Assembly: GCA_000419545.1 (NCBI GenBank)
Contig: ATTF01000009.1
Location: 1 to 41,062 of the forward strand
Direction of reading: 5' to 3'
Source of the DNA: Candidatus Pelagibacter ubique HIMB058
GTDB lineage: Bacteria; Pseudomonadota; Alphaproteobacteria; Pelagibacterales; Pelagibacteraceae
DNA: 41,062 bases
The notes under the pieces are model-generated. The model saw only the letters and a program-made list of their open reading frames with translations, was not told the origin of the DNA and made no database searches. Positions 1-41,062 of the stretch are shown here, piece by piece (position 1 is the stretch's first letter; each line of letters opens with the position of its first letter). The position numbers and the translations under genes were made by a program.

Positions 1-2
1 AT

Positions 3-482
3 AAATTTAAAATTGAAAATAAATTCAATTTACAAGAGGTGGATTGGATTGATGGAACATTTATAGTAAATAAAAATCAAATTAAAGAAAATAAAATTAT
101 GGATGAGAACATGTTTATTTATTTTGAAACTATGGATATGTGCTTGAATTTTAAAAAACAAAACAAAAAAATGTACATAATAGATAATATAAAATTTGAA
201 CATATAGGAAGTAGCTCACATCATAAAAAGTATAATTTTGAAGCTAGCCTGAGTAGAAACTGGCATTATAATTGGTCTAAATTCTATTATTTCAAAAAAA
301 ATTTTGGATACTTTTATGCATTAAAGAAATTTATTACAATTACTCTTAAAAATTATCTAAGATTATTGAGTTATATTATAAGAGGAGAAAAGGATAAATA
401 CCTTTTAAAAAAAGCAGAAATTGAGGGCTCATTAGCATCAATTTTTTTAAAAAAATCTTATTATCGACCTTACAAGAGATGA
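3..482 (+). CDS. Family 2 glycosyltransferase, C-terminal part (cut by left edge)
   Basis: The reading frame is open from base 3 with no start codon, so the gene enters from outside the window. The visible part contains the C-terminal half of a GT-A type family 2 glycosyltransferase: a 'DWIDGTFIV' strand followed by 'MDENMFIYFETMDMCL', which corresponds to the family pattern of an acidic FDE-x-F-x-Y-x-E-x-x-D-x-C segment near the acceptor site. A basic, aromatic tail of about 70 residues follows. Such enzymes transfer a sugar from a nucleotide-sugar to a growing surface glycan. The stop overlaps the next gene by 4 nt (ATGA), so the two are probably translated together. The substrate cannot be told. 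The family call is fairly safe, but the missing N-terminus hides the nucleotide-binding DxD. Confidence 0.7.
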   Translation, partial: KFKIENKFNLQEVDWIDGTFIVNKNQIKENKIMDENMFIYFETMDMCLNFKKQNKKMYIIDNIKFEHIGSSSHHKKYNFEASLSRNWHYNWSKFYYFKKNFGYFYALKKFITITLKNYLRLLSYIIRGEKDKYLLKKAEIEGSLASIFLKKSYYRPYKR

Positions 483-1285
483 ACTTATCTAAATTTATTC
501 ATGCATACCAAAGAGATGGTGCAATCGGTTTCTTGAATGTTTTTTTAGGAAAGTTAGGACTCAAATATAGAATAAAAACTTTAATACAAAAAAGAATAGA
601 ATATTTGGAAAAAAATTTAAAAAATTACTCAAATAATAAAGTTCAAAGTGGTCCTTATAAAAATTTAAGATTACCAAATGAAAAAAATTGGTCAGATTAT
701 GATTTTTGTTCAAAAATACTCGGTATTTATGAACTTGAAGTTCAATCAAAACTTTTTAGTTGGAAATCCAAAAATTTTGTTAATTTAGGTGGAGCTGAAG
801 GATTTCATGGTTTAGGTCAACTTATTTCAAAAACAAAATCAAATCTAATTGTTTTTGAGCAAGACGAAACTTCTAAAAAAATATTAATTGAAAATGCAAA
901 ATTAAATAATTTGTTCAATAAAATAACAGTTTTTGGAAAAGCAGAAAATGATTTCTTAGAAAAATTAAGTAAACTTAATATTGACCTTAAAGAAACTTGT
1001 TTTTTAGTAGATATTGAGGGAGACGAATATAAGATATTTAATTTAGAAAATATAAAAAAATTAAGTAAATCTCAACTAATTATAGAATTACATTTTGATG
1101 AAAATCATCAATCAGTTCTTTTAGATAATTTAAAAGAATATTTTAGCTTAGAAATATTGACAACAACTAGTAGAGACTTTTCTAAATTTGAGTTTTTAAA
1201 TAATTTAAATGATATCGACAGGTGGATTTTGGCATCAGAAAACAGACCTAATTTAATGAAGTGGGTTGTTTGCTTACCAAAATAA
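479..1285 (+). CDS. FkbM-like SAM-dependent methyltransferase
   Basis: A 268-aa protein. A class I SAM-binding motif I is visible as FVNLGGAEGFHG at about residues 100-111, an acidic post-I strand VFEQDE at 125-130, and a VDIEGDE stretch at 177-183 that matches the 'K/V-D-x-E-G-x-E' signature of FkbM methyltransferases. No signal peptide or membrane segment is seen, so it should be cytosolic. It overlaps the upstream glycosyltransferase by 4 nt, suggesting that it decorates a sugar in a polysaccharide or glycan pathway by O-methylation. That role is inferred from position; the true acceptor is unknown. The N-terminal 90 residues are basic and not recognised. It is the last + strand gene of this block and converges on the DUF3833 gene with a 37-nt gap. 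Confidence 0.72.
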   Translation: MNLSKFIHAYQRDGAIGFLNVFLGKLGLKYRIKTLIQKRIEYLEKNLKNYSNNKVQSGPYKNLRLPNEKNWSDYDFCSKILGIYELEVQSKLFSWKSKNFVNLGGAEGFHGLGQLISKTKSNLIVFEQDETSKKILIENAKLNNLFNKITVFGKAENDFLEKLSKLNIDLKETCFLVDIEGDEYKIFNLENIKKLSKSQLIIELHFDENHQSVLLDNLKEYFSLEILTTTSRDFSKFEFLNNLNDIDRWILASENRPNLMKWVVCLPK

Positions 1286-1322
1286 TCTTCTATGATTTAT
1301 ACAGATTGAGTAATCAAATAGC

Positions 1323-1847
1323 TTATTCTTTTATAAACATTACTGTAAGTTCAGCAACTTTTATTCCAAATTTTGTCATCGTAGCTCTATTAATGGCTAC
1401 GCGCTCATCTTGCATAAAGATCCAATCGTCAAAAGTAATTTTAATATTTTTTCCTTTTACAGGAACAAGTAAAACATACTCAAACTTAAATGCTGGGCCA
1501 TATGAATAACCTTTGGCAGTTCCCACTACATCAGAAGCAGTACCTTCATAATTGTGCTCGTCTATTTTTTTTATTTGCCACTGTCTTGTTTGTCTTTCTC
1601 CATCTGTCCAATCAAAAACTTCATCTAAAATTAATTCAGAACCGTTCCATTTGCCATTCAAATCAGCCTTGAATTGTCTTGTAACTTTTCCTGATCTATT
1701 TTGCAAAACTCCCCAAGCTTTAACATTTCCTGATAAATATTCTTCAATAATTAATCTTGGTTTTTGACCTTTAAAATCTGTTGGTTTCATTTTATTTGCA
1801 CACCCCGTTAAAATTAATAAAAAAAAAAAACTTAAAATTTTTTTCAT
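1323..1847 (-). CDS. DUF3833 family lipoprotein
   Basis: A 174-aa protein with a short basic and hydrophobic leader ending in the lipobox LTGC (Cys16), so it should be exported and lipid-anchored. The body is rich in beta-type sequence with a conserved 'GKWNGSELILDEVFDWTDGE' core, typical of DUF3833. This family is repeatedly found beside CFA-type methyltransferases, DUF1365 and COG2907 oxidoreductases, exactly as here: it starts 5 nt after the CFA gene stops. Its biochemical function is not established. Because it travels with lipid-modifying enzymes and is membrane-anchored, a role in handling modified fatty acids in the periplasm is possible, but that is inference. It is the last gene of the minus-strand run that begins at gcvT. 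Confidence 0.8.
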   Translation of the reverse strand: MKKILSFFFLLILTGCANKMKPTDFKGQKPRLIIEEYLSGNVKAWGVLQNRSGKVTRQFKADLNGKWNGSELILDEVFDWTDGERQTRQWQIKKIDEHNYEGTASDVVGTAKGYSYGPAFKFEYVLLVPVKGKNIKITFDDWIFMQDERVAINRATMTKFGIKVAELTVMFIKE

Positions 1848-1852
1848 ACGTT

Positions 1853-3034
1853 CTAATTATTTGACATTGAGAATTGAATCAAGTTAATGTTTTTTGATTT
1901 AAACCCAGCTTCACAGTAAGACAAGTAGAATTCCCACATTCTCTTAAATGCTTCATCAAAACCTAATGGTGAAATATTTTTCCATGCGTTTAAAAAGTTG
2001 CTTTTCCAAATGTTTAATGTTTTCGCATAATCATCTGAGTATGAATTAATTGTACCTAATGATAGTTTATGTTTTTTTATCAACTGTTTCATAAATTTTT
2101 CAGATGGTAAAAATCCACCAGGAAATATATATTTTTGAATAAAATCTTCACTTCTTCTGTATCTATCAAATAAGTTATCGCTTATCGTTATTCCTTGAAT
2201 TGCAGCAGTTCCATTACTTTTAAGTGAATTTTTTATAGTGCTAAAGTACTTGTCTAAGTAATTTTCACCAACTGCCTCTATCATTTCAATTGAAGCGATA
2301 TTGTCATATTTATCCTTCACATCTCTATAATCTAAAAATTTTACATTAACTTTATTGTCTAATCCTGAGGCTGAAATTCTATTTTTTGAAAATTCAAATT
2401 GTTTTTTTGAAATTGTTATACAGTCAATTGAAACATTATAATTTTTTGCTAAATATTCTGAAAATCCTCCCCAACCACATCCAATCTCTAGAACCTTATT
2501 TCCTTCTTTAATCTTTAAAAGATCAATTAATTTTTGATACTTGTTTCTTTGTGCTTTTTCTAAACTTTCATTCTGATCCAGATAAATAGCGCTTGAGTAG
2601 GTAAGCGATTTATCAAGCCATTTTGAAAAAAAATCATTTCCTAAATCATAATGTTTAGAAATATTTTTTAAACTTTTTGATTTAGTATTAGATGCAAATA
2701 TTTTCTTAATTAAATTTTTAATTTTCTGTAATTTTAAACTACCTGAAAAAGAATATACAAGCTTTACATTTTTAGCTGTTATTTCAATAAGATTTGTTAG
2801 GTTGGAAGTATAAAAATCTTTTTTCATATGAGCTTCTCCAAAAGCAGAACTTCCACCTAGTATAATATTTGTAAAAAAATTTGGATTATTAATTTTAATA
2901 TCAGCAGAAAGTTCGGACTCTAAATTTCCAAAATGAAAGACTTTTCCATCGTAATTTATTAATTTCAAATTTCCATTTTCTAATTTTTTTAATTTATTAA
3001 GAATAAATTTTTCTGAAATTTTCGATAAACTCAT
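1853..3034 (-). CDS. cfa: Cyclopropane-fatty-acyl-phospholipid synthase family methyltransferase
   Basis: A 393-aa protein, close to the length of E. coli Cfa (382 aa). It shows the family's substrate-side block SKHYDLGNDFF at 126-136, SAM motif I VLEIGCGWGG at 181-190, and a C-terminal 'YCEAGF' block near residue 373. Enzymes of this family transfer a methylene or methyl from SAM to the double bond of unsaturated acyl chains in membrane phospholipids. Members clustered with COG2907 and DUF1365 genes, as here, are often not classical cyclopropane synthases and may make other methylated acyl products, so the exact product is uncertain. The start codon overlaps the DUF1365 stop by 1 nt (TAATG), implying translational coupling. 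Confidence 0.85.
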   Translation of the reverse strand: MSLSKISEKFILNKLKKLENGNLKLINYDGKVFHFGNLESELSADIKINNPNFFTNIILGGSSAFGEAHMKKDFYTSNLTNLIEITAKNVKLVYSFSGSLKLQKIKNLIKKIFASNTKSKSLKNISKHYDLGNDFFSKWLDKSLTYSSAIYLDQNESLEKAQRNKYQKLIDLLKIKEGNKVLEIGCGWGGFSEYLAKNYNVSIDCITISKKQFEFSKNRISASGLDNKVNVKFLDYRDVKDKYDNIASIEMIEAVGENYLDKYFSTIKNSLKSNGTAAIQGITISDNLFDRYRRSEDFIQKYIFPGGFLPSEKFMKQLIKKHKLSLGTINSYSDDYAKTLNIWKSNFLNAWKNISPLGFDEAFKRMWEFYLSYCEAGFKSKNINLIQFSMSNN

Positions 3035-3792
3035 TAATATTCCTCGTAACTTAGATTGTTAAAAACTTTTTTATCTCTTTTTCGATATATTGCTCCCTTT
3101 TTCCATAAAAGTAATGCTTCAAAATGTATCGAACTTATTATTTTTAAAGTCATCAAAGGATATCTAAAAAAATTTATCAATAATTGTTTAAAATTAAATT
3201 CCTTTTTATCACCAGTTTGTGTAGCAGTTAGCACTGTTCCCTCTGCATCTGTTTGCTTGATCATTACCGATAATCTTTGATTTGGGTCAATTAATTTAAA
3301 ATTATAGAACGTTTCCATATCCATAAATGGAGATACATAAAATTTTTTTTTGCATTTCTGTTTTAATTCTTCGCCATCTTTTATTTTAAAGATATATGTA
3401 TGTTGCTCATTAAATGTATTTTTAACTTCATAAAATATTGACTTTAATTTATCATTTTCATAACAGTAGAAAATACTTAGAGGGTTGAAAACGTAACCAA
3501 AAATTCTAGGGTAACAAAGTATTTTTATTTTAGAAATATTGCCTTCTATTTTATATTTTTTGAGATTGGATATTACCCATTTTTTAAGACAGTTTCCGTC
3601 TCTATCACCATGATCTTTATTGTAAAAACTGAAAATATTGAATTTGTTATGTGAAAAAATACTTATAGATTTATCTAATTGTTTAATTTCGTCTAGATCA
3701 ATGAATAATGAAAAAGTTTTGTAATTAAGGAAATGTTTTACAGGTTTAAATCTTGTGTGGTTTACCTCACCATTATATATACAAGAGTTCAT
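3034..3792 (-). CDS. DUF1365 domain protein, lipid-modification cluster
   Basis: A 252-aa protein beginning MNSCIYNGEVNHTRFKP, the characteristic DUF1365 N-terminus, with 'YPRIFGYVFNPLSIFYCY' in the middle, a hallmark of the family. I chose the ATG at 3790-3792, which overlaps the upstream TGA by one base (TGATG), rather than the TTG one codon upstream. No clear transmembrane segment or signal peptide. The family has no proven reaction, but it co-occurs with COG2907 oxidoreductases and CFA-like methyltransferases across Proteobacteria, often under RpoE/ChrR control. No rpoE or chrR is present in this window. The identification is strong; the function is unknown. Confidence 0.82.
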   Translation of the reverse strand: MNSCIYNGEVNHTRFKPVKHFLNYKTFSLFIDLDEIKQLDKSISIFSHNKFNIFSFYNKDHGDRDGNCLKKWVISNLKKYKIEGNISKIKILCYPRIFGYVFNPLSIFYCYENDKLKSIFYEVKNTFNEQHTYIFKIKDGEELKQKCKKKFYVSPFMDMETFYNFKLIDPNQRLSVMIKQTDAEGTVLTATQTGDKKEFNFKQLLINFFRYPLMTLKIISSIHFEALLLWKKGAIYRKRDKKVFNNLSYEEY

Positions 3793-5018
3793 CAAGTTTT
3801 AAATTTATTTACTAATTCAATAGATGATTTTAATCCATCTTCATGAAAACCGTAACCAAAATAACTTCCACAAAACCAAGTTCTTTTGTGGCCTTGTAAT
3901 AAGTGGAGTTCATTTTGTAATTTAGTATTTTCTGAATTTAAATAAGGATGAGTAAAGTTAACCTTCTTAATTACAAATTCATCACTAATTTTATGAATTG
4001 GGTTCAAAGTTAAGAAATAATTTTTATCAGTATTCAAGTTTTGCAGTTTGTTTAACCAGTAAGTGATGCAAGTTTTCTCTCCATCAGAAATTGAGTTCCA
4101 GCTTGACCAGGCTCTTTTTCTTTTAGGCATTAACCGTTTATCTGTATGCAAATAAGCTTGGTTTTTAACGTAAATAAATTTACTTAATATTTTTTTTTCA
4201 TTTTCAGATGGATCTTCTAATAAATTTAAACTTTGATCTGCATGAGAAGCTAATATTACATGATCGTAATCCAAATATTCATTGCCTATCATTATTCTTA
4301 CATTGTCATTACTTCTGGATACTTTGCTAACTTTGTAATTTTTGAAGATTTCACCACTTATTCTCTCGGTAACTTTTTTAACATATGCCCTACTTCTATT
4401 AGTAACAGTATACCATTGAGGTCTATTTTTTAGTTTAAACAAACCGTGATTTGTAAAAAAATCTAAAAAAAATTTTAATGGCATTTTCTTAGCTTTATCA
4501 AATGGCATTGACCAAATTGCAGCTACCATCGGGATTATATGATATTCTATAAAATATTTTGATAATTTTTTTTTATTTAAAAAATTACCTAATGTTTCTT
4601 CTTTAGTTTCATCATTAAGATATGTAGGTGCAGCTTTATAAAATGAAATTATTTCTCTAATCATTTTAATATAACTTAAATTTAACAAATTTAATTTATT
4701 TGCAAAAATTCCACCTAATCCTGTTCCGCTATATTCTATATTAGAATTTTTAATAGAAACTGCAAATGACATATCACTTTTTTCATAAGGAACTTTTAAT
4801 TCTTCAAAGAAATTAATTAAATTTGGATAAGTGTGTTTGTTAAAAACAATAAAACCAAGATCTACTGGTGTAGTTTTGTCATTTTCTTTTATATCGTAAG
4901 TATAAGAGTGTCCTCCAAAGTGATCGTCTTGTTCAAATAAATCAACTTTAAATTTTTTTGAAAGAAAGTACGCTGAAGATAAACCTGAAATTCCTGAGCC
5001 AATGACTGCAATTTTCAT
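3792..5018 (-). CDS. FAD-dependent oxidoreductase (COG2907-like) of the CFA cluster
   Basis: A 408-aa flavoprotein. It opens with a dinucleotide-binding motif GSGISG at residues 7-12, followed by an acidic strand end (DLFEQDDHFGGHS) typical of amine-oxidase/desaturase-like flavoenzymes, and ends with 'GSYFGYGFHEDGLKSS', the C-terminal FAD-contact block. The family is a predicted NAD/FAD-binding protein found next to DUF1365 and CFA methyltransferases; an action on fatty acyl chains (oxidation or desaturation) is suspected from context only. It starts just 8 nt after gcvP ends and has no clear Shine-Dalgarno sequence, so it may be expressed as a tail of the glycine-cleavage operon. Confidence 0.8.
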   Translation of the reverse strand: MKIAVIGSGISGLSSAYFLSKKFKVDLFEQDDHFGGHSYTYDIKENDKTTPVDLGFIVFNKHTYPNLINFFEELKVPYEKSDMSFAVSIKNSNIEYSGTGLGGIFANKLNLLNLSYIKMIREIISFYKAAPTYLNDETKEETLGNFLNKKKLSKYFIEYHIIPMVAAIWSMPFDKAKKMPLKFFLDFFTNHGLFKLKNRPQWYTVTNRSRAYVKKVTERISGEIFKNYKVSKVSRSNDNVRIMIGNEYLDYDHVILASHADQSLNLLEDPSENEKKILSKFIYVKNQAYLHTDKRLMPKRKRAWSSWNSISDGEKTCITYWLNKLQNLNTDKNYFLTLNPIHKISDEFVIKKVNFTHPYLNSENTKLQNELHLLQGHKRTWFCGSYFGYGFHEDGLKSSIELVNKFKT

Positions 5019-5026
5019 TAAATGAT

Positions 5027-7894
5027 TTATGCAGCTTCTTCTTTATATTCGTCCATTGATGGACATGAACATACTAAATTTCTATCTCCATAAACATTAT
5101 CAACTCTTCCTACTGGCGCCCAATATTTATTATTTTTTACATACTCATTTGGAAAAGCAGCCTCTTCCCTTGTGTATTTATGATTCCAGTCGTTAGAAGA
5201 TAATTCGATATATGTATGAGGTGCATTTTTTAATGGATTGTCAATTTTATCAAATTTTGATGTTTCAACTAAATCAATTTCTTTTTTAATTTTTATTAAT
5301 GCATTGCAAAACTTGTCAATCTCTTCAAGATTTTCACTTTCAGTAGGTTCAATCATAATTGTGCCCGCAACTGGCCATGACATTGTTGGAGCGTGATAAC
5401 CAAAATCAATCAGTCTTTTAGCTAAGTCTTCTTCAGAAATTCCTGAACTAGCTTTTATTGGTCTAATATCAATTATACATTCGTGGGCTACATTACCGTT
5501 TTTTCCGGTATATAAAACTTTGTAATCATTAGATAGTTTCTTTGAAATATAATTTGCATTTAAAATTGAAACTTGAGATGCTTTTTTTAATCCTTCAGCA
5601 CCCATCATTTTGATGTACATCCAAGATATAGGAAGAATACTTGAACTGCCCCAAGGAGCTGCTGATACAGCACCCATTCCATTTTTTGGACCGGACTCTT
5701 TTATAATCTCATGAGTAGGTAAAAATTCCGCTAAATGTTTAGCGCATGCTATCGGACCCATTCCTGGTCCTCCACCTCCATGTGGGATACAAAATGTTTT
5801 ATGTAAATTAATGTGACAAACATCTGGACCAAACTTTCCTGGTTTAGCAACACCGACTAGAGCGTTTAAATTAGCTCCATCCATATAAACTTGCCCGCCT
5901 TGTTTATGAATTATATCGCAAATTTCCATGATTTTTTCTTCAAACACCCCATGTGTTGAAGGATAGGTAACCATTAATGCAGCTAAATCTTTAGAGTACT
6001 TTTCTGCTTTATCTTTAAGATCACTAATGTCAACATTTCCATCTTCATCACAATTAACAACAACCACTTTCATACTGCACATTTGTGCACTTGCTGGATT
6101 TGTTCCATGTGCAGAGTTTGGAATTAAGCAAACATTTCTATTTTCTTGATTATTATTTTTATGAAATTTTCTTATTGTCATTAAACCTGCATATTCACCT
6201 TGAGCTCCAGAATTAGGTTGCAAAGAAACTGCGTCAAAACCTGTGATTTCTTTTAAATCATTAATTAAATCATTAAATAGTATCTTGTATCCTTCCATCT
6301 GATTAGTAGGTACAAAAGGATGAGGCAATGAAAATTCTTTCCAAGTAATTGGGATTAACTCTGCTGTTGCATTAAGCTTCATTGTGCATGAACCTAATGC
6401 GATCATAGATCGGTTAAGTGCTATATCGCAGTCTTCTAATTTTTTTAGATACCTAAGCATCTCAGTTTCTGAGTGATATTTATTAAAAACTGGATGAGTA
6501 AGGTATTTTGAAGATCTCAATAAACTACGAGGTAAATTGTTTAGTTCAACTTTTATATCTTGATTAATATTTTTAGAAATTCCAAAAATTTTAAGTAAAA
6601 CGTTAACATCATTTAGTTTTTTAGCTTCATCAAATGCAACTGAGATTAAATTATCATTAACTTTTCTTAAGTTTATATTTTCTTTTAAAGCCATCTCATA
6701 AATAGAATTAGTTTTCTCATCTGTTTTAATAGTAACGGTATCAAAATAATTTTCTGATAAAATTTGATATCCACCTTTTTTAATTTCATCACCAAAAATT
6801 TTAGCAAGTTTTGATGTTCTGTTAGCAATTTTAAGAATACCTTCTGGGCCGTGGTAAATAGCAAATGCAGCTGAAATTATTGCTAATAATGCTTGAGCGG
6901 TGCAAATATTACTTGTGGCTTTATCTCGTCTGATATGCTGCTCTCTAGTTTGTAAAGAGAGTCGGTAGGCTTTCTTTCCATGCCTATCAACTGAAACACC
7001 AATTATTCTTCCTGGCATAGATCTTTTAAATTCTTCTTTTGTTGCAAAAAAAGCTGCATGAGGTCCTCCATAACCCATAGGAATACCAAATCTTTGTGCG
7101 CTTCCAACCGCAATATCTGCTCCGAGTTCTGCAGGAGTTTTTAATCTTGCTAAAGCTAACAGGTCGCAAACTAAAATAGCTTTACCTTTTTTTTTATGAA
7201 TTTGACTAATACTTTCGCTTGGATCAGTAATATCTCCCAAGGTTCCTGGGTAAGACAACACTCCACAAATAATATCATCTTTGATTTTAGGTAATTCATT
7301 TTTTTCATCACCAATAATTAAGTCTAAACCAAAAGGCTCTGTTCTAGTTTTAATCAAATCAATCGTTTGAGGATTGCAATTATTAGAAATAAATACTTTT
7401 TTTGATTTAGTTTTATCTAATCTTTGAGACAAACCAACTGCTTCTGCTGCAGCTGTTGCTTCATCTAACAAAGATGCGTTAGCTATATCCATGCCAGTAA
7501 GATCAATTATAAGTTGCTGAAAGTTCAATAACATTTCTAATCTTCCTTGAGCTACTTCAGGCTGATAAGGAGTGTAAGATGTGTACCACCCAGGATTTTC
7601 TAATATGTTTCTTAAAATTACGTTGGGAGTTATGGAATTATAATATCCCATTCCAATAAAGTTTCTAAAAATTTTATTTTTCTTTGAAATAGATTTTAGT
7701 TTTTTTAAAGCATCATTTTCAGACATAGGCTCATCGATTTTAAGTTCATCCTTTAGCAAAATTTTCTCTGGCACAGTACCTACCATTAAATCATCTAATG
7801 ATTTATATCCTATAGTTGCCAACATTTTTGATTGGTCTTCGTCGGATGGACCAATGTGTCTTCTAATAAATTCTTTTGAGTTATCGTCTATCAT
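5027..7894 (-). CDS. gcvP: Glycine dehydrogenase (decarboxylating), P protein
   Basis: A 955-aa fused P protein (E. coli 957 aa), so it is the single-chain rather than the split form. The N-terminal half begins with the typical 'FIRRHIGPS', and the C-terminal half carries the PLP-lysine motif HKTF with Lys699 followed by a glycine-rich loop GGGGPGMGP. It decarboxylates glycine and passes the aminomethyl group to the lipoyl arm of GcvH, in the cytosol. Its ATG follows the gcvH TAA with zero spacing (TAAATG). It is the third gene behind the glycine riboswitch. All expected motifs are intact. Confidence 0.97.
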   Translation of the reverse strand: MIDDNSKEFIRRHIGPSDEDQSKMLATIGYKSLDDLMVGTVPEKILLKDELKIDEPMSENDALKKLKSISKKNKIFRNFIGMGYYNSITPNVILRNILENPGWYTSYTPYQPEVAQGRLEMLLNFQQLIIDLTGMDIANASLLDEATAAAEAVGLSQRLDKTKSKKVFISNNCNPQTIDLIKTRTEPFGLDLIIGDEKNELPKIKDDIICGVLSYPGTLGDITDPSESISQIHKKKGKAILVCDLLALARLKTPAELGADIAVGSAQRFGIPMGYGGPHAAFFATKEEFKRSMPGRIIGVSVDRHGKKAYRLSLQTREQHIRRDKATSNICTAQALLAIISAAFAIYHGPEGILKIANRTSKLAKIFGDEIKKGGYQILSENYFDTVTIKTDEKTNSIYEMALKENINLRKVNDNLISVAFDEAKKLNDVNVLLKIFGISKNINQDIKVELNNLPRSLLRSSKYLTHPVFNKYHSETEMLRYLKKLEDCDIALNRSMIALGSCTMKLNATAELIPITWKEFSLPHPFVPTNQMEGYKILFNDLINDLKEITGFDAVSLQPNSGAQGEYAGLMTIRKFHKNNNQENRNVCLIPNSAHGTNPASAQMCSMKVVVVNCDEDGNVDISDLKDKAEKYSKDLAALMVTYPSTHGVFEEKIMEICDIIHKQGGQVYMDGANLNALVGVAKPGKFGPDVCHINLHKTFCIPHGGGGPGMGPIACAKHLAEFLPTHEIIKESGPKNGMGAVSAAPWGSSSILPISWMYIKMMGAEGLKKASQVSILNANYISKKLSNDYKVLYTGKNGNVAHECIIDIRPIKASSGISEEDLAKRLIDFGYHAPTMSWPVAGTIMIEPTESENLEEIDKFCNALIKIKKEIDLVETSKFDKIDNPLKNAPHTYIELSSNDWNHKYTREEAAFPNEYVKNNKYWAPVGRVDNVYGDRNLVCSCPSMDEYKEEAA

Positions 7895-8275
7895 TTAACT
7901 TGGATTCTCCGCTACAAATTTGTCATACTCTTCTTTTGTCATAAGTGAGTCTAGCTCTCCTTTATCTTTAACTTTAAGTTTAAAAAACCAACTTGCGCCC
8001 TCCGGATCAGAGTTAACACTGCTCGGATCGTCAACGATTGCTTTATTGCCTTCAGTAATTTCTCCAGATATTGGCGAATAAACATCACTCGCTGCTTTTG
8101 TGGACTCCACTACTGCAGCCTGTCCTTCTTTTTCAACTACTTTTCCAGCCTCAGGCACTTCAGCAAAAACTATATCCCCTAACATCTCTGTAGCATGTTT
8201 AGTAATACCAATAGTAGCGATGTCTCCCTCTAAAGAAACCCATTCATGTTTTTTTGAAAATTTTTTTTCGCTCAT
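7895..8275 (-). CDS. gcvH: Glycine cleavage system H protein
   Basis: A 126-aa lipoyl carrier. The lipoylation site is visible as [10 protein letters not shown] with Lys60, between the two hairpins of the lipoyl fold. The start [13 protein letters not shown] is typical, and the 'agagagga' Shine-Dalgarno ahead of the ATG is one of the strongest in the window. It shuttles the aminomethyl intermediate from GcvP to GcvT and is reoxidised by lipoamide dehydrogenase (not encoded here). It lies between gcvT (14-nt gap) and gcvP (0-nt gap) in the usual T-H-P order. Confidence 0.97.
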
Positions 8276-8289
8276 ATTATCCTCTCTTT

Positions 8290-9384
8290 TTATTTAACAT
8301 AACTTTTTTTATAAAACGGAAGTTCAGCAACTTTACCCCCATATTTTTTTCCTCTAACTTCTAGCTTAATTTCAGTTCCAACAACTGAAAAATCAGAATT
8401 TAAATATCCCATTGCAACTGGTGCGTTAACACTTGGTCCAAAAGTTCCGCTAGTGATAAATCCTATCTCTTTATCGTCCATCGAAAAAATTTTTGTATTT
8501 TCTCTAGCAATTATTTTTCCTTCTGGTTTAATTCCGACTCTTGTTTTTTCACATCCATTCTCTAAATGTTTTTTAATCTTTTCCCATCCATTAAAACCTC
8601 CGGTCTCTTTTCTTTTTTTTGCAATTGCCCATTTTAGATTTGCCTCAATAGGGTTAATTTTTTCATTTAAATCATGACCATATAAACACAAACCTGCTTC
8701 TAATCTTAAAGTGTCTCTTGCACCAAGACCTATTGGTTTAACTTCATACTTAATTAAAAAATCAATAAATTTTTCTACATTTTTATTTGAAATAGAGATT
8801 TCAAAACCATCTTCCCCCGTATACCCGGATCTAGTGATGTAAATTTTTTCTCCCTCATAATCAAAATTTGAACCTGTCATAAATTTCAAATTAGAAACTC
8901 CGGATATAAGTTTTTCTAAAATTTCTACTGACTTAGGTCCCTGTAACGCTATCAGGGATAACTCATTATTTAACAAAGACTTATGATTTTTATCTAAAAG
9001 CTTAGAAATTTGTTTAATGTCATTATCTTTACAAGCAGCATTTAAAATAATGCAGAAACCTTTTTCAGTTTTTGTAATTATTAAATCATCAATAATCCCA
9101 CCATCTTTATTTAATAAAAAAGAATATTTAGAATGATTAATTTTTAATGATTTTAAATCTGCAGGAATAATTTTTTCTAGTGAGTTAATTAAGGTTTCGT
9201 CTCCTTCTAGAAAAAATTGGCCCATATGAGAGACATCAAAAAAACCAGCGTGTGTCCTAGTTGAAATATGCTCTTTAACAATTCCCTCTTTATACTGAAT
9301 AGGCATTTCATAACCAGCGAAAGCGACAAACTTTGCACCTAGATTTTTGTGATAGTTGTATAAAGCTGTTTTCTGTACTTCCAT
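8290..9384 (-). CDS. gcvT: Aminomethyltransferase, T protein of glycine cleavage
   Basis: A 364-aa protein, the same length as the E. coli enzyme, with the family landmarks 'FFDVSHMGQ', '[10 protein letters not shown]' and '[18 protein letters not shown]' in order. It moves the aminomethyl carbon to tetrahydrofolate, giving 5,10-methylene-THF and ammonia. It is the first gene of the operon. The ATG at 9382-9384 is preceded by a weak AGAG signal that lies inside a stretch complementary to the upstream riboswitch, so the start region appears to be directly controlled. No defects are seen. Confidence 0.96.
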
Positions 9385-9473
9385 AATAACTCTTTTTTAT
9401 TTACCCCATCTGTCTATGTACCTGAGAGATTTAATCCTTCGGTGAGGCATAAGCCTGCTTTCCAGAGTTATTA
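9384..9473 (-). promoter_or_regulatory. Putative riboswitch expression platform: start-site sequestering helix
   Basis: Bases 9464-9473 (minus-strand RNA UAAUAACUCU) are a perfect 10-nt complement of 9384-9393 (AGAGUUAUUA), which lies directly before the gcvT AUG and includes its A and the AGAG ribosome-binding region. The first arm shares three bases (UCU) with the 5' side of the aptamer-2 P1 stem (tctg, 9466-9463). The helix and that P1 are therefore mutually exclusive. The simplest reading is that glycine binding stabilises P1 and frees the start site, an ON switch. The pairing is seen directly; the switching direction is inferred. Confidence 0.6.
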
Positions 9474-9550
9474 CGGTAACGGTCCTTTTGCCTGAGAGTT
9501 TCCGGGGTGGTTGCTCCTTCGGCGCTATATTTAAATAGTCTCTCCCGTTA
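9404..9550 (-). promoter_or_regulatory. Tandem glycine riboswitch
   Basis: On the minus strand two glycine-aptamer copies lie between the promoter and gcvT. Aptamer 1 (about 9550-9477) is closed by a perfect 6-bp P1 (taacgg at 9550-9545 with ccgtta at 9482-9477) and contains the conserved 'GCGCCGAAGGAGCAA' and 'CTCTCAGGCAAAAGGACCG' blocks. Aptamer 2 (about 9466-9404) repeats the pattern with 'CACCGAAGG' and 'CTCTCAGG', and a short P1 (tctg/caga). This is the standard cooperative tandem layout ahead of gcv genes. A 10-nt complement to the gcvT start region suggests translational control. Confidence 0.95.
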
Positions 9551-9555
9551 TTAAA

Positions 9556-9584
9556 AGATTAGTCCACAGAAAGGTTGTATTCAA
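9556..9584 (-). promoter_or_regulatory. Putative sigma-70 promoter for the gcv operon
   Basis: On the minus strand, TTGAAT (9584-9579) and TAATCT (9561-9556) are separated by exactly 17 nt. Both match the -35 and -10 consensus at four of six positions. Transcription would start near 9549, immediately before the first P1 strand of the glycine riboswitch, which is where a start is required. Confidence 0.6.
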
Positions 9585-9657
9585 GTGAAAATAATGCGCA
9601 TCTTGTATGCAAATGCACTCATAATTAGCTAAACATTTGAAAATAATTGGAGGAAAA

Positions 9658-9828
9658 ATGAATAGTCTATTTAAAATATGGTTATATGCATTAGGAAGCT
9701 TTTCAGACAAAAAAACAAAACCTTATGACAGACAAGTAGTTGTGGTTAGATCTATGTGGGTATTGTTGCACATAGTAACTTGTTTCATGATTATAATAGG
9801 TAATGGAAGATTGATGGGTTGGTGGTAA
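9658..9828 (+). CDS. Small single-span membrane protein, unknown
   Basis: A 56-residue protein starting MNSLFKIWLYALGSF. The ATG at 9658 is preceded by an excellent GGAGG at 9649-9653, which is rare in this window and fixes the start; an in-frame TTG 21 nt upstream is less likely. The first part is polar and basic, and the second half carries one hydrophobic span (about residues 29-48) ending in GRLMGWW. I do not recognise the family. It stands alone on the + strand, divergent from the riboswitch promoter and converging on the DMT gene with an 18-nt gap. The strong ribosome-binding site argues that it is real. Confidence 0.6.
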   Translation: MNSLFKIWLYALGSFSDKKTKPYDRQVVVVRSMWVLLHIVTCFMIIIGNGRLMGWW

Positions 9829-9846
9829 TACCAAAAATTAATTTAA

Positions 9847-10713
9847 TTAAGCGTTAGCTGCTTTTCGTTTATCTAAGCTATTTATAATGATAGCCGCTAT
9901 AATAATTACACCACCTATTATCACACTGTTAGGGGGCACCTCGTTTAAAAACATCCATACCCAAATAGGTGCAAAAAGTGTTTCTGTTAACATTAAAAGA
10001 CCAACTGTTGTTGAGGCAGTTGTTCTTGATCCAATGGTTATGCAAATGAAGCCAAATGCTAATTGAGGAACTCCTAAAAAGAATCCCATTAATAAATCAT
10101 GATTGGAAAAACTATATGAGTCGGAAAGAATTAAACCATAAATAATACTAAAAACTCCTGAATAAAAAATAGCAGGAACCATATCTAAATTTTTATATTT
10201 TCTAATTATCATAACAAGAATTGAGAAATTGATTGGAATAGCTAACGCAACAATATTTCCAAGAAATGAACCTGAAAAGAAAGAATCTCCCACCATAATT
10301 GAAATTCCGGCCATTGCTAAAACAATTGAAATAAAACAAATAAATGAAATTTTTTCTTTGAGAAAAATATATCCAAAAATTGCAAGAAACATTGTTTGCG
10401 TGCTTATTATAAAAACGACATTAGCAACTGTGGTAATGGTCATAGAATAAACATAAGCGATGAAGCTTAAAGACATTACCAATCCACCAATTAAAGCTGG
10501 GTAACCAGCATCTTTAATGACATTAATTGTATTTTTTTTATAGGTTGTTAATAAAAACAACATTAACGCAAACATAAAAAAAACTGATCGAATTAAAAGT
10601 ATTTGCCATACACTAGCATCTTCAAAAGATCTAACAATAAAACCTCCCCAGCTTAGACAGAAAGCGCCGAATAAAAGTAAGGCGTATCCAGGAATTTTAT
10701 ATAAAAATTGCAT
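9847..10713 (-). CDS. EamA/DMT-family transporter
   Basis: A 288-aa integral membrane protein with about ten hydrophobic segments in two EamA-like halves; the family's 'LMLTETLFAPIWVWMFLNEVPP' type block lies in the second half near residues 240-260. DMT proteins usually export amino acids or other small metabolites. The substrate cannot be deduced. Its ATG directly follows the TAG of the MATE gene (TAGATG), so the two exporters form a translationally coupled pair. It ends 18 nt from the convergent small membrane gene, with no hairpin terminator visible. Confidence 0.85.
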   Translation of the reverse strand: MQFLYKIPGYALLLFGAFCLSWGGFIVRSFEDASVWQILLIRSVFFMFALMLFLLTTYKKNTINVIKDAGYPALIGGLVMSLSFIAYVYSMTITTVANVVFIISTQTMFLAIFGYIFLKEKISFICFISIVLAMAGISIMVGDSFFSGSFLGNIVALAIPINFSILVMIIRKYKNLDMVPAIFYSGVFSIIYGLILSDSYSFSNHDLLMGFFLGVPQLAFGFICITIGSRTTASTTVGLLMLTETLFAPIWVWMFLNEVPPNSVIIGGVIIIAAIIINSLDKRKAANA

Positions 10714-12039
10714 CTAAAATTTTCTTAATATTTTATTAAAATAAAACTTCAAAGTAAGAGCTCTGAGTATCATAAAAAGCATTAAAGAAAACCATAAACC
10801 ATGATTTTCAAAATAACCTGTTAAGTAAATAGAAGCTGCAATGAACCCTATAACAGAAACAATCATTGCGTTTCTTATTTCTTTTGTTTGAGAAGCTCCA
10901 ATGAATATTCCGTCTAGTTGGTAACAAAAAGATGCAACTGGAGGAATTATAATAATCCATATAAAATGTTGGTAAGAAATAAATCTTAAAATTTCTATAT
11001 CAGTAATAATATTAATAATTTCCTTGAATAATAAAAGATAAAGAACCGCTATAATTAAAGCAGTATAAAAACTTACCTGAATTGAATTTTTAACAACGTA
11101 TAAGAAAGACAATTTATTCTTTCTTCCAATAGTAAATCCTACAATTCCTTCTGTTGAGAAAGCGTAAGCGTCCAAAAAGAAAGCAGCTAAAATTATAAAC
11201 TGCATTAAAATTGTGTTAACTGCTAAATAATCCTCGCCTAGCTTAGAACCTAAATAAGTAACCCATAAAAAAGAGAACGTAAGAAATAAAGTTCTAACAA
11301 AGATATCAAAATTAATATTAAACAATCTTAAAAGCTTAGACTTAATAATTAATCTTTCAAATTTTGGTATGATTTTAAATTTCTTAATAATGTAATTATA
11401 TGTAAATAAAGAGAAAACTATCACTGTTAAATAGCTTGCAAATAGAGTTCCTAAGGCAACACCGAATACATCTAAATCATAAGATAAAACAAATATTGAG
11501 CTTAAAACGATATTTAAAACTGATAATGTTACTATTAATAAACTTGAAATTTTAGTTTTTTGAATTCCTAGATAAAAACCTACTAAAATATAAATAACTA
11601 ATTCAGCTGGAACTGAAAAAACTCTTACATTCAAATATGTATTAATTAATTCTTGTGTTTCTAAAGAAGTTTTAAAAAAATATCCTATTGATAAATAAAT
11701 TAATGGCTTTAAAAGAATTATTATTAAAGCAATACCCATCGCTATGATGAAATTTCTTAATAATGTTTTAACTATCTCATTATAATCACCTCTTCCAAGT
11801 GCTTGAGAAACAATTCCAACTGTTCCCATTCTTAAAAAACCAAAACTCCAGATAATCATCGTCATTGCAGATGTTGCGATACTTGTTGCAGCTAAATATT
11901 TGGTCTCTCCAAGATTTCCCATCAGTCCCGTATCAACCATGCCAACTAGTGGGATGGCTAGGTTTGAAAAAAAGACCGGGATGGACAGCAAAATGATTTG
12001 TTTTTTTGAAAATTTTGTTGAATATTTTACTGAATTCAT
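10714..12039 (-). CDS. MATE-family efflux transporter (DinF-like)
   Basis: A 441-aa protein with roughly twelve membrane spans and the typical MATE opening 'ILLSIPVFFSNLAIPLVGMVDTGLMGN', in which a membrane aspartate follows the 'VGMVDT' motif. Such transporters exchange Na+ or H+ for organic cations or other small molecules. It is the first gene of a two-gene exporter operon with the downstream DMT protein and is divergent from the TerC gene across 49 nt. The length is normal. The substrate is unknown. Confidence 0.87.
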   Translation of the reverse strand: MNSVKYSTKFSKKQIILLSIPVFFSNLAIPLVGMVDTGLMGNLGETKYLAATSIATSAMTMIIWSFGFLRMGTVGIVSQALGRGDYNEIVKTLLRNFIIAMGIALIIILLKPLIYLSIGYFFKTSLETQELINTYLNVRVFSVPAELVIYILVGFYLGIQKTKISSLLIVTLSVLNIVLSSIFVLSYDLDVFGVALGTLFASYLTVIVFSLFTYNYIIKKFKIIPKFERLIIKSKLLRLFNINFDIFVRTLFLTFSFLWVTYLGSKLGEDYLAVNTILMQFIILAAFFLDAYAFSTEGIVGFTIGRKNKLSFLYVVKNSIQVSFYTALIIAVLYLLLFKEIINIITDIEILRFISYQHFIWIIIIPPVASFCYQLDGIFIGASQTKEIRNAMIVSVIGFIAASIYLTGYFENHGLWFSLMLFMILRALTLKFYFNKILRKF

Positions 12040-12088
12040 TTTTTTTCTTTAAAATTTTAAAATAAGCTTATATACACCTAATAGTAGA

Positions 12089-12709
12089 ATGTTAGAGCAA
12101 TTCATTATTACCTTTCAAATTCTGATCATAGATGTAGTCATGGCTGCAGATAATGCAATCATAATTGGTATCATTGCAGCAAATTTTGCGCCTGAAAATA
12201 GAAGGAAAATCATTGCTTGGGGTGTTGCCGCCGCATTTTTATTCAGAATAGTCTTTGCAACCGGTGCAAATTTTATATTTGAATTCGCGTGGGTTAAAAT
12301 TTTAGGTGGTGTAGCTCTAATTTGGGTAATTAACAATTTAAGACAAGACTTTTTTGGTCAAAATAAAATTAGATCACCACAACTAAAGTCTAAAGAAACA
12401 AAAAAATTTTCTACCGGAGTATATCAAGTTTTAGTAGCTGATTTAACTTTAAGTTTTGATAACGTTTTAGCAGTTGTTGCTGCAGCGAAAGGCAATTTCC
12501 ACATCATGGTTATCGGTTTATTGTTATCAGTATTTTTAATAGCTACTCTAGCAAGCTACTTTGCAGACTTTATTAAAAAACACGTTTGGCTTGGTTACTT
12601 AGGACTGTTTGTTATTCTTATTATCGCAATCCAATTAATCATTGGTGGATTGGTCAATTACGAAGTTCTTTCAATTAACGAAAAATACGAATTCTTATTC
12701 GCAATATGA
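12089..12709 (+). CDS. TerC family integral membrane protein (YjbE-like)
   Basis: A 206-aa membrane protein with two copies of the TerC acidic motif: DVVMAADNA (Asp15, Asp21) in the first helix and DLTLSFDNV (Asp118, Asp124) in the second half. About six to seven spans are visible, with a basic loop around residues 90-108. Members of this family have been linked to metal ion (manganese, calcium) export and to metalation of exported proteins; which applies here is unknown. It overlaps the following FAD-protein gene by 4 nt (ATGA), indicating a two-gene unit. Confidence 0.85.
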   Translation: MLEQFIITFQILIIDVVMAADNAIIIGIIAANFAPENRRKIIAWGVAAAFLFRIVFATGANFIFEFAWVKILGGVALIWVINNLRQDFFGQNKIRSPQLKSKETKKFSTGVYQVLVADLTLSFDNVLAVVAAAKGNFHIMVIGLLLSVFLIATLASYFADFIKKHVWLGYLGLFVILIIAIQLIIGGLVNYEVLSINEKYEFLFAI

Positions 12710-13668
12710 TAGATTTTTGTATTTTAGGGTCAGGTATATCTGGCTCTACAATAGCAAATCTATTATCTAAAAAATACTCAGTAAAAGTTTTTGATAAGGC
12801 AAGAGGTCCAGGTGGAAGATCTTCTAATAAGAGATTTAAAGATAATTTAAGCTTTGATCATGGTGTTCAGTACGTATCTCCAAAATCAAAAGAATTTACA
12901 AAATACATTCAAAAGTTACATAAAAAAAAGATACTTAAAACTTGGGACGAAAATCATTTAGATTTTACTTTTGAAAAAAAGCCTATCTCATCAAAATATA
13001 TTGGAAAAAAAGCTAATAATGATTTGGCCAAATATAACCTTAAAGGAATAAATCAGTCATTCACTTCACCAATTACAAAGATTAAATTTAATAAATATTT
13101 TTGGGAAATAACTCTTAATGATAAATCAATACATCAATTTAAATCATTAATATTAACTTGCCCGTACCCTCAATTAAGAAAATTAGCTAAGAATTATTTG
13201 GATAAAAAGATCCTTAATCTTAAGGTTCAAATGCAACCAAATATTACTGTAATGGTTGCTTTTAAAAATCAAAAAAATCTTCCTATAAGCTCTATAAAAT
13301 TTAATGATGATATGTTGGCTTGGGCTGCTAATGAAAATAGTAAAAAAAGATTTAAATCAAATACAAATTTATGGACACTTCAAGCAACATTAAATTGGTC
13401 TAAAAAAACTATTAATAAATATAAAACTGATAAATCATTAATGGAAAAGTTAATAAACCGTTTTCTTCAATTATCAGGTTTTGAGAAAAAAAAGATTGTT
13501 TTTAAAAAAGCACATGGCTGGAAATATTCATATAATTACAAGAAAACTCCTTATCTTAGTATATGGAATAAAAAGTATAATTTAGGTGTTTGTGGAGATT
13601 GGCTTAATGGCCCTAAAGTTGAGAATGCTTGGCTTAGTGCAAAAGATCTTGCTAAGAAAATTAAGTAA
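12706..13668 (+). CDS. NAD(P)/FAD-dependent oxidoreductase, renalase-like (COG3380)
   Basis: A 320-aa flavoprotein with an N-terminal dinucleotide-binding motif GSGISG at residues 8-13, then 'VFDKARGPGGRSS', the distinctive sequence of the renalase-like COG3380 family, and a C-terminal 'LGVCGDWLNGPKVENAWLSA' FAD-binding block. It is likely a soluble amine oxidase-like enzyme; its substrate is unknown, and bacterial renalases oxidise isomers of reduced nicotinamide cofactors, which is a reasonable guess. Its stop codon abuts the stop codon of the convergent MmgE/PrpD gene with zero bases between. Confidence 0.82.
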   Translation: MIDFCILGSGISGSTIANLLSKKYSVKVFDKARGPGGRSSNKRFKDNLSFDHGVQYVSPKSKEFTKYIQKLHKKKILKTWDENHLDFTFEKKPISSKYIGKKANNDLAKYNLKGINQSFTSPITKIKFNKYFWEITLNDKSIHQFKSLILTCPYPQLRKLAKNYLDKKILNLKVQMQPNITVMVAFKNQKNLPISSIKFNDDMLAWAANENSKKRFKSNTNLWTLQATLNWSKKTINKYKTDKSLMEKLINRFLQLSGFEKKKIVFKKAHGWKYSYNYKKTPYLSIWNKKYNLGVCGDWLNGPKVENAWLSAKDLAKKIK

Positions 13669-15174
13669 TTAAAAAATTCCCTTACTGCTTTTAGATTTCT
13701 TCTTTGTAGCTGGATTTACTTCTACATTTAATCCTATTAAATCTTTTGCTTTTAATTTTGGAAGATTTTGAACACACTTTAAAAATCTATCTGACTCTTT
13801 TTTAGAAATAATTCCATCCGTCAAAGTTTTAAATTTATTGATATATTCTTTACGAGTAAAAGGTCTTTTTCCAGCTGGGTGTGCATCGGCTACATTAATT
13901 TCTTCAGAAATCACTGAACCATCTTTCATTTTGATAATTACTTTTCCACCAAAACATTTATTGTTTGGATTTGGATCGTGATATTTTTCAGTCCATTTAG
14001 GATCTTCTTTTGTAGAAATCTTATGCCATAGTTCGACTGTGCTTTTTTTTTGTGCTCTTTGAGGTGTATAGGATTTTACGTGATGCCAGGCACCATCCTC
14101 TAGTGCTACAGCAAAAATATACATGATAGAATGATCTAAAGTTTCTCTACTAGCTTTTGGATCCATTTTCTGAGGATCATTTGCACCTGTTCCAATTACA
14201 TAATGTGTATGATGGCTAGTTTCTATTACAATGTTTTCAATATCACTTATGTTTGATATTTTTTTATTTAAACTTCTAGCTAAATCAATCAAAGCTTGAG
14301 ATTGATATTCAGCAGAATGTTCTTTTGTATATGTTTCTAATATTGCTCTTTTAGGCTCATTAACGTTTGGAAGTGGAACGGTATATTCTTTATCTGGACC
14401 AGATAGAATGTATGCGATCACACTATCCTCACCTTCATAAATAGGAGACGGTGCGCCCTCACCTCTCATACATCTATCAACTGCTTCAATAGCAAGTTTT
14501 CCAGCATGTGCTGGAGCAAAAGCTTTCCAACTTGAGATTTCTCCTTTTCGTGATTGTCTTGTTGAAACTGTAATATGTAATGCTTGTTGAACAGACTGAT
14601 AAATAACGTCTGTTTTTAAATTTAATAAACTACCTAAACCTGCGGCAACACTTGGTCCTAGGTGAGCTATGTGATCTACTTTATGTTCATGCAAACAAAT
14701 TCCTTTAACTAAATTAACCTGAACTTCGTAACCCGTTAAAATTCCTTTAATTAAATTTTTTCCGCTACAACCTTTTTGTTGAGCTACAGCCAAAATTGCA
14801 GGGATATTATCTCCCGGATGACTGTAGTCTGCTGCTAAAAAAGTATCATGATAATCTAATTCTCTAACTGCTGTACCGTTTGCCCATGCTGCCCATTCGC
14901 AATCTACTTTAACTTTAGGATTCAAACCAAATACCGTTGCACCTTTTTTTCTTGAATGTGCTAATGCCATTGCTCTTGCTGAAGCAACTGGTCTTCTATT
15001 AAATGAAGCAATAGCAACTGATGCATTATCAATAATTCTATTGATAACCATATCAACTGCTTTGTTATCTATTTTGGCTTTATCAGATGCAATTTCTGCA
15101 ATCTTCCAAGCTAATTGATCTTCTTTTTTTAAATTTGATTTTGATGGGTGAACTTTTACTTTTATATCTCGCAT
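13669..15174 (-). CDS. prpD: MmgE/PrpD family protein (2-methylcitrate dehydratase-like)
   Basis: A 501-aa protein of the MmgE/PrpD fold. The early block '[20 protein letters not shown]', then '[27 protein letters not shown]' and '[19 protein letters not shown]', match PrpD rather than shorter MmgE relatives. PrpD dehydrates 2-methylcitrate to methylaconitate in propionate breakdown. It is directly coupled to the upstream aconitase gene (TAAATG), which could supply the rehydration step. No methylcitrate synthase or methylisocitrate lyase is in the window, so the pathway is incomplete here. The symbol is by similarity; other hydro-lyase roles are possible. Confidence 0.8.
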
Positions 15175-17850
15175 TTAATTAGCTAGCATGTTTCTTAAAA
15201 CATACTGAAGAATTCCACCATTTTTGTAATACTCAACCTCATTTGCTGTATCAATTCTGCAAAGCATTTGAATTTTTTTACTCGTTCCGTCTTTATATTT
15301 AATCTCACAAATAACTTCTTGTCTTGGTTTTACTCCCTTATCAATATCGACAACTGATATTAATTCTGCACCAGTGATATTTAATTTCTTTCTGTCAAAA
15401 CCTTCTTTGAATTGAAGAGGTAAAACACCCATTCCAATTAAGTTTGATCTATGAATTCTCTCAAAGCTTTCAGCTAATACAGCTTTAATTCCAAGAAGCT
15501 TTGTTCCTTTAGCTGCCCAGTCTCTTGATGATCCAGTTCCGTATTCTTTTCCAGCTACAACTACTAAATCATTATTTCTTTTCTTGTATTCCATTGCAGC
15601 TTCATAAACACTCATTACTTTTCCATCTGGTTGTAATGTTGTAAATCCACCTTCTGTACCTGGTGCCATTTCATTTCTTATTTTAATATTTCCAAACGTT
15701 CCTCTCATCATTACTTCGTGATTTCCACGTCTAGCACCGTAAGAGTTAAAATCTTTTTGTTGAATTTGATGCTTCATAAAATAATCACCTGTAGGACTTT
15801 CTTTTTTAATGCTTCCTGCTGGTGAAATGTGATCTGTTGTAACTGAGTCAGCTAATAGCAATAATATTCTTGCATCATTAATTGGTTTAAAGCCTTCTGG
15901 TTGATCTGGTAGATCATCAAAAAATGGTGGTCTCTTTACATATGTAGAGTTAGCTTCCCAATTATAAATATCACTATCTGTTGTATTAATAGCTTGCCAT
16001 TCTTTAGGACCCTCTGAAACATTTGAATATCTTTGTTTGAACATATCAGCGTTTAAAGAACTCAACATTAAATCTTCAATTTCTTTATTGCTTGGCCAAA
16101 TATCTTTTAAGAAAACATCTTTGCCATCTTTATCTTTACCAAGTGCAGTCTTGTACATATCGAAATTCATATTACCCGCTAAAGCGTATGCAACAACAAG
16201 CGGCGGAGATGCTAAGTAATTTGCTTTAACATCTGGATTTATTCTTCCTTCAAAGTTTCTATTTCCAGATAAAACAGACACTGCATAAAGATCGTTTTTA
16301 TTTATCGCATCTGAAATGTTTTGATTTAAAGGTCCTGAGTTACCAATACATGTTGTGCAACCGTAACCAACTAAATTAAATCCAAGTTCATCTAAATATT
16401 TATTTAAACCAGCTTTCTCTAAATAATCTGTTACAACTTGAGATCCTGGAGCTAAAGAAGTTTTAACCCAAGGTTTTACTTTTAATCCTTTTTCATGAGC
16501 TTTCTTCGCTAATAAACCTGCTCCAATTAGAACACTTGGATTAGATGTATTTGTGCAAGATGTTATTGCTGCAATTACAATATCACCATCTTTTACGCTG
16601 AAGTCTGTGCCTTCAACTTTAGCTTCGATAGCTTTATCTCTTTTTGCATTTTCTTTATAAACTTTTGCAAAAGCAGTTGAAGCTTCTGTTAATAGAACTT
16701 TATCTTGTGGTCTCTTAGGACCTGAAATGCTTGTAACAACTGTGCTTACATCCAATGATAAAGTATCAGTGAACACCACATCATTACTTGCCCAGAAACC
16801 TTGTTCTTTTGAATATTTTTCTACTAATTCAATTGTTTCTTTATCTCTACCAGATAATTTTAAATATTTTAGTGACTCGTCATCAACCGGAAAGAAACCA
16901 CATGTTGCACCATACTCTGGAGCCATGTTTGCGATCGTTGCTCTATCAGCTAATGTTAAATTTTTTAAACCTTCACCATAAAATTCTACAAATTTTCCAA
17001 CAACACCTTTTTTTCTAAGCATTTCAACTATTGTTAAAACTAAATCTGTTGCCGTTGTTCCTTCTTTTAATTTTCCTTTTAGCTCTACTCCAACTACTTC
17101 AGGGATTAACATTGAAATAGGCTGACCTAACATTGCAGCTTCAGCTTCAATACCACCTACTCCCCATCCTAAAACAGAAAGTCCGTTAACCATTGTTGTA
17201 TGACTATCAGTTCCTACTAATGTATCTGGGTAAGCGTATAAATCATTTCCACTTTTAGATGACCAAACAACTTTAGATAAATATTCTAAATTTACTTGGT
17301 GACAAATTCCTGTTCCAGGAGGAACAACCCTAAAATTATCAAATGCCTTTTGACCCCATTTTAAAAATGAATAACGCTCACCGTTTCTTGAAAATTCTCT
17401 CTCAACATTTTGATTGAATGATTTACCTGATGCATATTCGTCTACCATTACAGAGTGGTCTATAACTAAATCAACCGTTGATAACGGATTAATTTTCTCA
17501 GGGTCCTTATTTTTATTTTTTACAGCATCTCTCATAGCAGCTAAATCAGCAACCGCTGGGATACCTGTATAATCCTGCATTAACACTCTTGCAGGCCTGT
17601 AAGCTATTTCTGTGTTTGATTTTTTATCTTTAAGCCAATCTTTTAAAGCTAAAATTTGTTTTTTATCTACAGTTACATCATCCTCATATCTTAGAAGATT
17701 TTCTAATAAAACTTTAAGTGATTTAGGTAGTTTAGATATTCCCTCTAAACCATTTTTTTCTGCAGTCTTTAAATTGAAATATTTATAATCTTTTCCTGAT
17801 GAATTTAATGTGTCTAGTGATTGGAATGAGTTTTTACTATTAAATTTCAT
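15175..17850 (-). CDS. acnA: Aconitate hydratase A
   Basis: An 891-aa aconitase of the AcnA/IRP type. The three iron-sulfur ligands are visible at Cys432 (ITSCTNTSN) and Cys498/Cys501 (GCTTCIGNSG). Other landmarks are 'TDSHTTMVNGLSVLGWGVGG' at about 214-233 and the swivel-domain 'GKEYGTGSSRDWAAKG' near residue 770. It converts citrate to isocitrate in the TCA cycle and may hydrate methylaconitate for the coupled prpD-like gene. It starts 3 nt after the LysE gene ends. Intact. Confidence 0.97.
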   Translation of the reverse strand: MKFNSKNSFQSLDTLNSSGKDYKYFNLKTAEKNGLEGISKLPKSLKVLLENLLRYEDDVTVDKKQILALKDWLKDKKSNTEIAYRPARVLMQDYTGIPAVADLAAMRDAVKNKNKDPEKINPLSTVDLVIDHSVMVDEYASGKSFNQNVEREFSRNGERYSFLKWGQKAFDNFRVVPPGTGICHQVNLEYLSKVVWSSKSGNDLYAYPDTLVGTDSHTTMVNGLSVLGWGVGGIEAEAAMLGQPISMLIPEVVGVELKGKLKEGTTATDLVLTIVEMLRKKGVVGKFVEFYGEGLKNLTLADRATIANMAPEYGATCGFFPVDDESLKYLKLSGRDKETIELVEKYSKEQGFWASNDVVFTDTLSLDVSTVVTSISGPKRPQDKVLLTEASTAFAKVYKENAKRDKAIEAKVEGTDFSVKDGDIVIAAITSCTNTSNPSVLIGAGLLAKKAHEKGLKVKPWVKTSLAPGSQVVTDYLEKAGLNKYLDELGFNLVGYGCTTCIGNSGPLNQNISDAINKNDLYAVSVLSGNRNFEGRINPDVKANYLASPPLVVAYALAGNMNFDMYKTALGKDKDGKDVFLKDIWPSNKEIEDLMLSSLNADMFKQRYSNVSEGPKEWQAINTTDSDIYNWEANSTYVKRPPFFDDLPDQPEGFKPINDARILLLLADSVTTDHISPAGSIKKESPTGDYFMKHQIQQKDFNSYGARRGNHEVMMRGTFGNIKIRNEMAPGTEGGFTTLQPDGKVMSVYEAAMEYKKRNNDLVVVAGKEYGTGSSRDWAAKGTKLLGIKAVLAESFERIHRSNLIGMGVLPLQFKEGFDRKKLNITGAELISVVDIDKGVKPRQEVICEIKYKDGTSKKIQMLCRIDTANEVEYYKNGGILQYVLRNMLAN

Positions 17851-17853
17851 GCG

Positions 17854-18447
17854 CTATACATAGAACATAATTACGCAAACGATAAGTAAAAAAGACATCG
17901 AATAATTAAAATTCTTAATAAATTTTTCACTTGTGGCAAATTTTCTCATATATTTTCCCATCAAACACCAGCCTGTTTGACTTCCAATAGCCATGATAAA
18001 CCATAAAACTGTTAAGATAATCGAGTCTCTTAAATAATTATTTTCCGTATCAATAAATAAGGATATAGAAGTTAAACCTACAATAATACTTTTAGGATTT
18101 ACGAATTGAAAAAAGAACGTATTGATAAAAGTTACTGGCTTTGGGTCCATCTTCTTTTCTTTGGTTTGGCCACCAAATGAAAGTTTGTAAGCCATAAAAA
18201 GCAAATAAATAGAACCTAATACTTTTATAATAGTTTGAATAAACTGATATTTTTGAAAAATCGAAGCTGAACCTAATTGAAGTAGTATAATTAAAAGCGT
18301 CCAACCAATTATCACTCCGAGCATAGTTGGAATAGTTTTCTTCACACCAAAATTAAAAGCTGTGTAAGAGGTCATTATATTGTTAGGACCTGGTGAAAAG
18401 GATGTAGCAATCCCAAAGAGGACTAGAGGAAATAACTGTGATAACAT
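17854..18447 (-). CDS. LysE/RhtB-family exporter
   Basis: A 197-aa membrane protein with about six spans and the LysE hallmark 'SFSPGPNNIMTSYTAFNFG' near residues 16-34, including the SPGPN turn. It likely exports an amino acid or a similar amphipathic metabolite across the inner membrane. The ATG overlaps the stop of the upstream cytochrome gene by one base (TAATG), and acnA follows after 3 nt. The substrate is unknown. Confidence 0.88.
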   Translation of the reverse strand: MLSQLFPLVLFGIATSFSPGPNNIMTSYTAFNFGVKKTIPTMLGVIIGWTLLIILLQLGSASIFQKYQFIQTIIKVLGSIYLLFMAYKLSFGGQTKEKKMDPKPVTFINTFFFQFVNPKSIIVGLTSISLFIDTENNYLRDSIILTVLWFIMAIGSQTGWCLMGKYMRKFATSEKFIKNFNYSMSFLLIVCVIMFYV

Positions 18448-18890
18448 TAATGAGGTTTTCTAAATCTATCGTGACAAGCTGAACAATTGCTCCACATTAA
18501 ATCTTTTTGTGCGGCCCTTAAGTCTTCTGCAGTATCTATAGATGAAGCTAACTTAATCATATCATCAGAAGCTTTTTGCATCAAAGCATTGAATTCATCT
18601 TTATTTTCCCAAATACTTGGGAGTGCTTCAGTATTAAAACCTTCTTTTGTATTATCAGGAAAATAGTCTAGTAATTTTTTATAGTTCTCCGACATTTTTT
18701 TCATTAAAGGTTTTGCCTCTTCTATCTTATTAGACTTTAATAAAATCGAAATCTTTTTAGCTGTTTGATAGTTTTCGCTAAACATTGCTTTTCTCCCCTT
18801 AATAATTTCTTCTACACTTTGTGCAAAAGACAATTGGGAAAAACTAAATGAAAAAATTATAGCGGAGATTAAAATTTTAATTTTTTGCAT
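18447..18890 (-). CDS. Periplasmic cytochrome c'-like (c-556) protein
   Basis: A 147-aa protein with a signal peptide ending near SFAQ (residue 24), a largely helical middle, and a single haem-binding motif CSACH at residues 136-140, right at the C-terminus. A C-terminal CxxCH on a four-helix bundle is the signature of the cytochrome c'/c-556 family. It would work in the periplasm as an electron carrier or gas-binding protein. It lies 4 nt after the DUF411 gene and opposite a cytochrome b561 gene, suggesting a small redox module; the partner is not proven. Confidence 0.82.
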   Translation of the reverse strand: MQKIKILISAIIFSFSFSQLSFAQSVEEIIKGRKAMFSENYQTAKKISILLKSNKIEEAKPLMKKMSENYKKLLDYFPDNTKEGFNTEALPSIWENKDEFNALMQKASDDMIKLASSIDTAEDLRAAQKDLMWSNCSACHDRFRKPH

Positions 18891-18894
18891 AAAT

Positions 18895-19380
18895 CTATAT
18901 TGTCATGAATATAGAATATTTTCCATCAACAAGTTGATAAATAACAAATGGTTCTTCTTTATCTCCAGGCATACCGGGTGTACCAATTGGCATTCCAGGT
19001 AAAGCAATGCCGTCAATATCAGGTTGTTCTTTTAATAATTTTTCAATGGCTTCAAGCGGAACATGCCCCTCGATGAAATATTTTCCCATAACTGTAGTAT
19101 GACAAGATTGCATCTCAAGAGGTATATTATATTTTTGTTTTACATCATGTAGGTATCTTAAATCTGTTTGTTTAACTTTAAATTTTTCTTTTTCCAAAAA
19201 TTTAACGTAACCATAACAACAGCCACAAGAAGGTGTTTTAAAAACTTCAACATTATATTCATTAGCATTTGTTATAGCTAAAGCATTTTGTTTATTTGAA
19301 TCAAAGAAAAAGTAAAATAAAGTTACTGAAAGAATTGCTAGTACAGTTGTTCTTAAAAGATTTTTTTTTATAAATTTCAT
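18895..19380 (-). CDS. DUF411 metal-binding protein, membrane-anchored or exported
   Basis: A 161-aa protein with an N-terminal hydrophobic helix (about 10-26) that may be a signal or an anchor. The mature part begins with 'VEVFKTPSCGCCYGYVKFLE' (Cys52, Cys54, Cys55) and continues with QSCHT (Cys93, His94), 'YFIEGHVPLEAIEKLL' and 'GIALPGMPIGTPGMPG', all diagnostic of DUF411. The Cys/His set suggests metal, probably copper, binding in the periplasm; family members are often near copper-resistance or cytochrome genes. Here it is followed after 4 nt by a c'-type cytochrome, and its start faces cytochrome b561 across 19 nt. Confidence 0.85.
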   Translation of the reverse strand: MKFIKKNLLRTTVLAILSVTLFYFFFDSNKQNALAITNANEYNVEVFKTPSCGCCYGYVKFLEKEKFKVKQTDLRYLHDVKQKYNIPLEMQSCHTTVMGKYFIEGHVPLEAIEKLLKEQPDIDGIALPGMPIGTPGMPGDKEEPFVIYQLVDGKYSIFMTI

Positions 19381-19399
19381 ACTGTGATATAATTTTTAT

Positions 19400-19930
19400 A
19401 TGTCAATTTTTAATACATCTTCAGAGTATGGTCTACTAGCAAAATTGCTTCACTGGCTAACTTTTTTAGCTCTAATTATACAAATTCCCTTTGGTTTTTA
19501 TTTAGTAGGTCTTGAATTTTCTGATCGAAGAATTGAACTTGAGAACGTTCATATACTTTTTGGAATTACTATTTTTTATATAGTTTTATTAAGATTAATT
19601 TGGAAACTTGTAAATCCTAGTATTCAATCGGAACACAATTTTTTTAAAGGTCAAAATATAATTGCAAAGACAAATCATTTTTTATTGTATGTAAGTATTT
19701 TTGCTATCACTATTTCAGGAATTTTAAAGAAGCTTTATATGGGCGAAAAACTTAATTTTATTTTTTTCAATTTTGGTTTTGAAAAAGATAACTTTCAGTT
19801 AGCAGATAGTTTTTATATCGTACATATCTATGCAAATTATTTACTAATCACATTAGTCATTTTACATATCCTAGCAGTGATAGCTCATCACTTTATTTTT
19901 AAAGATAAAATTTTAAAGAAAATAACTTAA
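19400..19930 (+). CDS. Cytochrome b561-type di-haem membrane protein
   Basis: A 176-aa membrane protein with four hydrophobic spans. Candidate haem-ligand histidines lie at positions expected for the prokaryotic CybB family: His18 (KLLHWL), His51 (NVHILFG), His142 (IVHIYANY) and His156 (ILHILAV). It would pass electrons between the quinone pool and a periplasmic partner. It is transcribed away from the DUF411/cytochrome c' genes, and only 19 nt separates the two start codons, so their promoters must be very compact. It ends 1 nt from the convergent YbbP-like gene. Confidence 0.85.
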   Translation: MSIFNTSSEYGLLAKLLHWLTFLALIIQIPFGFYLVGLEFSDRRIELENVHILFGITIFYIVLLRLIWKLVNPSIQSEHNFFKGQNIIAKTNHFLLYVSIFAITISGILKKLYMGEKLNFIFFNFGFEKDNFQLADSFYIVHIYANYLLITLVILHILAVIAHHFIFKDKILKKIT

Positions 19931-19931
19931 C

Positions 19932-22457
19932 CTATTGGTTTCTTATCATCGGATAAACTTTGGGACTTAAAAACTTTAAATTCGTTATAATTATTAAAAA
20001 TAATGTAACTAGTCCTATTGAAAATCCAAGAATGATTAAAGATTTAAAATCAAATTGCCAATTTAATTCAAATATCTTTTCAATAATAAAATAAGAACCT
20101 ATTACAGCAAATAATACAGCAATTAGAATAACTGATTTAAACATTATTAAAAATTCAATTACTGATGAAAAAATTATCTCTTTCTTTGAAAAACCTAAAA
20201 TCTTAAATACTAAATTTTGAAATTCTTTAATTTTTCCCTGAACCATAATTGCACTTGAGATAACAATTAATCCTATAATAATAGTAATTGCGGAAATTAA
20301 AGTTACAGCTACAAATACCTGATTTAAAATTGCACTTACTTTAGTTAAGTAATCTGCAATTTTTATTATTGATAAGCTAGGTAAGCTATCTATCATTTTA
20401 ATTTCATTGAATTTACTGACATCATTAAATTTTGCAGTAGCTAGATATTCATGCGGAATATTTTTTGCATATTGAGGATTAAACAGCATTGCAAAATTAA
20501 TGCTTAGATCTCTATAATCAACATCTCTAAAATTAATTACTTCACCGTCTATCTGCTTACCGTAAATGTTTAACGTAAAAATATCTCCAATTTTAATTCC
20601 AAAGTCTCTTGCCACTTTTGCATCTAGTGAAATTTGTAATTGGTTAGGTCTCATTAAATCCCACCACTCACCTTCAATTATCGGGTTATCTTCAGGAGCA
20701 ATATCAGACCATGAAGATCGTCTTTCACTTCTTATAACCCAGTAACTATCATTGCTCGGTTTAATAAATGTTTTAGGATCTTTACCGTTAATCTTTGTAA
20801 TTCCAGAAGTAATAATCGGAACAACTTCTAAATTTACATCTTTCTCCATATTAAGAACTTTCTGAACAAAAGTATCTTTTTCATTTTGTTGTATTCCTAC
20901 AAAGAAATAATCTGGAGCTATTTCAGGTATGGACTTTCCTATTTCTCTTTTAAAGTTAGTGCCTACCATTGCTAAAGTAAGTAATAAAGTAACTCCTAAT
21001 CCTAAAGACATGATTGTAATAGGAGTAATGCTTTTAGTTTGGGTAATATTTTTTATCGAAACTTTAAGAGGAATATTTGATCTATTTTTTAATTTTCTTA
21101 GTAAATAAATTATCGCTCTAGACAATAAAAAGAAAACAATAAGACAGGTAAAAAATGCCCCGAAGTAACTTAAACTATATGTAGGATTTGCTGAGCCGAT
21201 AGTAAAAAGAAGAACTAAAAGGCTTAATAAAATTAAGCTGAATATAATTGATTTTCGTGAGTAGAAAAATTGTAAATTCTGAAAAACATTTCTAAATAAG
21301 TTAGATGCTTTTACTTGATCAATTGCGTTTATAGTTGGAATAGAAAAAATTATTAAAACTAATAAGCCAACGCTGAAGACTTTAAATAGATTAAATAGTG
21401 AGAATAAAGGCTGAATACTTAATCCTAAACCTTTTGAAATATAAACATTAGCAATTGGCACAAATAGAAAACTCAAAGCATAAGAAATTAATGTAATTAT
21501 TGAAAGCAGGATTAATAGCTGGAGATAATAAATAGCTTTTATATTAGTAGAGAAAAAACCTACGGCTTTTCTTACTGCAATAGACATATTGTTTTGATTA
21601 ATAAAAGATAAAAGAGTATTAGCGATACCAATTCCTGCAATAAGCATAGCACTAATAGAAACTAATGATAAAAATTGAGAGAAATTATTAATTATTCTTT
21701 TCAATCCGCTCGCTGAATTTTCCGGATACCTTAAAATTACTTTCTGATCGTCTTTAAAAATGTCACTTATTTCTTTTCTTAAAGTGGCTGTATCAGCACC
21801 TTCATTAAACCGAACTTTATATTCATAATTTAAAAAGCTACCAATATTTAATTTAATTAAATCTAAAGTTTGCTTACCTGTTAATGCAAAATCTCCGAAG
21901 GCAACAAAACCACTTACATCTGGAACGGTTTTCACCATACCAGCGATAATAAAAACCTGGTCTTGTACTTTTATTTTTTCATCTACTTTTAATTTTAATG
22001 ATTTATAAATATTTTCATTTACTAAAATAGTATTCTTCTCTTTATGTATACGATCAAATGCACCCTCAGGTTCATATGTTACTGTTCCATACAAAGGATA
22101 TTTTTCATCAATTGTTTTAATTCTTGTAAATAAAGATTGATTATTTGGGCGATCTAAAGTTGAAATCATTGTGCTGAACTCAACCATTTGTGAAACTGTT
22201 GCTATATCTTTTACTTTTTCAACTAATTCTAAATTTCCCTGAGTTCTATTATAATCAATCTCAAGATCTCCGCCTAAAAGTGCTTTGGCATTGTCATTGA
22301 GTTCTTTTTTTAAACTGTCTTCAATTGTAAGAATTGAGCTTAAGATAAATAAGCTAATGAATAATGTTACGATAATACTGAAAATTTTTTTATAATTTCT
22401 GCTTAAATCTTTAAAAGCATACTTTAAAACTAAACTAAGCTCATTAAACTTAGTCAA
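19932..22457 (-). CDS. ybbP: FtsX-like ABC transporter permease (YbbP-like)
   Basis: An 841-aa permease with one N-terminal span, a large extracytoplasmic domain, three spans around residues 260-370, a second mid-protein span set (about 400-500), a second periplasmic domain and three C-terminal spans. This two-FtsX-domain architecture is that of the YbbP/LolC-like family. It overlaps the ATPase gene by 8 nt. In E. coli ybbA-ybbP lies divergent to tesA, the same order as here, so the assignment is supported by synteny. The transported substrate is unknown; lipid or lipoprotein extraction is a family-level possibility. Confidence 0.84.
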   Translation of the reverse strand: MTKFNELSLVLKYAFKDLSRNYKKIFSIIVTLFISLFILSSILTIEDSLKKELNDNAKALLGGDLEIDYNRTQGNLELVEKVKDIATVSQMVEFSTMISTLDRPNNQSLFTRIKTIDEKYPLYGTVTYEPEGAFDRIHKEKNTILVNENIYKSLKLKVDEKIKVQDQVFIIAGMVKTVPDVSGFVAFGDFALTGKQTLDLIKLNIGSFLNYEYKVRFNEGADTATLRKEISDIFKDDQKVILRYPENSASGLKRIINNFSQFLSLVSISAMLIAGIGIANTLLSFINQNNMSIAVRKAVGFFSTNIKAIYYLQLLILLSIITLISYALSFLFVPIANVYISKGLGLSIQPLFSLFNLFKVFSVGLLVLIIFSIPTINAIDQVKASNLFRNVFQNLQFFYSRKSIIFSLILLSLLVLLFTIGSANPTYSLSYFGAFFTCLIVFFLLSRAIIYLLRKLKNRSNIPLKVSIKNITQTKSITPITIMSLGLGVTLLLTLAMVGTNFKREIGKSIPEIAPDYFFVGIQQNEKDTFVQKVLNMEKDVNLEVVPIITSGITKINGKDPKTFIKPSNDSYWVIRSERRSSWSDIAPEDNPIIEGEWWDLMRPNQLQISLDAKVARDFGIKIGDIFTLNIYGKQIDGEVINFRDVDYRDLSINFAMLFNPQYAKNIPHEYLATAKFNDVSKFNEIKMIDSLPSLSIIKIADYLTKVSAILNQVFVAVTLISAITIIIGLIVISSAIMVQGKIKEFQNLVFKILGFSKKEIIFSSVIEFLIMFKSVILIAVLFAVIGSYFIIEKIFELNWQFDFKSLIILGFSIGLVTLFLIIITNLKFLSPKVYPMIRNQ

Positions 22458-23115
22458 TTTTACCGTCCTTAATTTTTATTTTTCTTTGAGCTTTATCAGC
22501 AAGTTTTTCATCGTGAGTAACCATGATTAGAGATGATCCCTCTTCTTTCACATAGTTAAATAATATTTCTGAAATTATTTCAGAGTTTTCACTATCTAAG
22601 TTTCCCGTTGGTTCATCTGCTAGAATTAATTCTGGTTTCATAGCTATAGCTCTTGCAATGGCAACACGTTGTTGTTCTCCACCTGAAAGCTGACTAGGTA
22701 AATTATTAAATCGATGTTTCAATCTCATTCGCTCAAGTATTGCTTTTGCTTGGTTGGTTGGGTCTTTGAAATTATTTAACTCTAATGTTAAAGCCACATT
22801 TTCAACTGCTGTGTAATTAGGAATTAAATAAAAAGACTGGAAAACTATTCCAATATTTTTTCTTCTGATCTCTGATACTTCATCTTCGCTTAAACTAGAA
22901 ATTTCTTTATTTTGAAAAAAAATTTGGCCTGAGGTAGCTTTCTCAAGACCAGCGATAAGCATGATTAAACTTGTCTTACCAGAACCACTTTCCCCAACAA
23001 AAGAAATAGTCTCTTTTTTCATTGTTTTTAAATCAATATCTTTTAAAACCTTGATACTTTCATCACCTGTTTGGTATGTAAGGTTAACTTGATTTAATTT
23101 AAGAAGTTCGCTCAT
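22450..23115 (-). CDS. ybbA: ABC transporter ATP-binding protein (YbbA/LolD-like)
   Basis: A 221-aa ATPase counted from [12 protein letters not shown]. Walker A is GESGSGKTS at 41-49, the signature LSGGEQQ at 143-149, and Walker B LILADEPT at 163-170 with a '[10 protein letters not shown]' switch region: a MacB/LolD-type ATPase. I chose the ATG at 23113-23115 because ABC ATPases start about this far before the first strand; an extension to 23163 would be an unrelated basic leader read through tesA. The start codon overlaps that of divergent tesA by two bases and has no visible Shine-Dalgarno. Confidence 0.9.
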
Positions 23116-23728
23116 GATAAGAAGTTTTATTATTAAAATAATCGTTCTATGTCTAGTAAGCATTAAAGCTTATGCATTAGATAAAGTTCTTTTATTTGGA
23201 GATAGCTTAATGGCTGGGTACGGTTTGCCAAGTGAACAACACCTGTATGTTGTCCTAGAAGAAGATTTAAAAAAATCTGGTCAGAATATTAAAGTAGTAA
23301 ATGGAAGTGTTTCTGGTAGCACATCGTCAGCTGGTCTAAATAGAGCTGATTGGACTTTATCAGAACCTAATATTGATTTGATGATATTGGGTTTAGGAGC
23401 AAATGACATGCTTAGAGGTATAAAGCCTAGTGAAACAGAAAAAAATTTAGAAAAGATTATATTAGCTGCCAAAGAAAAAAATATTAAAGTTGTGCTAGCT
23501 GGTATGTATGCGCCAACTACTCACGGTGGCCAATTTAAAAAAGAATTTGATAAGATTTATCCTGATCTTGCAAAGAAACATAATTTAACTTTGATCCCTT
23601 TTCTTTTAGAAGGAGTAGCTTTAAACCCTAAATTAAATCAAAGTGATGGAATACATCCAAATTTTGAAGGCACATTAGTTGTTAGCAAAACACTAAAAGA
23701 TACAATTTTAAAATTAAAAGCTAATTAG
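23114..23728 (+). CDS. tesA: GDSL/SGNH esterase, TesA-like lysophospholipase/thioesterase
   Basis: A 204-aa protein. A signal peptide ends near KAYA (residue 21). All four SGNH blocks are visible: LLFGDSLMAG with catalytic Ser31, NGSVSG with Gly64, GANDML with Asn97, and DGIHPN with Asp178 and His181. It should be a periplasmic esterase acting on acyl-thioesters or lysophospholipids. The start at 23114 is required for a full signal peptide, so the two-base overlap with the opposite ybbA start is probably real. Its stop overlaps the stop of the convergent DUF4396 gene by 4 nt. Confidence 0.92.
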   Translation: MIRSFIIKIIVLCLVSIKAYALDKVLLFGDSLMAGYGLPSEQHLYVVLEEDLKKSGQNIKVVNGSVSGSTSSAGLNRADWTLSEPNIDLMILGLGANDMLRGIKPSETEKNLEKIILAAKEKNIKVVLAGMYAPTTHGGQFKKEFDKIYPDLAKKHNLTLIPFLLEGVALNPKLNQSDGIHPNFEGTLVVSKTLKDTILKLKAN

Positions 23729-24162
23729 TGGCAAGCCTGATTAAACTTCTTTAATCTCCAATAATTATATGGCCAAGGGGTTACAAAGCCTACTGCTAAC
23801 ATTATTGGCACAATCCACCAGGTTAACATCGCACCTCCAGTTAAAAGATAATCTGTTAAATTCATCGCAGCTTCCATGCTGATCATTGAAATTAAACTCA
23901 TTCCTACTGCGGTTTTAAAAGCATTTTTAAAAGTAAAGTTTTGCTTAATTAAAATGATTGTTTCTAGAATAATGCTCGTAATAATTCCATTTACTATTGC
24001 TAAAGTCATAATTGCTAAAACAGGGAAAGGAATTTTGGTTAATTGAAAAAATAAAATTGTCCCAAAATCACCAATGGAACATCCTAATAAGCACCATGAC
24101 GTATTTTTAGCGCTTCTTGACCAAGTATGTTTGCAGCTCCAGTGAAATGTCTCAGAACTCAT
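23725..24162 (-). CDS. DUF4396 family membrane protein
   Basis: A 145-aa protein with an early 'WCLLGCSIGDFGTI' block and a late 'TWWIVPIMLAVGFVTPWPYNYWRLKKF' block, both typical of DUF4396, and about four hydrophobic segments. The first 25 residues are polar with Cys and His (HWSCKHTW), which could bind a metal; that is speculation. No function is established for the family. It overlaps the upstream membrane gene by one base, so the two may be co-translated. Its TAA shares bases with the TAG of tesA on the other strand. Confidence 0.72.
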   Translation of the reverse strand: MSSETFHWSCKHTWSRSAKNTSWCLLGCSIGDFGTILFFQLTKIPFPVLAIMTLAIVNGIITSIILETIILIKQNFTFKNAFKTAVGMSLISMISMEAAMNLTDYLLTGGAMLTWWIVPIMLAVGFVTPWPYNYWRLKKFNQACH

Positions 24163-24497
24163 TATAAAAAATTCGCAAAATACTTATGAATGAAAAATCC
24201 TAAGGCTAGTAGAAGTATTCCAGATCCATAAATCATCCAAAAATTCATATTGAATTGTTTTGCGAAGAAAAATGGAAGAAAAAATAAATAACTAACCGGT
24301 ACAGCAACTAAAATACTTTTTGCATACAGAACTGTTTTTTCAACACTGTTATGTTCAAAGTAAACAAACACGATCGCTATTAATGAAGCCATAGGTAAGG
24401 CAATTATAAAACCTGCCATTCTAGGGTTTTGGCCAGCAAGCCAAGAAGAAAAGGCAATAATTAATCCAGCGAGTAAAGCTTTAAGTGCAAATATCAT
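24162..24497 (-). CDS. Small conserved membrane protein (DUF3147-like)
   Basis: A 111-aa protein with four hydrophobic spans. The pattern 'NPRMAGFIIALPMASLIAIVFVYFE' in the first half resembles DUF3147 membrane proteins, and the family match is tentative. It follows the CsaA gene with zero spacing and overlaps the DUF4396 gene by one base, placing it in a three-gene minus-strand unit with no obvious common theme. No function can be assigned. Confidence 0.55.
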   Translation of the reverse strand: MIFALKALLAGLIIAFSSWLAGQNPRMAGFIIALPMASLIAIVFVYFEHNSVEKTVLYAKSILVAVPVSYLFFLPFFFAKQFNMNFWMIYGSGILLLALGFFIHKYFANFL

Positions 24498-24833
24498 TTA
24501 AGCAATATCTAAACCATTATCAGTCTTTTGAGATGGATGCACTAGGACAACTTTTCCATCTTTCTCAATTGCTCCAAGCACTAATACTTCTGAAACTACT
24601 CCAGCAATATTTTTTGTTGGAAAGTTGCAAACGCCTATAACTTGTTTACCAACTAAATTTTCTGCATTGTAGTAATGGGTTATTTGTGCAGAAGATTGTT
24701 TAATACCTATCTCGTCACCAAAATCAACTTTAACAACTAATGAAGGCTTTCTAGCTTTTTCATTCTTTTTAACTTCTAAGACAGTTCCAACTTTAATTTG
24801 AACCTTTTTAAAATCATCATAAGTAATTTTCAT
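24498..24833 (-). CDS. csaA: CsaA-like tRNA-binding-domain protein
   Basis: A 111-aa OB-fold protein of the EMAP-II/Trbp111 type. It shows the CsaA pattern in order: 'VQIKVGTVLEVKKNEKARKP', 'VDFGDEIGIKQSSAQIT', 'LVGKQVIGVCNFPTKNIAG' and 'SEVLVLGA'. Members bind tRNA and some have been described as chaperones; it is cytosolic. The length is standard. It is the first gene after the terminator that ends livK transcription, so it should have its own promoter in or near 24834-24850. Confidence 0.9.
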   Translation of the reverse strand: MKITYDDFKKVQIKVGTVLEVKKNEKARKPSLVVKVDFGDEIGIKQSSAQITHYYNAENLVGKQVIGVCNFPTKNIAGVVSEVLVLGAIEKDGKVVLVHPSQKTDNGLDIA

Positions 24834-24855
24834 AATATTTCCTTTCTATAAATAA

Positions 24856-24879
24856 AAAAGGGGGCCTAAGCCCCCTTTT
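24856..24879 (-). terminator. Rho-independent terminator after livK
   Basis: A perfect 10-bp stem (aaaagggggc paired with gccccctttt) with a four-base loop. On the minus strand it is followed by TTTTTTATTTATAG, so it fits transcription from livK, whose stop is at 24900. It is one of only a few convincing hairpin terminators in the window. Confidence 0.9.
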
Positions 24880-24899
24880 AAATTAGTTAAGCAATTAAA

Positions 24900-26003
24900 T
24901 TACAGCTCGCTGTATTTACCTTTGCTCCACTCATAGAATACGTAACCTGGTAAGCTCACGTCACCTTTTTTATCAAAGCTTAGTGAACCGATTACAGTAT
25001 CAAACTTACCTTTTCTCATTACTTTAAGAACTTTTGCAGGGTCGTTTGATCCAGCTTGAACTGCAGCTTGTTCGAAAACTTGCAATGCAGCATATGAGTA
25101 AAGAACATAACCTTCTGGCTCAATACCAGCAGCTTTAAATTCTTTTACAACATCTGCAGCGGCAGGGTTATTTCTTGGGTCTGGAGAGAAAGTCATTAAA
25201 GTACCTTCACCTGCATCACCTGTAATATCCCAATATTCAGCTGTTACTAATGCATCTCCACTAATTAATTTAGTAGACATACCTTGGTCTCTCATTTGTC
25301 TTACGATCAAACCACCTTCAGTGTGGTAACCACCAAGATATACTGCATCGATGTTATTTGATTTTAGTTTTGAAACTAAAGCAGAGTAATCTTTTTCACC
25401 TGCTGTGTAAGCTTCATACATAGCTTCTTTTAAGCCAGCTTTCTTCATGTTCTTTCTTGTAGCGTCTGCTAAACCTTTTCCGTAAGCAGTTTTATCATGA
25501 AGGATAGCTACTTTTTTACCTTTGTAGTTGTCAGCTAAGAATTTACCAGCAACTTCACCTTGCTGATCATCTCTACCACAAACTCTAAAAGTATATTTTC
25601 CACCTTTATCCGTTAAAGCTGGGTTTGTAGAAGCTGGTGAAACTTGGATAATTCCTTCTTCATTGTATACCGCTGAAGCTGGAATTGAAGAACCAGAGCA
25701 GAAGTGACCTGCAACGTAAGCTACACCTTGACCAGCAAATTTGTTGGCAACAGCAACAGCTTGTTTAGGATCGCAAGCATCATCTCCGATTTCTAATTTT
25801 ACTTTCTCACCATTAATTCCACCTTTTTTGTTAACGTGCTTTAACCACATTTCAGCACCAGCTTTTAACTGAGCACCAAATGAAGCGTACTGACCAGACA
25901 TAGGTCCAGCAGAAGCAACAACTACTTCAGCTTTAGCTGATACAGTTGCTAACATTAACGAAGCGGCAATTAATGAAAGAAATTTATTAAAAGTTCTAAA
26001 CAT
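24900..26003 (-). CDS. livK: Branched-chain-type amino acid ABC transporter substrate-binding protein
   Basis: A 367-aa periplasmic protein with a signal peptide cleaved after about SAKA (residue 24), then 'VVASAGPMSGQYASFG', the LivK/LivJ opening that cradles the amino acid carboxylate. It belongs to the periplasmic binding protein type I fold; later landmarks are 'GHFCSGSSIPASAVYNEEGI' and 'HDKTAYGKGLADATRKN'. It captures an amino acid for the livHMGF pore encoded just upstream. It has a good AAAGGA ribosome-binding site and a (TTAA)4 leader, and ends at a strong terminator, which suggests high, partly independent expression. Exact substrate unknown. Confidence 0.93.
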   Translation of the reverse strand: MFRTFNKFLSLIAASLMLATVSAKAEVVVASAGPMSGQYASFGAQLKAGAEMWLKHVNKKGGINGEKVKLEIGDDACDPKQAVAVANKFAGQGVAYVAGHFCSGSSIPASAVYNEEGIIQVSPASTNPALTDKGGKYTFRVCGRDDQQGEVAGKFLADNYKGKKVAILHDKTAYGKGLADATRKNMKKAGLKEAMYEAYTAGEKDYSALVSKLKSNNIDAVYLGGYHTEGGLIVRQMRDQGMSTKLISGDALVTAEYWDITGDAGEGTLMTFSPDPRNNPAAADVVKEFKAAGIEPEGYVLYSYAALQVFEQAAVQAGSNDPAKVLKVMRKGKFDTVIGSLSFDKKGDVSLPGYVFYEWSKGKYSEL

Positions 26004-26022
26004 TATATTTTCCTTTGTTTGT

Positions 26023-26040
26023 TAATTAATTAATTAATTC
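26023..26040 (-). repeat. (TTAA)n leader ahead of livK
   Basis: Four TTAA units sit in the 5' untranslated region of livK, a few bases before its Shine-Dalgarno. Similar TTAAT-rich tracts precede the SBP gene tctC (37019-37037) and the porin-like gene (33899-33913). This may be an unstructured ribosome-loading tract or a protein site; the function is inferred. Confidence 0.5.
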
Positions 26041-26086
26041 TGAATATTGAACACGTAAATTTGTGACTTGTAAATATGAAAAAATG

Positions 26087-26806
26087 TTAATTTTTTGCCC
26101 CACCCTCGAGGTAAGCCGCTTGAATATCTTTGTTTTTTAGAAGTTCTTGACCAGAACCTTTAATGGTCACCTTGCCATTAACCAATACATAAGCACGGTC
26201 AGCAAGCTCCAAAGCTTTTTTAGCATTTTGCTCTACTAAAAAAATTGTAACATTTTTTTCCTTATTAATATTCTTAATAGAAATAAATATTTGGTTAACT
26301 AGTTTAGGGGCTATACCTAATGATGGCTCGTCTAATAATAAAACTTTTGGCTTACTCATTAATGCTCTACCGATTGCGAGCATTTGCTGTTCACCACCTG
26401 AAAGAGTTCCACCTCTTTGTGTTTTTCGATCACTTAATACAGGAAATAAATCGTAAACTTCTTTAATGTCGGTTTCAAAATACTTTCCTTTTTCATTAGC
26501 GTGAGCGCCTAGTCTTAAATTTTCTTCTACTGTTAATCTTGAAAAAATTCTTCTTCCTTCAGGTACTTGACAGATACCAAGGTCTACAATTTTATGTGGT
26601 TCTCTATTTTCAATATTTTCACCGTTAAAAACAATATTACCTCTCTTGGCTTTATTAACTCCACTTATAGTCATAAGCAAAGTTGATTTACCTGCTCCAT
26701 TAGAACCAATAAGTGAGACTATCTCTCCTTGATTTACATCAAGATCAACACCTCGAAGTGCTTGTATCTTTCCGTAAAAAGTTTCAACGTTAGAAATTTT
26801 TAGCAT
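26087..26806 (-). CDS. livF: Branched-chain-type amino acid ABC transporter ATPase LivF
   Basis: A 239-aa ATPase. Walker A GSNGAGKST is at about 33-41, 'CQVPEGRRIFSRLTVEENL' near residues 79-97 is the LivF Q-loop signature, LSGGEQQ the ABC motif, and LLLDEPSLGIAP the Walker B. It hydrolyses ATP with LivG to drive uptake through LivH and LivM. It overlaps livG by one base and ends 83 nt before livK. Confidence 0.95.
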   Translation of the reverse strand: MLKISNVETFYGKIQALRGVDLDVNQGEIVSLIGSNGAGKSTLLMTISGVNKAKRGNIVFNGENIENREPHKIVDLGICQVPEGRRIFSRLTVEENLRLGAHANEKGKYFETDIKEVYDLFPVLSDRKTQRGGTLSGGEQQMLAIGRALMSKPKVLLLDEPSLGIAPKLVNQIFISIKNINKEKNVTIFLVEQNAKKALELADRAYVLVNGKVTIKGSGQELLKNKDIQAAYLEGGAKN

Positions 26807-27597
26807 TATTCATCAACTCCTAGGTAAGCTTCTATGACTTCTTTACTGTTCTTAGTTTGATCAGCTGTACCTTCAAATATTTTTTTTCCGTAATTTAAAA
26901 CTACAACATGATCTGAGATCCCCATTACAACACTCATGTCGTGCTCAATTAAAAGAATTCCTGTTTTTTTCTCTGTTTTTATAAATTTTAATAATTTATT
27001 TAATTCAGCTGACTCTTTTGGATTTAAGCCAGCGGCTGGTTCGTCTAAACATAAAAGTTTAGGTTCGATACACATGGCTCTAACAATTTCTAGCTTTCTT
27101 TGATCTCCATAAGGTAAATCACCCGCATTATCATCTGCTCTATTTGTTAGACCAATAATATCTAACCAATATCTTGCTTTATCAACTGCTAGCTGCTCTT
27201 TATCTCTGTAAGATTTAAGGTTTAATAAACCAAATAAAGAGTAGCCAGAGGCAACCATCAATTCATTATGCTGAGCTACTAATAGATTTTCCAACACTGA
27301 CATTGCAGGAAATAGTCTTATGTTTTGAAAAGTTCTTGCTACTTTTGCAACATGAGCAATTTTAAAGTCAGTATACTTTCTAAGAGAAATTTTACCTTCA
27401 TCTTTATGTAAAAACATTTGACCATTAGTAGGTTTGTAAAAACCAGTTAAACAATTAAAGACGGTTGTTTTCCCAGCACCATTAGGTCCAATGATCGATG
27501 TGATTTCATTATTTTTTGCGTCAAAACTTAAATTATCAATCGCAGTCAAACCTCCAAACTGCATCGTTAAATTCTCTACTGAAAGAAGATTACTCAT
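26806..27597 (-). CDS. livG: Branched-chain-type amino acid ABC transporter ATPase LivG
   Basis: A 263-aa ATPase. Walker A GPNGAGKTT is at about 37-45; 'VARTFQNIRLFPAMSVLENL' is the LivG Q-loop; the ABC motif is the LivG-type variant DLPYGDQRKLEI; Walker B is LLCLDEPAAGLNP. It is the partner ATPase of LivF. The gene overlaps livM by 4 nt and livF by one base, so the whole transporter is translationally coupled. Intact. Confidence 0.95.
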   Translation of the reverse strand: MSNLLSVENLTMQFGGLTAIDNLSFDAKNNEITSIIGPNGAGKTTVFNCLTGFYKPTNGQMFLHKDEGKISLRKYTDFKIAHVAKVARTFQNIRLFPAMSVLENLLVAQHNELMVASGYSLFGLLNLKSYRDKEQLAVDKARYWLDIIGLTNRADDNAGDLPYGDQRKLEIVRAMCIEPKLLCLDEPAAGLNPKESAELNKLLKFIKTEKKTGILLIEHDMSVVMGISDHVVVLNYGKKIFEGTADQTKNSKEVIEAYLGVDE

Positions 27598-28862
27598 TTC
27601 TTATCTCCATGCATAAAGATTGTAGGTTTACGGTTTGCAAGAATTCCTTTTGGTTTAAACACCATGATTAAAACCATGGCTCCACCAAATGCGATCATTC
27701 TAAATTGTTCTAAATCTCTAAACATTTCAGTTATTCCAATTAAGAAAATTGATGCAAGCACAACACCTGTTTGTGATCCCATCCCACCTAAAACAACGAT
27801 AGCTACAATTATTGCTGACTCTATAAACGTAAAACTCTCAGGGCTTATAAATGCTTGTCTTGTTGCAAAGAATGATCCTGCGAAACCACCAAACATTGCA
27901 CCAATTGCAAATGCAGTAAGTTTTGTGTTTGTAGGATTTACTCCAAGAGATTTGCAAGCAATCTCGTCTTCTCTTAATGCCTCCCAAGCTCTACCAACAG
28001 GAAGTTTTCTTATTTTTAAAGTAAAGTAGTTTGTAATTAGAGCTAATACTAAAATTAAATAATATAAGAATATTATTCGGTGCATTGTAGAATATTCTAG
28101 ATTAAAGAAAGTATGGAAACTTGCTTCACCTTCATCTGGAGATCTTTTGAAAGGTAATCCAAAAAATGATGGTCTAGGTATTCCGGTTATTCCATCTGGG
28201 CCATTAGTAACTTCGTACCAGTTGATTAATACAATTCTAATAATTTCTCCAAAACCTAAAGTTACAATTGCTAAATAATCTCCTCTTAATCTTAAAACAG
28301 GAAATCCTAATAAAATTCCAAAGAAAGCTGCGAAGATACCAGCCAAAGGTAAACAAATCCAAAAAGACCAACCAAATGTAGTTGCGATTAGTGCATATGA
28401 GTAAGCACCGACTGCATAGAAAGCAACATAACCTAAATCAAGTAAGCCCGCTAAACCAACAACGATATTCAAACCCCAACCAAGCATGATGTAGGTTAAA
28501 ATCATTATGGCTACATCCATGAAATATCTATCAGTGAATGGTAAGAATGGAAAAACAACAGCGAATAGTATTGCTGTAATTGCTAAATGTTTTGCTTTCT
28601 CTTCAGTTATAGATGAGAGCTTAGATGTGAACTTTGAAAAGAAAGTAAATTCAGTTTTTCTAGCTGAGTTTAAATTAATTAAAAATCTGCCAAGAATACA
28701 AAGACCTACAAGAATAAAAACTAATCCCCACTGCGGAGTAATAAATAAGCCCTCACCTTTTGATGCAGTTCTTAAGCCAACAATAGGTCCGAATAAAGCT
28801 AAAGCAATTATTCCGGTGAATAAACTATCTTTGACAGATTGAATGATATCTTTCTTTTCCAT
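27594..28862 (-). CDS. livM: Branched-chain-type amino acid ABC transporter permease LivM
   Basis: A 422-aa permease with an extended N-terminal region: three spans come before the core, as in E. coli LivM (425 aa). The core shows 'LNIVVGLAGLLDLGYVAFYAVGAY', the LRLRGDYLAIVTLGFGEI block and 'RAWEALREDEIACKSLGVN', the cytoplasmic EAA-like loop that contacts the ATPases. It ends with the typical GMGSQTGVVL and FKPKGILA. It overlaps livG by 4 nt, and its ATG overlaps the livH stop. It is complete and distinct from the second, split livM in this window. Confidence 0.94.
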   Translation of the reverse strand: MEKKDIIQSVKDSLFTGIIALALFGPIVGLRTASKGEGLFITPQWGLVFILVGLCILGRFLINLNSARKTEFTFFSKFTSKLSSITEEKAKHLAITAILFAVVFPFLPFTDRYFMDVAIMILTYIMLGWGLNIVVGLAGLLDLGYVAFYAVGAYSYALIATTFGWSFWICLPLAGIFAAFFGILLGFPVLRLRGDYLAIVTLGFGEIIRIVLINWYEVTNGPDGITGIPRPSFFGLPFKRSPDEGEASFHTFFNLEYSTMHRIIFLYYLILVLALITNYFTLKIRKLPVGRAWEALREDEIACKSLGVNPTNTKLTAFAIGAMFGGFAGSFFATRQAFISPESFTFIESAIIVAIVVLGGMGSQTGVVLASIFLIGITEMFRDLEQFRMIAFGGAMVLIMVFKPKGILANRKPTIFMHGDKK

Positions 28863-29773
28863 TAAACCTTCTCGATATCAGGTTTTCCAAGAAATCCGGT
28901 TGGGAAAAATATCAAAACAACAATTAAAACACTAAATGCAGCTACATCTTTATATTCAAGCGAAACATATCCGCCCCAGAAGGTTTCTATTAGTCCAATT
29001 AATAATCCACCTAACATTGCGCCAGGCAATGAACCAATCCCCCCGAGCACTGCTGCGGTAAATGCTTTAATACCTGCTAAAAAACCAATATAAAAATCAA
29101 TAACTCCATAATATAAAACAAACATCATACCTGCTACTGAAGCTAAAGAAGAACCGATAATAAAAGTAATAGAGATTGTTCTATCTACATTAATTCCAAG
29201 TAACGCAGTCATTGTTCGGTCTTGTTCGCAGGCTCTTTGAGCTCTTCCAAGATCAGTCTTTGTAATTAAATAAGTGAAGATACCCATTAAGATAACTGTT
29301 AAAACAACAATAAAAATTTGTAAGTAGCTTACTGTTACAACAAACTCAGAATTTTTAAAAAACTCTAAACCGCCAGAGATTAATGGCTGCATTGGTTTCA
29401 CTCTTGCACCTTGTGCTACTTGTACATAGTTTTGAAGTACAATTGACATTCCTAAAGCAGAAATAAGTGGAGCTAATCTAAAAGATCCTCTTAAAGGCTT
29501 ATAAGCTAATTTTTCTACTGTCCAGCCGTAGCAAGCAGTGAACAACATTGCGATTAATAAAACTAATAATAATATTACTGGTAAAGCTACACCAGTTAAT
29601 CCAAATATAATAAATGAAATTAAAGCAACGAAAGCTCCAATCATGAAAATATCTCCATGAGCAAAGTTGATCATTCCGATAATTCCGTAAACCATCGTGT
29701 AACCTATTGCGATAAGTCCATAGATCGAACCTAAAGTAATTCCGTTAACTAACTGTTGTATAAAATATTCCAT
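28862..29773 (-). CDS. livH: Branched-chain-type amino acid ABC transporter permease LivH
   Basis: A 303-aa permease with about eight spans. It begins 'QQLVNGITLGSIYGLIAIGYTMVYGIIGMINFAHGD', the LivH hallmark, and has 'RAQRACEQDRTMTALLGINVDRTI', the ATPase-coupling loop. It forms the membrane channel with LivM. It follows the proC-like gene after 3 nt, so that gene probably heads the operon proC-livH-livM-livG-livF-livK. Confidence 0.94.
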   Translation of the reverse strand: MEYFIQQLVNGITLGSIYGLIAIGYTMVYGIIGMINFAHGDIFMIGAFVALISFIIFGLTGVALPVILLLVLLIAMLFTACYGWTVEKLAYKPLRGSFRLAPLISALGMSIVLQNYVQVAQGARVKPMQPLISGGLEFFKNSEFVVTVSYLQIFIVVLTVILMGIFTYLITKTDLGRAQRACEQDRTMTALLGINVDRTISITFIIGSSLASVAGMMFVLYYGVIDFYIGFLAGIKAFTAAVLGGIGSLPGAMLGGLLIGLIETFWGGYVSLEYKDVAAFSVLIVVLIFFPTGFLGKPDIEKV

Positions 29774-29776
29774 GAT

Positions 29777-30541
29777 TTATTTACTCACTCTTTTGTTTAC
29801 GTTTTCAAGAGCTTTAGAGAACTTAGTAAAGAATTTTCCTTTTTTCAATTCATTAAGAACCTGCATATTCAAGCCTTTTGGTGTCTGTGAGTCCGCAACG
29901 AGCTTTTTATAACCTTGTGATGATTTATTTAAAGCATCCTGACTTAAAGCTAAAAATAATTCTGCAACATAAGTATCAGCAAGTTTTTTATTGATACCTT
30001 TTTTTGTTAGCCATTTAGAACTTGTATTTAAAATTTCATAATATGTTGCCATCAAAGATGCTGTAGACCAAAACTTATAACTAAGTTTTTCATTTCTAAT
30101 CTCTAACACTTGACCTAAATGTTTAAAAATATTTTTAGCAAATTTACTTGGAGGACAAATAATAACTGGTCCTTTTTTAATTTCAATTGGAGGTAAAGGA
30201 GTTGCTCTAACTATATTCTTATTTTTTGTAACCTGCTTTAATTTACTTAAGTTTATAGTTGAAATTAAACTAATGATTTTTTTATTTTTTGAAAATCTTA
30301 GCTTTGATAATATTTTGTTTCCAACATTTGGTGTAACTCCTAAAAAAATAATTGATGATTTATCGATAATCTCTTGATTATCATTAAGAATTTTTACCTT
30401 AGTAAATTTTTTGGCTAATTTTTTAGCTATGTTTCTATTTCTTGAAGATATATAAATTCGCTTAAAATTAAGTTTTGATTTAAAAATACCTAAAATAACA
30501 GATGATGAAATTTTTCCTGTGCCAATAAATCCTAAAATCAT
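29777..30541 (-). CDS. proC: Pyrroline-5-carboxylate reductase-like protein
   Basis: A 254-aa Rossmann protein starting MILGFIGTGKISSSVI, an NAD(P)-binding GxGxxx pattern. I chose the ATG at 30539-30541; a TTG eight codons upstream would place unrelated residues before the first strand. Other ProC-like features are 'IIFLGVTPNVG' (near residue 68) and 'IVRATPLPPIEIKKGPVII', where the canonical family has a 'MPNTP' segment that is altered here to TPLPP. The helical C-terminus is present. It may reduce pyrroline-5-carboxylate to proline, or act on a related imine. It sits directly before the liv operon, so it may process a transported amino acid. Confidence 0.7.
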   Translation of the reverse strand: MILGFIGTGKISSSVILGIFKSKLNFKRIYISSRNRNIAKKLAKKFTKVKILNDNQEIIDKSSIIFLGVTPNVGNKILSKLRFSKNKKIISLISTINLSKLKQVTKNKNIVRATPLPPIEIKKGPVIICPPSKFAKNIFKHLGQVLEIRNEKLSYKFWSTASLMATYYEILNTSSKWLTKKGINKKLADTYVAELFLALSQDALNKSSQGYKKLVADSQTPKGLNMQVLNELKKGKFFTKFSKALENVNKRVSK

Positions 30542-30546
30542 AGAAC

Positions 30547-31623
30547 ATGCAGAATAACCAAGCAATTCCCTTTAATAAAGAAAATTTTAAACAAATATTT
30601 TCTTATCAGTTTGTCTCTGTAATTATCGTCTCAATACCAAGTGCTTTAGTAGCTGATTATTTTAATGTGCCTCTTGCTTGGTTTTTAGGTCCAATGTTGA
30701 TTACTGCTCTAGCTGCCTTAATGGGGTTAAAGGTAAAGATGCCAAGATTAGTCTTATCATCTATTCTTATCATTCTCGGTTTATACATAGGGAATTACAT
30801 TGATAAAGAGTTGTTTGCACAGATGCATCAATGGATTTGGACTTCACTAGTGATGCTAGTTTATATTATTACCAGTGTTTTAATTGTTTCAAAATATCTT
30901 CAATATTTTTCAAAATATGAGAAAAAAACATCAATTTTCTCTGCAGCACCAGGTGCTTTAGGACCGCTTATGATTTTAGCTGAAGATGAAAAAACGGATC
31001 TTAGCCAGGTAGCAATATCACATCTTATAAGACTAATAATAATTGTAACTGTATTTCCTTTTATCGTTAATAGTTTTTATGAAGTAGAAAATATTAAAGT
31101 TGTAGAAGAAGTTCTTCAAAAACAAAATATATCTCAATTACTAATCCTGATTGCTTCTTCAATAGTCTTAATAATTTTTTTTGATAAGTTAAAAGTTCCA
31201 GCTGCTTTATTATCTGGAACTTTAGTAGCTAGCGGTATTTTGCAAATTACTGAAATAGCTTCATTTCAAATTTCAGCAGATATAATTGATTATTGTTTAT
31301 TAATATTAGGTTCCTCTGTTGGATGTAGATTTGCCGATAAAAGTTTTGGAGAAATAGGTAGAAACGCTCTACATAGTTTTGTTGCTACTTTTCTGTTAGT
31401 GGTTTTAGGCCTCATAGCAGCCTTGGTCGCTAGTTTGTTAATAGACAAAAATTTCTTTACGTTGCTACTTTCATATTGCCCTGGTGGAATTTATGAGGTG
31501 GCAGTGATAGCAATTTTCTTTGATCTTGATCCTGAGTTCGTATCTTTCCATCATATAATTAGATTGCTAATGATTTTGTTCATAGTTCCTGTAATTTTAA
31601 AAATTATTTCTAAAAAAACCTAA
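30547..31623 (+). CDS. AbrB-family membrane permease
   Basis: A 358-aa protein with about ten to eleven spans in two similar halves. The 'VPLAWFLGPMLITALAALMG' block in the first half and 'KVPAALLSGTLVASG' in the second are the repeated AbrB (PF05145-type) pore motifs, and 'SAAPGALGPLMILAEDE' and 'SYCPGGIYEVAVIAIFFDLDPEFVSFHHIIR' are also diagnostic. These proteins are putative transporters of unknown substrate; this AbrB is not the DNA-binding regulator of that name. Its ATG lies 5 bp from the divergent proC-like start, so both promoters must lie within the opposite coding sequence. Confidence 0.82.
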   Translation: MQNNQAIPFNKENFKQIFSYQFVSVIIVSIPSALVADYFNVPLAWFLGPMLITALAALMGLKVKMPRLVLSSILIILGLYIGNYIDKELFAQMHQWIWTSLVMLVYIITSVLIVSKYLQYFSKYEKKTSIFSAAPGALGPLMILAEDEKTDLSQVAISHLIRLIIIVTVFPFIVNSFYEVENIKVVEEVLQKQNISQLLILIASSIVLIIFFDKLKVPAALLSGTLVASGILQITEIASFQISADIIDYCLLILGSSVGCRFADKSFGEIGRNALHSFVATFLLVVLGLIAALVASLLIDKNFFTLLLSYCPGGIYEVAVIAIFFDLDPEFVSFHHIIRLLMILFIVPVILKIISKKT

Positions 31624-31640
31624 ATTAAACAATCCCTGTT

Positions 31641-31669
31641 TTGACTTTTAATAATAATTAAGCAATAAA
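31641..31669 (+). promoter_or_regulatory. Possible promoter for doxX
   Basis: TTGACT (31641-31646) and AATAAA (31664-31669) are 17 nt apart. The -35 is close to consensus, but the -10 matches at only four positions. The predicted start would fall on or next to the doxX ATG at 31675, which would give a leaderless mRNA and fits the lack of a Shine-Dalgarno there. Confidence 0.35.
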
Positions 31670-31868
31670 TTCGCATGTCAAATTTAGTCGACCTGATTGC
31701 AAGATTATTAATTTCAGCTCTATTCTTAATATCAGCTTATAATAAAATTTTTAGTATTGATGGTACGATGAGTTGGATGGAAGGTTTTGGTATTCCAGGA
31801 ATGCTTTTATATCCAACTATTGTTTTAGAGATTATCTTACCTTTATTTATCATCGTTGGTTACAAAGC

Positions 31869-31926
31869 TCAGCTATCTGCTGGGTTACTTGCAATCTTTT
31901 GTATCGCGACAGCTTTCATATTTCAT
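31869..31926 (+). repeat. 58-bp direct repeat, copy 1 (doxX)
   Basis: It runs from tcagctatctgc to ctttcatatttcat and is identical to 33004-33061. It is in its native doxX context on the left, and the sequence switches to livH immediately after its last base. The offset between the copies is 1135 bp. Confidence 0.97.
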
Positions 31927-32298
31927 ATTTCAACAACAGCGCAAAATGCAAGAGCCGCAAAAATTTTAGGTGTAGATACTGAAAAAGTTTATGCTGCAAC
32001 TTTTGGTATTAACGCAGCACTATGTGGAATTGCTGGAGCTTTAATTGCAATAACTTTAACTCTTCACCCGTATGTAGGACTTCCATATACAGTTAGATCT
32101 TTCATGATTGTAATTGTTGCAGGACTTGGAAATTTACCAGCAGTAGCACTTTCAGGTATGGGCTTAGGAGTTTTTGAAGAATTTGCAGATTATATTTTAG
32201 GTACAGAATTTAGAATTGGTGCAGTGTTCTTGTTACTAGTTTTCATATTAGTTTATAGAAGATTTAAACTTGCGAAAAAAAGGGAGTATTTAAAGTAA
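31927..32298 (+). pseudogene. livH 3' fragment inside doxX
   Basis: Reads as the C-terminal about 120 residues of a LivH permease: 'NARAAKILGVDTEKVYAATF' (the ATPase-coupling loop), then 'LHPYVGLPYTVRSFMIVIVAG' and 'LGNLPAVALSGMGLGVFEEF', ending in a basic tail and TAA. It has no start of its own and is fused in frame to the DoxX N-terminus by the junction. It differs from the intact livH at 28862-29773, so it is not a copy of that gene. It is probably the 3' end of the livH that belongs just beyond the right edge, upstream of the livM at 40613. The in-frame DoxX-LivH fusion is considered an artefact. Confidence 0.82.
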
Positions 32299-33008
32299 AT
32301 GAGCAAGATAAAACAAAAAGATCTAATTTTATATTCAGCCTTAATTATTTTTGGGCTTTTTGCTCCATTTATATTTTCTGCATATAAAGTTCAGCTTACA
32401 TATCTTTGTATCTTAATTGTTCTAGCTATGACTTGGAATTTGCAAGGCGGAGAGATGGGTTACAATACTTTTGGAAATATCCTTTTCTATGGTCTTGGAA
32501 TGTATTTATGTGCCTCAGTTCAAGTTGGAATGTTTTTTCCTTTAGCAGAATGGACTGAAAGCGGTGGAGAGAAAACATTTGTTCATACTACAGCACAATA
32601 CTTTCAAGGTATGGGTGTCGGTTTATTAGTTGCAGCTATAGTTCCAACTCTTGTGGCTGGTGCCATTGGTTATGCAATTTTAGGTTTGAGAGGTCATTAC
32701 TTTGCCATTTGTACTTTAGGTTTAGGAATTGCAGGTGGTGAAATCGCAGGTGGAATAGAAATCATTGGAGCAGGTCAAGGATTTACCACACCTCCGTTCC
32801 CAGCAGAGATAGTAGACAATGAAGCAAGAGGAGAGTTTTTCTACTTTTTAAGTTTTGTATTACTTATCGCAGCATTTGTTTTCGTTAAATATATTTACGG
32901 ATCAAGATTTAAATTAATTTTAAATGCAATCAGAGACAATGAAGACAAAGCAGAAGCAATGGGTATTCAAACTATGAAATATAAAATTACCGGTTGGATG
33001 TGTTCAGC
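32299..33008 (+). pseudogene. livM 5' fragment inside doxX
   Basis: Encodes the first about 236 residues of a LivM permease, starting MSKIKQKDLILYSALIIF, with 'LAMTWNLQGGEMGYNTFGNILFYG' style core motifs, 'LGLRGHYFAICTLGLGIAGG' and 'LILNAIRDNEDKAEAMGIQ'. It then switches at tgttcagc into the second doxX repeat. Its last 95 bp equal the reverse complement of the window's last 95 bp. Joined to 40967-40613 it forms a complete 354-aa LivM in frame, so these are two parts of one gene, here separated. Confidence 0.88.
32914..33008 (+). repeat. 95-bp inverted duplication, internal copy
   Basis: Identical over 95 bp to the reverse complement of 40968-41062. Identity ends exactly at the livM/doxX junction on one side and at the window edge on the other. 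Confidence 0.97.
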
Positions 33009-33061
33009 TATCTGCTGGGTTACTTGCAATCTTTTGTATCGCGACAGCTTTCATATTTCAT
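33004..33061 (+). repeat. 58-bp direct repeat, copy 2 (doxX)
   Basis: Second copy of 31869-31926, followed by the native doxX 3' end. Its first five bases (tcagc) are shared by livM and doxX and form the microhomology at the return junction. Confidence 0.97.
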
Positions 33062-33203
33062 TTTGATTTCAACGATCAAATGCAGACTATAGCTTTTCTA
33101 AAAAATATTGGCTTAGCTGGCGGATTTTTATTCATCGTAGCTAATGGAACAAAAGAATGGGCTATTGAGAGAGAAAAGAAATACGTGAGACTTTAGTAAG
33201 TTT

Positions 33204-33229
33204 AAACCTGCGATAAATATCGCAGGTTT
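33204..33229 (+). terminator. Rho-independent terminator after doxX
   Basis: A perfect 12-bp inverted repeat (aaacctgcgata / tatcgcaggttt, nominal loop of two bases and in practice a slightly wider one) followed by ataatttttta on the + strand. It begins 8 nt after the doxX stop. The minus side lacks a good T-run, so it mainly serves doxX. Confidence 0.87.
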
Positions 33230-33247
33230 ATAATTTTTTAGTTTTTA

Positions 33248-33889
33248 TTAAAAACCTATTGAGTATCTTACAGTTAAAGCGTCAGCGTCTGCTTTAATTG
33301 AGTTAGAGTTACCGCCTGTAGAAGAAATTTCTATATCTTCAAATTTAGAATAAAAAATTTCAAATTTTTTGTTTCCTCTTTTGCTTCCAACTCCGAGTTG
33401 AGCGCCGTAAATATTTTCGTCGCCATAGCTAGAGTTCGGTAGTGTTTCAGCTGTTTTTACTTTTGTGTAATGCAATCCTGCTAACGCGTATCCACCCTCA
33501 TTTCCAAAAGGAATGTTAGTGTACAATGTTAACAGATCTGTCAATTCAGCTTTTGCGGTTCTTGTTCCTGTATCTGCCTCAGCTGCTACATCAGCACCTG
33601 CGGAAGAATCTACCCTTTCTCCACTTCCAATTTCTACATCCACTGGTACATAAGATAGACCAACAGTGTAGCCATTAGATAGCTCAGTTTCTACGAATAC
33701 GTCAGCTCCAGCAAAAACTTCATCGAAAGATTTTTCTCTATCTGATGAGTCTGACTCTGTACCTTCAGTTTCCGTACCACTAGCTGACAATTTACCAGCC
33801 ATAAAACCAATTCCATAAGACATTTCAGCTTTTACACTTGTTACGCTTAAAAGTGTAAGTAGGCTTAATAAGCTTATTATTTTTTTCAT
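33248..33889 (-). CDS. Outer-membrane beta-barrel (porin-like) protein
   Basis: A 213-aa protein with a signal peptide ending at KAEM (about residue 21) and a mature part of alternating amphipathic strands. It ends TVRYSIGF, with a C-terminal aromatic residue typical of proteins folded by the BAM machinery. A low-complexity acidic loop rich in Ser/Thr/Asp/Glu lies at about 37-54, and another Ala/Glu-rich loop near 95-110; these are probably surface-exposed and variable. The size fits an 8- to 10-strand barrel of the OmpW/OmpA-like class, and the exact family is not recognised. It has a TTAAT-rich leader and a GGGT-type ribosome site, suggesting strong expression. Confidence 0.72.
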   Translation of the reverse strand: MKKIISLLSLLTLLSVTSVKAEMSYGIGFMAGKLSASGTETEGTESDSSDREKSFDEVFAGADVFVETELSNGYTVGLSYVPVDVEIGSGERVDSSAGADVAAEADTGTRTAKAELTDLLTLYTNIPFGNEGGYALAGLHYTKVKTAETLPNSSYGDENIYGAQLGVGSKRGNKKFEIFYSKFEDIEISSTGGNSNSIKADADALTVRYSIGF

Positions 33890-33898
33890 ATTTTACCC

Positions 33899-33913
33899 TA
33901 ATTAATAAATTAA
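33899..33913 (-). repeat. TTAAT-rich leader ahead of the porin-like gene
   Basis: On the minus strand TTAATTTATTAATTA immediately precedes the 'GGGTAAAAT-ATG' start region. It closely resembles the tracts in front of tctC and livK. Confidence 0.45.
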
Positions 33914-33983
33914 CTTTAGGTGACTCTTAATAGATAAGTGATATCAAATCAACTCGAATTAACTACAAAATACATCGATTTGT

Positions 33984-34018
33984 GAAAAAAATGGCTAAAA
34001 GCCTTGTTTTTTTTGTGA
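33984..34018 (-). terminator. Probable terminator after tctA
   Basis: On the minus strand an A-tract, then GGCT-TTT-AGCC, then ATTTTTTTCAC. The GC stem is only 4 bp but is framed by A and T tracts, and it lies 16-50 nt past the tctA stop. A weaker reading exists on the other strand (GGCT-AAA-AGCC then a T-run), but no + strand gene ends here. Confidence 0.55.
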
Positions 34019-34034
34019 CAAATATGCAACTCTT

Positions 34035-35534
34035 TTATCTTTTTTTAATAAAACTTTTATAAATTTGCCATCCAACAATTAAGACTATTGTTAGCATTAT
34101 TACTGCAGTTAATGGCCTGTCCCAAAGGAACGACCAAGATCCATCACTTATTAATAATGACCTTCTCAAGTTTACTTCCATAAGACCGCCTAAAACAAAT
34201 GCAAGTATTAATGGTGGCATTGGAAAATCATATAAGCGGAGAATAGTTGCACCAACCGCTATTCCAATCATTAAGTAAATATCAAAATTATTGAATGAAA
34301 TTAAATAAATACCTGTAACAGAAAAAAATAAGATTAATGGGATTAAAAAAGTTCTAGGTGTTGCTAGGACTCTTGCAATGTAAGGTATTAATGGAAGATT
34401 TAAAATAAGTAGTACAACCATCCCAATATACATCGACATAATGACAGACCAGAAAATCTCTGGATTTGTTTGATATAACCTAGGTCCAGGCTGAATACCA
34501 AAACCTAATAAAGCTCCAAGCATTACTGCTGTTGTTCCGCTTCCTGGTATACCTAATGTAAGTAAAGGCACAAAAGATCCAGAACAAGCTGCATTGTTTG
34601 CTGTTTCAGGCGCAGCCAAACCATTTACACTTCCTTTACCAAATTTTTCTTTTTCTTCGTCTTTAACAAAATTTCTTTCCATTCCATAAGCAAGGAAAGA
34701 TGCTATCGTGGCACCAGCACCAGGCAAAACTCCAATAATAAAGCCTAAAACAGATGATCTTGGAATAGTTGTAACCATTTTTTTTGTCTCTTCTTTATCT
34801 AATTTAATTGAACCTAACTGAGATAAAGAAATTTGTTTTGCAGCTTTAGTTGGATCATTTCCTTTAAATATAATTGTTAATGCTTCACTCATCGCAAAAG
34901 TAGCCATAACGACTAATACGAAGCTTATTCCATCAGCTAAATTCATATTTTGGAAAGTAAATCTTGGTATATCAGACAATGAATCTTGACCCACACTAGC
35001 TAACATAAGGCCCAACACAACCATCATCATGGCCTTTAAGAAATTACCTTTTGATGAAAACGCTGCGACTGCAGTTAAACCTAAAATCATCAAACCAAAA
35101 TAATCTGGAGATCTAAAAGCTAAACTTACTTTTGATAAACTAGGTGCAGCTATTAATAAAAAGATTGCAGAAATTGTTCCGCCTGCAAAAGAACTGTAAG
35201 CAGCAATTGCTAAAGCTTTACCGGCCTTACCTTGTTGCGCCATTGGATAACCGTCAAAAGATGTAGCAACTGTTCCTGGAACGCCAGGTGCATTAATTAA
35301 AATTGAAGACGTTGATCCACCGAAAACTGCTCCATAATAAACTCCAGCCATTAAAATTAAACCTGTCGAAGGTTCGAAACCATATGTGATCGGTATCATT
35401 AGTGCTATCGCAGTCATTGGACCAAGACCTGGTAGCATTCCGATAATCGTTCCAGAGAAACATCCTATCATTACCATCAGTAAATTTTTTACTGATAATG
35501 CCGTTTCTAATCCTATGAGTATTCCTTCAATCAT
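34035..35534 (-). CDS. tctA: Tripartite tricarboxylate transporter large permease TctA
   Basis: A 499-aa membrane protein with about eleven to twelve spans. It has the canonical TctA opening 'GCFSGTIIGMLPGLGPMTAIA' and 'YYGAVFGGSTSSILINAPGVPG', and the repeat motif 'GVLPGAGATIASFLAYGMERN' in the second half. It carries the ion-coupled uptake step for organic acids delivered by TctC. It overlaps tctB by 4 nt. Intact. The substrate family is carboxylates, and neighbouring glaH makes glutarate or another dicarboxylate plausible. Confidence 0.95.
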   Translation of the reverse strand: MIEGILIGLETALSVKNLLMVMIGCFSGTIIGMLPGLGPMTAIALMIPITYGFEPSTGLILMAGVYYGAVFGGSTSSILINAPGVPGTVATSFDGYPMAQQGKAGKALAIAAYSSFAGGTISAIFLLIAAPSLSKVSLAFRSPDYFGLMILGLTAVAAFSSKGNFLKAMMMVVLGLMLASVGQDSLSDIPRFTFQNMNLADGISFVLVVMATFAMSEALTIIFKGNDPTKAAKQISLSQLGSIKLDKEETKKMVTTIPRSSVLGFIIGVLPGAGATIASFLAYGMERNFVKDEEKEKFGKGSVNGLAAPETANNAACSGSFVPLLTLGIPGSGTTAVMLGALLGFGIQPGPRLYQTNPEIFWSVIMSMYIGMVVLLILNLPLIPYIARVLATPRTFLIPLILFFSVTGIYLISFNNFDIYLMIGIAVGATILRLYDFPMPPLILAFVLGGLMEVNLRRSLLISDGSWSFLWDRPLTAVIMLTIVLIVGWQIYKSFIKKR

Positions 35535-36001
35535 CCTATAATTCCTAAGTATTTCAAAAATGGATCACGTAAATAAATATTTAAAAGCCCGTGGAGGAGA
35601 TACATAAATATTGCTACAAATGGAAAAGATAAAATAAATACCCAAATCCATCTTCTTTCACCTAAAACAATGTAAGATAAAACTAAAAATATCGACGTAG
35701 ATAAAAAGTATCCTGCTTTTAAAATTGTTATTCCATAAATAATCATCAGAACAACTAATAAAATTGTTTTCTTATATTCTAAAATTGATACGTCAACATT
35801 TGATGGTTTTCTCTCTGGTAAAATAATGTAGAGAGCTGAAAAAATTAATCCTGCATAACCAAGATAAACCGGAAAAGTTCTTGCGTTAAAAGCTGCGTTC
35901 TCATCAAAAGCAAAAACTCTTATTTGATATGCAGTATATAAATAAAATCCTGAAAAAATGAAGAAGAGCAATGAAATAATCTTTGATGGACTTATTTTCA
36001 C
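35531..36001 (-). CDS. tctB: Tripartite tricarboxylate transporter small permease TctB
   Basis: A 156-aa protein with four hydrophobic spans, beginning MKISPSKIISLLFFIFSGFY, and with 'FNARTFPVYLGYAGLIFSALY' in the first loop, as expected for TctB. It is the small membrane subunit of the TTT system. It lies between tctC (23-nt gap) and tctA (4-nt overlap). TctB sequences are poorly conserved, so the call relies on size, topology and position. Confidence 0.9.
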   Translation of the reverse strand: MKISPSKIISLLFFIFSGFYLYTAYQIRVFAFDENAAFNARTFPVYLGYAGLIFSALYIILPERKPSNVDVSILEYKKTILLVVLMIIYGITILKAGYFLSTSIFLVLSYIVLGERRWIWVFILSFPFVAIFMYLLHGLLNIYLRDPFLKYLGIIG

Positions 36002-36024
36002 TGCTCTCCCTCCAAGTTAATCAA

Positions 36025-37005
36025 CTAGATAACGCCTAGTTTTTTCATTAACTTTGTCATCTCTTTTGTTTGACCTTTTAAGAAACTGTCAAACTTTCGA
36101 CCTGGGTTATAAATATTTACCCAAGCATTTCTTTTTCTTACTGCTTCCCATTCAGGTGTTTTTTGAACATCGCCTAACATTTTCTCGATCTTCTTAACAT
36201 CTGCTGAGCTCATACTTTTAGGAGCAAAGAAACCTCTCCAGTTAACAAACTGAACATCGTATCCTTGTTCTTTTAAAGTTGGAACTTCAGGAGCATCAGC
36301 TACTCTGTCTGGAGCTGTGATACCAATAATTCTTACTTGGTCTCTTGCACCCATTAACTCACCTAAACCTGTAGAGATAATTTGTGTCTCTCCAGATAAA
36401 AGTCCAGCTAAAGCTTTTCCACCAGCATCGTAAGGTACGTACACTACGTTGTTAGGGTTAGCACCAGCTTCTTGGAATGCTAAAGCACCAATTAAATGGT
36501 CCATGCTTCCTCTAACAGAACCACCAGCCATTTTTACTGACTTAGCATCTGCATTATAAGCATCAACTACATCTTTAAAGTTTTTAAATGGTGAATTTTT
36601 AGCAACTGCGATTGCACCGTAGTCACCAATTACACCAGCTATTGGTTTAACATCTTTGTAAGATAATACACCAGAACCCTTAACGTAACCTTCGTGTCTA
36701 GTAATTGATCTTAATACTAAAGGTGTAGATTGAACCAATATAGTATTTTCAGGCTTCGAATTGATTATGTAAGATAGAGCTTTTCCTCCACCACCACCTG
36801 ACATATTTTCATATGAAGCACTTTTTAAAAAACCAGCTTTAGTCAAAGCTTCACCAGTTCCTCTAGCAGTTCCATCCCAACCACCACCAGCACCACCACC
36901 GATTACGAAGTGTAATTTATCGATTGCGAAACTTGTTGATGAGATTGAAGTTAAAAGAACAGTTGCAAAAACTAGGCTGATAAGTTTTTTGAACTTATTA
37001 ATCAT
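36025..37005 (-). CDS. tctC: TTT-family periplasmic solute-binding protein TctC (Bug type)
   Basis: A 326-aa protein counted from MINKFKKLISLVFATVLL, with a signal peptide ending near SFA (residue 27). I chose the ATG at 37003-37005 because a GGGAG ribosome site stands just before it; an upstream extension of 22 residues lacks one and precedes the signal peptide. The Bug-family ligand loops are visible: 'FVIGGGAGGGWDGTARG', glycine-rich, and 'VPYDAGGKALAGLLSGETQ'. It binds an organic acid in the periplasm for TctBA. The first gene of tctCBA, placed right after glaH. Confidence 0.93.
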   Translation of the reverse strand: MINKFKKLISLVFATVLLTSISSTSFAIDKLHFVIGGGAGGGWDGTARGTGEALTKAGFLKSASYENMSGGGGGKALSYIINSKPENTILVQSTPLVLRSITRHEGYVKGSGVLSYKDVKPIAGVIGDYGAIAVAKNSPFKNFKDVVDAYNADAKSVKMAGGSVRGSMDHLIGALAFQEAGANPNNVVYVPYDAGGKALAGLLSGETQIISTGLGELMGARDQVRIIGITAPDRVADAPEVPTLKEQGYDVQFVNWRGFFAPKSMSSADVKKIEKMLGDVQKTPEWEAVRKRNAWVNIYNPGRKFDSFLKGQTKEMTKLMKKLGVI

Positions 37006-37018
37006 TATTTTCTCCCTG

Positions 37019-37037
37019 TTAATTAATTTATTAATTT
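37019..37037 (-). repeat. TTAAT-rich leader ahead of tctC
   Basis: On the minus strand AAATTAATAAATTAATTAA directly before CAGGGAGAAAATA-ATG. It is the same kind of tract as at livK and the porin-like gene. Confidence 0.5.
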
Positions 37038-37096
37038 CAGGTATTAAATCTTTTAAGGCCCGGTTAGTCAACTAGGCATTATTAGAAATTTAATAA

Positions 37097-37993
37097 TTAA
37101 TTAAAAAAGGTCCCTCTAATTCTGAGTAATTCTCTTGATAAACCAGTGTGTTCTTTAAATGCTTTTCTGCCGTGAAGCCAAAAATAATTATTAGAAAAAA
37201 TAGTTGAACCAACTGGTAACGGAAAACTTATTTTGTTTTTACTTTCTTCTAACGCATCAGAAAGTTTTTGAAGATATAAACCTTGTTCCATATTTTTTGG
37301 TTCAGGAAATTGATCAATATAAGAAATTGTGGGTTTGCCGTTTTTATCTTTAGTAAATACAGGATGTTCAACTTTATAATCTACGTTTTTACTTTTAGGT
37401 GATCCCCAAGTAAAATTTTGTTGTCCTACTGGATCATTGCTTAAATCATCTAAATGCTCCCAGTCATCCAAATGTAAAATTACACTCTCACCTCCACTTA
37501 CATTTTGTTCTTCCATCTTGGTCATTATCAACCAGTCTGTTTTTTCATTTACATAAGTTCCATCTGTGTGAAGATCTAAATTTGTATAAGCCTTTCTTAA
37601 ATAAGAGTCGCTACTATCCTGGTGCTTAACATGAAATCTTGCATAATATTTATCAGTCATGGAATCAAAGTTAGGATTGCCGACTAGATAGGCTAGACCT
37701 GTTGAAAGTTTTACGAGAAAATCCTTATCGAATTTTTTGTTTTTTATTTCAGGTTCTACGATAACTGTTCCTGTATTTCGATCATTAAGAATTTTAATTA
37801 AAGTCTCACTTAACTTATTTTCAAAAACTTCATCTAAACTTTTTGCTAGGCTAAATCTTGAAAATGGTTTGTATTCTAAAGATAAAATGGAATGTTTTTT
37901 AAAGGGAAAGATTAATCTGTCTAAATCAGCTTCTTTAAATTTGATTACACGAACTCTGTTAGATGCTTTGTGATCTTCAATAGTAAAACTCAT
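37097..37993 (-). CDS. glaH: Glutarate 2-hydroxylase, CsiD/GlaH family
   Basis: A 298-aa Fe(II)/2-oxoglutarate-dependent dioxygenase. It matches E. coli CsiD (325 aa) block by block: 'NFDSMTDKYYARFHVKHQDS' at 108-127, 'DLHTDGTYVNEKTDW' at 140-154, 'LHLDDWEHLDD', 'SYIDQFPEPKNMEQG' and 'FWLHGR' at 271-276. The iron ligands are His142, Asp144 and His274, and a C-terminal arginine (287 or 291) would hold 2-oxoglutarate. CsiD converts glutarate to L-2-hydroxyglutarate in lysine/5-aminovalerate breakdown. The usual partner lhgO is not visible here. The N-terminus is about 25 residues shorter than in E. coli. Confidence 0.88.
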   Translation of the reverse strand: MSFTIEDHKASNRVRVIKFKEADLDRLIFPFKKHSILSLEYKPFSRFSLAKSLDEVFENKLSETLIKILNDRNTGTVIVEPEIKNKKFDKDFLVKLSTGLAYLVGNPNFDSMTDKYYARFHVKHQDSSDSYLRKAYTNLDLHTDGTYVNEKTDWLIMTKMEEQNVSGGESVILHLDDWEHLDDLSNDPVGQQNFTWGSPKSKNVDYKVEHPVFTKDKNGKPTISYIDQFPEPKNMEQGLYLQKLSDALEESKNKISFPLPVGSTIFSNNYFWLHGRKAFKEHTGLSRELLRIRGTFFN

Positions 37994-37999
37994 CTATTC

Positions 38000-38053
38000 T
38001 TAGGACTGGCCTGCAATCCACAAAAGAATAAAAATTGCAAATATTGGTTCCAT
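38000..38053 (-). other. Possible 17-codon leader peptide upstream of glaH
   Basis: On the minus strand an ATG opens a 17-residue frame, MEPIFAIFILLWIAGQS, which is strongly hydrophobic and stops 6 nt before the glaH ATG. There is no Shine-Dalgarno. It could be a tiny membrane peptide or a translational leader, or chance. It fills most of the only gap in the azlD-glaH stretch. Confidence 0.25.
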
Positions 38054-38079
38054 ATTTAAATTTAACATATTTAAATTTA
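38051..38079. repeat. 14-bp tandem direct repeat between azlD and glaH
   Basis: catatttaaattta occurs at 38051-38064 and again at 38066-38079, a 15-bp period. Each unit contains the near-palindrome TAAATTTA. It could be an operator or an AT-rich promoter element for glaH, but simple AT bias can also produce such repeats. Confidence 0.4.
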
Positions 38080-38403
38080 TATTGAATTAAAAAAACTTAA
38101 AAGCATAGCTGATAAAATTGTTGGGATTACCAAATTTTTCTTAGAAAAAAGAAATACTGATATACAAATTATCAACACAACTACTCTTATAACTAAAGAG
38201 CTATCTGCTAAAACACCTGCTGGGAATACAATCATTCTTCCAAGTAAAGCTGCAAGAGTTGAATAAGCCACACAGTTAAACCATTGAAAAGCTTTTGATT
38301 TAACACTTACTTTTTCAGATGTAATCGCACCAAAAAATCTTGAAATAAAAGTAGCTAACGATGTGACTATGATTGCATAGATAATAATATTATTTGGATC
38401 CAT
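38077..38403 (-). CDS. azlD: AzlD-family branched-chain amino acid export subunit
   Basis: A 108-aa protein with three to four spans, starting MDPNNIIIYAIIVTSLATF. The ATG at 38401-38403 is chosen because a perfect GGAGG lies at 38409-38413; an ATG 12 codons upstream lacks one. 'FISRFFGAITSEKVSVKSKAF' near the start and 'FNCVAYSTLAALLGRMI' fit AzlD. It partners with AzlC to export branched-chain or similar amino acids. It overlaps the azlC 3' end by 14 nt. Confidence 0.85.
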   Translation of the reverse strand: MDPNNIIIYAIIVTSLATFISRFFGAITSEKVSVKSKAFQWFNCVAYSTLAALLGRMIVFPAGVLADSSLVIRVVVLIICISVFLFSKKNLVIPTILSAMLLSFFNSI

Positions 38404-39097
38404 CTTTACCTCCAAATAAAAAAGCAACAGTTCCAGCAATTAACCCTGCATATAATATTGCCCACTCTGTTGAATATAAATAAACAATCGGACCAAGTAT
38501 TGTGCCGCCTATTACTGCAATAGAAATACTTATGTTTCTCATTGCGCCAATCATCATACAAAAAAAGTAAACTGGATTTACAATTGCAAGACCAATCATC
38601 ATATCTTTGTTCAAGTAATCAGCTAAAAGATATCCTATGACAGTCATTAAAACTGCAGTAGACCAAGTTCCAACTCCAATTCCAATCCAGTAATCTATTC
38701 GGTATCTCTTATCTATTTTTTGATAACCATCTTTTGCAACTAACCATGATGAGACAGCAAGGAAGTGACTTGATAGATAATATTTCCATTTAGGTTGTGA
38801 TATATGTTTTAGTAATGGAAATAATGATACAGTCATTGGATAAAGTCTAAAGTTTACTAGCCACACAGCTATGAAAATATTTATTAATGAAGTTCCTATA
38901 AGTAAAGACTCGGCCATGACCAACTGGCCAGGTAAGGCGTAAGTAAAGAAACTTGAAGCTGCGCTTTGTTGTAAATTAAAACCAGCGTCTTTAAGTAAAG
39001 CACCTAACGCAATAAAGCATGCCGCTAATGAAACGGTTGGACTTCTTACACCTAAATTAGATTTTAAACCTTTGACAAAGATTTTGTGGTTGATCAT
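38390..39097 (-). CDS. azlC: AzlC-family branched-chain amino acid exporter
   Basis: A 235-aa membrane protein. It has the AzlC blocks 'SLAACFIALGALLKDAGFNL' and 'SFFTYALPGQLVMAESLL', and 'NFRLYPMTVSLFPLLKH' near residue 85, with about six to seven spans overall. It is the large subunit of an AzlCD exporter. The ATG overlaps the stop of the upstream livF-type ATPase by one base, so an exporter is coupled to an importer operon. Intact. Confidence 0.88.
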   Translation of the reverse strand: MINHKIFVKGLKSNLGVRSPTVSLAACFIALGALLKDAGFNLQQSAASSFFTYALPGQLVMAESLLIGTSLINIFIAVWLVNFRLYPMTVSLFPLLKHISQPKWKYYLSSHFLAVSSWLVAKDGYQKIDKRYRIDYWIGIGVGTWSTAVLMTVIGYLLADYLNKDMMIGLAIVNPVYFFCMMIGAMRNISISIAVIGGTILGPIVYLYSTEWAILYAGLIAGTVAFLFGGKDGSK

Positions 39098-39882
39098 TAA
39101 CCACCTAGGAATAATCTACCTACATCAGGATTTTTTAAAAGATCGTCGCCTTTACCAGCAATCGCTGTTTGACCTGAAACCAAAACATACCCTATGTCAG
39201 CAAACTCTAATCCTTTTTTAGCATTTTGTTCAACTAAGATAATTGTTTTGTTTTCGTTTTTCTGGAGATCTCTTAAAATATCAAATACCATATTTATATA
39301 TCTTGGCTCTAAACCAATTGATGGTTCATCTACTAAAAGAATTGACGGTTTCATTACAAGAGCTCTTGAAATTTCTAATAATCTTCTCTCACCACCTGAT
39401 AAAACTTTTGCGGGTTGATTTCTTCTATTTCTTAACCTCTCATACTTTTGAAAAATTCTCTCAGCTTCTTCGTAAGCTTCGTCTTGCTTATCTTTAATAT
39501 AACCGCCCATTAATAAATTTTCTTCAACAGTCATGTCAGGAAAAACAGAGTTATCTTGAAGAATGTAGGCTATTCCAACTTTACTTAGTTTTTCTGCTGG
39601 AGTTAAATTAGTAATTTCATTTCCTTCTATTTCAATTTTGCCATCAAAGATGTTTGTAAAACCATAAATAGAATGAAGTATTGTAGACTTACCTGCTCCG
39701 TTTGGACCAATTAAACATAATGATTGTGCTTTGCTTACTGTTAAATCAAAATTATGAAGAATTTCCATTTTACCATAACCTGCTGATAAACCTCTTATAG
39801 TTAAGTGAACATCATTAGGTGAAAGTTTATTAAGCTCTTCTAAACCTGGTGCTTTTCCTAAAACTTCGTATTGATTTGCCAT
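39097..39882 (-). CDS. livF: LivF-type ABC transporter ATPase (second system)
   Basis: A 261-aa ATPase with a 25-residue N-terminal extension before the domain. Walker A GPNGAGKST is at about 59-67, 'YILQDNSVFPDMTVEENLLMGG' is the LivF Q-loop, the ABC motif is LSGGERRLLEISRAL and Walker B is ILLVDEPSIGLEP. It works with the following LivG and LivM. It overlaps both neighbours by one base. It is not a copy of the first livF at 26087; the sequences differ throughout. The substrate-binding protein and livH of this system lie outside the window. Confidence 0.92.
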   Translation of the reverse strand: MANQYEVLGKAPGLEELNKLSPNDVHLTIRGLSAGYGKMEILHNFDLTVSKAQSLCLIGPNGAGKSTILHSIYGFTNIFDGKIEIEGNEITNLTPAEKLSKVGIAYILQDNSVFPDMTVEENLLMGGYIKDKQDEAYEEAERIFQKYERLRNRRNQPAKVLSGGERRLLEISRALVMKPSILLVDEPSIGLEPRYINMVFDILRDLQKNENKTIILVEQNAKKGLEFADIGYVLVSGQTAIAGKGDDLLKNPDVGRLFLGG

Positions 39883-40616
39883 TATTGTGCTCCAAGATAA
39901 GCATCAACAACTCGCTTATCATTTTTAATTTGATCAGGTGTTCCTTCTGCTAGCATTTTACCGTGAGCTAAACAGAATATTTTTTGCGCTAAGCTCATTA
40001 TTACTCTCATGTTATGCTCAATTACAAGTAAAGTAATTCCATAGTCAGAGTTAATCTTAATTAATCTATCTATAATTCCGTTTATTAAAGTTGGGTTAAT
40101 TCCAGCTGTTGGCTCGTCTAATAAAAGCATTTTAGGTTCATTCATTAAAGCCATAGCAAGTTCTAATAATTTTTGTTGTCCAAATGACAAGTCCCCTGCT
40201 CTAAGTTTTCTTTTTTGATAAAGACCAACAAAGTTTAAAAGATTTTCAGCTTTTTCTGTTAAATCTGCTGGAATTTTTGCAAAAATAAATCCTGAGTCAC
40301 TGGCTTTGTGGCTGATTAACATGTTCTCAACACAGTTAAGTTTTGTGTAAATTTTTGTTTGTTGAAACGTTCTAAGTAATCCTAGTTTTGCAACTGCAGG
40401 CACAGGCATCTCAGATACTTCTGTATTATCAAAAACAATTGAACCTTGATCGATTGGATGAGTTCCAACTATAGAATTAAATAATGTTGTTTTACCTGAA
40501 CCATTTGGGCCAATTAATCCAACGATAGATCCTTGTTCAACTGAAACAGATATATCTACGTTAGCTTTAACCCCGCCAAAAGATTTACTTACGTTTTTAA
40601 CTTCTAATATACTCAT
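39882..40616 (-). CDS. livG: LivG-type ABC transporter ATPase (second system)
   Basis: A 244-aa ATPase. Walker A GPNGSGKTT is at about 35-43, 'LLRTFQQTKIYTKLNCVENM' is the LivG Q-loop, DLSFGQQKLLELAMAL the ABC motif and MLLLDEPTAGINP the Walker B. The C-terminus 'DKRVVDAYLGAQ' is typical LivG. It overlaps livM by 4 nt (ATGA) and livF by one base. Urea-type UrtD is an alternative, but nothing urea-specific is seen. Confidence 0.92.
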   Translation of the reverse strand: MSILEVKNVSKSFGGVKANVDISVSVEQGSIVGLIGPNGSGKTTLFNSIVGTHPIDQGSIVFDNTEVSEMPVPAVAKLGLLRTFQQTKIYTKLNCVENMLISHKASDSGFIFAKIPADLTEKAENLLNFVGLYQKRKLRAGDLSFGQQKLLELAMALMNEPKMLLLDEPTAGINPTLINGIIDRLIKINSDYGITLLVIEHNMRVIMSLAQKIFCLAHGKMLAEGTPDQIKNDKRVVDAYLGAQ

Positions 40617-41062
40617 TTTAATTCTACCGATGCTTTTCTATCTTTTTCATCTATAACTTCGCCAAATCTTTCAGGATATTTTTCTCTTAGCCATCCCATT
40701 AAACCTTCTGGGAAATAAATTACGATCACTACAATTAAAACCCCAAGTGCAACGTATTGCCAACCTAATATTAAAGTCCATAAACCTTCTTTAAAAATAT
40801 GGAATAAAGTTGCTCCAATGACTGGTCCCCATAAAGTTCCTTTACCTCCAAGGATTGCCATTAAAACCATGAACACTCCCATTTCTCTTCCATCAAATGC
40901 AACATCAGTCGAGTCGATATAACCAATTAATCCACCCATAATTCCTCCAGCAAGTCCGCAGAAAAACGCTGAACACATCCAACCGGTAATTTTATATTTC
41001 ATAGTTTGAATACCCATTGCTTCTGCTTTGTCTTCATTGTCTCTGATTGCATTTAAAATTAA
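40613..41062 (-). CDS. livM: LivM-type permease, C-terminal 149 residues (cut by right edge)
   Basis: The frame is open to the last base of the window. It encodes 'LILNAIRDNEDKAEAMGIQ' (the ATPase-coupling loop) and the final three spans with 'LMAILGGKGTLWGPVIGATL' and 'YFPEGLMGWLREKYPERFGE'. The N-terminal two-thirds are missing here but are found as the + strand fragment at 32299-33008; the two share 95 bp and together give 354 aa. It is the permease of the second Liv-type system, coupled by 4 nt to livG. Confidence 0.92.
   Translation of the reverse strand, partial: LILNAIRDNEDKAEAMGIQTMKYKITGWMCSAFFCGLAGGIMGGLIGYIDSTDVAFDGREMGVFMVLMAILGGKGTLWGPVIGATLFHIFKEGLWTLILGWQYVALGVLIVVIVIYFPEGLMGWLREKYPERFGEVIDEKDRKASVELK
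40968..41062 (-). repeat. 95-bp inverted duplication, copy at window end
   Basis: Reverse complement identical to 32914-33008. Its outer end is the last base of the window, as expected if the window ends at an assembly-graph branch point. Confidence 0.97.

Follow-up and report, generated by a model that had tools for sequence, protein, structure and literature searches.

The stretch of DNA examined here, referred to as the window, is an entire contig (C9, 41,062 bp) of a genome of 1.115 Mb assembled in 59 contigs, with an assembly completeness of 98.16% and contamination of 0.07%. The readable assembly leaves out contigs C45-C59 (approximately 25 kb, N). On this contig the doxX gene was found to be split, with approximately 1.08 kb of sequence from the 3' part of livH and the 5' part of livM situated between two copies of an exact 58-bp direct repeat with a spacing of 1135 bp. 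The ORF starting at position 31675 encodes an in-frame fusion of DoxX and a BPD_transp_2 domain, the latter corresponding to the C-terminal part of LivH, and the ORF that follows this fusion encodes a truncated LivM. The features of the locus, together with those of the native liv operon at the right end of the contig, are as follows.

31675-31926, plus strand: 5' part of doxX, 84 codons (PF07681 DoxX, aa 6-84, E 9e-17), joined to the 3' part in 36/36 relatives
31869-31926, plus strand: 58-bp direct repeat, copy 1
31926-31933, plus strand: filler at the left junction, not native livH, made up of a tandem slip of TATTTCA (31919-31925 / 31926-31932) and one base
31934-32298, plus strand: inserted 3' part of livH, inverted relative to the native liv operon (protein identity to LivH of relatives mostly 95-100%; PF02653)
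32299-33003, plus strand: inserted 5' part of livM (99% identical at the protein level to LivM of L039, the closest relative; PF02653)
33004-33008, plus strand: 5-bp microhomology tcagc at the return junction, shared with native livM at the contig end
33004-33061, plus strand: 58-bp direct repeat, copy 2
33004-33196, plus strand: 3' part of doxX including the repeated 58 bp, up to the stop codon
39097-40616, minus strand: native ABC ATPase genes following livM (livG and livF by homology; PF00005, PF12399)
40613-41062, minus strand: 3' remainder of native livM, cut by the contig end (PF02653 positions 157-268)
40968-41062, minus strand: exact 95-bp contig-end overlap with 32914-33008, interpreted as an assembly-graph fork between native livM and the putative chimeric path

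The initial annotation had described a perfect 58-bp direct repeat around livH-livM sequence within doxX, and had proposed that removal of 1135 bp restores a DoxX of 128 aa. The repeat is exact, and joining of the flanks with the 1135 bp taken out yielded an unbroken protein of that length. As a background for the repeat, 789 kb of homologous sequence around doxX in relatives (overlapping loci) was used, which contained no exact repeat of at least 40 bp in either direct or inverted orientation; a 58-bp exact repeat is therefore far beyond chance.

The left junction required some revision. A switch in frame from doxX to livH had been placed at 31926/31927; the fusion itself stands, but 31927 is not the first position of liv sequence. 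The window encodes HISTTAQ at this point versus AIRATAQ in 34/34 loci of relatives covering the spot (some genomes being counted twice), indicating that approximately 31926-31933 is junction filler and that liv sequence begins at approximately 31934. Native livH at this position falls in an assembly gap, such that with regard to complementarity at the left junction only the 7-bp slip is readable. At the return junction, the 5-bp tcagc microhomology reported previously was recovered on comparison with native livM at the contig end.

The insert derives, in inverted orientation, from the liv operon of the genome itself, which is broken at the end of the same contig; this adds to what the initial annotation had described. 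The last 95 bp of the contig are an exact reverse complement of part of the insert (32914-33008), and the contig ends there. The 5' part of livH forms the end of another contig (C30), with approximately 92 bp absent between it and the insert when compared to relatives. If the 95-bp overlap is set aside, the readable assembly contains the livH 3'/livM 5' stretch once, namely within doxX, and the native operon is interrupted on both sides of that stretch. The insert lies on the plus strand and the native liv operon on the minus strand of the contig; discounting the 1135-bp insertion, the native distance between doxX and liv is approximately 8.0 kb for the return junction and 9.0 kb for the departure. 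No intact doxX allele was found in the readable assembly (contigs C45-C59 lying outside it).

Comparison with other SAR11 doxX loci, which the initial annotation had put forward as a check, was made among species representatives other than this genome, with doxX compared in 36 of them. Most of these relatives with doxX have isolate names of the single-cell (AG-) type. The gene was uninterrupted in 36/36 and the insertion was present in 0/36. Among the same relatives, livM was located on the strand opposite doxX in 29 (with livH also so in 28), at a distance of 6.9-9.5 kb. In the closest relative (L039), doxX is intact and the native order is kept, with protein identities of 92% for DoxX, 100% for the LivH part and 99% for the LivM part.

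The fork at the end of the window is not the only one in this assembly. Contig-end overlaps of exactly 95 bp were identified at six contig ends (C9, C12, C14, C16, C29 and the circular C42), and the sharing of this exact length points to a single k-mer size and to forks of the assembly graph. An overlap of 95 bp is compatible with a de Bruijn k of 95, or with K = 96 if overlaps have a length of K-1. A 25/55/95 assembler setting was not found in a literature search; a Velvet/Allpaths-LG route has been described for freshwater SAR11 single cells (PMC4053759).

Further inverted joins were also identified. Contig C16 (L089) contains one at 15339-15342 (region 15248-15433) with a 4-bp overlap, AGCA. 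Its two sides are on opposite strands approximately 12-13 kb apart in relatives, in which they are not contiguous, and both native continuations of the join are contig ends (those of C16 and C14) with exact 95-bp overlaps. Contig C10 contains an inverted join at 18859-18865 with an overlap of 6-7 bp, and relatives have its two sides on opposite strands with approximately 18 kb between them; the start of this contig (1-163) is an exact reverse complement of its positions 18859-19021 (163 bp).

The same contig also carries a split sufC (L083, 3107-4231), in which sufC sequence runs to 3418, is followed by an insert of approximately 303 bp and resumes at 3723. An 86-bp stretch of sufC is directly repeated (3333-3418 / 3723-3808), and position 3722, at the second junction, is an N. 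In relatives, the sequence of this insert is located on the opposite strand, 15 kb away. The architecture is the same as that of the split doxX, a direct repeat with an inverted insert from nearby, and the doxX structure is of the same kind as the sufC structure. No second sufC was found elsewhere in the genome. A bacterium that depends on SUF should not survive the loss of sufC, and a broken sufC would hardly leave such a cell viable; at least the sufC structure is therefore not expected to be real.

A number of other observations were made on the contigs of this assembly. Contigs C12 (32340-32614) and C29 (11279-11530) terminate with a jump back in direct orientation, by 180 and 157 bp respectively, with exact 95-bp overlaps, for which a tandem duplication or a direct chimera are the options. 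Unmerged exact contig-end overlaps of 132-1115 bp were found for C2/C38, C15/C21, C4/C14, C7/C20, C26/C28 and C25/C41, with an N immediately preceding the 1115-bp overlap of C38 with C2. Contig C42 (L114, 1-3694) is a circular contig of 3.6 kb with a 95-bp terminal overlap that encodes a RepL-like replication protein (a Firmicute plasmid family) and a NikA/MobC-like protein. It is probably a contaminant plasmid, and no near match to it was found among a plasmid collection. On C14 (L087, 14423-16995), a 50-bp direct repeat, one copy of which is within a tRNA-Met gene (16919-16995, minus strand), surrounds approximately 2.5 kb of a variable region with two ORFs, one having an HNH-like C-terminal part as judged by eye. 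This repeat was considered as a further chimera and dropped, as its association with the tRNA-Met gene and a variable region resembles a real small integrated element.

The split doxX is very probably an in vitro chimera that arose during whole-genome amplification (multiple displacement amplification, MDA) and was built into the contig; it is almost certainly not a biological feature. This agrees with the initial annotation, which had considered two template switches of a type typical of MDA chimeras and had also allowed for a natural replication template switch. An in vitro origin is favoured by the inverted donor approximately 8-9 kb away, the short microhomology and the intact doxX of 36/36 relatives, as well as by the exact 95-bp forks and the additional inverted joins of the same assembly, including that through the only sufC found. 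From the mostly single-cell names of the relatives and the chimera signature, we infer that the DNA was amplified by MDA. One molecule probably made both switches.

The known properties of MDA chimeras are in keeping with this. They are described by a model in which displaced 3' ends prime on displaced 5' strands in their vicinity (Lasken and Stockwell 2007, PMC1855051), with 85% of chimeras being inverted, 83% of inversions joining sites less than 10 kb apart and complementarity of at least 2 bp occurring in 76.8% (PMC1855051), and with overlaps peaking at 6 nt (Tu et al. 2015, PMC4595205). In the window, the second segment is inverted relative to its genomic orientation, the segments are approximately 8.0 and 9.0 kb apart (6.9-9.5 kb in relatives), the return junction has a complementarity of 5 bp (TCAGC), which is within the 2-21 nt of such chimeras, and joins of the same type are present in the same sample on C16 and C10.

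In the proposed sequence of events, a displaced nascent 3' end in doxX would slip by 7 bp and then prime on the liv operon in single-stranded form, approximately 8-9 kb away and in inverted orientation. The strand-displacing polymerase would copy approximately 1.07 kb of livH-livM, after which the strand would re-prime on doxX via TCAGC, 57 bp upstream of its departure, causing 58 bp of doxX to be doubled. The assembler would then have taken the chimeric path and used the sole copy of the liv stretch on it, with the native liv contigs stopping at or near that stretch.

Several points weigh against an MDA chimera. The readable assembly shows no intact doxX, a genuine duplication would leave the same 95-bp fork, and two double-switch structures (doxX and sufC) are present in one assembly although this class is rare; reads with at least two switches do occur, at approximately 3-4% of chimeric read pairs, much more rarely than single switches (Tu et al. 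2015, PMC4595205). In a variant of the amplification artefact, one chimera would lead from doxX into liv and a second from liv into doxX, each by a single switch, and the assembler would have combined them into one path; no molecule would then carry both junctions, and the resulting contig would look the same. MDA yields single inverted chimeras far more often than any other chimeric product (PMC1855051, PMC4595205), and the N at C10 3722 marks a parallel junction, that of sufC, bridged without clean sequence. Such a variant would however require independent departures from doxX within 58 bp and entries into liv within 1.1 kb of each other, and it is given a minor share of the confidence placed in an amplification artefact.

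It is very unlikely that the structure is a genuine rearrangement in the cell, by which template switching or microhomology-mediated repair would have put an inverted partial livHM into doxX with the liv operon remaining intact. Microhomology-mediated template switching in nature also leaves filler and microhomology, a real duplicate would likewise collapse in a short-read assembly to leave a fork, and doxX is not obviously essential. Against this, the rearrangement is missing from all 36 relatives, including the closest one, and the assembly has other private inverted joins, one of which runs through the only sufC found. An inherited rearrangement would be expected in independent genomes, and the count among the relatives was zero. 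More improbable still is a real replicative template switch within one SAR11 cell lineage that put the inverted partial livHM into doxX, with the events on C10 and C16 marking unusually frequent templated inversions.

Pure assembler error with no underlying chimeric DNA can be given less credence again. The native operon is broken precisely at the stretch used, and Ns are located at joins in C10 and C38, as an error of this kind could produce; a mis-join in a k-mer graph, however, needs long shared sequence, and the junctions of doxX share approximately 5 bp, with filler at the left one. The sequence across the junctions must therefore have been present in the reads. Insertion of a mobile element or gene cassette by transposition or attachment-site recombination is scarcely conceivable and was rejected: the insert is flanked by a direct repeat, as in a target-site duplication, but 58 bp is far longer than the usual target duplications of transposons, and the insert is a truncated piece of a host operon without the element genes (a transposase or integrase), terminal inverted repeats or attachment site of such an element. 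As the initial annotation had stated for transposases and terminal inverted repeats, profile matches of the insert ORFs gave no transposase or integrase and no protein family other than BPD_transp_2 and the fused DoxX part, and the repeat listing of the window gave no terminal inverted repeat at the insert.

An origin of the split doxX by in vitro amplification means that an assembly of high completeness and low contamination may still show genes as disrupted (doxX, sufC) and a transport operon as broken when they are not. The evidence supports the view that the doxX split is not a biological feature and that its value lies in a signature by which single-cell genomes could be screened before gene loss or fusion is inferred from them, namely an exact contig-end overlap of k length that is reverse-complementary to an internal site, combined with short microhomology and a gene that is intact in relatives.

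Similarities can be found between the doxX case and events of the MMBIR/FoSTeS type, as it involves the insertion of sequence templated by a locus nearby, together with microhomology and a short duplication at the flanks. It differs from these in the lack of inheritance or recurrence among relatives and in the presence of similar joins at assembly-graph forks. With the inverted chimeras described for MDA (PMC1855051, PMC4595205) it shares an inverted donor less than 10 kb away, restriction to one assembly, and a 5-bp microhomology at one junction with filler at the other. Unlike most MDA chimeras, it returns to the same locus at both ends, whether by a double switch or by two chimeras, which places it in a minority class, and it persisted into an assembled contig.
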